This document shows positions 1 through 64,000 of a stretch of 64,000 nt of DNA, one piece after another (the first letter of the stretch is position 1; the number at the start of each line of letters is the position of its first letter). The position numbers and the translations under genes were made by a program. The notes beneath the pieces were generated by a model that saw nothing but the letters and a program-made list of their open reading frames with translations, was not told where the DNA came from and did no database searches. This DNA comes from Microbispora hainanensis (GTDB lineage: Bacteria > Actinomycetota > Actinomycetes > Streptosporangiales > Streptosporangiaceae), in NCBI RefSeq assembly GCF_036186745.1, contig NZ_CP108086.1:3720001-3784000 (forward strand), in the 5' to 3' direction.

Positions 1-313
1 GCGCCTCCCCGCTTCGCTTCGGCAGCCGCGCTGGTCGGTCCGCGCTGGGGACCCTGCGGTTGCGCCGCCCGGGGCGGCCTGCGTGCCACGCCCCTCTGTG
101 CTTCCTGTCTCCTTCCCGTAGCCGTGCGGGCCTGTCCGCGCGTCGCCGGGCTTGCCTGCGCGGCAGGCTCTCTCTGTGCCTCCCGCTTCACTTCACAGCC
201 GCTGGGCCTGTCTGCGCGTCCACCCCGCCCGCTGCCTCCCGCCTTGCTCGCGGCTGTGCGGGCTCCCGCGCGTTGCCCGGTGCCGCGTCGCGCTCCCTGT
301 GTGCCCCCGCGTC
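1..313. other. GC-rich degenerate repeat tract, no supportable gene
   Basis: This stretch is extremely C+G rich and built from imperfectly repeated blocks: a phrase like 'gccgtgcgggcctgtccgc' near 121 recurs in altered form near 200 and 255. Short open frames exist on the plus strand, but they are Arg/Cys/Ser-rich and show no family resemblance. I see no gene here; it may be the decayed flank of the HNH gene to the right. Confidence 0.5.
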
Positions 314-2719
314 TTACTCGTGTAGTCGTCGGGCTTGTCCGAGGCGGTGGTAGGTGAAGGCCCAGCGGTCTTCGCCGACGTTGCGGCGGGTGTAGCGGTC
401 GGGGTGCTGGTAGCGGTCGCGGTTGTGGAACTGGCAGGCCGGGCCGAGGAGTTTCAGGTCCGTGAGGCCGCCGGTGCTCCAGTTGTCGGCGTGGTCGATC
501 TGGCACATGGTCGCCGGGAGGGGGCAGCCGTCGATCCAGCAGGTGGCGTACCGGGCGTAGATGGCCCGGCGTTGGGCGGGGGTGGCCAGGCGGACTTTTC
601 GGCCCATGTCGAGGACCTGCCCGTCGGCGTTCATGACGATCCGCACCAGAGTCGAGGTGCGGGCGAGGCGGTGCACGCTGGAGACGGGCAGCACCTGCCC
701 GGTCGCCAGCAGCAACCCCGGCGGCACCATCCCCAACGACGCACGCAGCGACGATCCCAGTGCCGTTCCCAGCGCTCCCGGCGTGCCCTGGCCATGCCGG
801 CAGTCCCCCGCAGGCCGATGCCCGGCGTGGGTGTGACGTGCGGAGGCGTCCTCGGGAGGAGGATCCGGCTGCACCGCCTCCGAAGGTGCTGTGTCCGAAG
901 GTGCTGTGTGGGAATCTCCGTCGCCGTCGGGAGAGGCGGTGCTTGCGGTGCCGGGCGGTTCGCATTCACGGGCGTCGCTTCCCGCACCGGTACCTGCCTC
1001 GGCCTCAGCTTCAGTCTCGGCACTGTCGAGCCCGTCCGCGGCGTCGGGGGCGTCGGTGCCGCCCGCAGCACCGGGGTCGCCTATCACGTCGGAGACGGCG
1101 TCGTCGGCCTGGTGGGGGGCGTCGGTGCCTCCGGTGGCGTCGGGGGTGTAGTCGCTGGTGACGTCGGCCTCGGGAGTGTCGAAGCCGTCGGGGCCGTCCG
1201 CGCCGCTCGCGTGACCGGGGCCGCTCATCGCGTCGGAGGCATTGTCGGCGGCCTCGACAGGCGCAGGGGCTACGGTGTCGGCGGCGCTCTCGGTGCAGGC
1301 GTCAGCGGCTCCGTCGGCATCGGCATTGCTCCCCGCACCGGCACCTGCCTCGGCCTCGGCCGCGTCGAGGTCGTCGGACTCGCCGGGAGCAAAGTCGCCT
1401 GTGTGCTCCCGGCCTTCCTCGAAGCCCTCGGCGTCCCGCGCGTCCTCGACATGGTCGGCGGGGTCGTCGGTGGCCGGGTCGGCGGGGTCTTGGGTGGCTG
1501 GGTCGGTGTCTTCGGTGGCCGGGGCAGCGGGGTCTTGGGTGGCCGGGTCGGCGGTGGGGTCGGTGGTTTCGGGGTCGGTGGGGAGGGATTCGGCGCTGAC
1601 CACGACGAGGAGCTCGGCGGCGATCTTCTGCTCCAGCAGGGCGATCAGCGCGTCGGCCTGGCGTACCGTCAGCGGGCGGTCATCACCCTGTGCCCTCAGC
1701 TTGGCGTACGCCTGCAACAACGCCATCAACCGGGCGCCGGCCTCACGCGGCAGGTAGAACTCCCCTTCCACGCCGCCGCCCTTGCCCGGGCGGACTCGCA
1801 GGAACCGCCGCCCGTAATCGGCCCGCTCATCCCGCTCTTCCCCGTCGGGGTCGAGCACCGCCCGCAGGTGGCGGCCGGCTTTGGCGACCTCCGCCGCCCC
1901 GGCCTTGCCGGCCAGGTCCACCAAGATCGGCTCCGCCAGGCCGGCCTGCTCGTCCGATAGCCCGGCCACAGCGGCGCAGATGGCCTCCACCACCCCCGCC
2001 GCCAGCTCACCCGTGGCGAACTTCTCCCGCACGACGGGGAGGCGCGGCAGTTCCGCGCCGAGGGTGAGCAGGCGGCCCGCACCACCCACCGTCATCCCCC
2101 CTCTGGTGCGCAGCCAGCAGCGGGTGGAGGCATGCCCATGCTGCCTGGCCTGACCTGCTCGGTGGACCCGGCCGACGCGGTCGGCCAGGGCGCTGGTGAT
2201 CCGGTCGCGGGCGAACAGCAGCTCCTCCGCCTCGGCCAGGCACATGTCCACGTCGTCGGGCAGCGGGGTCAGCGCCAGCTCTTGGGCCACCTCACGAACC
2301 GACCCCACCACCACCCACGACGACCGCACACGGCGCTGGCCCCGACCATGACCGCCCACACCCTCGGAAGCACCCGCACCCGAGCCAGAGCCGCCCGCGC
2401 CAGTGCCATTCGCGCCAGTGCCGTTTGTGCCAGCAGCGTCCGCGCCGTCGGCAGCCCCAGGCGAGGCGTTCGCGCCGTCGCTATCTGCGCTGTCGGTATG
2501 CGTGCCGGGGACGTCCGCGCCCGGGGCGTCCACGCTCTCGACAACGGGTGCGTCGGCGCGCTGCCGGGAGTCGACGTTGATGATCGGGAAGGGATCGCGG
2601 GCGGACGAGCCGTCGGACGACCACAGCGGCGGATTGGCGATCAGCCGGTCCCACCACTCACCGTCGTCAGGACCATTCGAACGGTGAAGGCGCTCAGGAT
2701 CGATATCGAACGGTTCCAT
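314..2719 (-). CDS. HNH endonuclease signature protein with DUF222 domain
   Basis: About 801 residues. After an acidic, low-complexity N-terminus comes a DUF222-type helical region (roughly residues 125-380). A very long Asp/Ala/Thr/Pro-rich acidic linker follows, with repeats such as 'PATQDPADPATDD', and then a C-terminal HNH module with Cys-x4-Cys, the IDHADNW core and a final NRDRY. This architecture is common in actinomycetes, often in many copies per genome; a link to mobile DNA is usually assumed but unproven. I chose the ATG at 2719 because GGAGGT lies just upstream; an ATG 15 codons earlier has no such site. The linker is much longer than usual and probably disordered. Confidence 0.85.
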   Translation of the reverse strand: MEPFDIDPERLHRSNGPDDGEWWDRLIANPPLWSSDGSSARDPFPIINVDSRQRADAPVVESVDAPGADVPGTHTDSADSDGANASPGAADGADAAGTNGTGANGTGAGGSGSGAGASEGVGGHGRGQRRVRSSWVVVGSVREVAQELALTPLPDDVDMCLAEAEELLFARDRITSALADRVGRVHRAGQARQHGHASTRCWLRTRGGMTVGGAGRLLTLGAELPRLPVVREKFATGELAAGVVEAICAAVAGLSDEQAGLAEPILVDLAGKAGAAEVAKAGRHLRAVLDPDGEERDERADYGRRFLRVRPGKGGGVEGEFYLPREAGARLMALLQAYAKLRAQGDDRPLTVRQADALIALLEQKIAAELLVVVSAESLPTDPETTDPTADPATQDPAAPATEDTDPATQDPADPATDDPADHVEDARDAEGFEEGREHTGDFAPGESDDLDAAEAEAGAGAGSNADADGAADACTESAADTVAPAPVEAADNASDAMSGPGHASGADGPDGFDTPEADVTSDYTPDATGGTDAPHQADDAVSDVIGDPGAAGGTDAPDAADGLDSAETEAEAEAGTGAGSDARECEPPGTASTASPDGDGDSHTAPSDTAPSEAVQPDPPPEDASARHTHAGHRPAGDCRHGQGTPGALGTALGSSLRASLGMVPPGLLLATGQVLPVSSVHRLARTSTLVRIVMNADGQVLDMGRKVRLATPAQRRAIYARYATCWIDGCPLPATMCQIDHADNWSTGGLTDLKLLGPACQFHNRDRYQHPDRYTRRNVGEDRWAFTYHRLGQARRLHE

Positions 2720-2844
2720 CGCACCTCCACTCGTTATTTCGAAAGCGTGTATTAATTGTGTCATGCGAGAAAAGTGGGAGGCAAGTTCGCTGGACGACTT
2801 CCTGGGGTTCCAGAAAAGGCACCTGGGGTCCCAGAAAAGGCCCT

Positions 2845-3273
2845 TTATGGGCTGATTTGGGTGCTGAGGGCGCGGGCAATAGTAAGGCTGTCTTCGAAAA
2901 TGTGATAGCGGGTGATGAGTCCGTCTTCCACGGTCAGATGCAGCGCGAAAGGCGAGGTGTAGGCGGTGCCCTCGGCTCGGACCGTCTGCACGATCTCTCC
3001 GAGGACGACGGCGTGTGTCCCGTCGACCAGGATTCGCGTCACCGACGTGCCGTTGAGTTCAGGCACATGGTGGGCCTCCAGAGACCGGAAGTGGTCCGCC
3101 ACCTCGGCCCGGCTGGAGCGCGGCTGGATCCAGGGAACAGCAGGATGCCCCTCGGCGGGCCAGGAGAGCAGCCAGTCGACGGGCTCGGCGAACAGCGCCG
3201 CCGTACGGTCGTGATCGCCCTCCGCCATCCGGCGCAGCAGCTCTTCCACGACGTCATGGGTGTCAGTGCTCAT
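2845..3273 (-). CDS. SnoaL/NTF2-like fold protein
   Basis: About 142 residues, the size of a single NTF2-like cone domain. Visible hallmarks are the N-terminal helix (HDVVEELLRRMAEGDHDRTAALF), a Trp-rich pocket region (VDWLLSWPAEG) and the closing strands 'ALHLTVEDGLITRYHIFED', typical of SnoaL-like polyketide cyclase and ketosteroid-isomerase relatives. The substrate is unknown. The ATG at 3273 is preferred; a GTG eight codons upstream is possible. It stands alone between the HNH gene and a repeat tract, so context does not help. Confidence 0.75.
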   Translation of the reverse strand: MSTDTHDVVEELLRRMAEGDHDRTAALFAEPVDWLLSWPAEGHPAVPWIQPRSSRAEVADHFRSLEAHHVPELNGTSVTRILVDGTHAVVLGEIVQTVRAEGTAYTSPFALHLTVEDGLITRYHIFEDSLTIARALSTQISP

Positions 3274-3350
3274 GCCACGACTCTTGTGCACCTGCACGCG
3301 GCACGGCGATTACCGGAGAGGTAATGCGATCAGTGAGGTGGAGCGCGGTG

Positions 3351-3462
3351 CAGCTCGGGCGCCGTGCGGTTGGGCGCCGTGCGGTCGAGTGCGGTGCAGG
3401 TCAGGTGCGGTTTAGCTCGGGCACCGTGCGGTCGGGCGGGGTGCAGGTCAGGCGCGGTGCAG
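3351..3462. repeat. Imperfect ~60-bp tandem repeat
   Basis: Two units, beginning at about 3351 and 3413, share 'agctcgggc', 'ccgtgcggt' and 'ggtgcaggtcagg' in the same order. Internally they consist of shorter 'gtgcggt' phrases. The second unit runs into the 3' end of the DUF305 gene. Confidence 0.6.
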
Positions 3463-4368
3463 GGCGGGGGTGGGGGAAGGTCGGGTGCCCTGCATTTCAC
3501 GCATCCGCCGGATCTCGGCGGTCTGTTCGGCGATCACGTCCGTGGCCCACTGTTCGACGGTGAGGTGTGAGCCCTCGGTGAGCGCCGTGGTGGCCATCGC
3601 GATCGCGCCTTCGTGATGGGCGACCATCATCTGGAGGAAGAGGCTGTCGAACGTGGCGCCGGAGGCCGCCCTGAGCGCCTTCATCTGCTCCGGGGTGGCC
3701 ATGCCCGGCATGCCTTCATGATCGGCGTGGTGGTCGGGCCGGGGGAGGTGTTCCCGGTCGAGCCAGGACGTCATGACGCGGATCTCCGGCTCCTGTACGT
3801 CATGGATGCGGGCCGCGAGCGCCTTCAGCTTGGCGGAGGAGGCGTGCGAGGGAGCCAGGGCCGCCATGTCCAGCGCCTGCCGGTGGTGGACGATCATGTT
3901 CTGGACGTACCGCACGTCGGCCGCGTTGACGGTGGGGGAGGGGACCGCGGTGGCGGCCTCGGCAGGGCTGAGGGTCCTGGCCTCCTCGCCGGGCCGGCCG
4001 GGCGCGATCACGGGCGCGGTCGAGACGGGAGCACTCTCCCGTACGTCCTCCGCGCAGGCGGTGAGAAGGCAGGCGCTGAAGAGGAGCGCGACACCGGCCA
4101 CCAGGACGCGCCCAAGCCGCGCCTTACCTTTCCGCGCGAGCCGCGTCCTACTCTCCCGGGCGAAGCACGCTGTGCCGCCCCGCGCAAAGCGGTCCCCGGT
4201 GTCCAGCGCCAAGCGCGCTCTGCCGCCCCGCGTAAAGCGCCCGCCGCTGTCCCACGTGCGGTCCCGCGCAGAGCGCTTCCTGCTGTCCTGCGCGCTTCGC
4301 ACCCCTGCCCTCCCTGCCGCGGAGCGTACCGAGATCACGACGCTAACCCGGCAGGTTCGGGACGACAA
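3448..4368 (-). CDS. DUF305 (ferritin-like) lipoprotein with unusual Arg-rich N-terminal extension
   Basis: The conserved part is a classic DUF305 lipoprotein. A hydrophobic stretch ends in the lipobox LLTAC with Cys about residue 105, then a Pro-rich spacer, then two His-rich helical motifs 'NMIVHHRQALDMA' and 'MMVAHHEGAIAMA' plus 'PRPDHHADHEGMPGM'. Family members are extracytoplasmic four-helix proteins, often associated with copper or metals. The first ~85 residues are odd: they are Arg-rich and carry about three 16-residue repeats that begin RFTRGG / RFARGG / RLARKG. No good start with a ribosome site lies near the hydrophobic segment, so the true N-terminus is uncertain and a translated repeat extension is possible. 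Confidence 0.8.
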   Translation of the reverse strand: MSSRTCRVSVVISVRSAAGRAGVRSAQDSRKRSARDRTWDSGGRFTRGGRARLALDTGDRFARGGTACFARESRTRLARKGKARLGRVLVAGVALLFSACLLTACAEDVRESAPVSTAPVIAPGRPGEEARTLSPAEAATAVPSPTVNAADVRYVQNMIVHHRQALDMAALAPSHASSAKLKALAARIHDVQEPEIRVMTSWLDREHLPRPDHHADHEGMPGMATPEQMKALRAASGATFDSLFLQMMVAHHEGAIAMATTALTEGSHLTVEQWATDVIAEQTAEIRRMREMQGTRPSPTPALHRA

Positions 4369-4476
4369 AGGGCGACATGTGCCAGTTTTATTGACAGGTT
4401 GACAGCTAGCGAAGCAATCAAGTCAGAAGTGACGATCAGTCTATTTATGCCCCCTTTATAGGAGGAGGACAGCAAG

Positions 4477-5877
4477 TTGTTCACCTTACGCCGCAGCGGT
4501 CGTGCGCTTGCCGTCACGGGCGCGGCGGTCGTCCTGGCTCTGTCCGCCAATCCCGTACAGGCCGCTGACGTGCTGGCTCCGGGCGAGATCGCGATGAGCG
4601 CGAACGTCACCCACGTCGCGAACGTGCCGACCCCCACCGCCCTGGCCGGCACCATCAACACCGACATCGCCTTCCAGGGCGACTACGCCTACGTCGGCAA
4701 CTATGGCGGATTCACGATCTTCGACATCAGGAACCCGAAGAGGCCGGTGGTGAAGAGCTCGGTGGTCTGCCCCGGCTCCCAGATGGACATGTCCGTGTAC
4801 GGCGACCTGCTGTTCGGGTCGGTCGACTCCTCCCGCAACGACGACTCGTGCGCCAGCACGTCCCAGTCGGCGTCGGTCAAGGAGTCATGGGAGGGCGTCC
4901 GCATCTTCGACGTCAGGGACAAGTCGAACCCGAAGTACATCAAGTCGGTGGAGACGAACTGCGGCTCCCACACCCACACCCTCGTGCCGGACAAGAGCGG
5001 CAAGAACGTCTACATCTACGTCTCCTCCTACAGCCCGTCGGCGTCCTTCCCCGACTGCCAGCCGCCGCACGACCTGATCTCCATCATCAAGGTCCCGCTC
5101 AACAACCCCACCGCCGCGTCTGTGGTGGCGACGCCGGTGCTGTTCCCGGACGGCGGCAACCCGGGTGACGGGCAGCCCTACCCCAACGGCACGTCCGCGA
5201 CGACGGGCTGCCACGACATCACCGCGTACCCGGAGAAGGGCCTGGCGGCGGGCGCCTGCATGGGCGACGGCATCCTGCTGGACATCCGCGACCCCGAGCG
5301 CCCGAAGGTCCTCGACGTCGTACGCGACGACGAGAACTTCGCCTTCTGGCACTCGGCGACGTTCAACAACGAAGGCACCAAGGTGGTCTTCACCGACGAG
5401 CTCGGCGGTGGTGGCGCGGCCACCTGCAACGAGGCCATCGGCCCGAACCGTGGCGCGGACGCCATCTATGACATCGCCCCCGGCAACAAACTCACCTTCC
5501 GGAGCTACTTCAAGATCAGCCGCTACCAGGACGACACCGAGAACTGCGTCGCGCACAACGGCTCGCTGATCCCGGTCAAGGGCCGCGACATCATGGTGCA
5601 GGCCTGGTATCAGGGCGGCGTCTCGATCTGGGACTTCACCGACTCGGCGCACCCGCAGGAGATCGGCTACTTCGAGCGCGGCCCGTGGTCGGAGCCGCTG
5701 AGCGCCGGCTATTGGTCGGCCTACTACTACAACGGCTACATCTACGGCAGCGAGTTCAACCAGGGATTCGACGTCCTGCGGATCAACGACCCACGTACGA
5801 ACCAGGCCAAGAGCGTGAAGATGGACATCCTCAACGTGCAGAGTCAGGGCTCGTACCGCGAGCCCGGCAGGCACTAG
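4477..5877 (+). CDS. Secreted LVIVD-repeat (beta-propeller-like) protein
   Basis: 466 residues. A TTG start is fixed by the strong ribosome site AGGAGGAGG ending eight bases upstream. An N-terminal signal peptide (Arg-rich start, AVTGAAVVLALSA core, cleavage near PVQA-AD) indicates export. The body shows repeated blade-like motifs such as 'YAYVGNYGGFTIFDIRNPKRP', 'GVRIFDVRDKSNPKYI' and 'GILLDIRDPERPKVLDVV', the pattern of LVIVD-repeat proteins. Several Cys residues suggest disulfides. It is a single-gene unit ended by the hairpin at 5891. The molecular function of this family is not established. Confidence 0.88.
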   Translation: MFTLRRSGRALAVTGAAVVLALSANPVQAADVLAPGEIAMSANVTHVANVPTPTALAGTINTDIAFQGDYAYVGNYGGFTIFDIRNPKRPVVKSSVVCPGSQMDMSVYGDLLFGSVDSSRNDDSCASTSQSASVKESWEGVRIFDVRDKSNPKYIKSVETNCGSHTHTLVPDKSGKNVYIYVSSYSPSASFPDCQPPHDLISIIKVPLNNPTAASVVATPVLFPDGGNPGDGQPYPNGTSATTGCHDITAYPEKGLAAGACMGDGILLDIRDPERPKVLDVVRDDENFAFWHSATFNNEGTKVVFTDELGGGGAATCNEAIGPNRGADAIYDIAPGNKLTFRSYFKISRYQDDTENCVAHNGSLIPVKGRDIMVQAWYQGGVSIWDFTDSAHPQEIGYFERGPWSEPLSAGYWSAYYYNGYIYGSEFNQGFDVLRINDPRTNQAKSVKMDILNVQSQGSYREPGRH

Positions 5878-5890
5878 AGGTATGGAAGGA

Positions 5891-5941
5891 GGCGGGCATC
5901 TCCGGTGCGGTCTCTCCCTCAACGCACCGGCGATGCCCGCC
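5891..5941. terminator. Terminator-like hairpin between convergent genes
   Basis: The 19-base arms 5891-5909 and 5923-5941 pair with one mismatch around a 13-base loop. The hairpin lies between the ends of the LVIVD gene (plus) and the RDD gene (minus), so it can serve both. There is no U-tract, which is common in actinomycetes. Confidence 0.75.
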
Positions 5942-6010
5942 TCAACCCCACTGCAGGTATGCCCCATGACCTGCAATGACCACAGGTGCCCCGCATATCG
6001 GGCTCTACAC

Positions 6011-6931
6011 CTAAACGGGCGGAACAAATCCCCCCGATGTCGGCGGAGCGTCTCCGCGCGGCGGTTCGGCCGCCGTCGGCGGCGCCGGCGCCGGCCCGCC
6101 CTGCCCATGAGCGCCCTGCCCATAAGGTCCATAAGCGCCGTGTCCATAAGCGCCGTACCCCTGGGGACCGTACGGTGGGGGCGTGGAACGGGCCCGGGCG
6201 AGCCGCATCTCCTCGCGGCGTCTGCGTTCGGCCAGTACGGCGGCCAGATAGGCGTACGGCGGAACGCCGGGCGGGGGCGGCGGCGCCACCCGCGCGCTGA
6301 CCTGCGCGGCCACGCGCATCCCCATCTCGTCCCGCATCTGAGGGGTGAGCTGGTTCCAGCGGGACAGGTACTGCCGGGCCGTGTTGGCCAGGTCGTCGGA
6401 CAACCCGGACAACTCCAGCGTCGCGGCCCACGACGCGAGCGCCGGAGGCATCTCCGGCGGCGGGGCCTGCTGCGGCGTGCGCTCCCCGATGACGGTCGTC
6501 CCCGCGAACACGTCCCCCAGGCGCTTGCCGCGCTGGTTGAGGAGCGACGTGATGAGCGCGGGAGCGCCGGCGAACGTCCAGAACTCCAGGAACCCGGCGA
6601 GCCCGCGGAACAACGCCTGCCGGAAGCGTTCCGGCCCGCCGTCGTCGCTCACCACGCGCAGGCCGAGGGCGAGCTTGCCCAGCGAGCGGCCCCTGCTGAT
6701 CGTCTCGAACGCGACCGGATAGCCCACCGTGACCAGCACGAGGAACAGGATGAACAGGCCGGTGGCCAGCGAGTCGTCGGTCACCAGGGACGCCTGTGTG
6801 ACCAGCACGACGGTCAGGATCAGCACGGCCCACTGGACGGCCCAGTCGATGAGGAAGGCCAGGGCGCGGCTGGGGAGCTGGGCGACGCGAACCTCTACGA
6901 CGACCGCCTCGCCGGTCACGACTTCGGACAC
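6011..6931 (-). CDS. RDD family membrane protein
   Basis: About 306 residues. The N-terminal half is an RDD domain with 'LPSRALAFLIDW', transmembrane segments around residues 30-95, and the conserved 'SRGRSLGKLALGLRVV' followed by 'GKRLGDVFAGTTVI'. The C-terminal half is cytoplasmic, with a predicted helical region and a Pro/Gly/Tyr-rich tail of repeated GYGAYGHGAYG-type motifs. RDD proteins are often linked to transport, but the role is unknown. I prefer the GTG at 6931 (protein begins MSEVVTGEAV), with AGTAGGG upstream; longer starts would overlap the divergent SpoIIM-like gene. Confidence 0.85.
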   Translation of the reverse strand: MSEVVTGEAVVVEVRVAQLPSRALAFLIDWAVQWAVLILTVVLVTQASLVTDDSLATGLFILFLVLVTVGYPVAFETISRGRSLGKLALGLRVVSDDGGPERFRQALFRGLAGFLEFWTFAGAPALITSLLNQRGKRLGDVFAGTTVIGERTPQQAPPPEMPPALASWAATLELSGLSDDLANTARQYLSRWNQLTPQMRDEMGMRVAAQVSARVAPPPPPGVPPYAYLAAVLAERRRREEMRLARARSTPPPYGPQGYGAYGHGAYGPYGQGAHGQGGPAPAPPTAAEPPRGDAPPTSGGFVPPV

Positions 6932-6971
6932 ACTGCGCACCCTACTGCGTCGCGTCGATAGGGTCCGATCC

Positions 6972-7964
6972 GTGGACATCGATGCCTTCGTCGCCGCGAG
7001 CAAGCCGTCCTGGGACCGGCTGGACGACCTCGTACGGCGACAGCGCAGGCTGCGCGGCGCGGAGGTCGACGAGCTGGTCGAGCTCTACCAGCGGGCGGCG
7101 ACCCACCTGTCCATCGTGCGGTCGGGGTCGTCCGACGCCCTTCTCGTGGGACGTCTGTCGTCGCTGGTGGCGAGGGCGCGCTCGGCCGTCACGGGCGCGC
7201 ACAGCCCGGCCTGGCGGGAGGTCGCCCGGTTCTTCACGGTGTCGTTCCCCGTGGTGGCCTATCGGGCGCGCCGGTGGTGGATCGGCGTCACGGTGGCCTC
7301 GCTCGCGGTCGCGTATGTCGTGGGTGTGTGGGTGGCGCGCGATCCCACGGTGCAGAGCCTCATCGGCACGCCGGAGGAGATCCGGCAGATCGTCGAGCAC
7401 GATTTCGCCGACTACTACTCGGAGAATCCGGCGGTGTCGTTCGCCGGCCACGTGTGGCTGAACAACGCCTGGCTGTCCATGCAGGTCGTGGTCTCGGCGA
7501 TCCTGCTCGGCCTGCCCATTCCCTACATCCTGTTCCAGAACGCGGCCAACGTGGGACTCCTCGGCGGCCTGATGCACGCGCACGGCAAGGCGGACGTGTT
7601 CTGGGGCCTGATCCTGCCGCACGGCATGCTGGAGCTGACCGCGGTCTTCCTGGCGGCCGCCGCCGGGCTGCGGCTGGGCTGGACCGCCGTCGACCCCGGC
7701 CCGAGGCGGCGCGCGGAGGCGCTGGCCGAGCAGGGCAGGGCCGTGATGAGCGTCGCGCTCGGCCTGGTCGTGGTGCTGCTCGTCTCCGGGCTCATCGAGG
7801 CGGGGGTCACCCCGTCGGGGCTGCCGACCTGGGCGCGCATCTCCATCGGGGCGCTCGCGGAGGCGCTGTTCATCGCGTACGTGGTCGTCTTCGGCCGCCG
7901 GGCGGAACGCGCGAACGAGACGGGCGACATCGAACACGCCCCCGATCTCGCGCCAACCGCCTAA
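6972..7964 (+). CDS. Stage II sporulation protein M (SpoIIM/DUF95) family membrane protein
   Basis: 330 residues from the GTG at 6972 (VDIDAFVAASKP...). A soluble N-terminus contains 'LDDLVRRQRRLRGAEVDELVELYQ', followed by several membrane spans ('WWIGVTVASLAVAYVVGVWV', 'LSMQVVVSAILLGLPIPYIL', and others after 'LILPHGMLELTAVFLAAAAG'). The motif PHGMLE is a signature of this family. It is divergent from RDD with about 40 bp between starts and faces the DUF58-MoxR operon. This RDD/SpoIIM/MoxR neighbourhood is conserved in actinobacteria and is thought to concern envelope processes. Confidence 0.88.
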   Translation: MDIDAFVAASKPSWDRLDDLVRRQRRLRGAEVDELVELYQRAATHLSIVRSGSSDALLVGRLSSLVARARSAVTGAHSPAWREVARFFTVSFPVVAYRARRWWIGVTVASLAVAYVVGVWVARDPTVQSLIGTPEEIRQIVEHDFADYYSENPAVSFAGHVWLNNAWLSMQVVVSAILLGLPIPYILFQNAANVGLLGGLMHAHGKADVFWGLILPHGMLELTAVFLAAAAGLRLGWTAVDPGPRRRAEALAEQGRAVMSVALGLVVVLLVSGLIEAGVTPSGLPTWARISIGALAEALFIAYVVVFGRRAERANETGDIEHAPDLAPTA

Positions 7965-7980
7965 GTACCGACCGCCTAAG
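7956..7980 (+). repeat. Short tandem duplication over the stop codon
   Basis: ACCGCCTAAG occurs at 7956-7965 and 7971-7980, a 15-base period. The first copy contains the TAA stop of the SpoIIM-like gene. Confidence 0.7.
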
Positions 7981-7985
7981 AGGAC

Positions 7986-9311
7986 TCAGAGCCGGCCGGC
8001 GGCCTTCAGCGCCAGGTACGCGTCCGCGAGCGCCGGGGCGACGTCCTCGGGCAGGGCGTCCACGACCTCCACGCCGTGGCGGCGCAGCACCGCGGTGATC
8101 CCACGCCGTTCGCCGCGCAGCCGCTCGGCCGCCGCGGCGTCGTAGACGGCCTCCGCGGTGCCGCGCCCGGCCGCCATGCCGGCGACGCGCGGGTCGGCGA
8201 CCGAGGCCACCACGACCATGTGCCGGGACGACAGGCTGGGCAGCACGGGCAGCAGGCCCTCCTCCATGGCGGTGGCGTTCAGGTCGGTCAGCAGCACCAC
8301 CAGGCGGCGCCGCCTGGCCCTGGACAGCACGGCCGCCACCATCCCCGCGGCGTCGGCCTCGACCAGCTCCGCCTCGATCGGCGCCATCGCGTTCACCAGC
8401 GACGACAGCAGCTCCGTGCGCGACACACCGGACACCTGGGCCCGTACGGCACGGTCGTAGGCGAGGAAGTCGACGCGGTCGCCGGCCCGCGCCGCGAGCG
8501 AGGCCAGCAGCAGCGCGGCGTCCATCGACCAGTCCAGGCGAGGCCACCCGGACGGCCCGGAGCCGGGCAGCGGCGCCTCCCCGACCCGGCCCGCCGAGGT
8601 GCGGCCCGTGTCGAGCACGATCAGCACCCGGCGGTCGCGCTCGGGCCGCCAGGTGCGTACGACGACATCGCTGCGCCGGGCGCTCGCCCGCCAGTCGATG
8701 GAGCGGACGTCGTCGCCCACCACGTATTCACGCAGCGAGTCGAACTCGGTGCCCTGGCCGCGCACCAGCGCGGGGTGCCGTCCGTCGAGCTCGCGCAGCC
8801 GGGCCAGCCGCGCCGGCAGATGCCTGCGGCTGAGGAACGGCGGCAGCACCCGGACGGTCCACGGCACGTGGAACGTCCGCTGCCGCGCGGCCAGGCCCAG
8901 CGGCCCGACCGAGCGGACCGTCACGGCCACGGCTTCCCGGTCGCCCCTGCGGGTGGGCGTCAGCGTCGTGACCAGGCGCCGCCGCTCACGGGCCGGCACG
9001 TCGAGCGGCATCCGCCGGGGCTCGGCCCCGGCCGAGGGCTGCCAGGCGTCGCGCAGCACGCCCCGCACGCGCCGCCCACCCGGGTTGTCCACGACCAGAC
9101 CGATGGTCGCCGACTGTCCCAGGCGCACCCTTCGTTCGCCGTCGCGCTGGAAGCGGAGCCCGCGTACGGCGCCCGCGAGCAGCAGGTCGGCCGTCACGAG
9201 CACGGCGAGCACGAGCGCGGCGGCCAGGACGACCAGGCCGGGCTCGGGGGCGAGGAGCACGACGATCGCGGCGAGGGCGGCGAGCAGTCCCGTGCGTCCG
9301 GTCAGCGCCAC
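7986..9311 (-). CDS. DUF58 domain protein (vWA-like), MoxR partner
   Basis: About 441 residues from a GTG at 9311, placed by GTGAGGG upstream and by the MoxR stop seven bases earlier. Two N-terminal membrane segments (about residues 8-45) precede a beta-rich region. The DUF58 core follows, with 'GTEFDSLREYVVGDDVRSIDWRASAR' and a vWA-like section starting 'RVLIVLDTGRTSAG'. DUF58 proteins act with MoxR AAA+ ATPases, probably as chaperone partners at the membrane; the client here is unknown. It is the last gene of the five-gene operon 13458-7986. Confidence 0.9.
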   Translation of the reverse strand: MALTGRTGLLAALAAIVVLLAPEPGLVVLAAALVLAVLVTADLLLAGAVRGLRFQRDGERRVRLGQSATIGLVVDNPGGRRVRGVLRDAWQPSAGAEPRRMPLDVPARERRRLVTTLTPTRRGDREAVAVTVRSVGPLGLAARQRTFHVPWTVRVLPPFLSRRHLPARLARLRELDGRHPALVRGQGTEFDSLREYVVGDDVRSIDWRASARRSDVVVRTWRPERDRRVLIVLDTGRTSAGRVGEAPLPGSGPSGWPRLDWSMDAALLLASLAARAGDRVDFLAYDRAVRAQVSGVSRTELLSSLVNAMAPIEAELVEADAAGMVAAVLSRARRRRLVVLLTDLNATAMEEGLLPVLPSLSSRHMVVVASVADPRVAGMAAGRGTAEAVYDAAAAERLRGERRGITAVLRRHGVEVVDALPEDVAPALADAYLALKAAGRL

Positions 9312-9318
9312 GCGGCCC

Positions 9319-10284
9319 TCACCGGGGCACGGGGACGGCGGCCAGGATGCCCTCCAGGATGCCGTCGGGGGTTGCGCCCTCCAGTTCGGCCTCCGGGCGC
9401 AGCCCCACACGGTGGCGCAGGGCGGGCCGCGCCAGGGCCTTCACGTCGTCGGGCGTCACGTACGACCGGCCCGACAGCCATGCCCACGCCCGCGCGGCGG
9501 CGAGCAGCGCGGTCGCCCCGCGCGGCGAGACGCCGAGCTGGAGCGAGGGCGACTGCCGGGTGGCGCGGGCGACGTCCACGATGTAGCCGAGCACCTCGGG
9601 GCTCGCGTGCACCTGCGCGACCGCCCGGCGCCCTGCCGCGAGGTCGGCGGCGGACGCCACCGCCTTGATCTCCGTCAGGTCGCGCGGGTCGAAGCCGAGC
9701 GCGTGCCGTTCGAGGACGGCGATCTCCTGCTCGCGTGCCGGCAGCGGCACGGTCAGCTTGAGCTGGAACCGGTCGAGCTGCGCCTCGGGGAGCTGGTAGG
9801 TGCCCTCGTACTCGACGGGGTTCTGGGTCGCCACGACGATGAAGGGATCCGGCAGCGCGCGGGCCGCGCCCTCGACGCTGACCTGCCGCTCCTCCATGGC
9901 CTCCAGCAGGGCGGCCTGGGTCTTCGGCGGCGTGCGGTTGATCTCGTCGGCGAGCAGCAGGTTGGTGAATACCGGCCCCTCGCGGAACTCGAACTCGGCC
10001 GTCCTGGCGTCGTAGACCAGCGATCCCGTGACGTCGCCCGGCATCAGGTCGGGGGTGAACTGCACCCGCTTGAAGTCCAGGGCGAGCGTGGCCGACAGCG
10101 TGCGTACGAGCAGGGTCTTGGCCACGCCGGGCACGCCTTCGAGCAGCACGTGACCCCGGCACAGCAGCGCGATGACCAGGCCGGTGACGACGGGGTCCTG
10201 GCCCACGACCGCCTTGGCCACCTCCGCCCGCAGCGCCGCGAGCGCCTCGCGGGCGGCGTCCGCGTCCGATTCAGGTGTGGTCAC
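9319..10284 (-). CDS. MoxR family AAA+ ATPase
   Basis: 321 residues. Walker A is GVPGVAKT at residues 50-57 and Walker B is LLLADEINR near 108. 'VATQNPVEYEGTYQLPEAQLDRF' is the MoxR signature with the sensor and arginine region, and a C-terminal lid follows. The GTG at 10284 overlaps the upstream DUF4350 stop (GTGA), implying translational coupling. MoxR ATPases remodel proteins together with DUF58/vWA partners, here the next gene. The frame extends far upstream in Arg/Ala-rich sequence, which is a shadow of the DUF4350 gene. Confidence 0.95.
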   Translation of the reverse strand: MTTPESDADAAREALAALRAEVAKAVVGQDPVVTGLVIALLCRGHVLLEGVPGVAKTLLVRTLSATLALDFKRVQFTPDLMPGDVTGSLVYDARTAEFEFREGPVFTNLLLADEINRTPPKTQAALLEAMEERQVSVEGAARALPDPFIVVATQNPVEYEGTYQLPEAQLDRFQLKLTVPLPAREQEIAVLERHALGFDPRDLTEIKAVASAADLAAGRRAVAQVHASPEVLGYIVDVARATRQSPSLQLGVSPRGATALLAAARAWAWLSGRSYVTPDDVKALARPALRHRVGLRPEAELEGATPDGILEGILAAVPVPR

Positions 10285-11450
10285 GAGTCTCGTACCTGCC
10301 TTTCGAGTGTGTCCAGGTGAGCGGCGAGGGCCACCAGCGCGGTGTCGTTTCCGGGCGGCGGGCCGCACAGCAGCGTCAGCACCGGCTCGGGGTCGCGGCC
10401 GGTGCGCGCGGCGGCGGCGAGGGCGACCTCCTCCGGGGTCGCGGTGCGGGGCAGCCCGAGGCGGGGGGCGAGCCGGTCGGCCGCGGCGGCCCGCAACGCG
10501 AGGGCCGCCCGGTCCCTGGCCCGGCGGGACCGATAGAGGCGTCCGCGCCCTTCGACGGTCTCCGCGGCCCGCACGACCACGGGCAGGCGCTCGGCCACGA
10601 CGGGCCCGAGCCTGCGTCCGCGCCACAGGGCGGCCAGGGCCACCGCCACGACGAGCTGGAGGACCGCCCACTTCACGCCGCCGGGGATGAGGTCGCCGAG
10701 CGAGCGGGCCTCCCCGCCGGTCCCTCCGCCGCCCGCCTCGTCGGAGTCGTCGGGCGCGGCGAGCCAGACGAGTCTCGGCCGCGCCCCGGCGAGGTTCAGC
10801 GCGAGCGCCGCGTTGCCGTCCTCCGCGAGGCGCAGGTTGGTCATGAACGACGCGTCGCCCAGCACGGTCACGGTGTGCTCTTCCGCGGTGTAGCGGACCA
10901 GGGCGTGCCCGTCGCCGGCGGGGTAGCAGCCGGTGGACCCGCGCGGCCCGGTGAAGGACATGCCACCGGTGTAGGCGTCTCCGGCCCGCACCGCCTCCGG
11001 CAGCGTGCACTCCGGGGCCCGCGACCGGGCGCGTACGGGGCCCTCTCTCTGTACGCCGGGGGCGAGCACGTCGAGGTACGGCACGGAGCCGACGACGAGC
11101 CGGTCGCCGAAAGCCGCGGCGAGGCGGCCGGCGTCGCCGCGGTCCAGGAAGCTCGCCTCGGTGACGAGCAGCAGGGCGGACGGCCCGGCGGCGGACACGG
11201 CCGCGCCGGGGGTCTCCACCCGGACCACCTCGACCCCGTGCGTCTGGAGCAGCCGGGCGAGCGCGGCGCTGCCGTCCAGCGAGGTGTCGGAGGGATCGAG
11301 GGTGCGGCCGCCGGACTGCGTCCCGGTGAGCAGCAGCGGTAGCACCGCCGTGATCAGCACGAGCAGCACCAGCGCCGCGGCCCAGGCCGCCTGCCGCACA
11401 CGTCCCGGCGTCCTGGCGGTCCCGGCGCTCCCGGCGATCCCGGCGGTCAT
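10281..11450 (-). CDS. DUF4350 domain membrane protein
   Basis: 389 residues. One N-terminal membrane segment (about 23-42) is followed by an extracytoplasmic domain with 'SLDGSAALARLLQTHGVEVVRV' and 'VLGDASFMTNLRLAEDGNAALALNL', typical of DUF4350. A second membrane segment lies near 260-280 (WAVLQLVVAVALAALW), followed by a cytoplasmic helical tail. Start and stop both overlap neighbours by four bases (ATGA, GTGA), so it is tightly co-translated with DUF4129 and MoxR. Its function is not known beyond this conserved association. Confidence 0.87.
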   Translation of the reverse strand: MTAGIAGSAGTARTPGRVRQAAWAAALVLLVLITAVLPLLLTGTQSGGRTLDPSDTSLDGSAALARLLQTHGVEVVRVETPGAAVSAAGPSALLLVTEASFLDRGDAGRLAAAFGDRLVVGSVPYLDVLAPGVQREGPVRARSRAPECTLPEAVRAGDAYTGGMSFTGPRGSTGCYPAGDGHALVRYTAEEHTVTVLGDASFMTNLRLAEDGNAALALNLAGARPRLVWLAAPDDSDEAGGGGTGGEARSLGDLIPGGVKWAVLQLVVAVALAALWRGRRLGPVVAERLPVVVRAAETVEGRGRLYRSRRARDRAALALRAAAADRLAPRLGLPRTATPEEVALAAAARTGRDPEPVLTLLCGPPPGNDTALVALAAHLDTLERQVRDS

Positions 11451-12085
11451 GCGTCCACGCTCGCCCGGGCCGACCGCAGGCGCTCGTCCAGGGCGGTGAG
11501 CGAGAGGTAGCCCTCCCGGGTGCCGCCCAGCCCGCCGTAGGTCACGTCGTCGAACAATCGTGCCGCCGCGCGCAGGTCCGCCGCGTGGGGCGGCAGCGCC
11601 TGCCCGGCGACCTCGGCCAGCTCGACGGCGGTGCGGCCCGGCATCGGGCCGACGATCGCGCGTTCCTCCAGTTCGCGGGCGATGGCGCGCAGCCGCTCCT
11701 GGATGGCCCCGGCCCAGCTCCCTTCGGCCGCCAGGCGCTCGGCCTCGGCGCGATGCTCGGCGGCCGTCCGCTCACGCTGCCCGAACACCGCGCCGCTCTC
11801 CGTACGCGGGTCGCGCGAAAAGCGGCGCAGGGCCCACAGGAGCAGCACGGCCAGGACGGCGAGGACGACGGCGATCACGACGAGCGACGTCACGCCGCCC
11901 ACGCCCGTGCCGCCGCCGCTCATGAGGTCGCCGAGGAACTGGGAGATCTCCCGTTGCAGCCGGTCGAAAAGCGGCTCGTGCTGGTAGCCCGCACCGGACA
12001 GCTCGCGCGCGGCCTCCCGGGCGGCCTGCTCGCGGCCGATGTCGATCGGCGAGGCGAGCAGCGCCGCCGCCCGCACGGCCGTCAC
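11447..12085 (-). CDS. DUF4129 domain membrane protein
   Basis: 212 residues. The N-terminal part 'SPIDIGREQAAREAARELSG' is followed by one membrane span (about 66-86). The cytoplasmic DUF4129 domain contains 'RAIARELEERAIVGPMPGRT' and 'ELAEVAGQALPPHAADLRAAARLFDDVTYGG'. The GTG at 12085 overlaps the upstream stop (GTGA). In related operons DUF4129 proteins sometimes carry a transglutaminase domain; here only the short DUF4129 form is present. It belongs to the MoxR operon. Confidence 0.87.
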   Translation of the reverse strand: MTAVRAAALLASPIDIGREQAAREAARELSGAGYQHEPLFDRLQREISQFLGDLMSGGGTGVGGVTSLVVIAVVLAVLAVLLLWALRRFSRDPRTESGAVFGQRERTAAEHRAEAERLAAEGSWAGAIQERLRAIARELEERAIVGPMPGRTAVELAEVAGQALPPHAADLRAAARLFDDVTYGGLGGTREGYLSLTALDERLRSARASVDA

Positions 12086-13458
12086 GCCTGCGGGCCGTAT
12101 GGCCCGTACGGCCCGGACTGCCCGTATGGCGGAGCCCCGTGATAGGGCCCGGAGCCCGGCGCGGTCCCGGCGGCGTAACTCGGGTGCCACAGGTCGTCGA
12201 CCCCGGCGTGGACCCAGCCCTGCGACTGGTTCTGCGCCGCCGCCGTCTGCAGCACGAGGTCGAACGCCTCGGCCCGCATCCGCCGGTCGGCGTACAGCAG
12301 CCCTGCCACACCCGCCTGGAAGGGATAGGTGATCATGGAGGCGACGACCTGGCCGACCGCCAGGAGGAGCGCCGCGATCACGGTGCCGCCCGCGCTGTCG
12401 CCGTTCAGCATCCCGATGAGCGAGCCGCCGAGCGTGAACGGGATCGCCAGCACGCCGCTGATGATGGCCGCGAGTATGGCGGTGAGCAGCAGGATGCCGA
12501 GCACCCGCCAGCTGTCGCCCTTGACCAGCCGCCACGACCGGCTCATGGCGTCGGTGACCCCGCGGCCCTCCAGCACGACGGCGGGGGCCGCCAGCGACAG
12601 ACGCGTGTAGAAGAACAGGAGATAAGGGATGTAGGCCAGGATGAACAGCAGGCCGAGGAGGACCCCGATTCCGGCGGCGCCGCTCCCCATGCCGTCGAAC
12701 GCGTCGGCCGCCGCGAGGCCGACGAGCACCGCGACGACCGCCAGCAGCGGCAGCAGGAGGATGAGCCCCTGCAGCAGCACCAGCCCGAACAACGCGGGCA
12801 CCCGAGCCCGCGCCAGCCGCCACGCCTCGCCCACCGTGATGCGCCCGCCGAACACCGCGCGGCCGAGCACCCGGGTGAGGACGCCCGTGAGGATGGTGGT
12901 GCCCACGAACGTCATCACATAGGTGAGGATCGAGCCGATGTACTGCGCGGCCAGCCCGGCGACCGGCACGTCCATGCCGTCGGCGTACGGGTCGGCCATG
13001 AAATCGCTCAGCGAGCCGAAGGAGATGGCCTGCCCGATCGCGGCAGGGATTCCGGTCACCGCCGCCACGATCGCCGACAGGCCCAGCGTGGCCTTGGGGT
13101 TCGACCGGATCAGCTTGATCGTGCCGTCGAGGATGTCGCCGAGCGTCAACGGGCGCAGCGGGATGATGCCCGGCCGCGGCGCGTCCGGCGCCCGGTATCC
13201 GTACCCGTACTGCCCTGCGTACGGCGCGGACGGCGCAGGGGGATTGGGTGCGGAGGGATAGGGCGCAGCGGGATCGGGCGCAGCGGGATCGGGCGCAGCG
13301 GGATCGGGCGCAGAAGGATATGGTGCGCCTTGCGGCGTGCCGGCGCCGGGAGAGGCCCAGGAAGGCCCGGACGCTCCGGCGGCCCCGCCGTACGGGGGAG
13401 GTTGCTCGGCCGCCCAGCCGGAGGGCAGCTCGGGGGTGGAGCCGGGGCCGTCTGTCAT
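12082..13458 (-). CDS. Membrane protein with glycerophosphodiesterase-type membrane domain
   Basis: About 458 residues. A cytoplasmic Pro/Ala/Ser-rich N-terminus (about 100 residues) includes three exact DPAAP pentapeptide repeats. 'PGIIPLRPLTLGDILDGTIKLIRSNPK' marks the membrane domain shared with glycerophosphoryl diester phosphodiesterases, and at least six hydrophobic spans follow. The C-terminal tail is rich in GPYGPYG. No phosphodiesterase catalytic domain is present. The ATG at 13458 is preceded by AGGAT. It is the first gene of the MoxR operon and diverges from mtrA. Confidence 0.85.
   Translation of the reverse strand: MTDGPGSTPELPSGWAAEQPPPYGGAAGASGPSWASPGAGTPQGAPYPSAPDPAAPDPAAPDPAAPYPSAPNPPAPSAPYAGQYGYGYRAPDAPRPGIIPLRPLTLGDILDGTIKLIRSNPKATLGLSAIVAAVTGIPAAIGQAISFGSLSDFMADPYADGMDVPVAGLAAQYIGSILTYVMTFVGTTILTGVLTRVLGRAVFGGRITVGEAWRLARARVPALFGLVLLQGLILLLPLLAVVAVLVGLAAADAFDGMGSGAAGIGVLLGLLFILAYIPYLLFFYTRLSLAAPAVVLEGRGVTDAMSRSWRLVKGDSWRVLGILLLTAILAAIISGVLAIPFTLGGSLIGMLNGDSAGGTVIAALLLAVGQVVASMITYPFQAGVAGLLYADRRMRAEAFDLVLQTAAAQNQSQGWVHAGVDDLWHPSYAAGTAPGSGPYHGAPPYGQSGPYGPYGPQA
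13261..13320. repeat. 15-bp tandem repeat, in frame, encoding DPAAP
   Basis: Three exact copies of 'gggcgcagcgggatc' plus one degenerate copy. They encode the DPAAP pentapeptides of the minus-strand membrane protein. This is likely a replication-slippage product in a disordered tail. Confidence 0.9.
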
Positions 13459-13741
13459 GTCCCAATCCTGGCATGATGTACGCGCGCGCCGCAGCGGTCG
13501 TACGGGAGGGCTGTGGGGGATGGCCGAAACGGGGGGTGCGGGCGCACACTTGGAACGTGACCGCACCACGGGATTCCCGCCGGTGTGACCGCATCTGGTC
13601 AGATCATCGCGCGCTTGGTCCGCTGCGCCTAAACTCCATCCACTGTCGTGGTCGTGTAACACCAAAGCGGTGGCCACGGTAGCCTGCGGGGGAAACTGTG
13701 ACAAACGCCCAAATCTCCCATACGCGTACGAATGAGGGGCC

Positions 13742-14419
13742 ATGAAAGGACGCGTGCTGGTCGTCGACGACGACGCCGCTCTCGCCGAGATGCTCGGCAT
13801 CGTCTTGCGCGGGGAGGGCTTTGAGCCGTCGTTCGTGTCCGATGGCGACAAGGCGCTCGACGCCTTCAGGGACACCCGGCCGGACCTCGTCCTGCTCGAC
13901 CTGATGCTTCCCGGTGCCGACGGCATCGACGTCTGCCGCCGCATCCGCGCCGAGTCCGGCGTTCCGATCGTGATGCTGACGGCCAAGAGCGACACCATCG
14001 ACGTGGTGCTCGGGCTGGAGTCCGGCGCGGACGACTACATCGTCAAGCCGTTCAAGCCGAAGGAGCTCGTGGCCCGCGTGCGCGCCCGCCTGCGCCGCAC
14101 CGACGAGCCCACGCCCGAGATCCTGCAGATCGGCGACATCACGATCGACGTGGCCGGTCACTCGGTCAAGCGCGCCGAGGAGACCATCAACCTCACGCCG
14201 CTGGAGTTCGACCTGCTGGTCGCGCTGGCCCGCAAGCCCCGTCAGGTCTTCACCCGCGAGGTGCTGCTGGAGCAGGTCTGGGGCTACCGGCACGCCGCCG
14301 ATACTCGTCTGGTGAACGTGCACGTCCAGCGCCTGCGCGCGAAGATCGAGAAGGACCCGGAGCACCCCGAGATCGTCGTCACGGTCCGGGGTGTGGGCTA
14401 CAAGGCCGGCCCGGCGTAA
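13742..14419 (+). CDS. mtrA: Two-component response regulator MtrA (OmpR family)
   Basis: 225 residues. The receiver domain has acidic pair DDD at 9-11, phospho-acceptor Asp53 in LLDLMLPG, and Lys in IVKPFKPKE. The C-terminal winged helix carries 'LTPLEFDLLVALARKPRQVFTREVLLEQVWGY' and 'RLVNVHVQRLRAKIEKDPE'. The order with mtrB and lpqB identifies it as MtrA, the essential or near-essential regulator of cell division and wall genes in actinobacteria. GAGGGG precedes the ATG. The 283-bp region upstream is shared with the divergent MoxR operon. Confidence 0.97.
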   Translation: MKGRVLVVDDDAALAEMLGIVLRGEGFEPSFVSDGDKALDAFRDTRPDLVLLDLMLPGADGIDVCRRIRAESGVPIVMLTAKSDTIDVVLGLESGADDYIVKPFKPKELVARVRARLRRTDEPTPEILQIGDITIDVAGHSVKRAEETINLTPLEFDLLVALARKPRQVFTREVLLEQVWGYRHAADTRLVNVHVQRLRAKIEKDPEHPEIVVTVRGVGYKAGPA

Positions 14420-14435
14420 GCTGCACGTCAGCGTC

Positions 14436-16178
14436 ATGCCGGTCCCTGCGAGGAAACGCCGTCGCCGGACCCCGGGCCAGATCGCCCGCGGGGTCCGCAG
14501 ACGCGCGCGCCGCCTCGCGGGCAGGCTGCGGCACGTCTGGCGGCGTTCGCTCCAGCTCCGCGTCGTCACCAGCACGCTCGTGCTGTCGATGGCCGTGGTG
14601 GTCGTCCTCGGCGTCTTCCTGATGCAGTCGATCGTCGCCTCGGTGCTGACCAGCACCGAGGTGTCCGCGGTCGAGGAGTCGCGGGCGAACATCGCGACCG
14701 CGAGCGGCTACCTCACCCAGCCCGCGGACTCGACCGACATCACGCAGGACGCCACCGACCAGGGGCAGACGCTGAACCCCGTCGACGCGGCGGCCAAGGC
14801 GCTGACCGACCGCTCCGGAGGCCGCTACGACGTCGTCATCTTCAACGACGCGTCGGTCGGCGAGGGCCGGGCGTCCGGGCAGATCGACTGGACGAGCATC
14901 CCGGCCTCCATGCGGGTGAAGGTCCAGAACAGCGACGAGCAGACGCTCCTGGCCCAGACCGTGAAGATCCGGTACATCGGCGCGAAGCAGCCCGAGAGCG
15001 CCTGGTTGGTGGGCGGCCGGGTGAACGGGACCTATGAGATCTACCACGTCTTCCCGCTCGGCGACGAGGAGAAGACGCTGCTCACGGTGCAGCAGATGGT
15101 CTTCGGCGCGGGAGCCGCGCTCGTGCTGCTGCTGGCCGGCGTCGCCTCGCTGGTCACCCGCCAGGTGGTCACCCCCGTACGGCTCGCGCGCCAGGCGGCG
15201 GAACGGCTCGCCGCAGGCCGGCTGGAGGAGCGGCTCAAGGTGCGCGGGGAGGACGACCTCGCCCGGCTGGCGACCTCGTTCAACGAGATGGCGTCCAACC
15301 TCGCCGTGAAGATCCACCAGCTGGAGGAGCTCTCCCAGGTGCAGCGGCAGTTCGTCTCCGACGTCTCCCACGAGCTGCGCACGCCGCTGACGACGGTCCG
15401 CATGGCCGCCGACCTGCTCTACGAAGGGCGCGAGGACTTCGACCCCGCCTCCGCGCGGGCCGCCGAGCTCATGCAGAACCAGCTCGAACGCTTCGAGTCG
15501 ATGCTCGCCGACCTGCTGGAGATCAGCCGCTACGACGCCGGGGCGGCCACCCTCGACCTCGACCCCGTCGACATGCGCGACGTGGTCCTGCGCGCCGTGG
15601 GCGACTCCGAGGCGCTCGCCGAGCGGCAGGCCACCCGCTTCGAGCTGCGCCTGCCCAACGAGCCGTGCATGGCCGAGGTGGACAGCCGCAGGGTCGAGCG
15701 CATCCTGCGCAACCTGCTCTTCAACGCCATCGAGCACGGCGAGGGCAAGGACATCGTCGTCACGCTCGGCGCCGACCGCGACGCGGTGGCCGTGGCCGTA
15801 CGCGACCACGGGGTCGGCCTCAAGCCGGGCGAGGAGACGATGGTGTTCGACCGCTTCTGGCGGGCCGACCCCTCGCGCGCCCGGACCATCGGCGGCACCG
15901 GCCTCGGCCTGGCGATCTCGCGGGAGGACGCCATGCTGCACGGCGGCTGGCTCCAGGCGTGGGGCGCGCCGGGGGAGGGCAGCCAGTTCCGCCTGTCGCT
16001 GCCGCGCGTGGCGGGAACCCCGCTGCGCGGCTCGCCGCTGCCGCTCGTGCCCCCGGAGGTCGAGATGCGGCGCACGTGGCGCGGTCACGCCACGCCGGTC
16101 CTGACCCCCGCGCCCGCGGAGACGGCGCCGAGGGTGCGGGAGAACGTGGACGCGGGGGCATTCGATGCGGCGGACTGA
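14436..16178 (+). CDS. mtrB: Sensor histidine kinase MtrB
   Basis: About 580 residues from the ATG at 14436; a GTG at 14391, inside mtrA, would add 15. A basic cytoplasmic N-terminus leads to a membrane span (about 41-65), an extracytoplasmic sensor of about 155 residues, a second span (about 221-243), HAMP, and an H-box 'FVSDVSHELRTPL' with His about 312. The N-box (RNLLFNAIEHGEG), G-boxes and FDRFWRADPSRA follow. It phosphorylates MtrA. In known systems LpqB, encoded next, interacts with the MtrB extracytoplasmic domain. The mtrA stop lies 17 bases before the ATG and the 3' end overlaps lpqB by 14 bases. Confidence 0.96.
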   Translation: MPVPARKRRRRTPGQIARGVRRRARRLAGRLRHVWRRSLQLRVVTSTLVLSMAVVVVLGVFLMQSIVASVLTSTEVSAVEESRANIATASGYLTQPADSTDITQDATDQGQTLNPVDAAAKALTDRSGGRYDVVIFNDASVGEGRASGQIDWTSIPASMRVKVQNSDEQTLLAQTVKIRYIGAKQPESAWLVGGRVNGTYEIYHVFPLGDEEKTLLTVQQMVFGAGAALVLLLAGVASLVTRQVVTPVRLARQAAERLAAGRLEERLKVRGEDDLARLATSFNEMASNLAVKIHQLEELSQVQRQFVSDVSHELRTPLTTVRMAADLLYEGREDFDPASARAAELMQNQLERFESMLADLLEISRYDAGAATLDLDPVDMRDVVLRAVGDSEALAERQATRFELRLPNEPCMAEVDSRRVERILRNLLFNAIEHGEGKDIVVTLGADRDAVAVAVRDHGVGLKPGEETMVFDRFWRADPSRARTIGGTGLGLAISREDAMLHGGWLQAWGAPGEGSQFRLSLPRVAGTPLRGSPLPLVPPEVEMRRTWRGHATPVLTPAPAETAPRVRENVDAGAFDAAD

Positions 16179-17934
16179 GCGGCTCGGCGTCCGCCGCCTG
16201 ACCGCGGCCGTGGGGACGGCGCTCGTCCTGGTCTCGGGCGGGGCGGGGTGCGCCACCGTGCCCACGAGCGGCAGCCCCCGCGTCGCCCAGGAGGACCACG
16301 GCAAGGACACGCTCAGCCAGCCGTACGTGCGGCTCATCGCGACCCCGCCCAAGAAGGGCGCCCCGCCCGAGGACATCGTGAGGGGCTTCCAGGCCGCCAT
16401 GGCCGCCTTCGACGATCCCGGCCTCACCATCGCCAGGGAGTACCTCACCCCCGGCGCGGTCAAGCGCTGGAACCCCTGGCGGCAGACCCGCATCTACGAG
16501 GGCAAGATCGAGTCGGACCACACGCTGGACCTCCAGAAGGCCATGCGGACGACGGTGACGCTGAAGGGCACGGCGGTCGCCACCATCGACCCCGAGGGCA
16601 GGTCGACCCCGGCCGCCGGCACCATCGGCGAGCCGTTCACGCTGGTCAAGCAGGACGGCGAGTGGCGGATCGACGTGCTCTCCGACGGCCGCCTGCTGTC
16701 GTACGACGACCTGCAGCGCGCGTACCGGAGGGTGGACCTGTACTACCCGCCGGCCACCGGTGAGGTCGGTCTCGTGGCCGACAGGGTGTGGGTGCCGATC
16801 GAGCCCAGCAGGGGAGTGCCCGAGACGCTGGTCCGCCGCCTGCTCGCCGGGCCGACCTCCTCCATCAGGAACGCGGTGAGCAGCGCGTTCCCGCCGGGCA
16901 CGGAGCTCAACCGGATCACCGTCGAGGGCGACACGGTCGTGCTCGACTTCTCCTCCGAGCTGGAGTCGGTGCCCGCCGACCGCCTCGACGCGCTCAAGGC
17001 GCAGCTCGTATGGACGCTCGGCGAGCTGGTCACCGGCCGCACCGTCGAGATCCGCGTGAACGGCGAGTCGGGGAGGCGGTTCCGGCCCGCCGACTACGCC
17101 CGCTATGACCCGAACGTGCTGACCGGCTCCCTGCAGGCCTACTACATGCAGGGCGGCAGGCTGCTGCAGTTCAAGGAGAAGGGCGACGGCACCCCGGTGC
17201 CGGGCGCGGCCGGCGAGCAGACCGGGAAGTTCTCCCAGCCCGCCGTCTCCAACCCCAACGCGTTCCCGGCCCAGGTGGCCGCCCTGCTCAACGGCGACGG
17301 CGTCTACGTCGCCCCGATGACCCCGGGCAGCCAGTGGCAACGGTGGATCGCGGGCGGCGACATGAGCCCGCCCTCCTGGGACCGCTACGGCGCCGTCTGG
17401 TCGGCCGAGAGGGTGAACCCGCACGAGAGCCAGGTCTGGACGGCGGAGAACGGCCGGGCCCACCGCGTGGACGTCGACGACGAGCTGTCGTACGGACGGA
17501 TCCTCGAACTGCGGGTCTCCCGCGACGGCGCCCGGGTCGCGGCGATCGTCGACGACGGCCTCGGCACCTCCGTGAAGATCGGCACGATCGTCCGCAACGG
17601 CCAGCAGACGCGGATCGAGTCCGTACGTACGCTGATCGAGCCGCGCGACGCCCGCAAGATCAAGGACATCGCCTGGCAGGACGCCGCCGACCTGCTCGTG
17701 CTGTCCGAGGGCAGCAGCGGCCAGGAGCTGGCCACCTGGTCGGTGATGGAGGGTGTGGTCCCCAACGACGGCCCCATCAAGCTCGACTCGAAGATCAAGT
17801 CGATCGCGGCCGTGCCTGACCACGTGCTCGCGGCGGCCGACGAGGGCCAGGTGCTCACCTACAGCGTGGACAAGCACGCCTGGACCCCGCGCGCCGACAA
17901 GGGCGCCACCGACCCCGTCTATCCCCTCGGCTGA
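16165..17934 (+). CDS. lpqB: Lipoprotein LpqB (MtrAB accessory)
   Basis: 589 residues. An N-terminal lipoprotein signal ends at Cys29 (SGGAGC). A GerMN-type domain follows, with 'VLDFSSELESVPADRLDALKAQLVWTLGEL', and then a C-terminal beta-propeller-like region ('ELRVSRDGARVAAIVDD', 'IKDIAWQDAADLLVLS'). Length and order match LpqB, the membrane-anchored partner of MtrB. The start lies inside the mtrB 3' end, so the genes are translationally linked. Confidence 0.95.
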   Translation: MRRTERLGVRRLTAAVGTALVLVSGGAGCATVPTSGSPRVAQEDHGKDTLSQPYVRLIATPPKKGAPPEDIVRGFQAAMAAFDDPGLTIAREYLTPGAVKRWNPWRQTRIYEGKIESDHTLDLQKAMRTTVTLKGTAVATIDPEGRSTPAAGTIGEPFTLVKQDGEWRIDVLSDGRLLSYDDLQRAYRRVDLYYPPATGEVGLVADRVWVPIEPSRGVPETLVRRLLAGPTSSIRNAVSSAFPPGTELNRITVEGDTVVLDFSSELESVPADRLDALKAQLVWTLGELVTGRTVEIRVNGESGRRFRPADYARYDPNVLTGSLQAYYMQGGRLLQFKEKGDGTPVPGAAGEQTGKFSQPAVSNPNAFPAQVAALLNGDGVYVAPMTPGSQWQRWIAGGDMSPPSWDRYGAVWSAERVNPHESQVWTAENGRAHRVDVDDELSYGRILELRVSRDGARVAAIVDDGLGTSVKIGTIVRNGQQTRIESVRTLIEPRDARKIKDIAWQDAADLLVLSEGSSGQELATWSVMEGVVPNDGPIKLDSKIKSIAAVPDHVLAAADEGQVLTYSVDKHAWTPRADKGATDPVYPLG

Positions 17935-17990
17935 GCCGGCGTGGAGTGACGAGCCGGGGAACTGTCGGTGGCGGACGGCAAGCTGAGGGC

Positions 17991-18713
17991 GTGCCGTCCG
18001 CCCTGCTCGATCTGATCCTCCCGCCGCGCTGCGCCGGATGCGGCGCGCCGGGCGCCCTCGCCTGCTGCTCCTGCCGGGCCGAGCTGCTGCGGGAGCCGGC
18101 CCCCCGGCCGCCGGACCCGCCGCCTCCCGGCCTGCCCGACTGCTGGTCGGCCACCGCCTACGACGGCGCGGCCCGCCGGATGATCCTCGCCTGCAAGGAA
18201 CGCGGCCGTACGGCGCTGGTGCCGGTCCTGGCGGCCTCCGTGAGCGCCTGTGTGACCGCCTGGGCGGCAGGCAGGGGAGTGTTTCGCGGGGTGTGGCTGG
18301 TGCCCGTTCCGAGCGCACGGGCCGCCTCCCGCCGCCGTGGGCACGACCCCGTCCGCGCCGTCGCCGCTGCGGCGGCCCGTCAGTTGTGCCGGCGCGGCAG
18401 GCCCGCAGCTCTAGCGCCCCTGCTGCGGCAGAGCAGGCGCGTGGCCGACCAGGCGGGGCTGGGATCGGTGGAGCGGGCCGTCAACCTGTCGGGAGCGTTC
18501 GAGGTCGTGCCGGGCGCGGCGGCGCGCCCACGGCCGTCTGACGGCTGTCTGGAGGCCGCCGACGTGGTCCTGGTGGACGACATCGTCACGACGGGGACGA
18601 CGCTGGCGGAGGCGGCCAGGGCGCTGCGCGCCGCCGGAGCGGAGCCGTCCGCGGCGGTGACCATCGCGGCGACACGCCGGAGATGCCGGGTTGGCGAATA
18701 TCACAGACCGTAA
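17991..18713 (+). CDS. ComF family phosphoribosyltransferase-like protein
   Basis: About 240 residues. The zinc-ribbon-like start 'RCAGCGAPGALACCSC' has two CxxC-type pairs and is followed by a PRTase-fold domain with the PRPP loop 'VVLVDDIVTTGTTLAEA'. Relatives include ComFC of competent bacteria; the actinobacterial role is unclear. I chose the GTG at 17991 (MPSALLDLILPPRC) because family members begin just before the Cys cluster and GAGGG lies close upstream. A GTG at 17946 is the alternative. It follows lpqB by 56 bases on the same strand. Confidence 0.9.
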   Translation: MPSALLDLILPPRCAGCGAPGALACCSCRAELLREPAPRPPDPPPPGLPDCWSATAYDGAARRMILACKERGRTALVPVLAASVSACVTAWAAGRGVFRGVWLVPVPSARAASRRRGHDPVRAVAAAAARQLCRRGRPAALAPLLRQSRRVADQAGLGSVERAVNLSGAFEVVPGAAARPRPSDGCLEAADVVLVDDIVTTGTTLAEAARALRAAGAEPSAAVTIAATRRRCRVGEYHRP

Positions 18714-19239
18714 AACCTTGGGTAAGAGCGCGGCGTGTCGCCGGGACGTGAGCGCCTGCCGACTCCGGGGCGACTTGCCTGCTCAACACAGGTGTGGATG
18801 CTCCGGTTGCGGGGATTCCCAGAATATGACCACGAATTTTCCGGCGGTGAGATGGCAACCGGGATCACGCAAAGTGATCGTTTAGCGGATCTCCTGGCTG
18901 ACATCCGAGGCGGTAGCGACTAGCGTTCAGACATGGCACCCGTTCGGGTCCGTGGTTGCGCCGGGCCGACTCCCTCGCGGGGTTCGGCCTGGTTAGCCGA
19001 TGCCAGCCGCAGGCGAAACGGCCCACGTAAGGCGACTCTTGGTCGACCGATCACGGTGCGGCTTAGAGGTAAGTCCTGCCCTCCCGGGGGTCCAGATGTC
19101 CCCCGTAAGAGGAGAAGGGCAGTAGTGGCGAGTGAGCTGCGAACCCCTCAGCAGGCGGATGTGGGGACGAAGACCAGGTCGGCCGGACGGGTGTCCAAGA
19201 GCGCGTGCACCACCGTCGATGTGCGAAGGGGGGCTTTGC
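18714..19239 (+). promoter_or_regulatory. 526-bp untranslated/regulatory region before hpf, with structured leader
   Basis: No convincing gene is present. The first 200 bases are unusually AT-rich for this genome (around 18820-18900), which fits a promoter region. The second part can fold: GGCCGA/TCGGCC arms near 18964-18990, and a stem of 6 pairs (19085-19090 with 19100-19105) enclosed by GCCCT/AGGGC (19078-19082 with 19116-19120). A short plus-strand frame at 18795-18923 contains a TTA codon and lacks the usual third-position G/C, so I do not call it. Hibernation-factor genes are typically stress and growth-phase regulated, which would fit a long leader. Confidence 0.45.
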
Positions 19240-19905
19240 GTGGAAATCATCGTCAAGGGACGGCACACCACTGTGGGTGACCGGTTCCGCGATCAAGTGA
19301 CGTCCAAGCTGGCCAGGATCCAGAAGCTCAACAACAAGCTCATCCAGGTCGACGTAGAGGTCTCGAAGGAACCCAACCACCGGCAGAGCGGGCAGCGTGA
19401 ACGGGTGGAGCTGACCATCCACTCGCGGGGCCCAGCGATCCGCGCGGAGGCCTGCGCGGACGACCGGTTCTCGGCGCTGGACATCGCCATCGGCAAACTG
19501 GAGGAACGGCTGAGGCGGCTAGCCGATCGCCGCAAGATCCATCACGGGAAGAACTGCCCTCCCTCGATGGCAGAGTTCACCGCGGTGACCGAGAACGCGC
19601 AGGAGGTGGTCACGAGCGTCCGGGAGGAGCCGGAGCCGGTCGCCGAGATCCCGGCCGAGACCGCCGGTGGGCGGGCCCGGAGTTCCGAGCCCATCGTGCC
19701 CATCGAGATGGACGGCGAAGGACCGCTGATCGTACGCGAGAAGTTCCACAAGGCCGACCCCATGACGATCGATCAGGCGCTCCTGGAAATGGAGCTCGTC
19801 GGACACGACTTCTACCTCTTCCGCGACAAGGAAGGGGGTCAGCCGAGCGTCGTCTACCGACGCCGCGGCTACGACTACGGAGTCCTCAGGCTCGTGGAGA
19901 GCTAG
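19240..19905 (+). CDS. hpf: Ribosome hibernation promoting factor, long form
   Basis: 221 residues from a GTG at 19240 preceded by AAGGGGGG. The N-terminal S30AE/RaiA domain (about 1-105) starts 'EIIVKGRHTTVGDRFRDQV'. After a variable linker comes the C-terminal dimerisation domain 'IVREKFHKADPMTIDQALLEMELVGHDFYLF...VVYRRRGYDYGVLRL', which marks the long HPF type that forms 100S ribosome dimers. It is a single-gene unit with a long leader and a strong terminator. Confidence 0.95.
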   Translation: MEIIVKGRHTTVGDRFRDQVTSKLARIQKLNNKLIQVDVEVSKEPNHRQSGQRERVELTIHSRGPAIRAEACADDRFSALDIAIGKLEERLRRLADRRKIHHGKNCPPSMAEFTAVTENAQEVVTSVREEPEPVAEIPAETAGGRARSSEPIVPIEMDGEGPLIVREKFHKADPMTIDQALLEMELVGHDFYLFRDKEGGQPSVVYRRRGYDYGVLRLVES

Positions 19906-19915
19906 CACCTCGCCC

Positions 19916-19955
19916 AGCGTGGGCCGGACCTCGCTCAACGGGGCCGGCCCACGCT
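19916..19955 (+). terminator. hpf terminator hairpin
   Basis: Perfect 12-base arms (19916-19927 and 19944-19955; AGCGTGGGCCGG and its complement) around a 16-base loop, 10 bases after the hpf stop. Confidence 0.85.
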
Positions 19956-20005
19956 CGTACACCCATCCACGGGCACCTGGCGACACTCTCGGATCATTCC
20001 TACGG

Positions 20006-20488
20006 TCAGGTCGCTCGTTCCGGATTCTTCACGCATTCCGTGTCACCGAAGATGTTGATTCCGACGGGTGACTCTCCCACTCCGGCGCTGATGCCGCCCA
20101 CACCTGCGCGTTCGGCGCCGGCCACGCGAGTACGGCTGTAGTTGATGGTCCAGCCGCGTTGCCGCAGCACTGTGAGGACTTGTTGGAACACGTCGTCCGG
20201 GTTGAGATCCTTGTCGGTTGCGTCGCTGTGGACATTGATGGCGCTTTTGACGCTGGTGTGTTCGGTGCCGACCGGCCCACCGCAAGGTGAGTCCTTCACC
20301 TGTACGGCGACGAGGGGCTCGGCGTCGGGGAAGACCGCCCGGATGATGGCATTGGCCTCGGTGATGAGCACCTGACGAGATTGTTCGGGGGTCATCTCCA
20401 CTTCCGGTACGCGCATGCAGCCGGCCAGGGGAATGGGCAGGCATAGCATCGCGATGATGGCGCGGCGGTTCCGGGACAGGGAGATCAT
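20006..20488 (-). CDS. Small lipoprotein, paralogue A of a tandem pair
   Basis: 160 residues, unrecognised family. The N-terminal lipoprotein signal has lipobox LAGC (IAMLCLPIPLAGC). The mature part contains 'MTPEQSRQVLITEANAIIRAVFPDAEPLVAVQVKDSPCGG' and ends in a GDTECVKNP motif, so two Cys residues could form a disulfide. It is roughly three-quarters identical by eye to the product of 20585-21058, with divergence concentrated in the signal peptide and one central segment. No good ribosome site is visible at the ATG. Downstream of the alpha/beta hydrolase gene and on the same strand, it is probably the last gene of a three-gene unit. Confidence 0.75.
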   Translation of the reverse strand: MISLSRNRRAIIAMLCLPIPLAGCMRVPEVEMTPEQSRQVLITEANAIIRAVFPDAEPLVAVQVKDSPCGGPVGTEHTSVKSAINVHSDATDKDLNPDDVFQQVLTVLRQRGWTINYSRTRVAGAERAGVGGISAGVGESPVGINIFGDTECVKNPERAT

Positions 20489-20584
20489 TTGGTCTGTTGG
20501 TCACTCATCACGATGGGTAGCGGAATTGGGTAGCAGTTCGGCACACGCTCGCCAGCATGAGGGGGTGTCGGAGCGTTTGGAAAC

Positions 20585-21058
20585 CTATCTATCAGGGTTC
20601 TTCACGCATTCCGTGTCGCCGCCGATGTTGATTCCGACAGGGGATTTTGGCACCCCCACACTGATGCCGCCCACGCCTTTGCGTTCGGCACCGGCCACGC
20701 GACCTTTCGTGTAGTTGATGGTCCAGCCGCGTTGCCGCAGCACTGTGAGGACTTCCCGGAACACCTCGTCCGGATCGGACGTGTCGTTCGCGGTGTCGCT
20801 GCGAACCGTGAGGACACTTGTCACGCTCGTGTCGTCGGTACCGACAGGCCCGCCACACGGCGCATCCTTCACCTGTACGGCGACGAGAGGCTCGGCGTCA
20901 GGGAACACTGCCCGGATGATGGCCTTGGCCTCCGTGATGAGAACCTGACGAGATTCCTCAGGGGTCATATTTATCTCCGGTCCACGTGTGCAGGCGCTCA
21001 CAAGCGCGAGCGGGGCTAGGACTGTGGCGAGGAGGCGAAGTTTGAGCGGAAAGGTCAT
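20585..21058 (-). CDS. Small lipoprotein, paralogue B of a tandem pair
   Basis: 157 residues. Signal peptide with lipobox VSAC (LAPLALVSAC), then 'EINMTPEESRQVLITEAKAIIRAVFPDAEPLVAVQVKDAPCGG'. The same two Cys-containing motifs as paralogue A are present. The ATG at 21058 overlaps the hydrolase stop (ATGA), so the two products are made in a coupled way. Paralogue A, 97 bp downstream, looks like a local gene duplication. Function is unknown; a surface-anchored partner or protector of the hydrolase is a hypothesis. Confidence 0.8.
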   Translation of the reverse strand: MTFPLKLRLLATVLAPLALVSACTRGPEINMTPEESRQVLITEAKAIIRAVFPDAEPLVAVQVKDAPCGGPVGTDDTSVTSVLTVRSDTANDTSDPDEVFREVLTVLRQRGWTINYTKGRVAGAERKGVGGISVGVPKSPVGINIGGDTECVKNPDR

Positions 21059-22650
21059 CTCTGGTCGGGTCCGGCTTCCGTGAGGGATTTGCCGACGATC
21101 TGCGCGATGTCCTGCGGGGCGAAGTAGCCGCCGAGGCCGGAGTCGGCGAGCGTTGTCGTCGTCAGGGCAATGAGCGTGGGTACGTCCGTGCTGCCGTTTA
21201 TCGCCCCTCGGATAATCGGCTCGAACGCCGTGGCGAGTGCTCCCGCCTTCCATTGCGGGACCCTGCTCTGTAGTTCCTTGACCAGGACCCGCACGTTGGC
21301 GGCGCCGAACTGTTCGTCATCCAGTTTCGGCGACCCCATAAAGGTCTGAACACACCCGTCGCCGGTGAGGATGGTCTGCAGGTTGTTCAACCCTGTGTTC
21401 TTCTGCATGTAGTACTCGGAGTGACCGGACGACCGGCCGGTGGCCAGCCGTCGGATGTCGGCCATCTCCGCAGGATCCTTGCCGTGTGCTTCCGTGTAGG
21501 ACACCCAGTCGCCTGGGGCGCGCATGGCGAACACCTGGGTGCCGGGTTTCAGCTTGAGATCGGCCGCGCTCTTGATGGTGGGGCCGAGTCCCGGGCTCCC
21601 CATGAACACGACCGAGTCGAACGGCGTCCCCTCCTGCAGGGCCTTGCTGGACAGCAATGTGCCGTAGCTGTGGGCGAACAGGGCGAACTTCGCACCCTTG
21701 GCCGCCTCCAGCCCGGCACGGAACGAATGCAGTGCGGGGGCACCGGCCTCGGCCTTGGCAGGCAGCACGGAGTCGCCGAACTCAGGCGTGTCATAACCGA
21801 GCCACGTGATGACCGCGCTCTCCGGCAGATCCCTCTTGGTCTCGGGATCTCTCAAGAGCAGCGTGGCGTCTCGCGCTATGTCGTGGTAGTTGTCGAGCCG
21901 GTTGGTGATGCCGGGGACCATGACGGCGACGTGTTCGGCCTTGGCGAGGTCGCCGAAGACCTCCGCGACGCGGCCGTCGCCAGCCGGATCGAACAGCAGG
22001 AACTGGCGCGGGACGGACCGGCCGTCGCCGGTCACCCGCGGCTGGAGGAATTCCGTCATGCGGGCCACCCGCTTCTCCAGAAGCGTCACCTGGGGACTTT
22101 TGGGGTCGGTGGCCTTCAAGGCGGCCAGGTCCTTCTGTTCATGGGTGAGGGCGCGCTCGATCAGGAGCCGGTTGGCGGCGTAGCGCACTGTGGCCGGCGC
22201 GCCGTCCAGTCGCCCGACCACGTCGGGCTGTTCGATCGCGAGCCAGGATCGTTCGGCGGCGGTCAGTTTGCCGAAGAATTTTCGGATCGCCTGAACTCGC
22301 TGCTCCGGAGTGGATGCGGCGTTGTCGCTGATGACCTTTTTCAGGTCTTTCCGCAGCCGGATTTTGTCATCACCGGAAATGGTCCCGACTGCGGTGGTCA
22401 GGCCGAATGTGGACAATGCGCCGAATGGGTCCCCGCCCTTTTCCGCTGCGCGGACGATAGCGGCCCGGTTGCCCAGTTCTGTGGCGGTGTCCCCGGCCCA
22501 CCGCAGCATGGCCGCCAGTGGAGTGGCCTGGGCCTGTCCCACGAGTTGGCAGGCCCGCTTGTAGTACTGCTCCGCCAGTTGTCGTTTGTCGGTGAGAAGC
22601 TTGGCCAGTTGTTCCAGATCGTCCGCGTCGACCACCCGTTCCGGCTCCAC
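21055..22650 (-). CDS. Alpha/beta hydrolase, DUF1023-like, with N-terminal helical region
   Basis: 531 residues from a GTG at 22650 (MEPERVVDADDLEQL...). The first ~210 residues are helical ('LAKLLTDKRQLAEQYYKRAC', 'ATELGNRAAIVRAAEKGGD'), resembling the WXG-type helical halves fused to actinobacterial hydrolases. The hydrolase domain has 'AEHVAVMVPGITNRLDNYHDIARDA' and the nucleophile elbow AHSYG with Ser about 328, as in DUF1023 proteins. No signal peptide is seen, so export would need a non-Sec route such as type VII. The divergent neighbour is a small WxG protein and the downstream neighbours are two lipoproteins. The frame continues upstream through non-coding-like sequence, which I exclude. 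Confidence 0.8.
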   Translation of the reverse strand: MEPERVVDADDLEQLAKLLTDKRQLAEQYYKRACQLVGQAQATPLAAMLRWAGDTATELGNRAAIVRAAEKGGDPFGALSTFGLTTAVGTISGDDKIRLRKDLKKVISDNAASTPEQRVQAIRKFFGKLTAAERSWLAIEQPDVVGRLDGAPATVRYAANRLLIERALTHEQKDLAALKATDPKSPQVTLLEKRVARMTEFLQPRVTGDGRSVPRQFLLFDPAGDGRVAEVFGDLAKAEHVAVMVPGITNRLDNYHDIARDATLLLRDPETKRDLPESAVITWLGYDTPEFGDSVLPAKAEAGAPALHSFRAGLEAAKGAKFALFAHSYGTLLSSKALQEGTPFDSVVFMGSPGLGPTIKSAADLKLKPGTQVFAMRAPGDWVSYTEAHGKDPAEMADIRRLATGRSSGHSEYYMQKNTGLNNLQTILTGDGCVQTFMGSPKLDDEQFGAANVRVLVKELQSRVPQWKAGALATAFEPIIRGAINGSTDVPTLIALTTTTLADSGLGGYFAPQDIAQIVGKSLTEAGPDQR

Positions 22651-22729
22651 AGGACTAAAACCTAGCCCGTCGTTGCACAATGTGGAAGGATTCTTACGCC
22701 ACCCGCCTGGATCGGATGGAATAACGGGG

Positions 22730-23089
22730 ATGTCTCTGCATGATGATTTGAGCCGGTTGGCACATGAACATGAGGATCTGGCCGAGGCGATTGATGAAGT
22801 GCTGCAGCCGGTCGGCGTCCTGATGGACCGGATGAGTTGGAAGGGCCCGCATCGGGATCGGGTGCAGGCCGAGCTGGGAGCGATGCGGCGCGGCACCGGG
22901 ACGGTCAGTGGAAGCCTGCGAGAACGGGCCGTGCTGCTCAGGGGCGCGGCGGCGGCCGTCCCCCCAACGCCCACACCGGGGATCTCGCAGCCGCCGTCTC
23001 CGGCGGATCTGGTGAGAGGAGTTCTCCGCCAGATGAGCCCAGTGGGGCCCGTCGTATCTGACGTGCTCTCCCGGTACGGCCTCCTCTGA
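22730..23089 (+). CDS. Small WXG100-like helical protein
   Basis: 119 residues from the ATG at 22730. Two helices flank a W-K-G turn at residues 37-39 ('LMDRMSWKGPHRDRVQAELG'), the hallmark of WXG100/ESX substrates. A Pro-rich linker and a helical tail 'DLVRGVLRQMSPVGPVVSDVLSRYGLL' follow. It diverges from the DUF1023-like hydrolase with 79 bp between starts. ESX-type proteins are usually exported by type VII secretion as partners of larger helical proteins, here plausibly the hydrolase. Confidence 0.65.
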   Translation: MSLHDDLSRLAHEHEDLAEAIDEVLQPVGVLMDRMSWKGPHRDRVQAELGAMRRGTGTVSGSLRERAVLLRGAAAAVPPTPTPGISQPPSPADLVRGVLRQMSPVGPVVSDVLSRYGLL

Positions 23090-23321
23090 GAAACCGGGCC
23101 TTACGATGCCGGCCGAAAAGCCGCGACATCGAAGCAGAGTGCGTGATTCGGGGGTGTGGGCACTTATCGTGAAGAGGATGAGCACGTTCCGCGCAGCAGG
23201 TGTCGTTCACCCAGGTATGTCCTGGTGCCGGGGGTAGTAACGCCTCGACGAAGATCCACACCGGTTCCCGAACCGTGCCATGATGGCGATCCAGCGTCCT
23301 TGGCCCCCGCAAGGAGGTTCC

Positions 23322-24026
23322 GTGACCCGACCCGACGAGGCGGCCCGAGCAGCCGGTCGCAGCGAGCCGATCCGTGTGCTGATCGTCGACGATCACGCGC
23401 TGATCCGCCGCAGCCTGGAGCTCGCGCTGGCCGCGGAGGCGGATATCGAGGTGGTCGGCGAGGCGAGCGACGGCCAGGAGGCCGTGGAGCTCGCGGACCG
23501 GTTGATGCCGGACGTGGTCCTGATGGACGTCCGCATGCCGAGGCTGGACGGCATCGGGGCGACCCGGAAGATCAAGGAGTCGGTGCCGAGCACCCGGATC
23601 ATCATGCTCACCGTCAGCGACGAGGAGGAGGACCTCTTCGAGGCGATCAAGGCGGGTGCGACGGGCTATCTGCTCAAGGACGTCCAGATCGACGAGGTGC
23701 CCGACGCCGTGCGCGGCGTCCACGAGGGGCAGTCGCTCATCAACCCCGCGATGGCGGCCAAGCTGATCAGCGAGTTCGCGAACATGAGCCGCAAGGAGGC
23801 CGAGCGGCCTCCCCAGCTCCCGGTTCCCCGCCTGACCGACCGGGAGATGGAGGTGCTGCGCCTCGTCGCGAAGGGTATGAACAACCGCGAGATCGCGAAG
23901 GACCTGTTCATCTCCGAGAACACGGTGAAGAACCACGTCCGCAACATCCTGGAGAAGCTCCAGCTCCACTCGCGCATGGAGGCCGTGGTCTACGCAGTGC
24001 GCGAGCGGCTGCTGGAGATCACCTGA
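23322..24026 (+). CDS. NarL/LuxR-type response regulator
   Basis: 234 residues. The GTG at 23322 is set by AAGGAGG seven bases upstream; a longer frame from 23280 has no such site. The receiver domain has Asp69 in VVLMDVRMP, and 'GYLLKDV' carries the conserved Lys. The C-terminal LuxR helix-turn-helix is 'LTDREMEVLRLVAKGMNNREIAKDLFISENTVKNHV'. No histidine kinase is adjacent, so it is an orphan. The same gene sits between hpf and secA in Streptomyces. Its last 8 bases overlap the convergent YcaQ-like gene. Confidence 0.93.
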   Translation: MTRPDEAARAAGRSEPIRVLIVDDHALIRRSLELALAAEADIEVVGEASDGQEAVELADRLMPDVVLMDVRMPRLDGIGATRKIKESVPSTRIIMLTVSDEEEDLFEAIKAGATGYLLKDVQIDEVPDAVRGVHEGQSLINPAMAAKLISEFANMSRKEAERPPQLPVPRLTDREMEVLRLVAKGMNNREIAKDLFISENTVKNHVRNILEKLQLHSRMEAVVYAVRERLLEIT

Positions 24027-25236
24027 TCGGCCGGCCCGGGCCGCCGGCCACCGCGGCGCGCAGCGGGGCCTCCAGGTCGGCCGCGCCGACCCGCTCCACC
24101 CGCACGTCGGTGCAGCCGACCCAGCTCGCGGCCTCCCACAGGGCGTCGCTCATGGCCTCCACGGCCCTGGCCCGGCCGCCGGGCTCGAAACCGACCTGCT
24201 TGGCGACCAGCGTGGCGCCCTCACGGGCGGGGTCGACCCTGCCGATGATCCGCCCGCCCGCGAGCACCGGCATCGCGAAGTAGCCGTGCACCCGCTTGTC
24301 CTTCGGGACGTACGCCTCCAGGCGGTGGTTGAGGCCGAACACGCGCTCGGCCCGCGCCCGCTCCCAGATGAGCGAGTCGAACGGCGACAGCGGCGTGGTG
24401 CGGTGCCGCCCACGCGGCTCGCTCTCCAGCGCCGCGGGGTCCGCCCAGGCGTTCGGGCCATGCGGGTCCGTGCCGCGCCGTGCGGGCCAGCCGGACACCC
24501 GTACGGGCACGAGGCCGGCGGCGCCGCTCAGCAGCGCCTCGTCGAGCATGGCGGCGTGTTTGCCCTTGACGCGGGTGAAGTCGACCAGGTCGGCCCGGGT
24601 CGCCACGCCGAGCGACCGCCCGGCGATCGTGGTCAGCCGGGTCACGCACTCGTCGTCGGACAGATCCTGGGCGAGCAGGTCCGCCGGGACGGCGCGCTCG
24701 GCGAGCTCGTAGACGCGCCGCCAGCCGACGCGGCGGGTGCAGACGACCTCACCGATGTCGAGCAGGAACTCGATGGCGATCTTGGTGTCCGACCAGTCCC
24801 ACCACGGCCCTCCGTTCTTGGCGCCGCCGATGTCGGCCGTGGTGAGCGGGCCGTCCGAGCGCACCTGCTCGAGGACCTTGTCGACCACGGGCGGCACCTC
24901 GTGCCAGCGGTAGCGCCGGTCCCGGTACGCGCGGCGGCGGAAGGCGTACAGCGGCCACTGCTCGATGGGCAGGATGCAGGCGGCGTGGCACCAGTATTCG
25001 AAGGCGCGGGCGGGATCGTCCCAATAGGCCCGCTCGACCGCGGAGCGGCCGACCGCCCCGAGGCGCGCGTACGCGACGAGCTCGTGGGAGCGGGCCAGGA
25101 CGGAGATGGTGTCGAGCTGGACGGCGCCGACGCGCCGCAGCATGCCGGGGACGCCGCCGCCGCGGGCGGTGGCGCCGAGGAAACCCTGGGCCCGGAGGAT
25201 GATCCTGCGGGCCTCGTCTGCGGTCAGGTCGGTCAC
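24019..25236 (-). CDS. YcaQ/AlkX-type winged-helix DNA glycosylase-like protein
   Basis: 405 residues, GTG start. 'VGAVQLDTISVLARSHELVAYARLG' contains the QxD pair (Gln40, Asp42) that is catalytic in E. coli YcaQ, which unhooks DNA interstrand crosslinks. Tandem winged helices follow, and the C-terminal section 'LNHRLEAYVPKDKRVHGYFAMPVLAGGRIIGRVDPA' is typical of the family. I therefore predict repair or self-resistance against alkylating agents. Convergent with the response regulator, with an 8-bp overlap. Confidence 0.87.
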   Translation of the reverse strand: MTDLTADEARRIILRAQGFLGATARGGGVPGMLRRVGAVQLDTISVLARSHELVAYARLGAVGRSAVERAYWDDPARAFEYWCHAACILPIEQWPLYAFRRRAYRDRRYRWHEVPPVVDKVLEQVRSDGPLTTADIGGAKNGGPWWDWSDTKIAIEFLLDIGEVVCTRRVGWRRVYELAERAVPADLLAQDLSDDECVTRLTTIAGRSLGVATRADLVDFTRVKGKHAAMLDEALLSGAAGLVPVRVSGWPARRGTDPHGPNAWADPAALESEPRGRHRTTPLSPFDSLIWERARAERVFGLNHRLEAYVPKDKRVHGYFAMPVLAGGRIIGRVDPAREGATLVAKQVGFEPGGRARAVEAMSDALWEAASWVGCTDVRVERVGAADLEAPLRAAVAGGPGRPIR

Positions 25237-25294
25237 AGCCAGAGATGCTAGACGCTGTGACCGACAAAACCCCTACGGCGGTTCGGGGGCTGCC

Positions 25295-25567
25295 TCAGGA
25301 GCTGATGGACCGGTGCTCGAAGGGCGAGTGGTGCTCCTGGACCGGGATCTGGCGGGGCGCGTCCACGATCACGTCCGAGAAGATGTCGAACGCGAGCGCG
25401 AGCAGCCCGCCGACCGCGCAGATGCCGACGCCGATCCAGACGAAGAGCCAGTTGGGGCCGAGGGTCAGCGCCACGCCCCCGAGCGTGAAGCCGATGAGGA
25501 TGATGATGACGGCAAGCCAAGATTTGGCGCTTCCCGCGTGGCTGCCCTGGTGTCCGCTCTGTGCCAT
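25295..25567 (-). CDS. Small two-span membrane protein (HGxxPAAW-like)
   Basis: About 90 residues from the ATG at 25567. The N-terminal 'HQGSHAGSAKSW' resembles the HGxxPAAW motif of small actinobacterial membrane proteins but is degenerate. Two hydrophobic segments follow ('LAVIIILIGFTLGGVALTL' and 'FVWIGVGICAVGGLLALAF'), then a cytoplasmic tail of about 30 residues. Function unknown. It diverges from secA. Confidence 0.7.
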   Translation of the reverse strand: MAQSGHQGSHAGSAKSWLAVIIILIGFTLGGVALTLGPNWLFVWIGVGICAVGGLLALAFDIFSDVIVDAPRQIPVQEHHSPFEHRSISS

Positions 25568-25704
25568 ACCCCGTTTTCTACCTGATGGCAGTGGTGGTCG
25601 GAACATCGGGGGAACCCCTGGCGGCGGTTTTCCCCCATGAGTTATGCGATTGTGCCGCGGCGCTCCGTCGATAGCAGGTGGGTGTGTCTGGTACTGGAAC
25701 CGCC

Positions 25705-25710
25705 TACGAT
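25705..25710 (+). promoter_or_regulatory. Possible -10 element for secA
   Basis: TACGAT, 77 bases before the secA GTG, in the intergenic gap between the small membrane protein gene and secA. It matches the actinobacterial -10 consensus. No good -35 is visible, so this is weak support. Confidence 0.3.
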
Positions 25711-25786
25711 GGCTAGCGGGGAAGTATGTCTCGTCCTCACACCCCGGTGATCAACCGAGGTAGACCTGCGAGGAGCTTTACTAAAA

Positions 25787-28582
<2,796 letters not shown>

Positions 28583-28588
<6 letters not shown>

Positions 28589-28609
28589 CCTGAGAGCGTG
28601 ACCTGAGAG
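28583..28609 (+). repeat. 13-bp tandem duplication over the secA stop
   Basis: GCGTGACCTGAGA is repeated exactly with a 13-base period (28583 and 28596). The first copy holds the secA TGA. Confidence 0.85.
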
Positions 28610-28610
28610 G

Positions 28611-28640
28611 GACCCCGCCGGGCGATGCCCCGGCGGGGTC
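28611..28640. terminator. Bidirectional terminator hairpin after secA
   Basis: Perfect 12-base arms 28611-28622 (GACCCCGCCGGG) and 28629-28640 around a 6-base loop, between the convergent secA and Rv3235-family genes. Confidence 0.9.
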
Positions 28641-28649
28641 CTTCGCGTC

Positions 28650-29102
28650 CTACGCCGTCTCGAAGTCGGTGACCAGCCACTGCACGCCCCGCCGCTCCAG
28701 CCGTACGGCGAGCACGCGGCTGCGCGTCCCGCAGTGGACGAGCAGGCACATCTCGATGACTCCGTCGCGGGGGCGCTGCACGTGGGGGAGGCCGGTCAGG
28801 GGCGGCCGCTCGGTATCGATCATCTTCCCGGCCCGGACCAGCTCGCGGTAGGCCCGCTCGGTCAGCCGGTCATGGACGGTCTCCGGCGGCCTGCGACCGG
28901 CCAGGACCTCCGCGAGCGCCTGGCCGAGCCCCCGCAGGCGGCGCTCGTCCGTGGGCGTGCCCGTACGGGCCGGGAGGGGGGCCAGGGCGAGTGCGCCGTA
29001 CGTGGCGGGATGGGTGATGTGGCCGCCGCCGTCACGCTCGTCGTAGGGAGGATCGGCCGGGGGGACGGACGCGAGCCGTGGCAGGGGGACGGGCTTGGGC
29101 AT
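28650..29102 (-). CDS. Rv3235 family protein
   Basis: 150 residues. A Pro-rich N-terminus is followed by a conserved compact domain: 'GLGQALAEVLAGRRPPETVHDRLTERAYREL' and 'IEMCLLVHCGTRSRVLAVRLERRGVQWLVTDFETA'. This matches the Rv3235 family found next to secA throughout actinobacteria. Function unknown; no signal or membrane segment is seen. GGAG lies upstream of the ATG. Confidence 0.88.
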   Translation of the reverse strand: MPKPVPLPRLASVPPADPPYDERDGGGHITHPATYGALALAPLPARTGTPTDERRLRGLGQALAEVLAGRRPPETVHDRLTERAYRELVRAGKMIDTERPPLTGLPHVQRPRDGVIEMCLLVHCGTRSRVLAVRLERRGVQWLVTDFETA

Positions 29103-29322
29103 CGGGACTCCGCTCTCTGCGCCGTGAACCTGACTGACGTCTTAAAGAGGTTGCGGTCATCCGCCCTGATACGAGAAAACGCCAACTTTGCCGAGCCGCG
29201 GGCCTTTGTGCAGAGGTTCGTCCGGGAAGATTCCGGCCAGGTTCCCGCGGGTTGGCGGGGTCACCGCGGATTTGGGCGCGGGCCTGCCGGCCATTAGCGG
29301 CATCCGCAATGCGGGAAAACAA

Positions 29323-29353
29323 CAGGGGCGCCCGGGATCACCGGGCGCCCCTG
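29323..29353. terminator. Terminator hairpin of the EIIC gene
   Basis: Perfect 13-base arms (29323-29335 and 29341-29353) with loop GATCA, 25 bases beyond the stop of the minus-strand PTS EIIC gene. Confidence 0.9.
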
Positions 29354-29378
29354 CTCCCTGAGAGGGGAACCTGACGCG

Positions 29379-30713
29379 TCAGGCGCGGGCCCGCGCCGTG
29401 TCGGCGCTCTCCCCCGAGTCCACGTCGGGCTCGGGTTCGCGACCGGGCGTCATGATGTTCAGCTTCTTGATCAGGAAGCTGAAGATCACGTAGTAGACGA
29501 CGAAGTAGATGACGCCGATCAACATGATCAGCCAGAAGTTGTGCGTGTTGTCCTTCGTCGCGTTCAGGGCGGCGTCGATCGCGCCGGCGGAGAACCCGAA
29601 GCCGAGCCGTCCGTCGAGGGCCGCGACCACGGCCATCGAGATGCCGGTGAGCAGCGCGTGGGCCGCGAACAGGATCGGGGCGACGAAGATGAACGCGAAC
29701 TCGATCGGCTCGGTGATGCCGGTGACGAACGAGATCAGGGCGGTGGAGAGCATGATGCCGCCGACCGTGGCGCGGCGGTGCGGCGGCGCGGCCCGCCACA
29801 TGGCGATCGCGGCGGCCGGCAGGCCGAACATCATGACCGGGAAGAAGCCCGCCATGAACGCGCCCGCGCCGTCCTGGCCCGCGAAGTAGCAGTTCAGGTC
29901 GCCCGTGGCGTGCGTGGCGCCGACGGTGCACTCCGGCACGGTGAACCAGACGATCGAGTTGACGAAGTGGTGCAGGCCGAAGGGGATGAGGCCCCGGTTC
30001 ACGATCCCGTAGATGCCCGCGCCGATCGTGGCGTTGCCGGCGAGCCAGTCGCCGAAGCTGCTCAGGCCCTGCCCGATCGGCTGCCAGATCAGGCCGAAGA
30101 CCACGCCGAGGACGAGCCCGGCCAGCGCGGTGAGGATCGGCACGAAGCGGCGGCCGCCGAAGAAGGCCAGATAGGCGGGGAGTTTCGTCCGGTAGTACTT
30201 CTGCCACAGGATGGCCGCGACAAGGCCCATGAGGATGCCGCCGAGCACTCCGGTCGGGTTGGCCGACGCGAGGTTGAGCACCTCTGTCGGCTTGCCGTCC
30301 GCCCCCAGGACGGACTGGACCACCTTCGTGTGCACCGCCGAGTCCGCGGAGGCGTCGAAGAACATCAGGTGGGTGACCCGGTCCCAGACGAGGTAGCCGA
30401 CCACGGCCGCAAGGGCGGTGGAGCCGTCGGCACGGCGGGCGAAACCGACCGCGACGCCGACCGCGAACAGCAGCGGCAGCGCGTCGAACAGTGCGCCGCC
30501 CGCGCCGCCGATGACCTGAGCGATCTTGTCGAGCGTCGCGTTGTCCGTACGGCCGAGGAGGTCGTCCTGGCCGATCCGGAGCAGGAGAGCCGCGGCGGGC
30601 AGCGCGGCGATCGGAAGCATCAGCGAGCGGCCGATGCGGGAAAGCGCGGTCATCACCGCGTTCTGGCCGGCAGGTGCTGCGGGCAGGCCCGCGTCGGCGG
30701 AGGTGGAACTCAT
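29379..30713 (-). CDS. PTS EIIC permease, N-acetylglucosamine type (NagE2-like)
   Basis: 444 residues, about ten hydrophobic segments, no fused EIIB or EIIA. 'GIYGIVNRGLIPFGLHHFVN' and 'ITEPIEFAFIFVAPILFAAH' are signatures of the glucose/GlcNAc EIIC superfamily; the sequence closely resembles the actinobacterial GlcNAc permeases. It imports and phosphorylates the sugar with EIIB (32704) and EIIA (33024). GGAGGAA precedes the ATG. It follows the GntR gene by 28 bases and is probably in its operon. Confidence 0.92.
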   Translation of the reverse strand: MSSTSADAGLPAAPAGQNAVMTALSRIGRSLMLPIAALPAAALLLRIGQDDLLGRTDNATLDKIAQVIGGAGGALFDALPLLFAVGVAVGFARRADGSTALAAVVGYLVWDRVTHLMFFDASADSAVHTKVVQSVLGADGKPTEVLNLASANPTGVLGGILMGLVAAILWQKYYRTKLPAYLAFFGGRRFVPILTALAGLVLGVVFGLIWQPIGQGLSSFGDWLAGNATIGAGIYGIVNRGLIPFGLHHFVNSIVWFTVPECTVGATHATGDLNCYFAGQDGAGAFMAGFFPVMMFGLPAAAIAMWRAAPPHRRATVGGIMLSTALISFVTGITEPIEFAFIFVAPILFAAHALLTGISMAVVAALDGRLGFGFSAGAIDAALNATKDNTHNFWLIMLIGVIYFVVYYVIFSFLIKKLNIMTPGREPEPDVDSGESADTARARA

Positions 30714-30741
30714 CTGGTGTTCCTCCAGGATGGGGGGACTA

Positions 30742-31482
30742 CTAGAGGCGTCGGGCCGGGGCTCCGAGGAGCGTCCGGAGCTGGTAGCGGTCGGCGCGAT
30801 AGGTGGAGACGCCGAGTTCGGCGCATACCCCGCCGGCGAAGGACCGGCGCTGCAGCAGCAGCACGGCCCCGCCCCGGGGCAGTTTGAGCAGATCGGCGTC
30901 GCTCGGGTCGGCGAGCCCGCCGTCGATGGTCAGCTCCCCGGCGTCCATCACGAGTCCGTAGCGCGACTCGAGCAGGGCGTACAGGGATCGTCCGGTCAGG
31001 TCGTAGGCATCGAGATCGGGTGCGAGCGCCACCGGGATGTGGGCGCGCTCGATGCTCAGCGGTTCCCCGTCCGCCGTGCGCAGCCGCTCGATGAAGTGGA
31101 CGGCGTCTCCCGGCTGGATGCCGAGCTGCCGTGCGAGGTGGGCACTGGCCCGGACCACCCGCCGGTCCAGGTCGCGGGAGCCCGGCTCCATGCCGCGCGC
31201 CCGCATGTCGTCGGTGAAGGAGGTGAGTTGGAGCGCCAGCTCGATTTTCGGGCGGGCCACGAACGTTCCCTTACCCGGGACGCGGTGCAACCGGCCCTCG
31301 GACACCAGGTGGTCGACGGCCTGTCGTACCGTCATACGAGACAGGTCGTAACGCTGGCTCAGGTCACGCTCGGAGGGGATCGCCGCGCCGATCGGCAGCT
31401 CGTTGCTCTCGATGAGGTCGAGCAGGATCTCCCGTAGCTGGAAATACTTGGGCACCGGGCTGTCCGGATCGATCTGGGCCAC
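30742..31482 (-). CDS. GntR/HutC family regulator, DasR-like
   Basis: 246 residues, GTG start with GGGAGGG upstream. The N-terminal winged helix is 'IPSERDLSQRYDLSRMTVRQAVDHLVSEGRLHRVPGKGTFVARPK'. A C-terminal UTRA effector domain follows, with 'ERAHIPVALAPDLDAYDLTGRSLYALLESRYGL'. DasR of Streptomyces, the nearest known relative, binds GGTCTAGACC-like dre sites and is released by glucosamine-6-phosphate. Two such sites lie in this locus (31533 and 34119), which supports the same role here. Confidence 0.9.
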   Translation of the reverse strand: MAQIDPDSPVPKYFQLREILLDLIESNELPIGAAIPSERDLSQRYDLSRMTVRQAVDHLVSEGRLHRVPGKGTFVARPKIELALQLTSFTDDMRARGMEPGSRDLDRRVVRASAHLARQLGIQPGDAVHFIERLRTADGEPLSIERAHIPVALAPDLDAYDLTGRSLYALLESRYGLVMDAGELTIDGGLADPSDADLLKLPRGGAVLLLQRRSFAGGVCAELGVSTYRADRYQLRTLLGAPARRL

Positions 31483-31532
31483 TGATCCCTCCCCTCTCGC
31501 TCAGGATCGTCCGAATAAGTTAAGGTTCTTAC

Positions 31533-31554
31533 TGGTCTAGTCCGGACTAGACCA
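31533..31554. promoter_or_regulatory. dre-like operator, perfect 22-bp palindrome
   Basis: TGGTCTAGTCC (31533-31543) is followed directly by its exact complement. Each half contains the TGGTCTAG core of the DasR response element. It sits in the 154-bp gap between the divergent GntR/EIIC and SIS/EIIB/EIIA units, so it can control both. Confidence 0.85.
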
Positions 31555-31636
31555 CAGCCGGGAAATGTGTGTCAATGTATGGGCCGGCGACGGATCGATA
31601 ACGGACAAATCTCGCCAGAGCAGAGGGAGATCATCA

Positions 31637-32671
31637 ATGACGACCAGGATGCGCGGTGAGATCGCCGAGCAGCCCGCGGCGATCCGGGCGACGCTGGACG
31701 CCCTTCTGCCGAGGACCGGTGAAGTCGAGGCGGTCGCACGCGACACGCGCCACTTGCTGTTCGTCGCCCGCGGGACCTCGGACAACGCGGCGGTGTACGG
31801 CCGTTATCTGATCGAGGCGCGGGCGGGCCGGATGGCCGCCATGGGCGCCCCCTCGGTCGCCACCACCTACCGCCGCAAGCTCGACCTCGACGGCGTGCTG
31901 GCCGTGGGCCTGTCCCAGTCGGGCCGTACGGAGGAGATCGTCGAGACCCTCCAGTGGGCGAAGGACTGCGGCGCGAAGACCGTCGCGATCACCAACGGCG
32001 GCGAGGAGTCGCCGCTGGCCCAGGCCGCCGACCTCGCGCTGTGCACGCTCGCCGGCGAGGAGAAGGCCGTCCCGGCCACGAAGACCTACACGACCCAGCT
32101 CGCCGCGCTGGCCGTGCTCGCCATCGGCCTCGGCGCCGACGTCGACCCCGACGACCTGCGCCGGGTGCCGGACGCGGTGGAGAAGCTGATCTCCGACCCC
32201 GGTGACCTGGACGCCGTCGTCGAGGGCCTGGCCGACAAGCCCGGCGTCGTCGTGTCCGGCCGCGGCCTGGCGTTCTCGACCGCGCTGGAGCTGGCGCTCA
32301 AGCTCAAGGAGGCGTGTTACCTGCACGCCATGGGCCTGTCGTACGCCGACCTGCTGCACGGTCCGATCGCGGTCGTGGACGCCGAGACCCCGGCGATCCT
32401 GGTGGCGGCGGGGGAGGGCCCGACGCTGGCGGGCACGGTCGCGCTGGCCGAGCGGGTCACCGGCGCGGGCGCCGCCGCCTTCGGCGTCGGGGGCGGCGAA
32501 CGGCTCGCCGCGGCCTCGACCGCCGCCCTGAACGGTCCGGACCTGCCCGAGTGGGTGGCCCCGCTGGGACTCATCGTCCCCGGGCAGTTGCTCACCGAGG
32601 CGCTCGCGCGCAGGCTCGGTATCGACCCCGATTCCCCCCGCGGTCTGAAGAAGGTCACGCAGACCGACTGA
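31637..32671 (+). CDS. SIS-domain sugar-phosphate isomerase/deaminase (NagB-II-like)
   Basis: 344 residues. Two SIS domains: 'HLLFVARGTSDNAAVYGRYL' and 'LAVGLSQSGRTEEIVETLQWA' in the first, 'GVVVSGRGLAFSTALELALKLKEACYLHA' in the second. It lacks the glutaminase domain of GlmS. The size and the 'ELALKLKEACYLHAMGLSYADLLHGP' section fit the SIS-type glucosamine-6-phosphate deaminases (NagB-II). Next to GlcNAc PTS genes, deamination of GlcN-6-P to fructose-6-P is the likely step. No nagA deacetylase gene is in the window. GGGAG precedes the ATG. Confidence 0.85.
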   Translation: MTTRMRGEIAEQPAAIRATLDALLPRTGEVEAVARDTRHLLFVARGTSDNAAVYGRYLIEARAGRMAAMGAPSVATTYRRKLDLDGVLAVGLSQSGRTEEIVETLQWAKDCGAKTVAITNGGEESPLAQAADLALCTLAGEEKAVPATKTYTTQLAALAVLAIGLGADVDPDDLRRVPDAVEKLISDPGDLDAVVEGLADKPGVVVSGRGLAFSTALELALKLKEACYLHAMGLSYADLLHGPIAVVDAETPAILVAAGEGPTLAGTVALAERVTGAGAAAFGVGGGERLAAASTAALNGPDLPEWVAPLGLIVPGQLLTEALARRLGIDPDSPRGLKKVTQTD

Positions 32672-32703
32672 CGGCAGGCCGTTCGATACAACAGGAGGAC
32701 CCC

Positions 32704-32940
32704 ATGGCTGCAGACGCCGAGGCGATCATCGCCGGGCTCGGTGGCGCCGACAACATCATCGAAGTGGAGCCGTGCATCACCCGGCTGCGCACCGAGGTGC
32801 ACGACGCCTCGAAGGTGGACCAGGCCGCGCTCAAGGCGGCCGGCGCCCACGGAGTGATGGCGGCGGGCAACGTCGTCCAGGTCGTGGTGGGCCCCGAGGC
32901 CGACACCATCGCCAGCGACATCGAGGACATCATCGGCTGA
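32704..32940 (+). CDS. PTS EIIB domain protein, GlcNAc/glucose type
   Basis: 78 residues. The phosphorylated Cys24 lies in 'IIEVEPCITRLRTEV', the standard EIIB-Glc motif, and the chain ends 'VVQVVVGPEADTIASDIEDII'. It passes phosphate from EIIA to the sugar on EIIC. AGGAGG lies upstream of the ATG. It is free-standing, as in Streptomyces GlcNAc systems. Confidence 0.93.
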   Translation: MAADAEAIIAGLGGADNIIEVEPCITRLRTEVHDASKVDQAALKAAGAHGVMAAGNVVQVVVGPEADTIASDIEDIIG

Positions 32941-33023
32941 ACCGGGAGATCGTCGCGGGTCCGCCGGTCTCTTCGGCCGGACCTGTGACGACGCCTGCCC
33001 GGATCTCAGGGAAGGGCTCTTCA

Positions 33024-33470
33024 TTGACGACTGTTCTCGCCCCGGTCGCGGGGGCGGCCATCGGTCTCGCCGCCGTGCCGGACCCGGTGTTCGCGCAGGC
33101 GATGGTCGGCCCGGGGACCGCGATCGACCCCCTCAGGGAGCCCGTCGAGGCCCTGGCCCCGATCGACGGCACGATCGTGAAGCTGCACCCACACGCGTAC
33201 GTCGTGGTGGGGGACGACGGCAGGGGCGTGCTGGTGCATCTCGGCATCGACACCGTGCAGCTCAAGGGCGAGGGCTTCCGCCTGCTCGCGGCCGAGGGGG
33301 ACCGCGTCGGCGCGGGGCAGCCCGTCGTGGCCTGGGACCCCGCGGCGGTCGAGGCCGGCGGGCGCTCGCCGGTCTGCCCGGTGGTGGCGCTCGACGCCGT
33401 GGCGGACTCCGTCGGCGGGCTCGCCGAGGGCAGCGTGAGCGCGGGCGACCCGCTCTTCGAGTGGTCGTGA
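33024..33470 (+). CDS. crr: PTS EIIA component, glucose (Crr) family
   Basis: 148 residues from a TTG at 33024 with GAAGGG upstream; the protein begins MTTVLAPVAGAAIGLAAVPD as family members do. An in-frame GTG at 32985 is less likely. The active His is about residue 72 in 'GRGVLVHLGIDTVQL', with a second His in KLHPHAYV. It accepts phosphate from HPr. It lies 83 bases after the EIIB gene and 4 bases before the HAD gene. Confidence 0.92.
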   Translation: MTTVLAPVAGAAIGLAAVPDPVFAQAMVGPGTAIDPLREPVEALAPIDGTIVKLHPHAYVVVGDDGRGVLVHLGIDTVQLKGEGFRLLAAEGDRVGAGQPVVAWDPAAVEAGGRSPVCPVVALDAVADSVGGLAEGSVSAGDPLFEWS

Positions 33471-33474
33471 TCAG

Positions 33475-34125
33475 GTGACCGCTCAGGTGACGACGGCCGC
33501 GCTCTTCGACCTCGACGGCACTCTGGTCAACACCGAGATCCGCAACCGTGCCCTGTGGCGGATGTTCCTGGAGGACCACGGCATCACGTTCGACGACACG
33601 CTGTTGCGAAGCGTCGTGGGCCGTCGCGGGGTGGACGTCATCCCCGAGGTGCTGCCCGGTCTGGACCCGCAGGTTGTGATGGAGGAGATCCGCTCCTATT
33701 ACGACCATCCGGACCTGCCCGACATCGTGCCGGTGCCGGGGGCGGCGGAGCTGGTGGCCCGGGTGGCGGAGCAGGGGGCTCCGCTGGCCCTGGTCACCTC
33801 GGCCCAGCGATGGTGGGCGGTGGAGCGGCTCACCGAGATCGGCGTGGTGGAGATGGTGCGGACCATCGTCTCCGCCGAGGACGTGACCGTGGGGAAGCCG
33901 GACCCGTCCGGCTATCTCAAGGCGGCGGATCTGCTCGCCGTGGACCCGGCCGCGTGTGTGGTGTTCGAGGACTCGCTCGCGGGGATAGCGGCGGCCCGGG
34001 CCGCGGGTATGACCTGCGTCGCGGTGGCCACCACGCATCATCCGGATGAACTGTCACACGCGGATCTGGTAGTACCCGATATGTCGGGTATTGACTGGCC
34101 TTTGACGGAACTACCGGCGGTCTAG
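33475..34125 (+). CDS. HAD-superfamily phosphatase (beta-phosphoglucomutase-like)
   Basis: 216 residues. Motif I is 'ALFDLDGTLVNTE' (both Asp present), motif II 'LALVTSAQRWW', motif III 'VTVGKPDPSGYLKAA' and motif IV 'CVVFEDSLAGIAAARAAGM'. This is the subfamily I cap type that acts on small sugar phosphates. In a PTS operon it may relieve sugar-phosphate stress; that is inference. The GTG at 33475 or the in-frame GTG at 33487 may be the start. Its 3' end contains the operator at 34119. Confidence 0.88.
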   Translation: MTAQVTTAALFDLDGTLVNTEIRNRALWRMFLEDHGITFDDTLLRSVVGRRGVDVIPEVLPGLDPQVVMEEIRSYYDHPDLPDIVPVPGAAELVARVAEQGAPLALVTSAQRWWAVERLTEIGVVEMVRTIVSAEDVTVGKPDPSGYLKAADLLAVDPAACVVFEDSLAGIAAARAAGMTCVAVATTHHPDELSHADLVVPDMSGIDWPLTELPAV

Positions 34126-34128
34126 ACC
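34119..34128. promoter_or_regulatory. dre-like operator inside the HAD 3' end, before ptsH
   Basis: The exact palindrome GGTCTAGACC is extended by further pairing bases (CGG at 34115-34117 against CCG at 34130-34132). It covers the last codons of the HAD gene, including its TAG stop, and is 23 bases upstream of the HPr start, the place for an internal, separately controlled promoter. Confidence 0.8.
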
Positions 34129-34150
34129 ACCGCCGCAGGAGGAGGAAATC

Positions 34151-34408
34151 GTGGCCGAACGCACAGTCAGCGTCGCGTCCGAGGTCGGGCTGCACGCCCG
34201 CCCGGCGGCGACGTTCGTGCAGACCGCGGCGAAGGCGCCCTACGACGTCACCGTCGCCAAGGCGGGCGGCTCGCCGGTGAGCGCGAAGAGCATCCTGTCG
34301 GTCCTCGCGCTCGACGTACGGCAGGGGGAGTCGATCGTCATCCGCGCGGAGGGCGACGGCGCCGAAGAGCTGCTCGACGAGCTCGCCAAGATCGCCTCGG
34401 CCTCCTGA
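34151..34408 (+). CDS. ptsH: PTS phosphocarrier protein HPr
   Basis: 85 residues, GTG start with AGGAGGAGG upstream. Active His15 lies in 'EVGLHARPAATFVQTA'. Ser47 in SAKSILSVL matches the regulatory serine region. It carries phosphate from enzyme I to EIIA. It is followed by ptsI after five bases. Confidence 0.96.
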   Translation: MAERTVSVASEVGLHARPAATFVQTAAKAPYDVTVAKAGGSPVSAKSILSVLALDVRQGESIVIRAEGDGAEELLDELAKIASAS

Positions 34409-34413
34409 CGCCA

Positions 34414-36141
34414 GTGGACGGGCAGCGGACGACGGGGATGACAGCGGGGGACGAGACCGGCACTGTGCTGGCCGGCACTGGGGTGAGCCCGGGCGCGGGA
34501 TATGGGCCGGCCCATGTGCTCGCGGGTGAGATCCCCGAGCCCGACAAGGAGGCGCGCCACGACGGCGACGCCGCCGCCGAGCGGTCCCGCGCGGAGCGGG
34601 CGGTCGAGGAGGTGGCCGCCGACCTGGAGGCGCGCGGCGCCCGGGCGGGCGGCGAGGCCCAGGAGGTGCTCGGCGCGCAGGCGCTGATGGCCCGCGACCC
34701 GAGCCTGGCCATGGAGGTCGGCGAGCTCATCGAGCAGGGCGTGGCCGCCCCGCGCGCCGTCTTCGACGCCTTCGGCAGGTATCGGGACCTGCTCGCGGCG
34801 GCCGGCGGCTATCTGGCCGAGCGCGTGACGGACCTCGACGACATCCGCGACCGGGTGATCGCCGTGCTCACCGGGCTGCCCATGCCCGGCGTGCCCACCA
34901 GCGCCGACGAGCCGTTCGTGCTCATCGCCAAGGACCTCGCCCCCGCCGACACCGCCCTGCTGTCCAAGGACGTGGTCGCCGCGTTCGTCACCGAGCAGGG
35001 CGGGCCGACCAGCCACACGGCGATCCTCGCCCGCTCGATGGGCGTGCCCGCCGTCGTGGGCTGCGCCGGTGCGACCGCGATCGCCCCCGGCACCCCCGTG
35101 CTGGTCGACGGCGCGTCCGGGCAGGTGCTGCTCGCCCCGGACCCGGCCCGCGTGACCGAGGCGCGCGCCGCCGACGAGGCGCGGCGGGCGGTGCTGTCGG
35201 CGGCCACCGGCCCCGGCGCGACCGCCGACGGCCACCCCGTTCCCCTGCTCGCCAACATCGGCGGCCCCCGCGACCTGGAGAGCGCGCTGGCCAACGGCGC
35301 CGAGGGCGTCGGCCTCTATCGCACCGAGTTCCTCTTCCTCGACCGGGAGACCGCGCCGTCGGGAAGCGAGCAGGAGGAGGCCTATCGGGCGGTGTTCGAG
35401 GCGTTCCCCGAGGGCCGTGTGGTGGTGCGCACGCTCGACTCGGGCGCCGACAAGCCGCTGGCGTTCCTGCCGCCGCCGGAGGAGGAGCCGAACCCGGCGC
35501 TCGGCGAGCGCGGCCTGCGCATGTTCCGCCGCTATCCGGAGATCATGACCGCCCAGCTGGGCGCGCTGGCCAGGGCCGCCGCCGGCGTCCCGGCCAAGGT
35601 GCAGGTCATGGCGCCCATGGTGGCCACCGTCGAGGAGGCCGAGTGGTTCGCCGAGGCCTGCCGTACGGCGGGGCTCGACGGCGCGGGCATCATGATCGAG
35701 GTGCCGTCGGCGGCGCTGCGGGCGGCGGACCTCATCCGGGCCGTCGAGTTCTTCTCGATCGGCACCAACGACCTCACGCAGTACGCACTCGCCGCCGACC
35801 GCCAGGTCAGCGCCGTCGCCGGGCTGCAGGACCCGTGGCATCCGGCCGTGCTCGACCTGATCGCGACGGCGGCCTCCGCCGCCTCCGCGGCGGGCAAGGG
35901 CTGCGGGGTCTGCGGCGAGGCCGCGGCCGATCCGGTGCTCGCCTGCGTGCTGGTCGGCATGGGCGTCACCTCGCTGTCCATGGGCGCCCCCGCGCTGCCC
36001 TGGGTGCGCGCCGCCCTGGCACGGCACACGCTCGCGCAGTGCCGCGACGCCGCCGCCGCGGCGCGTTCGGCCACGTCGGCGCAGGCCGCGAAGGCCGCCG
36101 CGCGGGCGGAGCTGCCGGGCCTGGACGCGCTCGCGCTCTGA
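34414..36141 (+). CDS. ptsI: PTS enzyme I (PEP-protein phosphotransferase)
   Basis: 575 residues. The catalytic His (about 201) lies in 'TEQGGPTSHTAILARSMGVPAVVG'. 'GVGLYRTEFLFLDRE', 'ERGLRMFRRYPEI' and 'FSIGTNDLTQYALAADR' form the PEP-binding barrel, and GKGCGVCGEAAADP carries the active-site Cys. It transfers phosphate from PEP to HPr. The start is uncertain between the GTG at 34414 and the ATG at 34438; neither has a strong ribosome site, in line with coupling to ptsH. Confidence 0.96.
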   Translation: MDGQRTTGMTAGDETGTVLAGTGVSPGAGYGPAHVLAGEIPEPDKEARHDGDAAAERSRAERAVEEVAADLEARGARAGGEAQEVLGAQALMARDPSLAMEVGELIEQGVAAPRAVFDAFGRYRDLLAAAGGYLAERVTDLDDIRDRVIAVLTGLPMPGVPTSADEPFVLIAKDLAPADTALLSKDVVAAFVTEQGGPTSHTAILARSMGVPAVVGCAGATAIAPGTPVLVDGASGQVLLAPDPARVTEARAADEARRAVLSAATGPGATADGHPVPLLANIGGPRDLESALANGAEGVGLYRTEFLFLDRETAPSGSEQEEAYRAVFEAFPEGRVVVRTLDSGADKPLAFLPPPEEEPNPALGERGLRMFRRYPEIMTAQLGALARAAAGVPAKVQVMAPMVATVEEAEWFAEACRTAGLDGAGIMIEVPSAALRAADLIRAVEFFSIGTNDLTQYALAADRQVSAVAGLQDPWHPAVLDLIATAASAASAAGKGCGVCGEAAADPVLACVLVGMGVTSLSMGAPALPWVRAALARHTLAQCRDAAAAARSATSAQAAKAAARAELPGLDALAL

Positions 36142-36147
36142 CCGGCC

Positions 36148-36171
36148 GTGACCGGGTTCCGGCCCGGTCAC
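36148..36171 (+). terminator. ptsI terminator hairpin
   Basis: Perfect 9-base arms GTGACCGGG (36148-36156) and 36163-36171, loop TTCCGG, six bases after the ptsI stop. Confidence 0.75.
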
Positions 36172-36197
36172 AGCCGGACCCGGATACGGTAAAGAAC

Positions 36198-37532
36198 GTG
36201 CCACGAATCAGACACGGTCTCGGCATGATCGCCGCCCTTCTCGTGACCGGATGCGGGCCGGGCATCGGCGCGAGCCCGGCGCCCTCGCCCCGCGCGTCGG
36301 CGCCGGTGTCGGCCAAGCCGTCCGCCACGCCGTCCGCCACGCCGTCCGCCGCGCCGGCGTCGGCCACGCCGTCGGCACGGCCCTCGGGGAGCCTGGCCGA
36401 GCGGACGCTCGCGGAGATGAGCCTGCGCGACAAGGTGGCACAGCTCTTCACCATCGTGGTGTGGGGTCAGAAGGCCGGCGCGGCGAGCAAGGAGAACGAG
36501 GCACGGTACGGCGTGGCCACGCCGGCGCAGGTCGTGGAGAAGTTCCGCCCCGGCGGGGTGATCCTGTTCGACTGGGCGGGCAACGTCTCCGGCGCGAGCC
36601 AGGTGGCCGCGCTCACCACCGGCCTGCGCGAGGCGGCGGCCAAGGCGGGCAACGCGCCGCTGATGATCGGCGTGGACCAGGAGAACGGCCTGGTCTCCCG
36701 GCTCAAGTCCGTCGTCACCACGTTTCCCGGCGCGTCGGACATCGGGAAGACCCGCAAGCCGGCGAACGCGCGCGACGTCGCCAGGGCGACCGGGGAGGAG
36801 CTGCGCGACCTCGGCATCTCGCTCGACTTCGCGCCGGTCGCCGACGTCAACATCAACCCGCGCAACCCCGTGATCGGCCCCCGCGCGTACGGCGCCGACC
36901 CGGGGAAGGTGGCCGCGATGGTCGGGGCGGCGGTGGACGGCTTCCACGCGGCGGGTGTGGCCTCCGTCGCCAAGCACTTCCCCGGCCACGGGGACACCTC
37001 GGTCGACAGCCACACGGGGCTGCCGGTCATCACTCACTCGAAGTCACAGTGGCGGAAGCTGGACGCGCCGCCGTTCCGGGAGGCGATCGCGCACGGGGTG
37101 GACGCGATCATGTCGGCGCACCTGGTGATGCCGAAGCTCGACCCCTCGGGCGACCCCGCCACGCTGTCCCCCCGCATCCTCACCGGCCTGCTCCGCGACG
37201 AGCTCGGCTTCGACGGCGTGATCAGCACCGACGCGCTCGACATGGCCGGGGTGCGCAAGAAGTACGGCGACGCCGAGGTCGCCGTGCGGGCCGTGCTCGC
37301 CGGTGCCGACATCCTCCTCATGCCGCCGAACCTGCCCAAGGCGTACGACGCCGTCCTCGCCGCGGTGAAGTCGGGCCGGATCTCCGAACGCAGGATCGAC
37401 CAGTCGGTGCTGCGGATCCTGCGGCTGAAGGAGAAGCGCGGCCTCTTCGGCCCGATCCGCACCGACCCCGGCGCGGTGAGGTCCGCCGCCCACCTCAAGA
37501 TCGCAAAGCGCGTCTTCGCCGCCGTCAAGTGA
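36198..37532 (+). CDS. Family 3 glycoside hydrolase lipoprotein (NagZ-like beta-N-acetylglucosaminidase)
   Basis: 444 residues. Lipoprotein signal with Cys19 (LLVTGC), then a Ser/Pro/Ala spacer of about 45 residues, then a GH3 barrel. 'KHFPGHGDTSVDSH' (259-272) carries the Asp-His dyad that defines NagZ-type enzymes, and Asp345 in GVISTDALDMAG is the nucleophile. Being surface-anchored, it can release GlcNAc from chitin or peptidoglycan fragments for the PTS encoded just upstream. The GTG start is tentative. The last 8 bases overlap the convergent small gene. Confidence 0.9.
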   Translation: MPRIRHGLGMIAALLVTGCGPGIGASPAPSPRASAPVSAKPSATPSATPSAAPASATPSARPSGSLAERTLAEMSLRDKVAQLFTIVVWGQKAGAASKENEARYGVATPAQVVEKFRPGGVILFDWAGNVSGASQVAALTTGLREAAAKAGNAPLMIGVDQENGLVSRLKSVVTTFPGASDIGKTRKPANARDVARATGEELRDLGISLDFAPVADVNINPRNPVIGPRAYGADPGKVAAMVGAAVDGFHAAGVASVAKHFPGHGDTSVDSHTGLPVITHSKSQWRKLDAPPFREAIAHGVDAIMSAHLVMPKLDPSGDPATLSPRILTGLLRDELGFDGVISTDALDMAGVRKKYGDAEVAVRAVLAGADILLMPPNLPKAYDAVLAAVKSGRISERRIDQSVLRILRLKEKRGLFGPIRTDPGAVRSAAHLKIAKRVFAAVK

Positions 37533-37785
37533 CGTCAGGCGCGTCCTCCGCGTCCTCGACCGGCTCGTCGGGGTCGGTGTAGTCGAAATACACCGTGATG
37601 GACGGCCAGTCGGCGCCGTCGTCGGTGATCTCGTTGTGCATGATCAGGTCGTACACCTCGATCTGGCCCAGCTCCTCGATCGTGGTCGCGACCCGGCGGA
37701 GCAGCGCGGGAATGCTGTCCTGGCCGATCCCTTCGGGATTGTTCTGGGTGAAGTGGTGCATTCGATTAGTGATCGGCTTGGTCAC
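37525..37785 (-). CDS. Small acidic protein of unknown function
   Basis: About 86 residues. 'NRMHHFTQNNPEGIGQDSIPALLRRVATTIEELG' is followed by 'VYDLIMHNEITDDGADWPSITVYF' and a strongly acidic tail. I do not recognise the family with certainty. I chose the GTG at 37785, which overlaps the upstream stop (GTGA) and has GGTGGGG upstream; a GTG at 37797 is also possible. Coupling to the helical basic protein upstream suggests a partner or immunity-like role, which is only a hypothesis. Confidence 0.65.
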   Translation of the reverse strand: MTKPITNRMHHFTQNNPEGIGQDSIPALLRRVATTIEELGQIEVYDLIMHNEITDDGADWPSITVYFDYTDPDEPVEDAEDAPDVT

Positions 37786-38708
37786 GAAGATCCCCACCGG
37801 CGCTTCTTCTTGCCCTGATTGCTCTGGTTCTGCTGGCCCTGCTGCTGATTCTGCTGCCGGCTCGACTGGTCCGTCTGGGTGCCGCGCTTCTGCGCGTTGC
37901 GCTCACCGTCGAGCTTCTCACCGGTCTTCACCTTCTGCTCCGCCGCCTTGGCCGCCTTCCTGTCGTACGGCTGACCGGCCTTCTTGGCGTCCAGCGCGGC
38001 CTGCTCGGCGGGGGAGAGCTGTGGGCCGGTCTGCCGGGAGTAGGGCTTGCGGCTCCTGGCCATGTCGAGCTTGACGCCGCCGCGGGGCCCCGCCGTGCCC
38101 GTCGTCCGCACCGGCGCTCCCCGCAGCGGGACGTGGGGGCCGCCCGCTCCCGCCAGGGACGGGCCACCGCCGAAGGGGCCGCGGGTGTTCTTGAGGATGC
38201 GTTCCAGCGGTTCGGTGATGTGCCGCGTGACGGCCGGGGCCAGCACCCGGGCCCCGCCCTCCTCGGCCTCCCTGAGGATCTTCCGCATGGCGTAGCGGGT
38301 GGCGAGAAGCCCGGCCGTGGCCGAGGCCGCGGCGAACGGACCGCCCGCGACGAGGACCGAGGCCAGCCTCGTCGCGTCCGCGACGGCCTGGCTGATGATG
38401 GCCACCTTCGTGGCGGTCACCGCGGTGGCGGTGCCTTCGAGCACCGCCGGCGCGTACGCGGCGGCCCCGACGGCCGTGCGGAGGTGTTCTGCGGTGCCGG
38501 CCTTGTTCCAGTTGGTATGCATCGCGTCGGCGGACACGCCCTGGTAGACGCCCGGCAGCCGCCTGACCTCGTTCTCCGCGCCGGCTCCTCCGGAGGCGGC
38601 GCCGGCCTGCACGACCTGCCAGGGGCGGATTTCCGCGCGGATGTCGGCCTCGTCGATCTTCGGGAAGTTGACCAGGCTCGCGATCGGCTGCGCCCAGTCG
38701 GGCGGCAT
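37782..38708 (-). CDS. WXG-type helical protein with long basic tail (type VII-like)
   Basis: 308 residues from the ATG at 38708, which overlaps the upstream stop (TGATG); MGLM at 38717 is an alternative. Residues 1-175 are helical: 'SLVNFPKIDEADIRAEIRPW' at the start, a W-N-K-A-G turn at 67-71, and hydrophobic helices 85-145. These resemble the N-terminal half of large WXG/LXG-type secreted proteins. Residues 175-308 are Gly/Pro-rich, then Lys/Gln-rich, with a disordered basic end. No catalytic motif is visible. It is coupled to small genes on both sides. Confidence 0.6.
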   Translation of the reverse strand: MPPDWAQPIASLVNFPKIDEADIRAEIRPWQVVQAGAASGGAGAENEVRRLPGVYQGVSADAMHTNWNKAGTAEHLRTAVGAAAYAPAVLEGTATAVTATKVAIISQAVADATRLASVLVAGGPFAAASATAGLLATRYAMRKILREAEEGGARVLAPAVTRHITEPLERILKNTRGPFGGGPSLAGAGGPHVPLRGAPVRTTGTAGPRGGVKLDMARSRKPYSRQTGPQLSPAEQAALDAKKAGQPYDRKAAKAAEQKVKTGEKLDGERNAQKRGTQTDQSSRQQNQQQGQQNQSNQGKKKRRWGSS

Positions 38709-39040
38709 CAGGCCCATGTGAGGCCCGCCTCGTCGGCGGCCGTCGAGATCTGGCGCCCCGCGTCGCCCTCGGCGTCCGACACCCGCCGGCTCGCGACCGC
38801 GAGCGCGTCTCCGTGGCCGCTCACATTCCCCCCGAGGTGCGCGTACGCCTCGACGGCGGTCAGGGCGCCGCGGTTGTAGGCGGCCACGAAGGCGCCGAAC
38901 AGGCCGTCGTCGCCCCACGAGGCGGAGCCCGCCCGCTCGCGCAGATGAACGAGGGCGGTCACGAACTCGTCGCCGTGCTCGGTCAGGCGAAGGGAAGTGC
39001 TGTTCACACCGCTGTGCTCGATGCCAAGTTCCCCGTGCAT
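38708..39040 (-). CDS. Small ESX-associated-like helical protein
   Basis: About 110 residues. 'VNSTSLRLTEHGDEFVTALVHLRERAGSASWGDDGLFGAFVAAYN' followed by a second helix 'AHLGGNVSGHGDALAVASRRVSDAEG' matches the two-helix WXG100/EspC-like pattern, with S-W-G-D-D in the turn. The start is uncertain (ATG 39040 or GTG 39049). Its stop overlaps the next gene's ATG. It diverges from the YbaB-like gene across an AT-rich gap. Confidence 0.65.
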   Translation of the reverse strand: MHGELGIEHSGVNSTSLRLTEHGDEFVTALVHLRERAGSASWGDDGLFGAFVAAYNRGALTAVEAYAHLGGNVSGHGDALAVASRRVSDAEGDAGRQISTAADEAGLTWA

Positions 39041-39123
39041 GCGCCGCACGTTAGCATGACCCGCGAATTACGGACGGGTGAATTGCACAGTAAAAGCCTT
39101 TTGTTCTTTTTATGGAGGAACGC

Positions 39124-39918
39124 TTGTCCTTGTCGTTTCCGGGCGGCAGTGATCTGGAGCTGCTGGAACAAATGATTCGCCAGGCCGAGGACGTCATGCG
39201 CGGCCTCGCGGACATCCAGGCCCAGATCCGGCGGGTCACCGGCGAAGGGGAGGCCGCCGACGGCCAGGTGCGGGCCAGGGCCGACGGCCGGGGACAGGTG
39301 ACCGCGATCATCCTGGACCCCCGGGTCATGCGGCTCGACTCGGCCGTCTTGAGCGCGGAGGTCACGAGGGCGGCCAGGACCGCCCAGGACGCCGCGAAGG
39401 AACGGACGGACGAGCTCGTCGCCGCCGCCCATACCAGGGCGACCGGGCTGGCCGCCCCGCTCGACGAGACGTTCGTGCGTTATCGGTTCGATCAGCTCGC
39501 GCAGGAGCTGGACGCGGGACCGGACGCCTTCGCCCCCGATCGGCGCGAAACCGGCGACCTGGAGCAGGACGCGCGGCGGGCCGAGCGGATCGAGTCCTGG
39601 CTGGCGGACGGGGAGCGCGAGATCGAGGCCGTCACCGGTCGCGGCCGGGCGGCGGACGGCCGGATCCAGGCCGTCACGACGGCGCACGGCCTGGTGCGCG
39701 AGGTCGTCATCGAGCCTCGTGCCATGCGCCTGCCCAGCCGGACGCTGGCCGAGGAGCTCCTGCTGGCCCTGCGCCGGGCGCAGGAGGACGCGGAACAGCA
39801 GTGCCGTCAGATGGTGAACGACGCGCTGCGGGAGCTGGCGCCCGGCGAGTCGTTCGGCCCGGACGCCGTCGACGAGTGGTTCGGCGGGTTGCTCAAGCCG
39901 TTCGAGCGGCCCTGCTGA
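39124..39918 (+). CDS. Protein with two fused YbaB/EbfC-like domains
   Basis: 264 residues. Two homologous segments, about residues 20-110 and 150-245, share the pattern G-x-G-x-AADG ... G-x-V ... I-x-PRxMRL ('GEGEAADGQVRARADGRG' and 'GRGRAADGRIQAVTTAHG'). This is the YbaB/EbfC fold, normally about 100 residues and one domain per chain. The TTG at 39124 is chosen because GGAGG lies five bases before it; the ATG at 39112 overlaps that site. Actinobacterial YbaB-like proteins frequently accompany WXG genes. A DNA-binding or scaffold role is inferred. Confidence 0.8.
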   Translation: MSLSFPGGSDLELLEQMIRQAEDVMRGLADIQAQIRRVTGEGEAADGQVRARADGRGQVTAIILDPRVMRLDSAVLSAEVTRAARTAQDAAKERTDELVAAAHTRATGLAAPLDETFVRYRFDQLAQELDAGPDAFAPDRRETGDLEQDARRAERIESWLADGEREIEAVTGRGRAADGRIQAVTTAHGLVREVVIEPRAMRLPSRTLAEELLLALRRAQEDAEQQCRQMVNDALRELAPGESFGPDAVDEWFGGLLKPFERPC

Positions 39919-39958
39919 CCACTCCCTATATTTGTAGGCACGTCGGCTGGGAGGCGCG

Positions 39959-40633
39959 GTGCTCAAGGGTGTGCTGATCGACTGGGGCGGGGTTCTGACC
40001 ACGAGCCTGGCCGAGTCGATCGCGGAGTGGATCGAGGCGGACCGGATCGATCCCCGGCACTACCGGGACGTGATGCGCGCGCTGGTCGCGCAGGCATACC
40101 GGGCCGGCGTCGAGCCGGGCGGGGAGAACCCGATCCACGCGCTCGAACGCGGCGAGATCCCGGTCCTGGAGTTCGAGCGCGCCCTGGCGGCCCGGCTGGT
40201 GACCCTCGACGGCGGACCGCCGGAGGCCGACGGCCTGCTGACCCGGATGTTCGCCGGGTTCCGGCCGGTCGAGGAGATGAACGAGATGCTCCGCCAGGCC
40301 CGGGCGGCCGGGCTCGGCACCTGCCTGGTGTCCAACTCCTGGGGCGACCACTATTCGCGGGAGGACTGGGAGGCCCTCTTCGACGCGGTCGTCATCTCGG
40401 GAGAGGTCGGCATGCGCAAGCCCGAGGAGCGGATCTTCCGGCATGCGCTCGGCCTGCTGGGGCTCGACGCGGGGCAGTGCGTGTTCGTCGACGACATCGA
40501 GGCGAACATCGTGGCGGCCCGCGCGATCGGCCTGGTCGGCGTCCACCACAGCGATCCCGCGGAGACCATCGCCGAGATGGAGCGCCTGTTCGGCCTGCCT
40601 CTCCGCGAGCCCGGCGCCGCCGCCCGTCCATAG
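39959..40633 (+). CDS. HAD-superfamily hydrolase (subfamily IA)
   Basis: 224 residues, GTG start with GGGAGG upstream. Motif I is 'VLIDWGGVLTTS': the nucleophile Asp is present, the second Asp is replaced by Gly, as in the DxGGV group. Motif II is 'TCLVSNSWGDHY', motif III 'EVGMRKPEERIFRHAL' and motif IV 'CVFVDDIEANIVAARAIG'. The substrate is unknown. It is probably co-transcribed with the DUF6912 gene 24 bases downstream. Confidence 0.88.
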   Translation: MLKGVLIDWGGVLTTSLAESIAEWIEADRIDPRHYRDVMRALVAQAYRAGVEPGGENPIHALERGEIPVLEFERALAARLVTLDGGPPEADGLLTRMFAGFRPVEEMNEMLRQARAAGLGTCLVSNSWGDHYSREDWEALFDAVVISGEVGMRKPEERIFRHALGLLGLDAGQCVFVDDIEANIVAARAIGLVGVHHSDPAETIAEMERLFGLPLREPGAAARP

Positions 40634-40657
40634 CCGCAAGATTGATTCGAGGAACGC

Positions 40658-41164
40658 ATGCGCGTTTATCTGCCGTCCACCATCCCCGCGCTGGCGCGCA
40701 TCGTCGCCGCGGGGGAGCTGGGCCCGGCCCCGCTGACCGGGTTCGCGGTCACCCCCGCGCTGATCGAGTGGTACGCCTCGGGCGACACCGAGGAGCTGGA
40801 GTACGTCGCGCTGACCGAGGCCGCCCGGGCCTCCCTGCGCATGCTGGCCGCCGACCGCGCGGACGGCGCCCAGACGGCCGCCCGGCGTGTGGTCATCGCG
40901 GCCGAGGTGCCCGACGAGACGGTGAAGACCGGGGCCGACCTGGAGGAGCGCGCCCGGGTGCGGGTGCTGGAGCCGGTCCCGATGCGGCTGGTCGCCGCCG
41001 TCCACGTGGACGACGCCGACGCCCTGCCCGACGTGGAGGCGGCCATCGCGGCGCTGCCCGCGGCCGACGGCGGGGACGACGACGCGCAGTTCGTCGTGGA
41101 CGGCGCGGAGGACCACGAGCTGCTGTGGTACGCGACCCAGGAGATCCCCGACCTGCTCACCTGA
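40658..41164 (+). CDS. DUF6912 family protein
   Basis: 168 residues. The start 'MRVYLPSTIPALARIVAAGELGPAPLTGFAVTPAL' and the end 'DHELLWYATQEIPDLL' match a conserved actinobacterial family of unknown function. GAGGA precedes the ATG. No signal peptide or membrane span. It lies between two HAD genes on the same strand. Confidence 0.85.
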   Translation: MRVYLPSTIPALARIVAAGELGPAPLTGFAVTPALIEWYASGDTEELEYVALTEAARASLRMLAADRADGAQTAARRVVIAAEVPDETVKTGADLEERARVRVLEPVPMRLVAAVHVDDADALPDVEAAIAALPAADGGDDDAQFVVDGAEDHELLWYATQEIPDLLT

Positions 41165-41208
41165 GCTTCACGGATCTGTCACACCCGGCGTCTAAGCTGG
41201 GGGACAAG

Positions 41209-41841
41209 ATGACACACATTGTTTGGGACTGGAACGGGACGCTCTTCCACGACATCGACGCCGTCGTCGGCGCGACCAACGAGCTCTTCGTGCCGTACGG
41301 CCTGGGGCCGTACGACGCGGACGGCTTCCGCGAGGTGTACACCCGCCCCATCTGGGTGGCGTACGAGCGGATGCTCGGCCGGCCGCTCAGGGAAGGCGAA
41401 TGGGAACTGCTCGACGCGGGCTTCCACGAGCACTATCACCGCCTGATGGAGGCGTGCAGCCTCGCCGAGGGTGCGGTGTCGAGCCTGCGCGCCTGGCAGG
41501 AGTCGGGCCGAACGCAGTCGCTGCTGTCCATGTGGGGCCACGAACGGCTGGTCCGCAAGACCGGCGAGTTCGGCATCGACGGCCACTTCACCCGGATCGA
41601 CGGCTCGCGCTCGGCGACCGGCGGCCACAAGGCCGAGCACATGGTGGAGCACCTGCGTGCGCTCGGCCTCGACTCGGCGAAGGTCGTGGTCATCGGTGAC
41701 AGCGTGGACGACGCCCACGCGGCCCAGCACGTCGGCGCCCGCGCCATCCTCTACACCGGCGGCATGACCAAGCGGTCGGAGCTGGAGGGCGTCGGCGTCC
41801 CCGTGGTGGACACGCTGGCCGACGCCCTCGATCTCGTCTGA
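41209..41841 (+). CDS. HAD-superfamily hydrolase
   Basis: 210 residues. Motif I is 'HIVWDWNGTLFHD', with the nucleophile Asp present and Asn at the second position; this DWNGT variant is widespread in actinomycetes. Motif II is 'TQSLLSMWGHERL'. Late motifs are 'GGHKAEHMVEHL' and 'VVVIGDSVDDAHAAQHVG'. GGGGG lies upstream of the ATG. The stop is directly adjacent to that of the convergent small membrane-protein gene. Confidence 0.87.
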   Translation: MTHIVWDWNGTLFHDIDAVVGATNELFVPYGLGPYDADGFREVYTRPIWVAYERMLGRPLREGEWELLDAGFHEHYHRLMEACSLAEGAVSSLRAWQESGRTQSLLSMWGHERLVRKTGEFGIDGHFTRIDGSRSATGGHKAEHMVEHLRALGLDSAKVVVIGDSVDDAHAAQHVGARAILYTGGMTKRSELEGVGVPVVDTLADALDLV

Positions 41842-42148
41842 TCAGCGGGCCTGGCGTTCCTCCTCCAGCAGCCATCGGGGTTTGGCCCTGCGCGGCGGCC
41901 GGTAGAGCCGCTTGACCGCCACACCTCCGACGACGAACGACGCGAAGAGGAACAGGCCGGTGATCGCGTCCCAGGTCTCCTGGCCGGAGACCCGGGTGTA
42001 GGCGAGCATCACGGCCCACATCGCGAACATCACGGCCCCGGGGAGCTGCGCGAACGGCAGGTTGCGCAGCTCCTTGGGGAGGTCGGCGCCGTCCGCCCCG
42101 CTTGGCGCCGCGCGTCTCGATCCGGTCGGCCTTGGCGTCGCACCACAT
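41842..42148 (-). pseudogene. Small two-span membrane protein gene with an apparent frameshift
   Basis: The open part (41842-42033) encodes 'AMWAVMLAYTRVSGQETWDAITGLFLFASFVVGG' and a basic tail. Upstream in the same frame, 42034-42099 reads as perfect coding sequence (GADGADLPKELRNLPFAQLPGA, every codon ending in G or C) but has no start. The previous frame, from an ATG at 42148, is equally well coded up to about 42101 (MWCDAKADRIETRGAK). Removing one base at about 42100 joins the two into a 101-residue protein. Either a real frameshift mutation, a sequencing error, or, less likely, recoding. If the shift is real, only a truncated protein from the internal ATG or GTG can be made. Confidence 0.65.
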
Positions 42149-42239
42149 GCTCCGCCCGTTGCCCCCGGTCGGCAGCTCGTACTGCTCGGGCTCGCCGGTT
42201 CGCTACCCGTCCCGTCTGGGAGGGGTTATCAAGGCGGTT

Positions 42240-43031
42240 GTGGATACACCGGACACTCCGCGTGGGCCGTACGCTGAGCACGATCCACACCGCACCCCCA
42301 CGGAGGCCGCGATCAACCGCCTCGTTCTCTGGAACATCGACCTGACGCTCGTCGACGTCGCCATCGTCACCCGCGACGCCTACGCGGACGCGTTCCGGAT
42401 GGTGACAGGGCGACCGCTGGTCAAGCTCGCACCGGCGCTGGGCCGCCCCGACTCGGAGATCATCTTCGAGACCCTGGCCGTCAACGGCATCGCCGTCGAG
42501 GACTATCACCTGCCGAGATTCGTCGACGCGCTGGCCGTCTGCTTCGCGGAGCGGCGCGGGCGGCTGTCCAAGGACGGCCGCGCGCTGCCCGGCGCCAAGG
42601 ACGCGCTCAAGGCCGTGTCACGCCTCGACGGCGTCGTGCAGTCGGTGCTCACCGGCACCATCAAGAGCAATGCCGTGCACAAGCTCAAGGCGTTCGGGCT
42701 GGACAAGTGGATCGACGTCGAGGTGGGCGGCTACGGCGAGGAGGTCTATCCGAAGGCCACCCTGCTGCAGGTTTCGCAGGGGCGGGCCAAGGCCCGGTAC
42801 GGCGCCGTCTTCACCGCGGGCAACACCGTCCTCATCGGCGATTCCACGCGTGACGTCCAGGCGGCGAAGATCGGTGGCGCGGCCATGATCGGCGTGGCGT
42901 CGGGTCGTTCCACGGCCGCCGAGCTGCGCGAGGCCGGCGCGGACATCGTGCTGTCCGACCTGTCCAACTCCTCCGAAGTCGTCGCGGCCGTCGCCCGCCT
43001 GACCACTCCGGCCGACCGTACGGCCCACTGA
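42240..43031 (+). CDS. HAD-fold protein with Asn at the nucleophile position
   Basis: 263 residues from the GTG at 42240. The fold is clearly HAD: 'LVLWNIDLTLVDVAI' at motif I, 'VVQSVLTGTIKSNAVHKLKAFGL' at motif II, and 'AGNTVLIGDSTRDVQAAKIGGAAMIGVASG' at motif IV. The first Asp of motif I, which forms the phospho-aspartate, is replaced by Asn (codon AAC), while relatives read LVLWDID. It may be catalytically dead or regulatory, or deamidated. The N-terminal 20 residues before AINRLVLW are variable. Confidence 0.82.
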   Translation: MDTPDTPRGPYAEHDPHRTPTEAAINRLVLWNIDLTLVDVAIVTRDAYADAFRMVTGRPLVKLAPALGRPDSEIIFETLAVNGIAVEDYHLPRFVDALAVCFAERRGRLSKDGRALPGAKDALKAVSRLDGVVQSVLTGTIKSNAVHKLKAFGLDKWIDVEVGGYGEEVYPKATLLQVSQGRAKARYGAVFTAGNTVLIGDSTRDVQAAKIGGAAMIGVASGRSTAAELREAGADIVLSDLSNSSEVVAAVARLTTPADRTAH

Positions 43032-43179
43032 CCCCGGACTCGATGGGGCGCCGACCGCATACGGGCGCGGCCTGAACGTTTCAGCGCCGCGGCCGCTCCA
43101 GATGACGTGGGTCCTTTCGGCCTCTACCGCGTCCGGCTGAACGTCCCCGGCCGGCCGTACTGAGCGTCGTCACGGTGCA

Positions 43180-43215
43180 TTGCGGAGTCACAGTGCCTTG
43201 CGGAGTCACAGCGCC
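43180..43215. repeat. 18-bp tandem duplication over the PBP stop codon
   Basis: Two units of 18 bases starting 43180 and 43198 ('ttgcggagtcacagtgcc') differ at one base. The second unit holds the stop codon of the minus-strand penicillin-binding protein gene. Confidence 0.85.
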
Positions 43216-44753
43216 TTGAGGAAGCGGGCCGCGACGGGGGCCGCCATCTGTGCTCCGGTGCCGCCGCCCTCGACCACGACGGCGAAGGCCAGGTCGCCCT
43301 TGTAGCCGATGAACCACGAGTGCGTGGGCGGGTTCTTGCCGCCATCGGCCGAGCCGTATTCGGCGGTGCCGGTCTTGCCCGCCGTACCGGCGGGGAAGGA
43401 GATGCCGCTCGCGGTGCCCTCGCTGACGACGGCGGGCATGAGGCGGCGCAGCGCGGACACGACCGCGGGCTCCAGCGAGCGTGGGGGCGTGCCGCCCTCC
43501 GGGACGAGTGAGGCCGGGACCAGCCGGGGCTGCCGCCAGGTGCCGGCGGCGATGGCGCCGGCGACGGCGGCCATGTTCAGCGGGCTGGCCAGGACGCGCC
43601 CCTGGCCGATTGCCGCGGACGCGAGATCGGTGTCGTCATGCGGTGCTGGGAAGGCGGCGTCCACGGCGGGCACCCCGATCTTGATGCTGGCGCCGAAACC
43701 GAAGTCGGAGGCCACCTTGGACAGGCGATCGGCGCCGAGACGCCGCACCGCCATGTCGCCGAACGTCGTGTTGCACGAGTGGGCGAAGGCGTCGACGAAG
43801 CGCAGCGTGCCGTAGTCGTGGAACTCGGCGTTGTGGAACGGGAAGCCGCCGATCGTCTTCTCGGCCGGGCACTCGACGGTCTGGCCGGGCGTGACGCCAC
43901 CGGCGACCAGGGCCGAGGCGGTCACGATCTTGAAAGTCGAGCCCGGGGGGTACGCGCCGAGCAGGGCGCGGTTGTATCCGCCCGGCTTGTTGACCACCGC
44001 GAGGACCTCGCCCGTGGAGGGGCGCAGCGCGACGAGCGAGGCGGGCTTGTCCACGCCCTCAAGGGCCTGCGCACCCGCCTGGTGCACCCGCAGGTCGAGG
44101 GTGGTCGAAAGCGGCTTGCCGGGCTTCGATCCGCCCTCGGCCAGTGTGGCGACCTTCGAGCCCGTACGGCTGTCGACCAGGTCGGCCCGGGCGGACGCGG
44201 TGCCGGTCAGGCGCGAGGCGTACTGCTCGCGCAGCCCCTCGACGATCTGCTGCACGGAGCCGGGGGCGTCCGGTGTGTCGATGCGGGTGCCGTCGGCGGC
44301 GGTGATCGGCGCGCGCTCGGCGGGCACGGTGGTGAGCTTGGCCCGGACACCGTTGCCCATCCGGGGATGGATGGCAGTCGAGGTCCATGCCACCTTCCAG
44401 GCGCGGTCGCTTTCGACCAGGTGCAGCCTCCCGTCGTACGCGATGGGCAGCGGGCCGGTCAGCCGCGCCCGGAACCGCACGGTGTCGTCCTGGACGCTCG
44501 TCACCTGGAATCGCTGCCCCGTGAGCTTCAGGTCGTCGTGGAAGCGGCGGTAGGTGCTTTCGAAGCCGGCCGGCGGGTCGGCGACGAGCGTCCGCATCGC
44601 CGCGTAGTCCGAGCGTGACCACGCCGCGAGGAAGTCCCGCGCGGTCTCCTCGGGTGATCCCTTCGTCCGCAGCGCCCACACCGTGACCCCCGCGGCCACT
44701 ACCGGCACGAGCACCGCCGCCGTGACGTACGGCCAGCGCCTGCGCTCTCGCAT
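43206..44753 (-). CDS. Penicillin-binding protein, class B-type transpeptidase with MecA_N-like domain
   Basis: 515 residues. The ATG at 44753 has AAGGGGG upstream. One N-terminal membrane anchor (about 8-28) is followed by an NTF2-like MecA_N-type domain (PEETARDFLAAWSRSDYAAM, residues 34-140), a linker/dimerisation segment, and the transpeptidase. Catalytic Ser272 lies in PPGSTFK, S326-C-N is the SxN motif and K460-TGT the third motif. It cross-links peptidoglycan outside the membrane. PBPs with this N-terminal domain include low-affinity PBP2a. It diverges from a LysR/beta-lactamase-fold pair. Confidence 0.92.
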   Translation of the reverse strand: MRERRRWPYVTAAVLVPVVAAGVTVWALRTKGSPEETARDFLAAWSRSDYAAMRTLVADPPAGFESTYRRFHDDLKLTGQRFQVTSVQDDTVRFRARLTGPLPIAYDGRLHLVESDRAWKVAWTSTAIHPRMGNGVRAKLTTVPAERAPITAADGTRIDTPDAPGSVQQIVEGLREQYASRLTGTASARADLVDSRTGSKVATLAEGGSKPGKPLSTTLDLRVHQAGAQALEGVDKPASLVALRPSTGEVLAVVNKPGGYNRALLGAYPPGSTFKIVTASALVAGGVTPGQTVECPAEKTIGGFPFHNAEFHDYGTLRFVDAFAHSCNTTFGDMAVRRLGADRLSKVASDFGFGASIKIGVPAVDAAFPAPHDDTDLASAAIGQGRVLASPLNMAAVAGAIAAGTWRQPRLVPASLVPEGGTPPRSLEPAVVSALRRLMPAVVSEGTASGISFPAGTAGKTGTAEYGSADGGKNPPTHSWFIGYKGDLAFAVVVEGGGTGAQMAAPVAARFLKAL

Positions 44754-44862
44754 GCGTCCCCCTTCGGATCGAGTGCACGCCATAGAGCAGCAGATCGACC
44801 GGAAGGATGTCCAATATGGATATCAACGTGCTTCATGTTCGGTTCGGATATGCTCCCAGCTC

Positions 44863-45810
44863 GTGGACTTGGTCCGGCATCTCGGCTACTTCCTGGTTGT
44901 GACGGAAGAGCTGCATTTCGGGAACGCGGCCGCGCGGCTGGGGATGGCCCAGCCGCCGCTGAGCCAGCGCATCAAGCGGCTGGAGGAGGAGCTGGGCGTG
45001 CGCCTGTTCGAGCGGTCGAGCCGGCGGGTGGCGCTGACGGAGGCGGGGCGGCTGCTGGTGCCCGAGGCCCGCGAGATCGTGGCCAGGGTCGAGCGGATGC
45101 GCGACCTCATGTCCGACCTCGCGCGTGGCGACGCGGCGGTGGTGCGGGCGGGCGTCCCCGCCGACCTGGGCGCCGCCGTGCTCGCCGCGCTCATCGCGGG
45201 GTTTCGCGAGCGCCGCCCCGACGTACGGCTGTCGCTGACCGAGATGGGCACGGCCGCGCAGGTCACCGCGTTGCTGGAGGGCAGGCTCGACGTCGGGCTG
45301 CTGCGGCATCCGGTCGCCGCGAACGGGCTCGCGTACGGGCCGGTGCTCGTCCGGCATCCGGGGGTCCTGCTGGCGGAGGACGACGAGCTGACCGCGTGGG
45401 CGACCGTGCACCTCGGCGACCTGGCCGGGCGCGACCTGGTGCTGTTCTCCCGGGACGCCGAGCCCGGCCTGTACGACGACACGCTGGCCTCGTGCCGCCG
45501 GGGCGGCTTCGTCCCCGCCGAGATCGTCTGCACCGACCGCGTGGAGTTCGCCCTCGGCCTGGTCCTTTCCGGCACGGCCGTCACGTTCGGCGCTCCTGCC
45601 GAGGTGCCGGGGGTGGTGTGGCGGCCCCTCGCGGGCGCGCCCCTGGCCTGGCGCTGCTCCCCGGCCTGGCGGGCCGAGCCGGGGCCGTACGTGCGAGACT
45701 TCACGACCGTGGCCGTACAGGTGCTGAAAGAGAGCGCCGGCATGGTGGACGAAGGTGTGCCGCCCGCGCCGCGCGTGGCGCCGCGCCCGGCGACCGGGTT
45801 CCTCGCATGA
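44863..45810 (+). CDS. LysR family transcriptional regulator
   Basis: 315 residues. The N-terminal helix-turn-helix is 'VRHLGYFLVVTEELHFGNAAARLGMAQPPLSQRIKRLEEELGVRLFER'. The periplasmic-binding-like effector domain contains 'LTEMGTAAQVTALLEGRLDVGLLR'. The GTG at 44863 is taken as the start from the family alignment; no ribosome site is evident. It overlaps the beta-lactamase-fold gene by four bases and diverges from the PBP gene across 109 bp with an AT-rich patch around 44813-44850, a likely operator region. Confidence 0.88.
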   Translation: MDLVRHLGYFLVVTEELHFGNAAARLGMAQPPLSQRIKRLEEELGVRLFERSSRRVALTEAGRLLVPEAREIVARVERMRDLMSDLARGDAAVVRAGVPADLGAAVLAALIAGFRERRPDVRLSLTEMGTAAQVTALLEGRLDVGLLRHPVAANGLAYGPVLVRHPGVLLAEDDELTAWATVHLGDLAGRDLVLFSRDAEPGLYDDTLASCRRGGFVPAEIVCTDRVEFALGLVLSGTAVTFGAPAEVPGVVWRPLAGAPLAWRCSPAWRAEPGPYVRDFTTVAVQVLKESAGMVDEGVPPAPRVAPRPATGFLA

Positions 45811-46742
45811 CACCCGACATGACACGCGGCACGACGCGCGGCACCACACGCGACATGAGTCCCGGCATGAACCCGATGGAACGGGTCTTCCGGTCCGCCG
45901 GCGTCATGGGGTGGCTGCACGTGGTCGACATCGACGACGGGCGCGAGGTGGGCCTGCGTGCCGACGAGCCGGTGGTGCTCGCGTCGGTCTTCAAGGTGGC
46001 GCTGGTGCTGGAGCTGCACCGTCAGGCCGAGCGCGGGCTGTTCGACCTCACCGAGCGCGTCCGCGTGCCGGGCGCGGACCGTACGGGCGGGGGCACCGGG
46101 CTGGCGGCGATGCTGGACGACGCGACGCTGTCGCTGCGCGACCTGGCCTACCTGATGATGGCGGTGAGCGACAACACCGCGGCCGACGTGCTGCTCGCCC
46201 GGGTGGGCAGGGAGGCGGTCAACACGCTGCTCGACGGCCTCGGGCTGACGGCGACGCGGGTGACGCAGGACTGCCGCGAGATGCTCACCAGCCTGCGGGT
46301 GGACGCGGGTGTGGCGGACCAGTCGGACGTGAACCAGGCGTGCACCGACCCCGAGGTGGTGGCGCGCCTGAGCGCGCTCGACCCGGCGGTGGCCAACCGG
46401 AGCACGCCACGCGAGATGACCCGGCTGCTGTCCATGATCTGGCGGGACGAGGCGGCGGGAGCGGCCTCGTGCGCGGCGATCCGTCGTCTCATGGCGCTGC
46501 AGGTGTGGCCGCACCGGCTGGCCTCGGGGTTCCCGTTCGACGATGTCGCGGTGAGCGGCAAGACGGGCACGCTGCCCACGCTGCGCAACGAGATCGGGGT
46601 GGTGGAGTATCCCGACGGCGGGCGCTACGCCGTGGCCGTGTTCACCCGGTCGTACGGCACGGCGCAGAACCAGCCGCGGGCCGACGCCGCGATCGGGACC
46701 GCGGCGCGGATGGCGATCGACCAGCTCAGAACCCACATATGA
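45807..46742 (+). CDS. Serine beta-lactamase-fold protein (class A-like), no signal peptide
   Basis: 311 residues from an ATG overlapping the LysR stop (ATGA). The three active-site motifs are present: S60-V-F-K, S121-D-N and K252-T-G. The class A ExxLN loop is not clear. The N-terminus is a Met/Thr/Arg repeat (MTPDMTRGTTRGTTRDM) with several in-frame Met codons and no signal peptide or lipobox, unusual for an enzyme that should act outside. MNPMERVF (residue 21) may be the true start. It could be a beta-lactamase, a DD-peptidase or another serine hydrolase. Confidence 0.82.
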   Translation: MTPDMTRGTTRGTTRDMSPGMNPMERVFRSAGVMGWLHVVDIDDGREVGLRADEPVVLASVFKVALVLELHRQAERGLFDLTERVRVPGADRTGGGTGLAAMLDDATLSLRDLAYLMMAVSDNTAADVLLARVGREAVNTLLDGLGLTATRVTQDCREMLTSLRVDAGVADQSDVNQACTDPEVVARLSALDPAVANRSTPREMTRLLSMIWRDEAAGAASCAAIRRLMALQVWPHRLASGFPFDDVAVSGKTGTLPTLRNEIGVVEYPDGGRYAVAVFTRSYGTAQNQPRADAAIGTAARMAIDQLRTHI

Positions 46743-46774
46743 CAGGCCCTTTCTATGTGGGCGGGGAGGGTGAC

Positions 46775-48718
46775 ATGCGGCGCAAGCCTGGCAAAGATGG
46801 GGGCATGGTCGAGGAAGGCGCTCTGCTCTGGGAACCCACGCCCGACGTCGTACGTGCGGCCCGGATCACCCGTTACATGGAACGACTGGGCCGTACGGGG
46901 GACTACGAGGACGTCTGGAAGTGGTCGGTCGAGTCTCCGGCCGACTTCTGGACCTCCATATGGGACTACTTCGGCGTGGTCGGTACGCGTGGCGACGGGC
47001 CCGTCATCCGGGGAACGATGCCGGATGCCGAATGGTTCACAGGATCGGCCCTGAACTACGCCGAGAACGCGCTGCGCGGCCACCCCGGCCGGACGGCGGT
47101 GATTTTCCGCAACGAATCGGGCAGCCGTTGGCAGTACTCGCTCGGCGAGCTCCGCGAGGAGGTCGCCCGCGTCCGGGCGGGCCTCGTACGGCTGGGCGTG
47201 GGGCGTGGTGACCGGGTCGCCGCCTATGTCCCGAACGTCCCGGAAGCCCTCATCGCCTTCCTGGCCACCGCCTCGCTCGGGGCGATCTGGTCCTCCTGCT
47301 CGCCCGACTTCGGCGCGCCCAGCGTGACCGACCGGTTCGCGCAGATCGAGCCGAAGGTGCTCATCGCCGTGGACGGTTACCGCTACGGCGGCAAGGCGTA
47401 CGACCGGTCGCAGGTGGTGCGCGAGATCGCCGGCAAGCTGCCGACGCTGGAGGCGACCGTCTGGATTCCCACGCTCCTCGAAGGCGCGCCCGATAACGGC
47501 GTGAGCTGGGACGACCTGCGGGCCGAGACCGCGCCGCTGGAGTTCGAGCGGGTGCCGTTCGGCCATCCGCTGTGGGTGCTGTACTCGTCCGGCACCACCG
47601 GCCTGCCCAAGCCCATCGTGCACGGCCACGGCGGCATCGTGCTGGAGCATCTCAAGTCGTTGTCCTTCCACCAGGACCTCGGCGAGGGGGATGTGTTCTT
47701 CTGGTACACCACTACCGGCTGGATGATGTGGAACTACCTCATCGGCGGCCTGCTGGTGGGGTCCACCGTCCTGCTGTACGACGGCAGCGCGGCCCATCCC
47801 GACACCGGCGCCCTGTGGCGGGTCGCCGCCGAGGAAGGCGTGACGTACTTCGGCACCGGCGCGCCGTACATCATGGCGTCGATGAAGGCCGGGGTGAAGC
47901 CGCAGGGGCTCGACCGGCTGCGCGGGATCGGCTCGACCGGCTCGCCGCTGCCGCCCGAGGGGTTCGCCTGGGTCTACTCGGACGTGAAGCCCGACGTGCA
48001 GCTCGGCTCGTTCTCCGGCGGCACCGACGTGTGCACCGGGTTCGTGGGCGCGGTGCCGCTGCTGCCGATCCGGGCCGGCGTGATCCCGTGCCGCTGCCTC
48101 GGCGCGTCGGTCGAGTCGTTCGACCCCGCGGGCGCCTCGATCGTGGGCGAGGTGGGGGAGCTCGTCATCACCCGGCCCATGCCGTCGATGCCGGTCATGT
48201 TCTGGAACGACCCCTTGGGTGACCGCTACCGGGAGTCGTACTTCGCCGACTACCCGGGCGTCTGGCGGCACGGCGACTGGATCAAGATCCTCCCCGACGG
48301 GGGTTGCGTGATCTACGGCCGTTCCGACTCCACCCTCAACCGCGGCGGCGTACGGATGGGCACCAGCGAGTTCTACCGCGTCGTGGAGCGGTTCGACGAG
48401 ATCGCCGACAGCCTGGTCATCGACACCGGGCAGCTCGGCCAGGAGGGCAGGCTGCTGCTGTTCGTCACCCTGGCCGAGGGCGCGGAGCTGTCCGACGAGC
48501 TGGTGTCTCGCCTGCGTACGGCCCTGCGCACCGAGCTTTCTCCCCGGCACGTGCCCGACGAGATCCATGTGGTCCCCGGCATCCCGAGGACGCTGTCGGG
48601 CAAGAAGCTGGAGGTCCCGGTGCGGAAGATCCTGCTCGGCACCCCCGTCGAGAAGGCCGCCAACCCCGACGCCATGGCCAACCCCGAGGTCCTCGCCCAC
48701 TTCACGCCGCAGCAGTAG
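46775..48718 (+). CDS. Acetoacetate-CoA ligase (acetoacetyl-CoA synthetase)
   Basis: About 647 residues. The ANL-superfamily phosphate loop is 'LYSSGTTGLPKPIVHGHGG'; 'FFWYTTTGWMMWNYL', 'GVWRHGDWIKILPDGGCVIYGRSDSTLNRGGVRMGT' and the catalytic-lysine end 'RTLSGKKLEVPVRKIL' are the acetoacetyl-CoA synthetase pattern. It activates acetoacetate with ATP and CoA for lipid or polyketide precursors. The ATG at 46775 has the best ribosome site (GGGGAGGG); ATGs at 46739 (overlapping the previous stop) and 46805 are alternatives. Confidence 0.92.
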   Translation: MRRKPGKDGGMVEEGALLWEPTPDVVRAARITRYMERLGRTGDYEDVWKWSVESPADFWTSIWDYFGVVGTRGDGPVIRGTMPDAEWFTGSALNYAENALRGHPGRTAVIFRNESGSRWQYSLGELREEVARVRAGLVRLGVGRGDRVAAYVPNVPEALIAFLATASLGAIWSSCSPDFGAPSVTDRFAQIEPKVLIAVDGYRYGGKAYDRSQVVREIAGKLPTLEATVWIPTLLEGAPDNGVSWDDLRAETAPLEFERVPFGHPLWVLYSSGTTGLPKPIVHGHGGIVLEHLKSLSFHQDLGEGDVFFWYTTTGWMMWNYLIGGLLVGSTVLLYDGSAAHPDTGALWRVAAEEGVTYFGTGAPYIMASMKAGVKPQGLDRLRGIGSTGSPLPPEGFAWVYSDVKPDVQLGSFSGGTDVCTGFVGAVPLLPIRAGVIPCRCLGASVESFDPAGASIVGEVGELVITRPMPSMPVMFWNDPLGDRYRESYFADYPGVWRHGDWIKILPDGGCVIYGRSDSTLNRGGVRMGTSEFYRVVERFDEIADSLVIDTGQLGQEGRLLLFVTLAEGAELSDELVSRLRTALRTELSPRHVPDEIHVVPGIPRTLSGKKLEVPVRKILLGTPVEKAANPDAMANPEVLAHFTPQQ

Positions 48719-48726
48719 AACGGCCG

Positions 48727-48765
48727 TCTATATAAGTGCACTTATAAGAAGTGCACTTATATAGA
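48727..48765. repeat. Perfect 17-bp AT-rich inverted repeat with twin palindromes
   Basis: Arms 48727-48743 and 48749-48765 are exact complements around ATAAG. Each arm carries the palindrome AAGTGCACTT, so two copies lie 15 bases apart. It sits 8 bases after the acetoacetate-CoA ligase stop and before the native 3' end of vapC. It could be a terminator for convergent genes or a dimer-type operator. Its AT content is far from the surroundings. Confidence 0.8.
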
Positions 48766-48787
48766 TTCTCCGAGCCCGGCGGCGCGC

Positions 48788-48912
48788 TCAGACCGTCAGC
48801 ACATGGACGTCATACTTGGGAATCCGGCCGTCTCTGGTGATTAAGGAGAGTCCTTCGTGGCGGGCCTGAGCGATCAGCAGCCGGTCGAAGGGATCGCGGT
48901 GAAGGAGTGGTA
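48788..48912 (-). pseudogene. Remnant of the native vapC 3' end
   Basis: Minus-strand sequence encoding the C-terminal part of the PIN toxin, ending RDGRIPKYDVHVLTV and a TGA at 48788-48790. It was separated from the rest of vapC by the insertion sequence. Of this, 48810-48912 is the left copy of the target duplication, while the VHVLTV codons and stop are unique to this side. Confidence 0.9.
48810..48912. repeat. Left copy of 103-bp IS target-site duplication
   Basis: Identical over all 103 bases to 50576-50678 and in the same orientation. The pair brackets the inverted-repeat ends of the insertion sequence. Confidence 0.93.
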
Positions 48913-50575
48913 CCTGAGTTGGCTCAATTTAGTGCGCACCTTCGGGGCTGCGGATCTGCTTGAGTGCGTCGCGTAGGTCTGTGGGCAGGGGGTCGGCGGC
49001 GGTCAGGACGTGGTTGCCGGCTTGGATATGGACGGTGCGGTAGCGGCGGGCGGTGCGGATGAACTTCTTGATCGACCATCCGGTCCGTGCTTCGATCCAC
49101 CGGCCGACCGCCAGGGCGGCGAACACGATCGTCAGGTGCGCGTCGATGGACTCGCGTTTGTGGTGGTAGATCGGCCGGGCTTTGAGGTCGTGCTTGCTCA
49201 TCCGGAAGGACTTTTCGATCTCGAACAGCCGGTGGTAGGAGCTGATGACGAACTCGGCGGTGATGGGTGTCCCGTCCGGGCAGGCGGCGAGATTGGTGAT
49301 GTAGCCCTTGAGCCCGGCCAGGGCCTTGGCCTTGTCCACCAGCTCGGTGTTGACGCTCTTGGTGGCGCCGGACAGCTTGATGAACCGGTTGCGCTTGACC
49401 GGTGCCTGCCCGTCGACGGCGCGCTGGGCCTTGGCGACCTGCTCGTCGATGCCGCGCAGCGTGCGCCGGGCCCGCTCAGCCCGGTACTGGTAGTAGATCA
49501 TCTGGTCGCGGCGGGGCCGGCTCGATCCCGACGGCCAGGGCTGGATGAAGATGTGCCCGTCGGGGATCGGGGTGCCGGGGTGCTCGCGCCGCCACTGCGT
49601 GACCGCATACGGCACCTCGGGGATCTTCATGCCGAGGATGAACGACAGCCCAGCGGCTTCGATGGCCTGCTTGTTGGCTTCGGAGATCATCCCGGCGTCG
49701 GCCACGATCGTGACGTCCGGCAGGTCGTGGGCCGCCATGAACCCTTCGATCACCGGGAGCATGGTGTGGGTCTCGGCCTTGTTGCCCTCGAAGGCGGTCA
49801 CCATGAGCGGGAACCCGGAGGAGTCGGTGAGCAGCCCGATCGTGATCTGCGGGTCCAGGCGGCGTTCCTTGGAGAAGCCCGGCTCGCGGAACCCATCCCC
49901 GGCGTCGGTCTCGAAGTACAAGGTCGACACGTCGTACAGGACCAGGCTGGCCGGCCCGAGGCGGGTGTGGGCCGCGCACGCACCGGCCAGGGCCTGGCGC
50001 CACTGCGGTGTGGCGTAGTCCGGCAGGCGGCGTTTCACCGTGGCATACGACACCGGAGCGATCCCGGCCTCGGCGAGCACGCGCAGGCTGTCGTGTTTGC
50101 TCGTCGGTTCGATCACCCGCGCGAGCACCAGCTGCCGGAATACCTCATCGCCTCCGGCTGCGGCAGCAAATCCCAGCGTGTCGTAGGCGCGGGACAGCGC
50201 GTCCCACAGGTGTTCCATCCGCGAGCTGACGATCTCCAGCGGCCCGCCCGCTGCCGGCCCGTCGTCCAGCCCCAGGTCCAGTTCTTGCTGGCCGGTGGCC
50301 AGCCGCTGACGCGCCACCGCCTTGAGCGTCTCCAGTTCGGCGTCGTCGTGCGCCGACCCGATGTGCTCGATCTCCCGCGATCCGCGGCGGGAGGAGTGGA
50401 CGATCTGCACTGCCCGGGCGCCTGAGGCCGTCTTCACCGTCCGCACGTACGGAGACACGGCCACCAGGGTAGAGACATGATCGATTTAGTGCGCACTTTT
50501 CGCCGTTCCGAACCGGGAACCACGAGGTCAGCGCCTCGCGCTCAGCGGCGATCTTGAAACGTGAGCCAAGTCAGG
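48913..50575. mobile_element. IS1634-type insertion sequence (1663 bp)
   Basis: Terminal inverted repeats CCTGAGTTGGCTCA (48913-48926) and the complement of CCTGACTTGGCTCA (50562-50575) match at 13 of 14 bases. A single transposase gene fills the element. The flanks are a 103-bp exact direct repeat; very long, variable target duplications are documented for IS1634 and IS1549 relatives. The 13-mer ATTTAGTGCGCAC occurs in direct orientation at both ends of the gene (48927 and 50484). The identical duplication copies suggest a recent insertion. Confidence 0.93.
48929..50464 (-). CDS. IS1634 family transposase (DDE type)
   Basis: 511 residues, full length, GTG start. The RNase H-like catalytic domain has Asp in LVLYDVSTLYFET, Asp in VTIVADAGMIS, and Glu in the Y-R-E-K-type signature 'YHRLFEIEKSFRMSK'. 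An N-terminal region precedes it ('VIEPTSKHDSLRVLAEAGI'). It inserts by cut and paste, leaving long duplications. The stop codon lies 16 bases inside the left end of the element. No frameshift is seen, so it is probably active. Confidence 0.95.
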   Translation of the reverse strand: MAVSPYVRTVKTASGARAVQIVHSSRRGSREIEHIGSAHDDAELETLKAVARQRLATGQQELDLGLDDGPAAGGPLEIVSSRMEHLWDALSRAYDTLGFAAAAGGDEVFRQLVLARVIEPTSKHDSLRVLAEAGIAPVSYATVKRRLPDYATPQWRQALAGACAAHTRLGPASLVLYDVSTLYFETDAGDGFREPGFSKERRLDPQITIGLLTDSSGFPLMVTAFEGNKAETHTMLPVIEGFMAAHDLPDVTIVADAGMISEANKQAIEAAGLSFILGMKIPEVPYAVTQWRREHPGTPIPDGHIFIQPWPSGSSRPRRDQMIYYQYRAERARRTLRGIDEQVAKAQRAVDGQAPVKRNRFIKLSGATKSVNTELVDKAKALAGLKGYITNLAACPDGTPITAEFVISSYHRLFEIEKSFRMSKHDLKARPIYHHKRESIDAHLTIVFAALAVGRWIEARTGWSIKKFIRTARRYRTVHIQAGNHVLTAADPLPTDLRDALKQIRSPEGAH

Positions 50576-50928
50576 TCATACTTGGGAATCCGGCCGTCTC
50601 TGGTGATTAAGGAGAGTCCTTCGTGGCGGGCCTGAGCGATCAGCAGCCGGTCGAAGGGATCGCGGTGAAGGAGTGGTAGCCTCCCCGCCTCGATGGTGTG
50701 GCCAAAGCGAATCGGCAGTTCGCGGAACTCGCTGTCGCGGATTCGTTCGACGAGGTCGTCGGGTGCGACCAGCTTGCCGATGCTCTGCTTGATGGCCACC
50801 TCCCAAAGAGTGGCCGGGCTCACGAAGACCTCCGGCTCTTCCTCGATCATGCTCTTGATCTCGTCGGCGAGCGTCGGGTCGTCGCTCAGCCACCAGAGGA
50901 CGACGTGTGTGTCGAGAAGCATCCTCAC
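50542..50928 (-). CDS. PIN-domain toxin VapC with IS-derived C-terminus
   Basis: 128 residues. The PIN ribonuclease acidic residues are visible: Asp in 'MLLDTHVVLWWL', Glu in 'ATLWEVAIKQ', Asp in 'HRDPFDRLLIAQA' and Asp in LITRDGRIP. The target duplication restores the chain up to IPKYD; after that the reading runs into the insertion sequence and ends LTWLTFQDRR instead of the native VHVLTV. So the toxin is nearly intact but chimeric, with a four-residue net extension. The start overlaps the antitoxin stop (ATGA). Confidence 0.92.
   Translation of the reverse strand: MRMLLDTHVVLWWLSDDPTLADEIKSMIEEEPEVFVSPATLWEVAIKQSIGKLVAPDDLVERIRDSEFRELPIRFGHTIEAGRLPLLHRDPFDRLLIAQARHEGLSLITRDGRIPKYDLTWLTFQDRR
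50576..50678. repeat. Right copy of 103-bp IS target-site duplication
   Basis: Identical to 48810-48912. This copy supplies the codons that complete the VapC catalytic domain. Confidence 0.93.
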
Positions 50929-51182
50929 GGCAGCAGCCCGAAATCCCTCGCGATGGCATCGTTGACCTCGGGTGAGTCCCAGTCGTCGGCCATGTGGAGC
51001 TGCCCTTTCAGGGAGCCCCTGCCGCGGCGGCTCACCTTGGTCGGGAAGGGAATGACCTTGGCCACGGGACGACCGGCACGGCTGATGACGATCTCCTCGC
51101 CGTGCTCGACTCTGTCGATGATGCGCGACAGGTTCGTCTTCGCCTCGTGGATGTTGTATTGCTCGGTAGCGCCTTCTGACAT
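50925..51182 (-). CDS. Phd/YefM-type antitoxin
   Basis: 85 residues. The N-terminal Phd fold is 'YNIHEAKTNLSRIIDRVEHGEEIVISRAGRPVAKVIPF', the standard DNA-binding, antitoxin-dimer motif. The C-terminal 'HMADDWDSPEVNDAIARDFGLL' is the part that usually wraps the toxin. The ATG at 51182 has AAGGAGG six bases upstream. The gene precedes and overlaps vapC. Autoregulation through the inverted repeat at 51197 is likely. Confidence 0.93.
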   Translation of the reverse strand: MSEGATEQYNIHEAKTNLSRIIDRVEHGEEIVISRAGRPVAKVIPFPTKVSRRGRGSLKGQLHMADDWDSPEVNDAIARDFGLLP

Positions 51183-51196
51183 CACCGACCTCCTTA

Positions 51197-51212
51197 GCTA
51201 AGTTAGCTTAGC
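51197..51212. promoter_or_regulatory. Inverted repeat, probable Phd operator
   Basis: GCTAAG (51197-51202) and CTTAGC (51207-51212) around TTAG, directly before the antitoxin ribosome site and overlapping the 3' end of the HxlR gene. AT-rich for the region. Confidence 0.6.
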
Positions 51213-51708
51213 CCGCCGACGTCGCCACGACGCGTTCGTGCGCATCCTGGAGCAGTTGGGACGCGCGCGGGCGGCTGGGGTCGGGGCGGGGGATGCCCAG
51301 GTGCGTCTCGCGCAGCTCGTCCATCAGGTCCTCCCACAGCGGCGGGCCGCCCTCTTCCAGCAGTCGTGCCCGTACGGCCAGCTCCGGCGTCGTCGGACGG
51401 TGCCGCAGTCCCCACGAGCCGAGCGCGACCATGATCGGGACCGTCTGGATGCCCGCCTCGGTGAGGCTGTAGGTGCCCCGCCGTCCCCGGCCCGCGTCCT
51501 CGTGGGTCAGCAGACCACCGGCGACGAGGCTCTTGAGACGGCTGCTGAGGATGTTCGACGCGATCCCCTCGATGGAGTTGCCGAGCAGGTCACGGAAGTG
51601 CCGCCGCCCGCCGAAGATGATGTCGCGCAGGACGATGAGGCTCCACCTGTCGCCGAGTGCCTCCACCGCCGCGTTGATCGCGCACCCCGACCGCGGCTCG
51701 TCTGGCAT
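51208..51708 (-). CDS. HxlR family transcriptional regulator
   Basis: 166 residues. The winged helix includes 'CAINAAVEALGDRWSLIVLRDIIFGGRRHFRDLLGNSIEGIASNILSSRLKSLVAGGLL' and the wing 'RGTYSLTEAGIQTVPIMVALG', typical HxlR. A C-terminal helical tail follows. The ATG at 51708 is preceded by GGAGG. It diverges from the RibD-like reductase gene, with an inverted repeat in between, and probably controls it. Confidence 0.92.
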   Translation of the reverse strand: MPDEPRSGCAINAAVEALGDRWSLIVLRDIIFGGRRHFRDLLGNSIEGIASNILSSRLKSLVAGGLLTHEDAGRGRRGTYSLTEAGIQTVPIMVALGSWGLRHRPTTPELAVRARLLEEGGPPLWEDLMDELRETHLGIPRPDPSRPRASQLLQDAHERVVATSAG

Positions 51709-51722
51709 GCGGACCTCCAAAC

Positions 51723-51782
51723 TGATTGCGTTTTGCCATCACCTAGTCTACGGTCGATCCCAGTAGTTGCAATCCGCAATCA
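51723..51782. promoter_or_regulatory. Divergent control region with TGATTGCG inverted repeat
   Basis: TGATTGCG (51723-51730) and its exact complement CGCAATCA (51775-51782) flank the middle of the 98-bp gap between the HxlR and RibD-like genes. A second TTGC/GCAA pair is nested in the right arm. A plausible HxlR operator. Confidence 0.45.
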
Positions 51783-51806
51783 CTCGCCGAATCCGGGAGA
51801 TCAGCC

Positions 51807-52451
51807 ATGTCGCGTGTCAGAGTGCACAACTTCTCCGTCTCCCTGGACGGCTTCGCCACGGGTGAGGGGCAGACGCTCGAAGAGCCGTTCGGCCACGCCG
51901 GCGGACGGCTCCACGAGTGGTTCTTCGAGACCCGCATCTTCCGCGCCATGCAGGGGAAGACCGGCGGTGCCGCTGGGGCCGACGACGCCCTGGCCCGCAC
52001 CTGGAACGAGGGCGTCGGCGCGGAGATCATGGGCCGCAACAAGTTCGGGCCGCAGCGGGGCCCGTGGGAGGACCACGAGTGGACCGGATGGTGGGGCCCG
52101 AACCCGCCGTTCCACACCCCGGTCTTCGTCATGACCCATCACCCGCGGCCATCGGTGGAGATGGAGGGCGGCACCACCTTCCACTTCATCGACGCCACCC
52201 CCGAGGAGGTGCTGCGGCAGGCGCGCGAGGCCGCGGGCGGTCTCGACGTGCGGATCGGCGGCGGGCCGGGCGTCGTCCGTCAGTTCCTCGCCGCGGACCT
52301 GGTCGACCACATGCACGTCGCCGTCGTCCCGATCGTCCTCGGCCGCGGCGAACGACTGTGGGACGGGCTCGAAGGGCTTGAGCAGCGCTTCGACATCGAG
52401 TCCGTGACCACCCCCAGCGGCGTCACCCATATGACCTTCACCCGCCGGTAA
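51807..52451 (+). CDS. Dihydrofolate reductase family protein (RibD C-terminal type)
   Basis: 214 residues. 'VHNFSVSLDGFATG', 'AEIMGRNKFGP', 'PVFVMTHHPRPSVEMEGGTTFHF', 'LDVRIGGGPGVVRQFLAADLVDHMHVAVVPIVLGRGERLW' define the RibD-C/DHFR-like NADPH-dependent reductase group. The physiological substrate is unknown. It is divergent from HxlR and 19 bases before a hydrolase gene, probably one operon. Confidence 0.92.
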   Translation: MSRVRVHNFSVSLDGFATGEGQTLEEPFGHAGGRLHEWFFETRIFRAMQGKTGGAAGADDALARTWNEGVGAEIMGRNKFGPQRGPWEDHEWTGWWGPNPPFHTPVFVMTHHPRPSVEMEGGTTFHFIDATPEEVLRQAREAAGGLDVRIGGGPGVVRQFLAADLVDHMHVAVVPIVLGRGERLWDGLEGLEQRFDIESVTTPSGVTHMTFTRR

Positions 52452-52470
52452 CCGTGAAAGGTAGACGGAC

Positions 52471-53262
52471 ATGACCGAGCACATCACCTCGAAGGACGGC
52501 ACGACCCTCGCCGTCGACACGATCGGCCAGGGCACGCCGGTGGTCCTCGTGGGCGGCGCGTTCAACGACCGCTCCACCGTCGCCGGGCTCGCCGCCGAAC
52601 TCGCGTCGGCGTTCACCGTCGTGACGTACGACCGGCGCGGCCGGGCGGGCAGCGACGACAAGAGCGACGACTATCGGGTCGCCAACGAGATCGACGACCT
52701 GGCGGCCGTCATCGAGCACGTCGGCGGCCGGGCCTCGGCGTTCGGCCACTCCTCGGGCGCGATCCTCGTGCTGGAAGGGGTCATGCGCGGCCTGCCGATC
52801 GACCGGGTGGCCGTCTACGAGCCGCCGTACTGCGCGGACGAGAACCAGCCGAGGCCGGCGGCCGACATCTACGACCGGCTCAAGGCCCTGGTGGCCGCCG
52901 GTGACCGCGACGGCACGGTGGAGCTGTTCCTCCACGAGGCGGTCGGAGTGCCGACCGAGGCGATCGCCGGGATGAAGGCCGGGCCGGGGTGGGCGTTCCT
53001 GGCCGACAAGGCGCCCAGCCTGCCGTACGACGTGCTGGTCAGCGAGATCTGGCAGGTGATGCCGTACGAGCGGCTCGCCCGGATCGGCGTGCCGGTGCTG
53101 GCGGTGTACGGCGACCAGACCGCGCCGAACCTGGCGGAGGGGACGAAGGCCGTCGCGGCGACCGTGCCCGGCGCCGAACTCCGGGTGATGCCCGGCGAGG
53201 ACCACGCGGTGTTGCAGCGGCCGGCGGCGCTGGCGGAGATCCTCACGAAGTTTCTCGGCTGA
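52471..53262 (+). CDS. Alpha/beta hydrolase
   Basis: 263 residues. The nucleophile elbow is GHSSGA, the oxyanion region 'VVLVGGAFNDRS', the strand-turn 'VTYDRRGRAGSD', and the catalytic His is in MPGEDHAVLQRP. No signal peptide. Relatives are used as esterases or haloperoxidase-like enzymes; the substrate is unknown. Co-directional with the RibD-like gene. Confidence 0.9.
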   Translation: MTEHITSKDGTTLAVDTIGQGTPVVLVGGAFNDRSTVAGLAAELASAFTVVTYDRRGRAGSDDKSDDYRVANEIDDLAAVIEHVGGRASAFGHSSGAILVLEGVMRGLPIDRVAVYEPPYCADENQPRPAADIYDRLKALVAAGDRDGTVELFLHEAVGVPTEAIAGMKAGPGWAFLADKAPSLPYDVLVSEIWQVMPYERLARIGVPVLAVYGDQTAPNLAEGTKAVAATVPGAELRVMPGEDHAVLQRPAALAEILTKFLG

Positions 53263-53296
53263 AAATGTCGGAGCGGGCGGCTACCGTCGAATCGGC

Positions 53297-56200
53297 ATGC
53301 GAATCGACGGCGCGATCCCTCAGCTCATCGGCAGGGAGCATCCTGCCGCGCTGCTGCGCGCCGAGATCGCGCGGGCGGTCGGCAGTCACGGCGGCCTGAC
53401 GCTGGTCGCCGGTGAGGCCGGCATCGGCAAGACCACGCTCGTCACCAGCGCGGCCGAGGAGGCCAGGCGCCTGGGCGCGCTGGTCCTCGGCGGAGCCTGC
53501 TGGGAGTCCGACAACGCCCCCGGCTACTGGCCGTGGGTGCAGGTGCTGCGAGGAATGCGGCGGTGGGCCGCGCCCGAGGAGTGGGCGGCGGCCGAAGACG
53601 CCGGGGGCGCCGGACTGGCCGCGCTGCTGGGCGAGTCGCCGAGCGCCGACGCGGCCGAGGGCTTCCGGCTGTACGACGCGGTGACGAGCGCCCTGGTGGC
53701 GGTGTCCCAGAGCCGTCCCCTGGTGGTCGTGCTCGAAGACCTCCACTGGGCCGACGCCGCGTCGCTCCGGCTGCTGGACTTCGCGGCCCAGCACACCTGG
53801 TTCGAGCGGGTGCTGCTGGTGGGCACCTACCGCGACGTGGAGGTGGAGTCGGCGGACCATCCGCTGCGGCCCCTCGTGCTGCCGCTCGTCGCGCGGGCGA
53901 CCACGGTGACCCTGACCGGGCTCGAACGCGAGGAGGTCGGCGCGCTGATGACCCGCGCCGCCGGCCTGAATCCGTCCGCCGACCTCGTCGCCGAGGTGCA
54001 CCGGCGCACCGGCGGCAACCCCTTCTTCGTGGAGCAGACCGCGCGGCTGTGGCGCAGCGGCGGTTCGGTCGCCACGATCGCTCCCGGCGTTCGCGACACC
54101 CTGCTGCGGCGGCTGTCCCTGCTGCCCGCGCCGGTCGTGGACCTTCTCGTCACCGCCGCGGTGCTCGGGCGTGAGTTCCACCGCCAGGTGCTGGCCGCCG
54201 TCGCCGCCGCTCCCGTCCTCCAGGTGGAACGGCTGCTCGACCAGGCGGTGGCCGCCCGGCTCGTCATAGCGAAGGGCGGGTCGGCAGGCGGCGGGTCGGC
54301 AGGCGGCGAGGTGTTCGCGTTCGCGCACGATCTGGTCCGCCAGACGCTCTACGAGTCGCTCGATGAGAAGGCCGCGGCCCGGCGGCACGCCGCGGTGGTC
54401 GACGCCGTGGAGCGGTCGCCGGCTCTCGCGGAGCATGTGCTCTCCGCCGACGTGGCCCGGCACGCCTATCTGGCCGGTGACCACGTCGAGCCGGCCCACG
54501 CGGCCGACCGGTTGCTCGCCGCGGCCCGCGACGCCGCCGCGCGCCTGGCCACCGAGGAGGCGCTCGGGCACTATCGCCGGGCGCTCGAACTGGCCGCCGT
54601 CGCCGGTGAGCACCGCCGGCGCGTCCTGATCGCACTCGAACTCGGCCGCGAGGTCTACCACGGGAACGACCGCGACGGCGGCAGGCGTGCGTTCGAGGAG
54701 GCGGCCGCCGTCGCCCGGGAGATCGGCGAGCCCCAGCTCATCGCGAGGGTGGCGCTGACCTTCTATGCGTCCTGCGGTGGCGACGGTGGTCCGCTGGTCG
54801 CAGATCTGCTGCGTGAGGCGCACGCCGCGCTGGTCCGGGACGGCCGGCCTCCCGGCGAGGAGCTGTCCCTCGACCACCTGGCACGGGAGCTGGCCATCCA
54901 CGTGGCGCTGCTCGCCCGGCGCGGCGAGGACGACGAGGCGCTGGCCTTCAGCCTGTGGGCCTCCCACGACGCCATCTGGGGCCTGGGCACCGCACCGGAG
55001 AGGGTGGCGCTCACCGGAGAGCTACTGACCCTGGCCCGCCGCACGGGCGACGTCGAGATGGAGAGCATCGCCGCCGCGTTGCGCTGGGTGGCACTGCTCG
55101 AACAGGGCGACCCCGCCTATTTCGACCAGTTCCGCGAGTTCGTAGCGCTCGGCGGCCGCGCCGACCTGCCGCGCATCGACATAGCGACGGCCAGCGACCG
55201 CAGCATCATCGCCGCCCTCACGGGCGACTTCGCCCAGGCTGAGGCCCTGCTCGACGAGCTCGCCCGGTTCGAGCACGGGCACGACCACTGCCTCTACATG
55301 CTGGACCACCACCGCTGGGCCGTACGCATGCTCCAGGGCCGCGACGACGGCCTGGACGAGATCCACCGGGCGCTGCGCCGGGGCGGGCACCCCTGCCCCG
55401 GCCTGCTCGAAGGGATGACCGCGCTGCGCAGGGGAGACGGCGCGACCGCGCTGCGCCACCTGCGCGACACCATGGCGAGGGGCGAGCCGCGACGTGCGGT
55501 GCAGCCCCTGTGGCTGCGGTTCCAGGCCATGGTGGCCGCCTGGTCGCGTGACCCGGAGCTGTGCGAGAAGGCGCGGACCGAGCTCGACCCCTATCTCGGC
55601 ACCTGGGCGGTGTCGATGTACGGCTGGGACATCGGCGGCCCGGTGGTCCTCCTGCGTGCCCTTGTCGACGCGGCGCAGGAACGCTGGGACGAGGCGATCG
55701 ACGGGTTCACCGCCGCCTGGCACTCCGCCGAGCTGCTGCTCGCCCGCCCGTGGTCCGTCGAGGCGCGGGCGCATCTCGGCGAGGCGCTGCTGCGGCGGTG
55801 CCGCCCGGGCGACGCCGAGGAGGCCGGGAAGCTGCTGGACGACGTGGAGAGCGAGGCGCGCCGGCTCGGCATGCGGCACGTCCTGGAGCGCGTCCGCAGG
55901 AGCCGCACACCGCCCGGCGCCGGAGCCGAGTTCCGGCGGGACGGCGCGGTCTGGACCCTGGGGTTCGGCGGCCACACCGTCCGCCTGCCCGACGCCAAGG
56001 GCCTGCGCGACCTCCATCTCCTGCTGAGCCATCCCGGGGCCGACCTGCCCGCCGTACGGCTGCTCGACCCGGAGGGCGGGGAGCTGGTCGTCGCCGCCCG
56101 GGGGATGGGCGGCGACGCGGTCCTCGACGAGGAGGCCAAGGCGCGCTATCGGCGCCGGCTCGCCCTGCTCGATGAGGAGATCGACCGGGCGGCCGAGCGG

Positions 56201-56467
56201 CGCGACGACGGCCGGGCTGCGGAGTTCGACAGGGAACGGGCGGCCCTGCTGGCCGAGCTGCGCTCCGCCTCCGGTCTGGGCGGCCGGGACCGCCGTCTCG
56301 GCGACGAGGCGGAGCGCGCCCGCAAGGCCGTCACCGCCCGCATCCGCGACGTGCTGCGCAAGCTCGACCACCTGCATCCCGCGTTGGCCGCGCACCTCCG
56401 CGCGGCCGTCTCCACCGGCGCCACCTGCCGCTACCAGCCCGGCCACGAGATCACCTGGCGCCTGTGA
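53297..56467 (+). CDS. Large signalling ATPase (STAND/MalT-like AAA) without LuxR domain
   Basis: 1056 residues. N-terminal ATPase: 'LIGREHPAALLRAEI', Walker A GEAGIGKT (39-46), Walker B 'LVVVLEDLHWAD' (142-152), sensor region 'VLLVGTYRDVEV'. A long helical, TPR-like middle section (about 400-850) follows. The usual C-terminal LuxR helix-turn-helix is absent; instead there is a beta-rich module ('GAVWTLGFGGHTVRLPDAKGLRDLHLLLSHPG') and 'GLGGRDRRLGDEAERARKAVTARIRDVLRKL', a C-terminal domain seen in other actinobacterial predicted ATPases. It may act as a signal-dependent regulator, inferred. Confidence 0.87.
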   Translation: MRIDGAIPQLIGREHPAALLRAEIARAVGSHGGLTLVAGEAGIGKTTLVTSAAEEARRLGALVLGGACWESDNAPGYWPWVQVLRGMRRWAAPEEWAAAEDAGGAGLAALLGESPSADAAEGFRLYDAVTSALVAVSQSRPLVVVLEDLHWADAASLRLLDFAAQHTWFERVLLVGTYRDVEVESADHPLRPLVLPLVARATTVTLTGLEREEVGALMTRAAGLNPSADLVAEVHRRTGGNPFFVEQTARLWRSGGSVATIAPGVRDTLLRRLSLLPAPVVDLLVTAAVLGREFHRQVLAAVAAAPVLQVERLLDQAVAARLVIAKGGSAGGGSAGGEVFAFAHDLVRQTLYESLDEKAAARRHAAVVDAVERSPALAEHVLSADVARHAYLAGDHVEPAHAADRLLAAARDAAARLATEEALGHYRRALELAAVAGEHRRRVLIALELGREVYHGNDRDGGRRAFEEAAAVAREIGEPQLIARVALTFYASCGGDGGPLVADLLREAHAALVRDGRPPGEELSLDHLARELAIHVALLARRGEDDEALAFSLWASHDAIWGLGTAPERVALTGELLTLARRTGDVEMESIAAALRWVALLEQGDPAYFDQFREFVALGGRADLPRIDIATASDRSIIAALTGDFAQAEALLDELARFEHGHDHCLYMLDHHRWAVRMLQGRDDGLDEIHRALRRGGHPCPGLLEGMTALRRGDGATALRHLRDTMARGEPRRAVQPLWLRFQAMVAAWSRDPELCEKARTELDPYLGTWAVSMYGWDIGGPVVLLRALVDAAQERWDEAIDGFTAAWHSAELLLARPWSVEARAHLGEALLRRCRPGDAEEAGKLLDDVESEARRLGMRHVLERVRRSRTPPGAGAEFRRDGAVWTLGFGGHTVRLPDAKGLRDLHLLLSHPGADLPAVRLLDPEGGELVVAARGMGGDAVLDEEAKARYRRRLALLDEEIDRAAERRDDGRAAEFDRERAALLAELRSASGLGGRDRRLGDEAERARKAVTARIRDVLRKLDHLHPALAAHLRAAVSTGATCRYQPGHEITWRL

Positions 56468-57313
56468 CTATTTGCGGTTGTAGAGCCGCATGGTCAGCGC
56501 GCCGAAGATCACGACCGACAGCGCGCCGCAGACCAGCACCCAGGTGATCTCCCCGGTGTCGGGGCTGCCCGCCATCAGGGAACGCGCCGCGGTGACCAGG
56601 TGGGATATGGGGTTGACCCCGACGAACGCCTGCAGCCAGCCCGGCATGGTCTGCGGGTCGACGTAGACGTTGCTGAGGAAGGTGAGCGGGAACAGCACCA
56701 TCATGCTGACGCCCATCACCGACTTCTCGCTGCGCAGCAGCAGCCCGAACATCGTCCAGATCCACGAGAACGCGAACGAGAAGGCCACCAGCAGCGCGAT
56801 CGCGGCCACCACGCCGGCGACCCCGCCCTGCGGGCGGAAACCCAGCGCGAGGCCGACCACGAGGATGACCGTCGAGGCCATCGTGTAGCGCAACGCGTCG
56901 CCGAGCAGGTAGCCGACCATGGTCGACGGCCGCCAGATCGGCAGGCTGCGGAAGCGGTCGAAGACGCCCTTCTCGATGTCCTTGTTGACCTCGACCCCGG
57001 TGTACATCGTGATCATGACGACGCTCGTCACCATGATGCCCGGCAGCAGGAACTGCAGATACTCCGTCGGCGAGCCCGCCAGCGCACCGCCGAACAGATA
57101 GGTGAACATCAACGTCATCATGATCGGGAACGCGGTGACGTCGAAGAGCTGCTCGGGCACGTGCTTGATCTTCAACATCGCCCGCCAGCCGAACGTCAGC
57201 GAGGCCGACAGGGCGCTGGGGCGCGGCGGGCGTACGCCAGGCGCCAGGACCGCGCCGAGCGTGTCGGCGGCGGGGACGAAGGACGTGCCGGTCTCGGTGG
57301 TCGTGGCGCTCAT
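56468..57313 (-). CDS. ABC-2 type permease, daunorubicin-resistance (DrrB) type
   Basis: 281 residues. After a 35-residue N-terminus come '[40 protein letters not shown]' and six hydrophobic spans, the DrrB pattern ('[35 protein letters not shown]'). It forms an exporter with the ATPase encoded just upstream; its ATG overlaps that stop. Its 3' end abuts that of the signalling ATPase gene. Confidence 0.92.
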
Positions 57314-58332
57314 GCCGCCTCCTCCTGAGCGTTCTCGCCGGTGGCCGGGTGATCCGTAAGGGCAAGGCTGTGCTCCCCAGGAGGCGCGCCGGTCAGCGCG
57401 AGGAAGGCCTCGTCGAGGCTGGGCTGGCCGAGGGAGAAGTCGTCCACGACGATGCCGGACGCCGCCAGCGCCGCGAGGGCGCGCGAGGCCCGCTCCGGGG
57501 CCGCGTCGGCGTCTTCCCCGGCGACGCGGGCGGTCAGGGCCACGGGATCGGCCTCCAGATGGACCTGGGTGTTCAGCTCCTTGGCCAGCACCCGCTCGGC
57601 CTCCGGCCGCTGCGCGGCGTCCCGCAGCCGCACGTGCACCGCCCCCGAGCCGACCGACGACTTGAGCTCGCCCGGCGTGCCCTCGGCGATGACCCTGCCG
57701 TGGTCGATGACCGCGATGCGCCCCGCCAGCCGGTCGGCCTCGTCCAGATACTGCGTGGTGAGCAGCACGGTCGTGCCGTGGGCGACCACGATCCTGATGA
57801 TGTCCCAGACCTGGTTGCGGCTGCGCGGGTCGAGGCCGGTCGTGGGCTCGTCCAGGAACAACAGGTCGGGCGTGTTGAGGATGCTGGCCGCGATGTCCAG
57901 CCTTCTGCGCATGCCGCCCGAGTAGTTCTTGACCTGCCGGCGGGCGGCCTCGGTCAGCCCGAACGCCTCGAGCAGCTGCATGGCCCGGTCTTTGGCCGCG
58001 GCCTTCCTGTGGCCCAGCAGCCTGCCGAGCAGGACCAGGTTCTCCACCCCGGTCATCTCCTCGTCCACCGAGGCGTACTGGCCCGTCAGACTCACCCGGC
58101 CGCGTACGGCGTCGGCCTCGCGCAGCACGTCGTGGCCGAAGACCCTGGCCTCGCCGCCGTCCGGGCGCAGCAGGGTCGCCAGTATCTTGACCGCCGTGGT
58201 CTTGCCCGCCCCGTTGGGGCCGAGCACGCCATATACCGTGCCGGCCGGCACCGTGAGGTCGAGACCGTCCACCGCGCGGTTGTCGCCGAATGTCTTGACC
58301 AGGCCCGATGTCTCTATCGCCAGGTCGTGCAT
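57310..58332 (-). CDS. ABC transporter ATPase, daunorubicin-resistance (DrrA) type
   Basis: About 340 residues from the ATG at 58332 (an upstream ATG is possible). Walker [10 protein letters not shown], signature '[17 protein letters not shown]', Walker B '[12 protein letters not shown]', His switch '[14 protein letters not shown]'. A C-terminal DrrA domain of about 90 residues ends '[15 protein letters not shown]'. It powers export of a hydrophobic compound, probably a drug or lipid. The promoter region contains the palindrome at 58395. Confidence 0.93.
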
Positions 58333-58394
58333 GATCTGTCGTCTCCGTTTCATCCAAACGTTCACGAAACAGGCGCCAGATCCGGCGCGGACGC

Positions 58395-58413
58395 CGCTAG
58401 ATCCGATCTAGCG
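58395..58413. promoter_or_regulatory. 19-bp perfect palindrome, probable repressor operator
   Basis: CGCTAGATC, a central C, then GATCTAGCG. It lies 62 bases before the DrrA-type gene and 104 before the divergent ABC gene, as a TetR-family operator might. No TetR gene is in the window. Confidence 0.75.
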
Positions 58414-58517
58414 GGCACCGTTGCGGGCCGACACGACCCGGATCCGTGACATCTGTCGTGGGCGGGTCGTGACAGACGGCGGGGGCCCGCGTCGAGGCGG
58501 CGGCGGAGGCTTGCCGC

Positions 58518-59429
58518 ATGAACCTTCATGACGGCGCCCCCGCCCTCTCCATCGCGGGGCTGCGCAAGACGTACGGCGAGACCCGCGCGGTCGACGGAGT
58601 CGACCTGGTGGTGGACCGGGGGGAGGTGGTGGCCCTGCTCGGCCCGAACGGCGCGGGAAAATCCACCACGATTGACATGGTCGTCGGGCTGAGCCGTCCG
58701 GACGCGGGGGAGATCGCCGTGTTCGGCGCGTCTCCGCATGAGGCGGTGCGGCGCGGCCTGGTGGGCGTGATGCCGCAGGAGGGCACGCTGCTCGACGACG
58801 TGACCGTCCGCGAGACGGTGGCGCTGATCGCGTCGTTGCACCGGACGCCGCTGCCGGTGGAGGAGGTGCTGGGCCGCGCCGGGGTGGCCGGCCTCGCCGG
58901 TCGCCGGGCCGCGCTGCTGTCCGGCGGCCAGCGGCAGCGGGTGCGGTTCGCCATGGCCCTGGTGTCCGGCCCCGGCCTGCTGGTGCTCGACGAGCCGACG
59001 GCGGCCATGGACTTGACGGCCCGGCGGGAGTTCTGGCAGTCGATGCACGCCTTCGCCGAGACCGGCCGCACCGTGCTGTTCTCCACGCACTACCTGGAGG
59101 AGGCCGAGGCGTACGCCGACCGGGTCGTGCTGATGCACGCGGGCCGCGTCGTGGCCGACGGCCCGGTATCGGCGGTCATGGCCGAGGTGTCCGGCCGTAC
59201 GGTGACCGCGACCGTGCCCGGCGCGCGCGCCGAGGACCTGGGCGCGCTCCCGGGCGTGACTGCGGCGCACGTGCGCGATGGCCGGGCCGAGCTCCGCTGC
59301 ACCGACTCCGACCTGGTCGTACGGCACCTGCTGGCGCGCTATCCCGAGGTGCGGGACGTCGAGGTCGGCGCGCTGGGCCTGGAGGAGGCGTTCCTGCGCC
59401 TGACCGGAGCAGCGGAGGCCGTGCGATGA
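58518..59429 (+). CDS. ABC transporter ATPase
   Basis: 303 residues. Walker A GPNGAGKST, 'LLSGGQRQRVRFAMAL' signature, 'LLVLDEPTAAMD' Walker B, 'VLFSTHYLEEAEAY' switch. The C-terminal extension 'LEEAFLRLTGAAEAV' is of the drug/antibiotic exporter kind. The stop overlaps the permease ATG (ATGA). First gene of a four-gene operon with permease, kinase and regulator. Confidence 0.93.
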   Translation: MNLHDGAPALSIAGLRKTYGETRAVDGVDLVVDRGEVVALLGPNGAGKSTTIDMVVGLSRPDAGEIAVFGASPHEAVRRGLVGVMPQEGTLLDDVTVRETVALIASLHRTPLPVEEVLGRAGVAGLAGRRAALLSGGQRQRVRFAMALVSGPGLLVLDEPTAAMDLTARREFWQSMHAFAETGRTVLFSTHYLEEAEAYADRVVLMHAGRVVADGPVSAVMAEVSGRTVTATVPGARAEDLGALPGVTAAHVRDGRAELRCTDSDLVVRHLLARYPEVRDVEVGALGLEEAFLRLTGAAEAVR

Positions 59430-60154
59430 CCGGATATCTCGCGTTCGAGATCAGACGGACCCTGCGGGACGCCAAGTTCCTGCTGTTCGCGGTCGCCCTG
59501 CCGGTGGGCATCTATCTGCTGATGGCCGACCGCTTCGCCGACCAGGGCGCTCCCGCGGCGTACGTGATGGGCGGGGTCGCGGTGTTCGGGGCGATGAAGG
59601 CGGCGCTCGACGTTGGGGCACGTACGGCGGTGGAGCGCGGCATCGGCTGGCAGCGCCAGTTGCGGCTGACTCCGCTCAGCGGCGGCGGCTATCTGCTGGC
59701 CAAGGCGTCGGTGGCGATGGTCGTGGCGCTGCCGCCGGTGGCCGGGGTGTCGCTGGTCGCCGCGCTCACCGGCGGGGTGGACCTGTCCGCGGGCGGCTGG
59801 GCGACGGCCGTGCTCGGCGTGTGGGCGGGCACGGTGCCGTTCGCCCTGCTCGGCCTGCTGATCGGCCAGTTCGCCAGTGCCCGGGGCCTCCAGGCGTACC
59901 AGGGGGCGGTGGTGCTGGTGCTCAGCTTCGTCGGCGGGCTGTTCATCCCGGTGAGCACGTTCCCCGCCGCGCTCGCGGTGGTGGCCAAGGTCCTGCCGAG
60001 CTACTGGCTCGCCGAGATCGGCCACGCCGCCGCGCTGGGCGGGCACAGCAGCGGGGGAGGCAGCGGGGTGGCCGTGCTGGTCCTGGCGCTGTACACGCTC
60101 GTGCTGGGCGTCGCCGTGGCCGTCCGGTATCGCCGCGACACGGCGCGGGCCTAG
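59426..60154 (+). CDS. ABC-2 type permease
   Basis: 242 residues, six hydrophobic segments: 'FLLFAVALPVGIYLLMADR', 'VAMVVALPPVAGVSLVAAL', 'AVLGVWAGTVPFALLGLLIG', 'GAVVLVLSFVGGLFIPVSTF' and others. Short ABC-2 permeases of this sort, with an ATPase and a DesK/DesR-type pair, are common in actinobacteria and Firmicutes, where they respond to membrane or antibiotic stress. Partner of the ATPase at 58518. Confidence 0.9.
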   Translation: MTGYLAFEIRRTLRDAKFLLFAVALPVGIYLLMADRFADQGAPAAYVMGGVAVFGAMKAALDVGARTAVERGIGWQRQLRLTPLSGGGYLLAKASVAMVVALPPVAGVSLVAALTGGVDLSAGGWATAVLGVWAGTVPFALLGLLIGQFASARGLQAYQGAVVLVLSFVGGLFIPVSTFPAALAVVAKVLPSYWLAEIGHAAALGGHSSGGGSGVAVLVLALYTLVLGVAVAVRYRRDTARA

Positions 60155-60155
60155 G

Positions 60156-61346
60156 GTGATTGACGTGGGCGAGCAGGGCGTATGGGGGCGTTCCGCCTGG
60201 CCGGTGTGGAACCCGGCCCGGCCGGGGTCTCGCTCGGCTCACGTCCGCGGCGTCCTCGTGCTGGCGCTCCTGCTGGTCTGGCCGCTGTGGGAGACGCTGC
60301 GGGAGGCGCTGAGGCCGGACGGATCCGGGCCGCAGGCCCCGGCGGTGCGGATCGCGCTCGGCGCCGTCACTGTCCTGTACGCGGCGGGCTGGCTCTGGTC
60401 CATGATCGGCGGGATCCGCCTGCCGCCCCGGCGGCGGATCCTGCTCGTCGGGGCGCTGTTCGCGCTGGCGGCCGTGGCGGCCCTGCTGCGCGACGGCCCG
60501 CTCTATCTCGGCCATGCCGGCGTGTTCAGCTACGTGCTCGCGGTGGCGGCCTGGCTGCTTCCGGCCCGCTGGGGCGTGCTGCTCGCGGCGGCGACCTGGC
60601 TGCTTCAGGTGCTCGCACAGTGGCTCGCCCCCGGCCCCGTCACCTGGGAGCACGTGGGCGGCCTCGTCCCCGGGGTCGTGATCCCGGTGGCCGTGACGCT
60701 GCTGATCCGGCTCGTCGTCCAGCTCGGCCAGGCCCACGAGGAGATCGCGGCGCTGGCCACGGCGGCCGAGCGCGACCGGCTGGCCAGGGACCTCCACGAC
60801 GTGCTCGGGCACAGCCTGACCACGATCACGGTGAAGACCGCCCTGGCCCGCCGGGTGCTGGAGAGTGGCGGCGACGTCGAACGCGCTCTGGCCGAGCTGC
60901 GCGACGTCGAACGGCTGTCCCGGGAGGCGCACGGCGAGGTGCGCCTGACCGTGTCGGGCCGCCGCCGGCCGTCCCTCGCCGCCGAGCTGGCGGGGGCACG
61001 CGCCGCGCTGCGGGCCGCCGGGATCAGCCCGATCCTCCCGCCGTCCGCCGACCACGTGCCGGCCGAGCTGGCCGAGCCCTTCGCGTACGTCCTGAGAGAG
61101 GGGGTCACCAACGTGATCCGGCACAGCGGCGCCACCCGGTGCGAGGTGCTGCTCGGGGACGACTGGCTTGAGGTGCGCGACAACGGCACGGGGCAAGACA
61201 CGGGGCGAGAAACCGCGGGGCGGCACGCGGCGAAGCCCGGCAACGGCCTGTCCGGCCTGGCCGAGCGGCTGCGCGCCGTCGGCGGGCGGGTCGAGGCGGG
61301 CCCGCTGCCCGCGGGCGGCTTCCGGCTGCGGGCGAGCCGCGCATGA
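60156..61346 (+). CDS. NarL-type sensor histidine kinase (DesK-like)
   Basis: 396 residues from a GTG right after the permease stop (an in-frame GTG at 60165 is possible). Five to six membrane spans in residues 30-190. HisKA_3 domain with His214 in 'ERDRLARDLHDVLGHSLTTI'. The ATPase has 'LREGVTNVIRHSGATRCEV', 'LEVRDNGTG' and 'GNGLSGLAERLRAVGG'. No extracellular domain, as in kinases that sense the membrane or their ABC partner. The stop overlaps the regulator ATG. Confidence 0.92.
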   Translation: MIDVGEQGVWGRSAWPVWNPARPGSRSAHVRGVLVLALLLVWPLWETLREALRPDGSGPQAPAVRIALGAVTVLYAAGWLWSMIGGIRLPPRRRILLVGALFALAAVAALLRDGPLYLGHAGVFSYVLAVAAWLLPARWGVLLAAATWLLQVLAQWLAPGPVTWEHVGGLVPGVVIPVAVTLLIRLVVQLGQAHEEIAALATAAERDRLARDLHDVLGHSLTTITVKTALARRVLESGGDVERALAELRDVERLSREAHGEVRLTVSGRRRPSLAAELAGARAALRAAGISPILPPSADHVPAELAEPFAYVLREGVTNVIRHSGATRCEVLLGDDWLEVRDNGTGQDTGRETAGRHAAKPGNGLSGLAERLRAVGGRVEAGPLPAGGFRLRASRA

Positions 61347-61948
61347 TCAGGGTGCTGCTCGCCGACGACCAGGCGCTCGTACGCGGGGCGCTCGCGGCGA
61401 TGCTCGCGCTGGAGCCCGACATCGAGGTGGTGGCCCAGGTCGGCTCGGGCGAGGAGGTCGTCGAGGCGGCCCGGCACGCCCGGCCCGACGTGGCGTTGAT
61501 CGACGTGCAGATGCCGGGCAGGGACGGCCTGGAGGTCACGGCCGACCTGCGCGCCGCGCTCCCGTCGTGCCGGGTGGTGATCTGCACGACCTTCGGGCGG
61601 CCCGGCTACTTCGCCCGTGCCATGGAAAACGGCGCCTCGGGCTTCGTCGTGAAGGACGCGCCGCCTGAGCACCTGGTCGACACGGTGCGCCGGGTGCACG
61701 CGGGCCTGCGCGTGGTCGATCCCGCCCTGGCCGCCGAGTCGCTCGCCAGCGGGTCGAGCCCGCTGACCCCGCGGGAGCGCGACGTGCTGCGCGCGGCCCG
61801 GCAGGGCGGCACGGTGGCCGAGATAGCGCGGAGCCTGCACCTTTCGGCCGGGACCGTACGCAACCACCTGTCGGCGGCGATCGGCAAGACCGGCGCGAGC
61901 ACCCGCGCCGAGGCCGCGCTGATAGCCGACGAACAGGGCTGGCTCTGA
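61343..61948 (+). CDS. NarL/DesR-type response regulator
   Basis: 201 residues. Receiver with Asp54 in 'VALIDVQMPGRDGLEV' and Lys in GFVVKDAP. LuxR helix-turn-helix 'LTPRERDVLRAARQGGTVAEIARSLHLSAGTVRNHLSAAIGKTGASTRAEA'. The ATG overlaps the kinase stop (ATGA). It likely controls the ABC operon it ends. Confidence 0.94.
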   Translation: MIRVLLADDQALVRGALAAMLALEPDIEVVAQVGSGEEVVEAARHARPDVALIDVQMPGRDGLEVTADLRAALPSCRVVICTTFGRPGYFARAMENGASGFVVKDAPPEHLVDTVRRVHAGLRVVDPALAAESLASGSSPLTPRERDVLRAARQGGTVAEIARSLHLSAGTVRNHLSAAIGKTGASTRAEAALIADEQGWL

Positions 61949-62008
61949 CGCGCCGTTTCCGGAAAAAGGGAATGACCGGAAAGCGGCTCGGGCGCGAGAA
62001 TCGCCCGC

Positions 62009-62596
62009 ATGTCAGAGCCCATGTCGCAGCCGATGTTGCAGACCGACCGCATCACGCTCGTGCCGCTGTCCGACGACCACCTTGAGCACGAGATCGAGCT
62101 CGACGCCGATCCCGAGGTCATGCGCTACCTCACCGGCCGTGCGCGCACCCGCGAGGAGGTGGAGGCCCTCCACCGTCAGCGGCTCGACGTCGCGCACCGC
62201 GCCGCCGGGCTCGGCTTCTGGGCCGGGTTCGTGGACGGGAAGTTCGTCGGCTGGTGGCTTCTGGAGCCGCCCGCGCGTGCCGACCAGGGCCCGGCCGACG
62301 GACAGGCCGAGCTCGGATACCGGCTCCTGCGGCGCTACTGGCGCCAGGGCCTGGGCAGCGAGGGAGCCCGCGAGCTGCTTCGTTACGCGTTCGAAGACCT
62401 CCGGCTCGACCGCGTCTTCGCCGAGACCATGGCGGTCAACGCCGCCTCCCGCGCGACGATGGCCGCGATCGGCATGCAGTACGTCCGTACGTTCCACATG
62501 GACTGGGAGGAGCCGCTCCCCGGCAGCGAGCTCGGCGAGGTCGAGTATGCGATCACCCGGGAGCAGTGGCTCGTTTCCCGAACGGCCCCCGCCTGA
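62009..62596 (+). CDS. GNAT family N-acetyltransferase
   Basis: 195 residues. 'LQTDRITLVPLSDDHLEHEIEL' is the RimJ/RimL-type start; acetyl-CoA-binding 'ELGYRLLRRYWRQGLGSEGARELLRYAF' and 'VFAETMAVNAASRATMAAIGMQYV' follow. The substrate may be a protein N-terminus or a small amine; not decidable here. Several near ATGs make the exact start uncertain by up to eight codons. Confidence 0.9.
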   Translation: MSEPMSQPMLQTDRITLVPLSDDHLEHEIELDADPEVMRYLTGRARTREEVEALHRQRLDVAHRAAGLGFWAGFVDGKFVGWWLLEPPARADQGPADGQAELGYRLLRRYWRQGLGSEGARELLRYAFEDLRLDRVFAETMAVNAASRATMAAIGMQYVRTFHMDWEEPLPGSELGEVEYAITREQWLVSRTAPA

Positions 62597-62614
62597 TCTG
62601 GCTAGGTTGACCAA

Positions 62615-63406
62615 ATGGACGTGGAGATCAGCGGCATACCAGTGCATTTCGCCGAGCACGGCGACGGCATGCCCGTTCTGGCGCTGCATGGAGCGGGAGT
62701 GGACCACCGCGAGATGGCCGGCGCGCTGGAACCGGTCTTCCGCGACCTGCCCGGCTATCGGCGCGTCTACCCCGACCTGCCCGGCATGGGGCGCACTCCG
62801 GTGGGGGACCGGCTCCGCGGCTCCGACGACGTCCTCGATCTCGTGCTCGGTCTGGTCGACGCCGTCGCCGGCGATCGGCCGTTCGCGGTCGTCGGCCACT
62901 CGTTCGGCGGATATCTGGCCCGGGGCATCGCCGCCCGCCGTCCGGACCAGGTCGCGGGGCTGGCGCTGATCTGCCCGCTCGGCGAGGACACGCGTGACGT
63001 GCCCGCGCACGAGGTGCTGTACGCCTCGGCCGACGTGGCCGGGGTGCTGAGCCCGACCGAGCAGGCCCAGTTTCGTGACTACTTCGTGGTGCAGACGCCC
63101 GCCACGCTCGAACGGTTCCGGGAGCACGTGGCCCCGGCCCTGCCCCTCGTCGACCGGGACGGCCTCGGGCGGGTCTTCGAACAATGGCGGCTGAGCGACG
63201 TCTCCCCGTACGCCGGCCCGACCCTGATCATCGCCGGGCGCCAGGACTCCACCGTGGGGTACGCCGGCGCCTGGGAGCTGGTGGCGCGCTATCCGCATGC
63301 CACCTACGCCGTCCTCGACCGGGCCGGGCACGCGCTGCCGCACGAGCAGACCGGGCTGCTGGCCGCGCTCGTCGGCGAATGGCTCGACAGAGTGGCGATC
63401 CGTTAG
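62615..63406 (+). CDS. Alpha/beta hydrolase
   Basis: 263 residues. 'VLALHGAGVDHREM' oxyanion region, 'VYPDLPGMGRTP' turn, nucleophile Ser in VVGHSFGGYLARG, acid in IIAGRQDSTVG, His in LDRAGHALPHEQ. Typical soluble hydrolase with a complete triad; substrate unknown. It lies 18 bases after the GNAT gene, probably one transcript. Confidence 0.92.
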   Translation: MDVEISGIPVHFAEHGDGMPVLALHGAGVDHREMAGALEPVFRDLPGYRRVYPDLPGMGRTPVGDRLRGSDDVLDLVLGLVDAVAGDRPFAVVGHSFGGYLARGIAARRPDQVAGLALICPLGEDTRDVPAHEVLYASADVAGVLSPTEQAQFRDYFVVQTPATLERFREHVAPALPLVDRDGLGRVFEQWRLSDVSPYAGPTLIIAGRQDSTVGYAGAWELVARYPHATYAVLDRAGHALPHEQTGLLAALVGEWLDRVAIR

Positions 63407-63427
63407 ACCATGCCGTTAGACCATGCC
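63400..63427 (+). repeat. 13-bp tandem duplication over the hydrolase stop
   Basis: CCGTTAGACCATG occurs twice in exact tandem (63400 and 63413). The first copy contains the TAG stop of the hydrolase gene. Confidence 0.85.
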
Positions 63428-63439
63428 GGGAATCAGCGA

Positions 63440-64000
63440 TCATAAGCCCGAGACGGCGCAGAGGGCGCCGGGATGGCGGCCCGTGAGGCGGTCGAGCCTG
63501 GCGGCGGTGGCGTCGTCCGCGGGGAGATAGGCGATCAGGACCTGGCTGTCGTCGTCGGACAGGCCGAGGGTCTCGTAGGCCAGCCGTAGTTCGCCCGCCT
63601 CGGGATGCGCCAGCCGTTCGAGACCGGTGCGCCTGGGCGGGCCGGGCGGCGTCGCCAACCGGTCGGTGAAGGGCGCGCCGACGGCCAGGGTCAGCTCGTT
63701 GACGAGGTGCTCGACGTGCGGGTCCTCCCGGGAAATCCCCGGTTTCAGCGCGGCGAGCCGCTCGCCGGCGACCCGGTCCCACTCGGGGTACGCGGCCTTG
63801 GCCCGGGGGTCGGCGAAGACGTACCGCACCAGGTTGGCTGGCCGGCGGTCGAGCAACCCGATGGGGCCGGCAAGCAGCTCGTAGCCGTTCGTGTGGGCGA
63901 GCACGTCGCCGAGCCGGTTGACGACCACCGCCGGGGCGGGTTCGAGCCGGTCGAGCAGCGCCCGGACGGTGGGACGCACCGACTGCGCGGGCGGCCCCTG
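63440..64000 (-). CDS. MmyB-like helix-turn-helix regulator (cut by the window edge)
   Basis: The visible C-terminal 187 or so residues form the MmyB-like ligand-binding domain: 'PAVVVNRLGDVLAHTNGYELLAGPIGLL', 'NLVRYVFADPRAKAAYPEWDRVAGERLAALK', 'HPEAGELRLAYETLGLSDDDSQVLIAYLP'. The N-terminal helix-turn-helix is off the right edge; the frame is open to the last base. Such regulators are usually divergent from or next to the dehydrogenase or hydrolase they control. Confidence 0.88.
   Translation of the reverse strand, partial: QGPPAQSVRPTVRALLDRLEPAPAVVVNRLGDVLAHTNGYELLAGPIGLLDRRPANLVRYVFADPRAKAAYPEWDRVAGERLAALKPGISREDPHVEHLVNELTLAVGAPFTDRLATPPGPPRRTGLERLAHPEAGELRLAYETLGLSDDDSQVLIAYLPADDATAARLDRLTGRHPGALCAVSGL

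What the first reader, a model, noticed from the sequence alone, without database searches (positions are those of the whole stretch)
20006..23089. Accessory WxG / DUF1023-like hydrolase / twin-lipoprotein island inside a conserved gene order
In Streptomyces the order hpf - NarL-type regulator - YcaQ-like - secA is close to contiguous. Here 3 kb are inserted after hpf: a small WxG protein divergent from an alpha/beta hydrolase with an ESX-like helical N-terminus and no Sec signal, whose stop overlaps the first of two duplicated lipoproteins of unrecognised family. The layout suggests a type VII-exported hydrolase with surface-anchored partners, possibly an effector with lipoprotein immunity, amplified by duplication. 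I know of no described system with this composition.
Basis: partly seen in the sequence, partly recalled or inferred. Interest (0 to 1): 0.6.

Follow-up and report, generated by a model that had tools for sequence, protein, structure and literature searches.

The report
Secreted-hydrolase toxin with lipoprotein immunity genes
A 3-kb optional gene cassette in a soil actinomycete looks like a contact weapon: an exported lipase-like enzyme, its export helper, and two membrane-anchored proteins that probably protect the producer, and similar enzyme-lipoprotein pairs occur in many actinobacteria, including relatives of a mycobacterial lipoprotein (LppA) whose function was unknown.

Summary
In this Microbispora genome a 3-kb cassette (WXG-like gene diverging from an Abhydrolase_8/DUF1023 hydrolase, then two tandem lipoproteins, LPs) lies between hpf and a NarL-type regulator. 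It is present in 6 of 15 Microbispora genomes; the site is empty in the other 9. The LP family lies beside the hydrolase or its remains in 12 of 13 matching genomes. The pairing is wide: of 58 long GHSYG-type Abhydrolase_8 frames examined, 41 have a lipoprotein gene directly downstream (usually overlapping), against 0 of 32 CHSYG-type hydrolases; a like-for-like control gave 8 of 516 other genes. Most of these LPs share a Cys-pair pattern, some are Pfam LppA, and LppA tops (tied) the structural matches of the Microbispora LP. LP variation tracks the hydrolase's catalytic and C-terminal regions, not its N-terminal domain. One genome has a swapped catalytic domain plus adjacent LP and a second LP of another type; two keep an intact LP beside a decayed hydrolase. 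Best reading: a type VII-exported lipid- or ester-hydrolysing toxin with lipoprotein immunity. The claim that no such composition is described fails: M. abscessus prophage cassettes and S. aureus TslA/TilA are precedents. Toxicity, neutralisation and export are inferred.

The parts
22730..23089 (+). Small WXG-like protein (119 aa), divergent from the hydrolase; proposed export partner
   Evidence: W37, G39 invariant in 11 of 11 aligned; matches at E about 1e-14 or better in 10 of 297 genomes, each beside the hydrolase or its remains; no Pfam hit for the window protein
21055..22650 (-). Abhydrolase_8/DUF1023 alpha/beta hydrolase (531 aa from GTG): N-terminal helical domain 1-~110, catalytic domain ~216-430, variable C-terminal region
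22438..22626 (-). Hydrolase residues 9-71: predicted helical hairpin (ESX/WXG-like) with conserved W51-A52; the N-domain also occurs on another protein elsewhere in the genome
   Evidence: model helices H9-37, H40-71; N-domain-only matches; paralogue in L062
21667..21669 (-). Predicted nucleophile Ser328 (AHSYGT); with Asp381 (21508-21510) and His410 (21421-21423) forms the predicted triad
   Evidence: S328, D381, H410 invariant in 11 of 11 aligned hydrolases
21811..21900 (-). Polymorphic segment, hydrolase residues 251-280; its variants group as the adjacent lipoproteins do
20585..21058 (-). Lipoprotein LP1 (157 aa, lipobox VSAC), start overlaps hydrolase stop (ATGA); proposed cognate immunity protein
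20006..20488 (-). Lipoprotein LP2 (160 aa, lipobox LAGC), tandem paralogue; mature part matches the LPs of M. rosea and M. siamensis (87-88%); proposed extra immunity gene
19132..19905 (+). hpf (ribosome hibernation factor), left edge of the insertion site; ORF as listed, true start may lie inside
23280..24026 (+). NarL-type response regulator, right edge of the insertion site

Best explanation
An accessory type VII secretion (T7SS) effector-immunity cassette. The hydrolase's N-terminal helical domain pairs with the divergently encoded WXG-like protein as a composite export signal. The enzyme leaves through the host's ESX-type machinery and attacks an ester or lipid of neighbouring cells at the outer face of the membrane or in the wall zone. 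LP1, probably translated by coupling from the hydrolase stop and anchored on the outer membrane leaflet, binds the catalytic face and neutralises it. LP2 is an extra immunity allele directed at the hydrolase variant of other strains. SHOWN: gene content, gene overlap, invariant catalytic residues, constant neighbourhood, empty sites, a recombinant catalytic-domain-plus-LP block, LP/catalytic-domain covariation. INFERRED: export, enzymatic target, toxicity, LP-hydrolase binding and neutralisation.
For: Neighbourhood: LP1 matched 13 of 297 family genomes, in 12 of them beside the hydrolase or its remains. Wide rule: 41 of 58 long GHSYG frames have a strict LP call directly downstream, 0 of 32 CHSYG; like-for-like test 36 of 51 against 8 of 516 control genes. 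Orphan LPs: Streptosporangium carneum and Nonomuraea montanisoli keep an open LP frame with lipobox beside a fragmented or mostly missing hydrolase. Recombinant: in M. hainanensis (G012) hydrolase residues 1-250 match M. rosea (93-98% DNA per 50-codon window; residues 1-215 95% aa), the rest matches G014 (281-430: 97%, 431-525: 92% aa), the adjacent LP is closest to G014, and a second LP is of the window-LP1/G003 type. Covariation: over 9 loci, LP divergence correlates with hydrolase residues 251-280 (partial r 0.59, p 0.010) and 431-531 (r 0.72, p 0.0014) after removing N-terminal divergence, and with no 30-residue window up to residue 255. N-domain plus WXG occur as a unit on other proteins: 7 of 9 N-domain-only matches have a divergent WXG-like match alongside, weak by score (E 3e-6 to 4e-4). 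T7SS: canonical EccB and EccCb in this genome; EccB in 6 of 6 cassette-bearing Microbispora, and in 1 of 5 lacking it, or 2 of 6 with G008. Tested analogue: TslA/TilA.
Against: No activity, export or binding test exists. Two Sphaerimonospora genomes with an open cassette, and the G040 MAG, lack EccB and an EccCb over its cut-off; they have only a divergent EccC-like ATPase that cassette-less genomes also have. Over the class, EccB does not separate hydrolase+LP genomes (23 of 27) from genomes where only the CHSYG type was fetched (20 of 25); long hydrolase without LP 7 of 12. The window's WXG-like protein and hydrolase N-domain do not hit WXG100 in Pfam. 17 of 58 long hydrolases have no strict LP call; four of these have one by the relaxed test or by eye (L098, L103, L162, L167), leaving 13 without. 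In 12 of 27 genus codes no strict LP call was made. Pairwise dN/dS is below 1 for LP, hydrolase and WXG in the 5 pairs computed. The covariation rests on 9 related loci and overlapping windows, without correction for multiple testing. The structural match to LppA is barely above unrelated rows.
Confidence: 0.6

Rival explanations
1. Envelope enzyme with a lipoprotein cofactor: the hydrolase remodels the producer's own envelope lipids and the lipoprotein is its surface receptor, activator or foldase rather than an immunity protein.
For: Close coupling and covariation fit any tight partner. CHSYG-type Abhydrolase_8 relatives without LPs are common (32 of 95 frames examined) and may be housekeeping enzymes (inference).
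Against: Tandem non-identical LP copies, an extra LP matching other strains' type, open LP frames next to decayed hydrolases, and patchy presence with clean empty sites are not expected of a cofactor.
Confidence: 0.2
2. Effector directed at eukaryotes (amoebae, fungi, plants) rather than bacteria, the lipoprotein preventing self-damage.
For: Microbispora live in soil and on plants (general knowledge); the prophage cassettes were linked by their authors to growth in infected host cells (PMC8092301, passages).
Against: Strain-to-strain matching of LP type and hydrolase type, and extra LPs of other strains' types, point to kin or bacterial competition.
Confidence: 0.12
3. Vestigial or mobile-element cargo with no current function.
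For: Hydrolase decayed in two genomes; the cassette is missing from 9 of 15 Microbispora.
Against: Open frames and invariant triad in the 11 aligned loci, dN/dS below 1.
Confidence: 0.05

Closest known systems
M. abscessus prophage PT-Imm cassettes (Dedrick et al. 2021, PMC8092301; passages read; records MW584173, MW584157)
   Same: Small WXG gene, WXG-motif toxin, then putative immunity gene. The toxins of both records match the window hydrolase (31% and 29% identity over about 40%); the one scanned carries Abhydrolase_8 (E 2.9e-25). In both the next, overlapping gene is noted 'LppA lipoprotein' by the depositors.
   Different: Genes on one strand, prophage-borne; here the WXG gene is divergent and the locus chromosomal at a fixed site, with LP duplication. 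Pfam did not confirm LppA for the one prophage lipoprotein scanned.
S. aureus TslA/TilA/TlaA1/TlaA2 (PMC10730906; passages read)
   Same: T7-secreted lipase-type hydrolase, small helical partners, lipoprotein immunity, variable copy number of the lipoprotein, immunity gene next to the toxin domain.
   Different: Bacillota; TslA has its catalytic domain first and its helical targeting domain last; TilA is DUF576. Here the helical domain is N-terminal and the LP fold is LppA-like.
LppA lipoproteins (PF16708; PDB 2v7s) and DUF4853 (PDB 4mjg)
   Same: Top, tied structural matches of the Microbispora LP (Z 8.9 and 8.6); LppA-family LPs sit directly behind Abhydrolase_8 genes in loci L127, L128 and L150.
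   Different: 15% and 11% identity over the aligned parts; the window LPs do not hit the Pfam LppA model.
Tox-ABhydrolase-3 (Zhang et al. 2012, PMC3482391; passages and the lipid-toxin section read)
   Same: Predicted alpha/beta-hydrolase toxin domain with GHSxG, T7SS (WXG) among its delivery modes, Actinobacteria among its hosts.
   Different: Listed with Imm66/Imm69. The paper is not among those listed for the names DUF1023, PF06259 or Abhydrolase_8. Whether the two domain families are the same was not tested.

Membership tests
Abhydrolase_8 (PF06259, DUF1023) | Profile match over the curated cut-off | tested here: met
   123.3 bits against 20.5
Abhydrolase_8 (PF06259, DUF1023) | Intact Ser/Asp/His residues of an alpha/beta hydrolase | tested here: met
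   S328, D381, H410 invariant in 11 of 11; hydrolase fold in the model, best Z 14.0 to 2o2g. Assignment of Asp and His to the triad is inferred
T7SS (ESX) polymorphic toxin-immunity system | N-terminal helical targeting domain on the toxin and a small WXG-type partner | tested here: inconclusive
   Predicted hairpin H9-37/H40-71 and WXG-like partner with invariant W.G are there, but Pfam WXG100 is not hit by either and targeting was not tested
T7SS (ESX) polymorphic toxin-immunity system | T7SS machinery in the genome | tested here: inconclusive
   Met in this genome (EccB, EccCb) and, for EccB, in 6 of 6 cassette-bearing Microbispora; EccB absent in two Sphaerimonospora and the G040 MAG
T7SS (ESX) polymorphic toxin-immunity system | Adjacent immunity gene co-varying with the toxin domain | tested here: met
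   (9 related loci)
T7SS (ESX) polymorphic toxin-immunity system | One trafficking domain shared by different C-terminal domains | tested here: met
   N-domain also on a 456-aa protein without the hydrolase domain, with its own divergent WXG-like gene (L062)
T7SS (ESX) polymorphic toxin-immunity system | Export, toxicity and neutralisation shown | not testable with these tools
   Bench work
LppA lipoprotein family (PF16708) | Pfam LppA match of the window LPs | tested here: not met
   No LppA match at E up to 1
LppA lipoprotein family (PF16708) | LppA fold | tested here: inconclusive
   First of 1000 chains is LppA, Z 8.9, rmsd 5.7, 128 aligned, tied with 4mjg and 6td9 (8.0); profile comparison with the 14-LP cluster that holds LppA-family members: probability 67%, E 5e-5, shuffled control 0.4%; with a second four-LP group that includes LppA-family members: 0.75%
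TslA/TilA family | Lipase domain first, helical domain last | tested here: not met
   Order reversed
TslA/TilA family | DUF576 lipoprotein | tested here: not met
   No Pfam family over its cut-off for LP1 or LP2, none of that name listed

The most novel reading that the evidence does not exclude
Long GHSYG-type Abhydrolase_8 proteins are a widespread class of actinobacterial type VII lipase-type toxins, and a fast-diverging superfamily of lipoproteins with a conserved Cys pair (window LPs, LppA, DUF4853-like) is their immunity family. On this view the mycobacterial LppA/LppB lipoproteins, now read as possible antigens because they recombine and are under positive selection, would be inter-bacterial immunity genes.
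Probability: 0.48. Interest if true: 0.78.

Novelty: new variant of a known kind. Interest (0 to 1): 0.62.

Why it matters
It gives a concrete, testable function to a poorly studied domain (DUF1023/Abhydrolase_8) and to a set of actinobacterial lipoproteins of unknown function. It extends the TslA/TilA logic (T7-secreted lipase with lipoprotein immunity) from Bacillota to Actinomycetota, where antibacterial T7SS effectors are, to my knowledge, little known. It also offers a different explanation for the recombination and selection reported for lppA/lppB.

Tried and rejected
Anti-phage defence: no meaningful PADLOC hit for the four proteins (only Cmr5 on the hydrolase, E 0.006). Mobile carriage of the window family: 23 plasmid and 4 phage records match the hydrolase, each below 60% identity and none over 80% of its length. 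T7SS presence as a discriminating test failed because of lineage confounding. An automatic scan for upstream WXG genes (26 of 58 long, 9 of 37 other) was full of spurious frames and is not used; of single cases scanned against Pfam, L127 and L110 are WXG100 and L171 is EspC-like. dN/dS gave no sign of positive selection.

Frames: the reading frame was mis-chosen for some loci; frames were redone with an HMM. Of I use only the Ser class (36 of 51) and the control genes (8 of 516; 4 with a gap up to 60), both under one lipobox test, slightly stricter than that; its 'other' class (2 of 42) is not used. Loci (18) were picked by me from the list; the 72 used loci came from the listed (best-scoring) part: nearly all listed frames of 440 aa or more plus a hand-drawn set of shorter ones. 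Unlisted weaker matches were not examined. By origin: picked 11 of 17, class list 30 of 41. Dropped before the counts of 58 and 32: one 272-aa frame in L103 without a recognisable elbow, and four short GHSYG frames (1 of 4 with an LP call).

LP-family hits not beside a hydrolase: G103 (28% identity, E 4e-4, no clear hydrolase nearby) and G184 (49 positions, E 3e-4, neighbourhood not examined); both judged unlikely members.

That genus code g52 is Mycobacterium (L127, L128, L150 and others) and g66 Streptomyces is my inference from LppA, the number of ESX loci and genome size; no call names them.

Recalled, from no call: the position of the LppA/LppB, LppV and LprP genes relative to hydrolase-like genes in the tuberculosis bacterium. 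It was not checked and is not used as evidence; only the neighbouring locus numbers of lppA and lppB come from a paper. Literature: searches (names of the domain: 9 papers, 7 listed; listings: titles and abstract starts) showed no paper on this pairing outside PMC8092301; the bodies of most listed papers were not read.

Full report
WHAT IS THERE. The window lies in an 8.8-Mb single-contig genome. Its genus is Microbispora: genomes of the same genus code have contigs of the same lengths as named M. hainanensis, M. rosea and M. siamensis records. Between hpf and a NarL-type regulator lie a WXG-like gene (22730-23089, +) and, divergent from it, an Abhydrolase_8 hydrolase (22650-21055, -), lipoprotein LP1 (21058-20585, start overlapping the hydrolase stop) and lipoprotein LP2 (20488-20006). 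The two LPs are 66% identical.

INSERTION SITE. The regulator was found in 15 of 15 Microbispora genomes. In the 9 without the cassette, the end of hpf and the start of the regulator lie within about 100-200 bp. The cassette is at this site in 6 of 15 Microbispora and in 2 Sphaerimonospora genomes; it, or its remains, lies elsewhere in Sphaerisporangium melleum, Streptosporangium carneum, Nonomuraea montanisoli and a Streptosporangiales MAG (two copies, longer open frames).

DO THE LIPOPROTEINS TRAVEL WITH THE HYDROLASE? LP1 as query matched 13 of 297 family genomes. In 12 of the 13 it is beside the hydrolase or its remains; the exception (G103) is a 28%-identity match that is probably not a member. 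An LP profile matched 4 of 394 class genomes, one of them over only 49 positions. In S. carneum the hydrolase is in fragments and in N. montanisoli only a C-terminal part remains, yet the LP frame with its lipobox is open in both: what survives is the lipoprotein, as expected of an immunity gene.

THE PAIRING IS WIDE. Abhydrolase_8 occurs in 184 of 394 class genomes. I examined 95 hydrolase frames in 90 loci. They fall into two kinds by nucleophile elbow. CHSYG-type: 0 of 32 have a lipoprotein ORF directly downstream. GHSYG-like type with an open frame of 440 aa or more: 41 of 58 by a strict lipobox test, 43 by a relaxed one, and L103 and L162 by eye in addition; 13 have none. Over the 62 GHSYG-type frames of any length 42 have a strict LP call, with a start-to-stop gap of -4 in 21 and -1 in 6. 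A like-for-like test gave 36 of 51 against 8 of 516 other genes in the same loci. Strict LP calls on long forms occur in 15 of 27 genus codes. The LPs differ greatly: 58 sequences (42 new, 16 of the window's family) make 10 BLAST clusters. Of the 42 new ones, 39 have, besides the lipobox Cys, two Cys 74-112 residues apart; C68 and C151 are invariant in the 16.

WHAT THE LIPOPROTEIN IS. 3 of 10 LPs scanned are Pfam LppA (L127 E 1.9e-58, L128 8.4e-27, L150 4.6e-24), and the L127 LP finds the LppA crystal structure 2v7s by sequence (E 3e-8). Independently, the model of LP1 (mean pLDDT 85.6) has 2v7s first in the second-look alignment (Z 8.9, rmsd 5.7, 128 aligned), tied with DUF4853 4mjg (Z 8.6, rmsd 3.4, 119 aligned) and 6td9 (Z 8.0); Foldseek itself ranked 4mjg first at E 0.004. 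These Z values barely exceed what unrelated folds reach. Profile comparison of the window family with the 14-LP cluster that holds LppA-family members gave 67% probability and E 5e-5, 0.4% for a column-shuffled control; with a four-LP group (L128, L131, L134) it gave 0.75%. I take common descent as likely, not proven.

THE HYDROLASE. S328, D381 and H410 are invariant in 11 of 11. The model (mean pLDDT 80.5) shows an N-terminal pair of ~30-residue helices and an alpha/beta-hydrolase domain resembling esterases and lipases. The N-domain also occurs without the hydrolase at 9 places; 7 of these 9 have a divergent, weakly scoring WXG-like match alongside, one of them in this genome (L062). So N-domain plus WXG partner looks like a unit independent of the catalytic domain.

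EVOLUTIONARY SIGNATURE. In M. hainanensis (G012) the hydrolase is a mosaic: up to residue ~250 it is closest to M. rosea, from there on to G014; the adjacent LP is also closest to G014 (79% of the mature part), while a second LP is of the window-LP1/G003 type (93% and 91%). Which LP type the mosaic replaced is not known. In the window, LP1 is of the G003 type (88%) and LP2 of the M. rosea/M. siamensis type (87-88%). The single LPs of G006 and G013 start like LP1 and continue like LP2, as if two copies had recombined. Residues 251-280 of the hydrolase group the six Microbispora loci into the same three pairs as their proximal LPs; the N-terminal domain does not. Over 9 loci, LP divergence correlates, after removing N-terminal divergence, with 30-residue windows between 241 and 300, between 346 and 435, and between 436 and 525 (permutation p 0.001 to 0.036), but not with windows up to 255, between 286 and 360, or with 421-450 (no correction for multiple testing). 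Recombination between tandem immunity paralogues is documented for T7SS of Firmicutes (PMC9484751, abstract), and lppA/lppB of the tuberculosis bacterium are reported as recombination hotspots with many sites under selection (PMC4770551, passages; positive selection also in PMC11056549, passages).

SECRETION. This genome has EccB (E 5e-88) and EccCb (E 4e-233). EccB is in 6 of 6 cassette-bearing Microbispora; among those lacking the cassette it is in 1 of 5 tested, and in G008. Against the reading: two Sphaerimonospora genomes and the MAG lack EccB, and across the class EccB does not discriminate (23 of 27 against 20 of 25).

COMPARISON WITH THE KNOWN. The composition is not without precedent. 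M. abscessus prophages carry WXG / polymorphic toxin / putative immunity cassettes, several of the immunity proteins being predicted lipoproteins (PMC8092301, passages). Four prophage records match the hydrolase; in the two opened the next, overlapping gene is noted 'LppA lipoprotein' by the depositors. The one toxin scanned has Abhydrolase_8, though Pfam did not confirm LppA for its partner. TslA/TilA in S. aureus is a tested system of the same logic (PMC10730906, passages). What is new here is the chromosomal form with a divergent WXG gene, the breadth of the hydrolase-lipoprotein rule, the link to LppA from two sides, and the strain-level matching of LP and catalytic domain.

VERDICT. A real accessory cassette that behaves like an effector-immunity system in the comparative tests on neighbourhood, decay, recombination and covariation; T7SS presence was not discriminating. 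Function is inferred, not shown. New variant of a known kind.

Noticed in passing
L062 7520-9194 (this genome, contig position ~3495500-3497200): Second locus with the same N-terminal domain and a divergent WXG-like gene, but a different C-terminal region (no Pfam family over cut-off): possibly another T7SS effector.
   Followed up: partly
L054 7533-9422 (Sphaerimonospora thailandensis): The hydrolase carries an extra insertion of roughly 85 residues before the catalytic domain compared with the other ten aligned copies.
   Followed up: no
L128 and L169: Two hydrolase-lipoprotein units close together on one strand.
   Followed up: no
L149, L112: Behind long hydrolases without a lipoprotein call there is a small overlapping ORF without a signal peptide that resembles the soluble part of such lipoproteins by eye.
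   Followed up: no
G000 contig positions 3567260 and 3602334: A divergent, long EccC-like ATPase frame is present in the 12 genomes tested, also in those without EccB; in this genome it lies about 1.4 kb from eccB.
   Followed up: no
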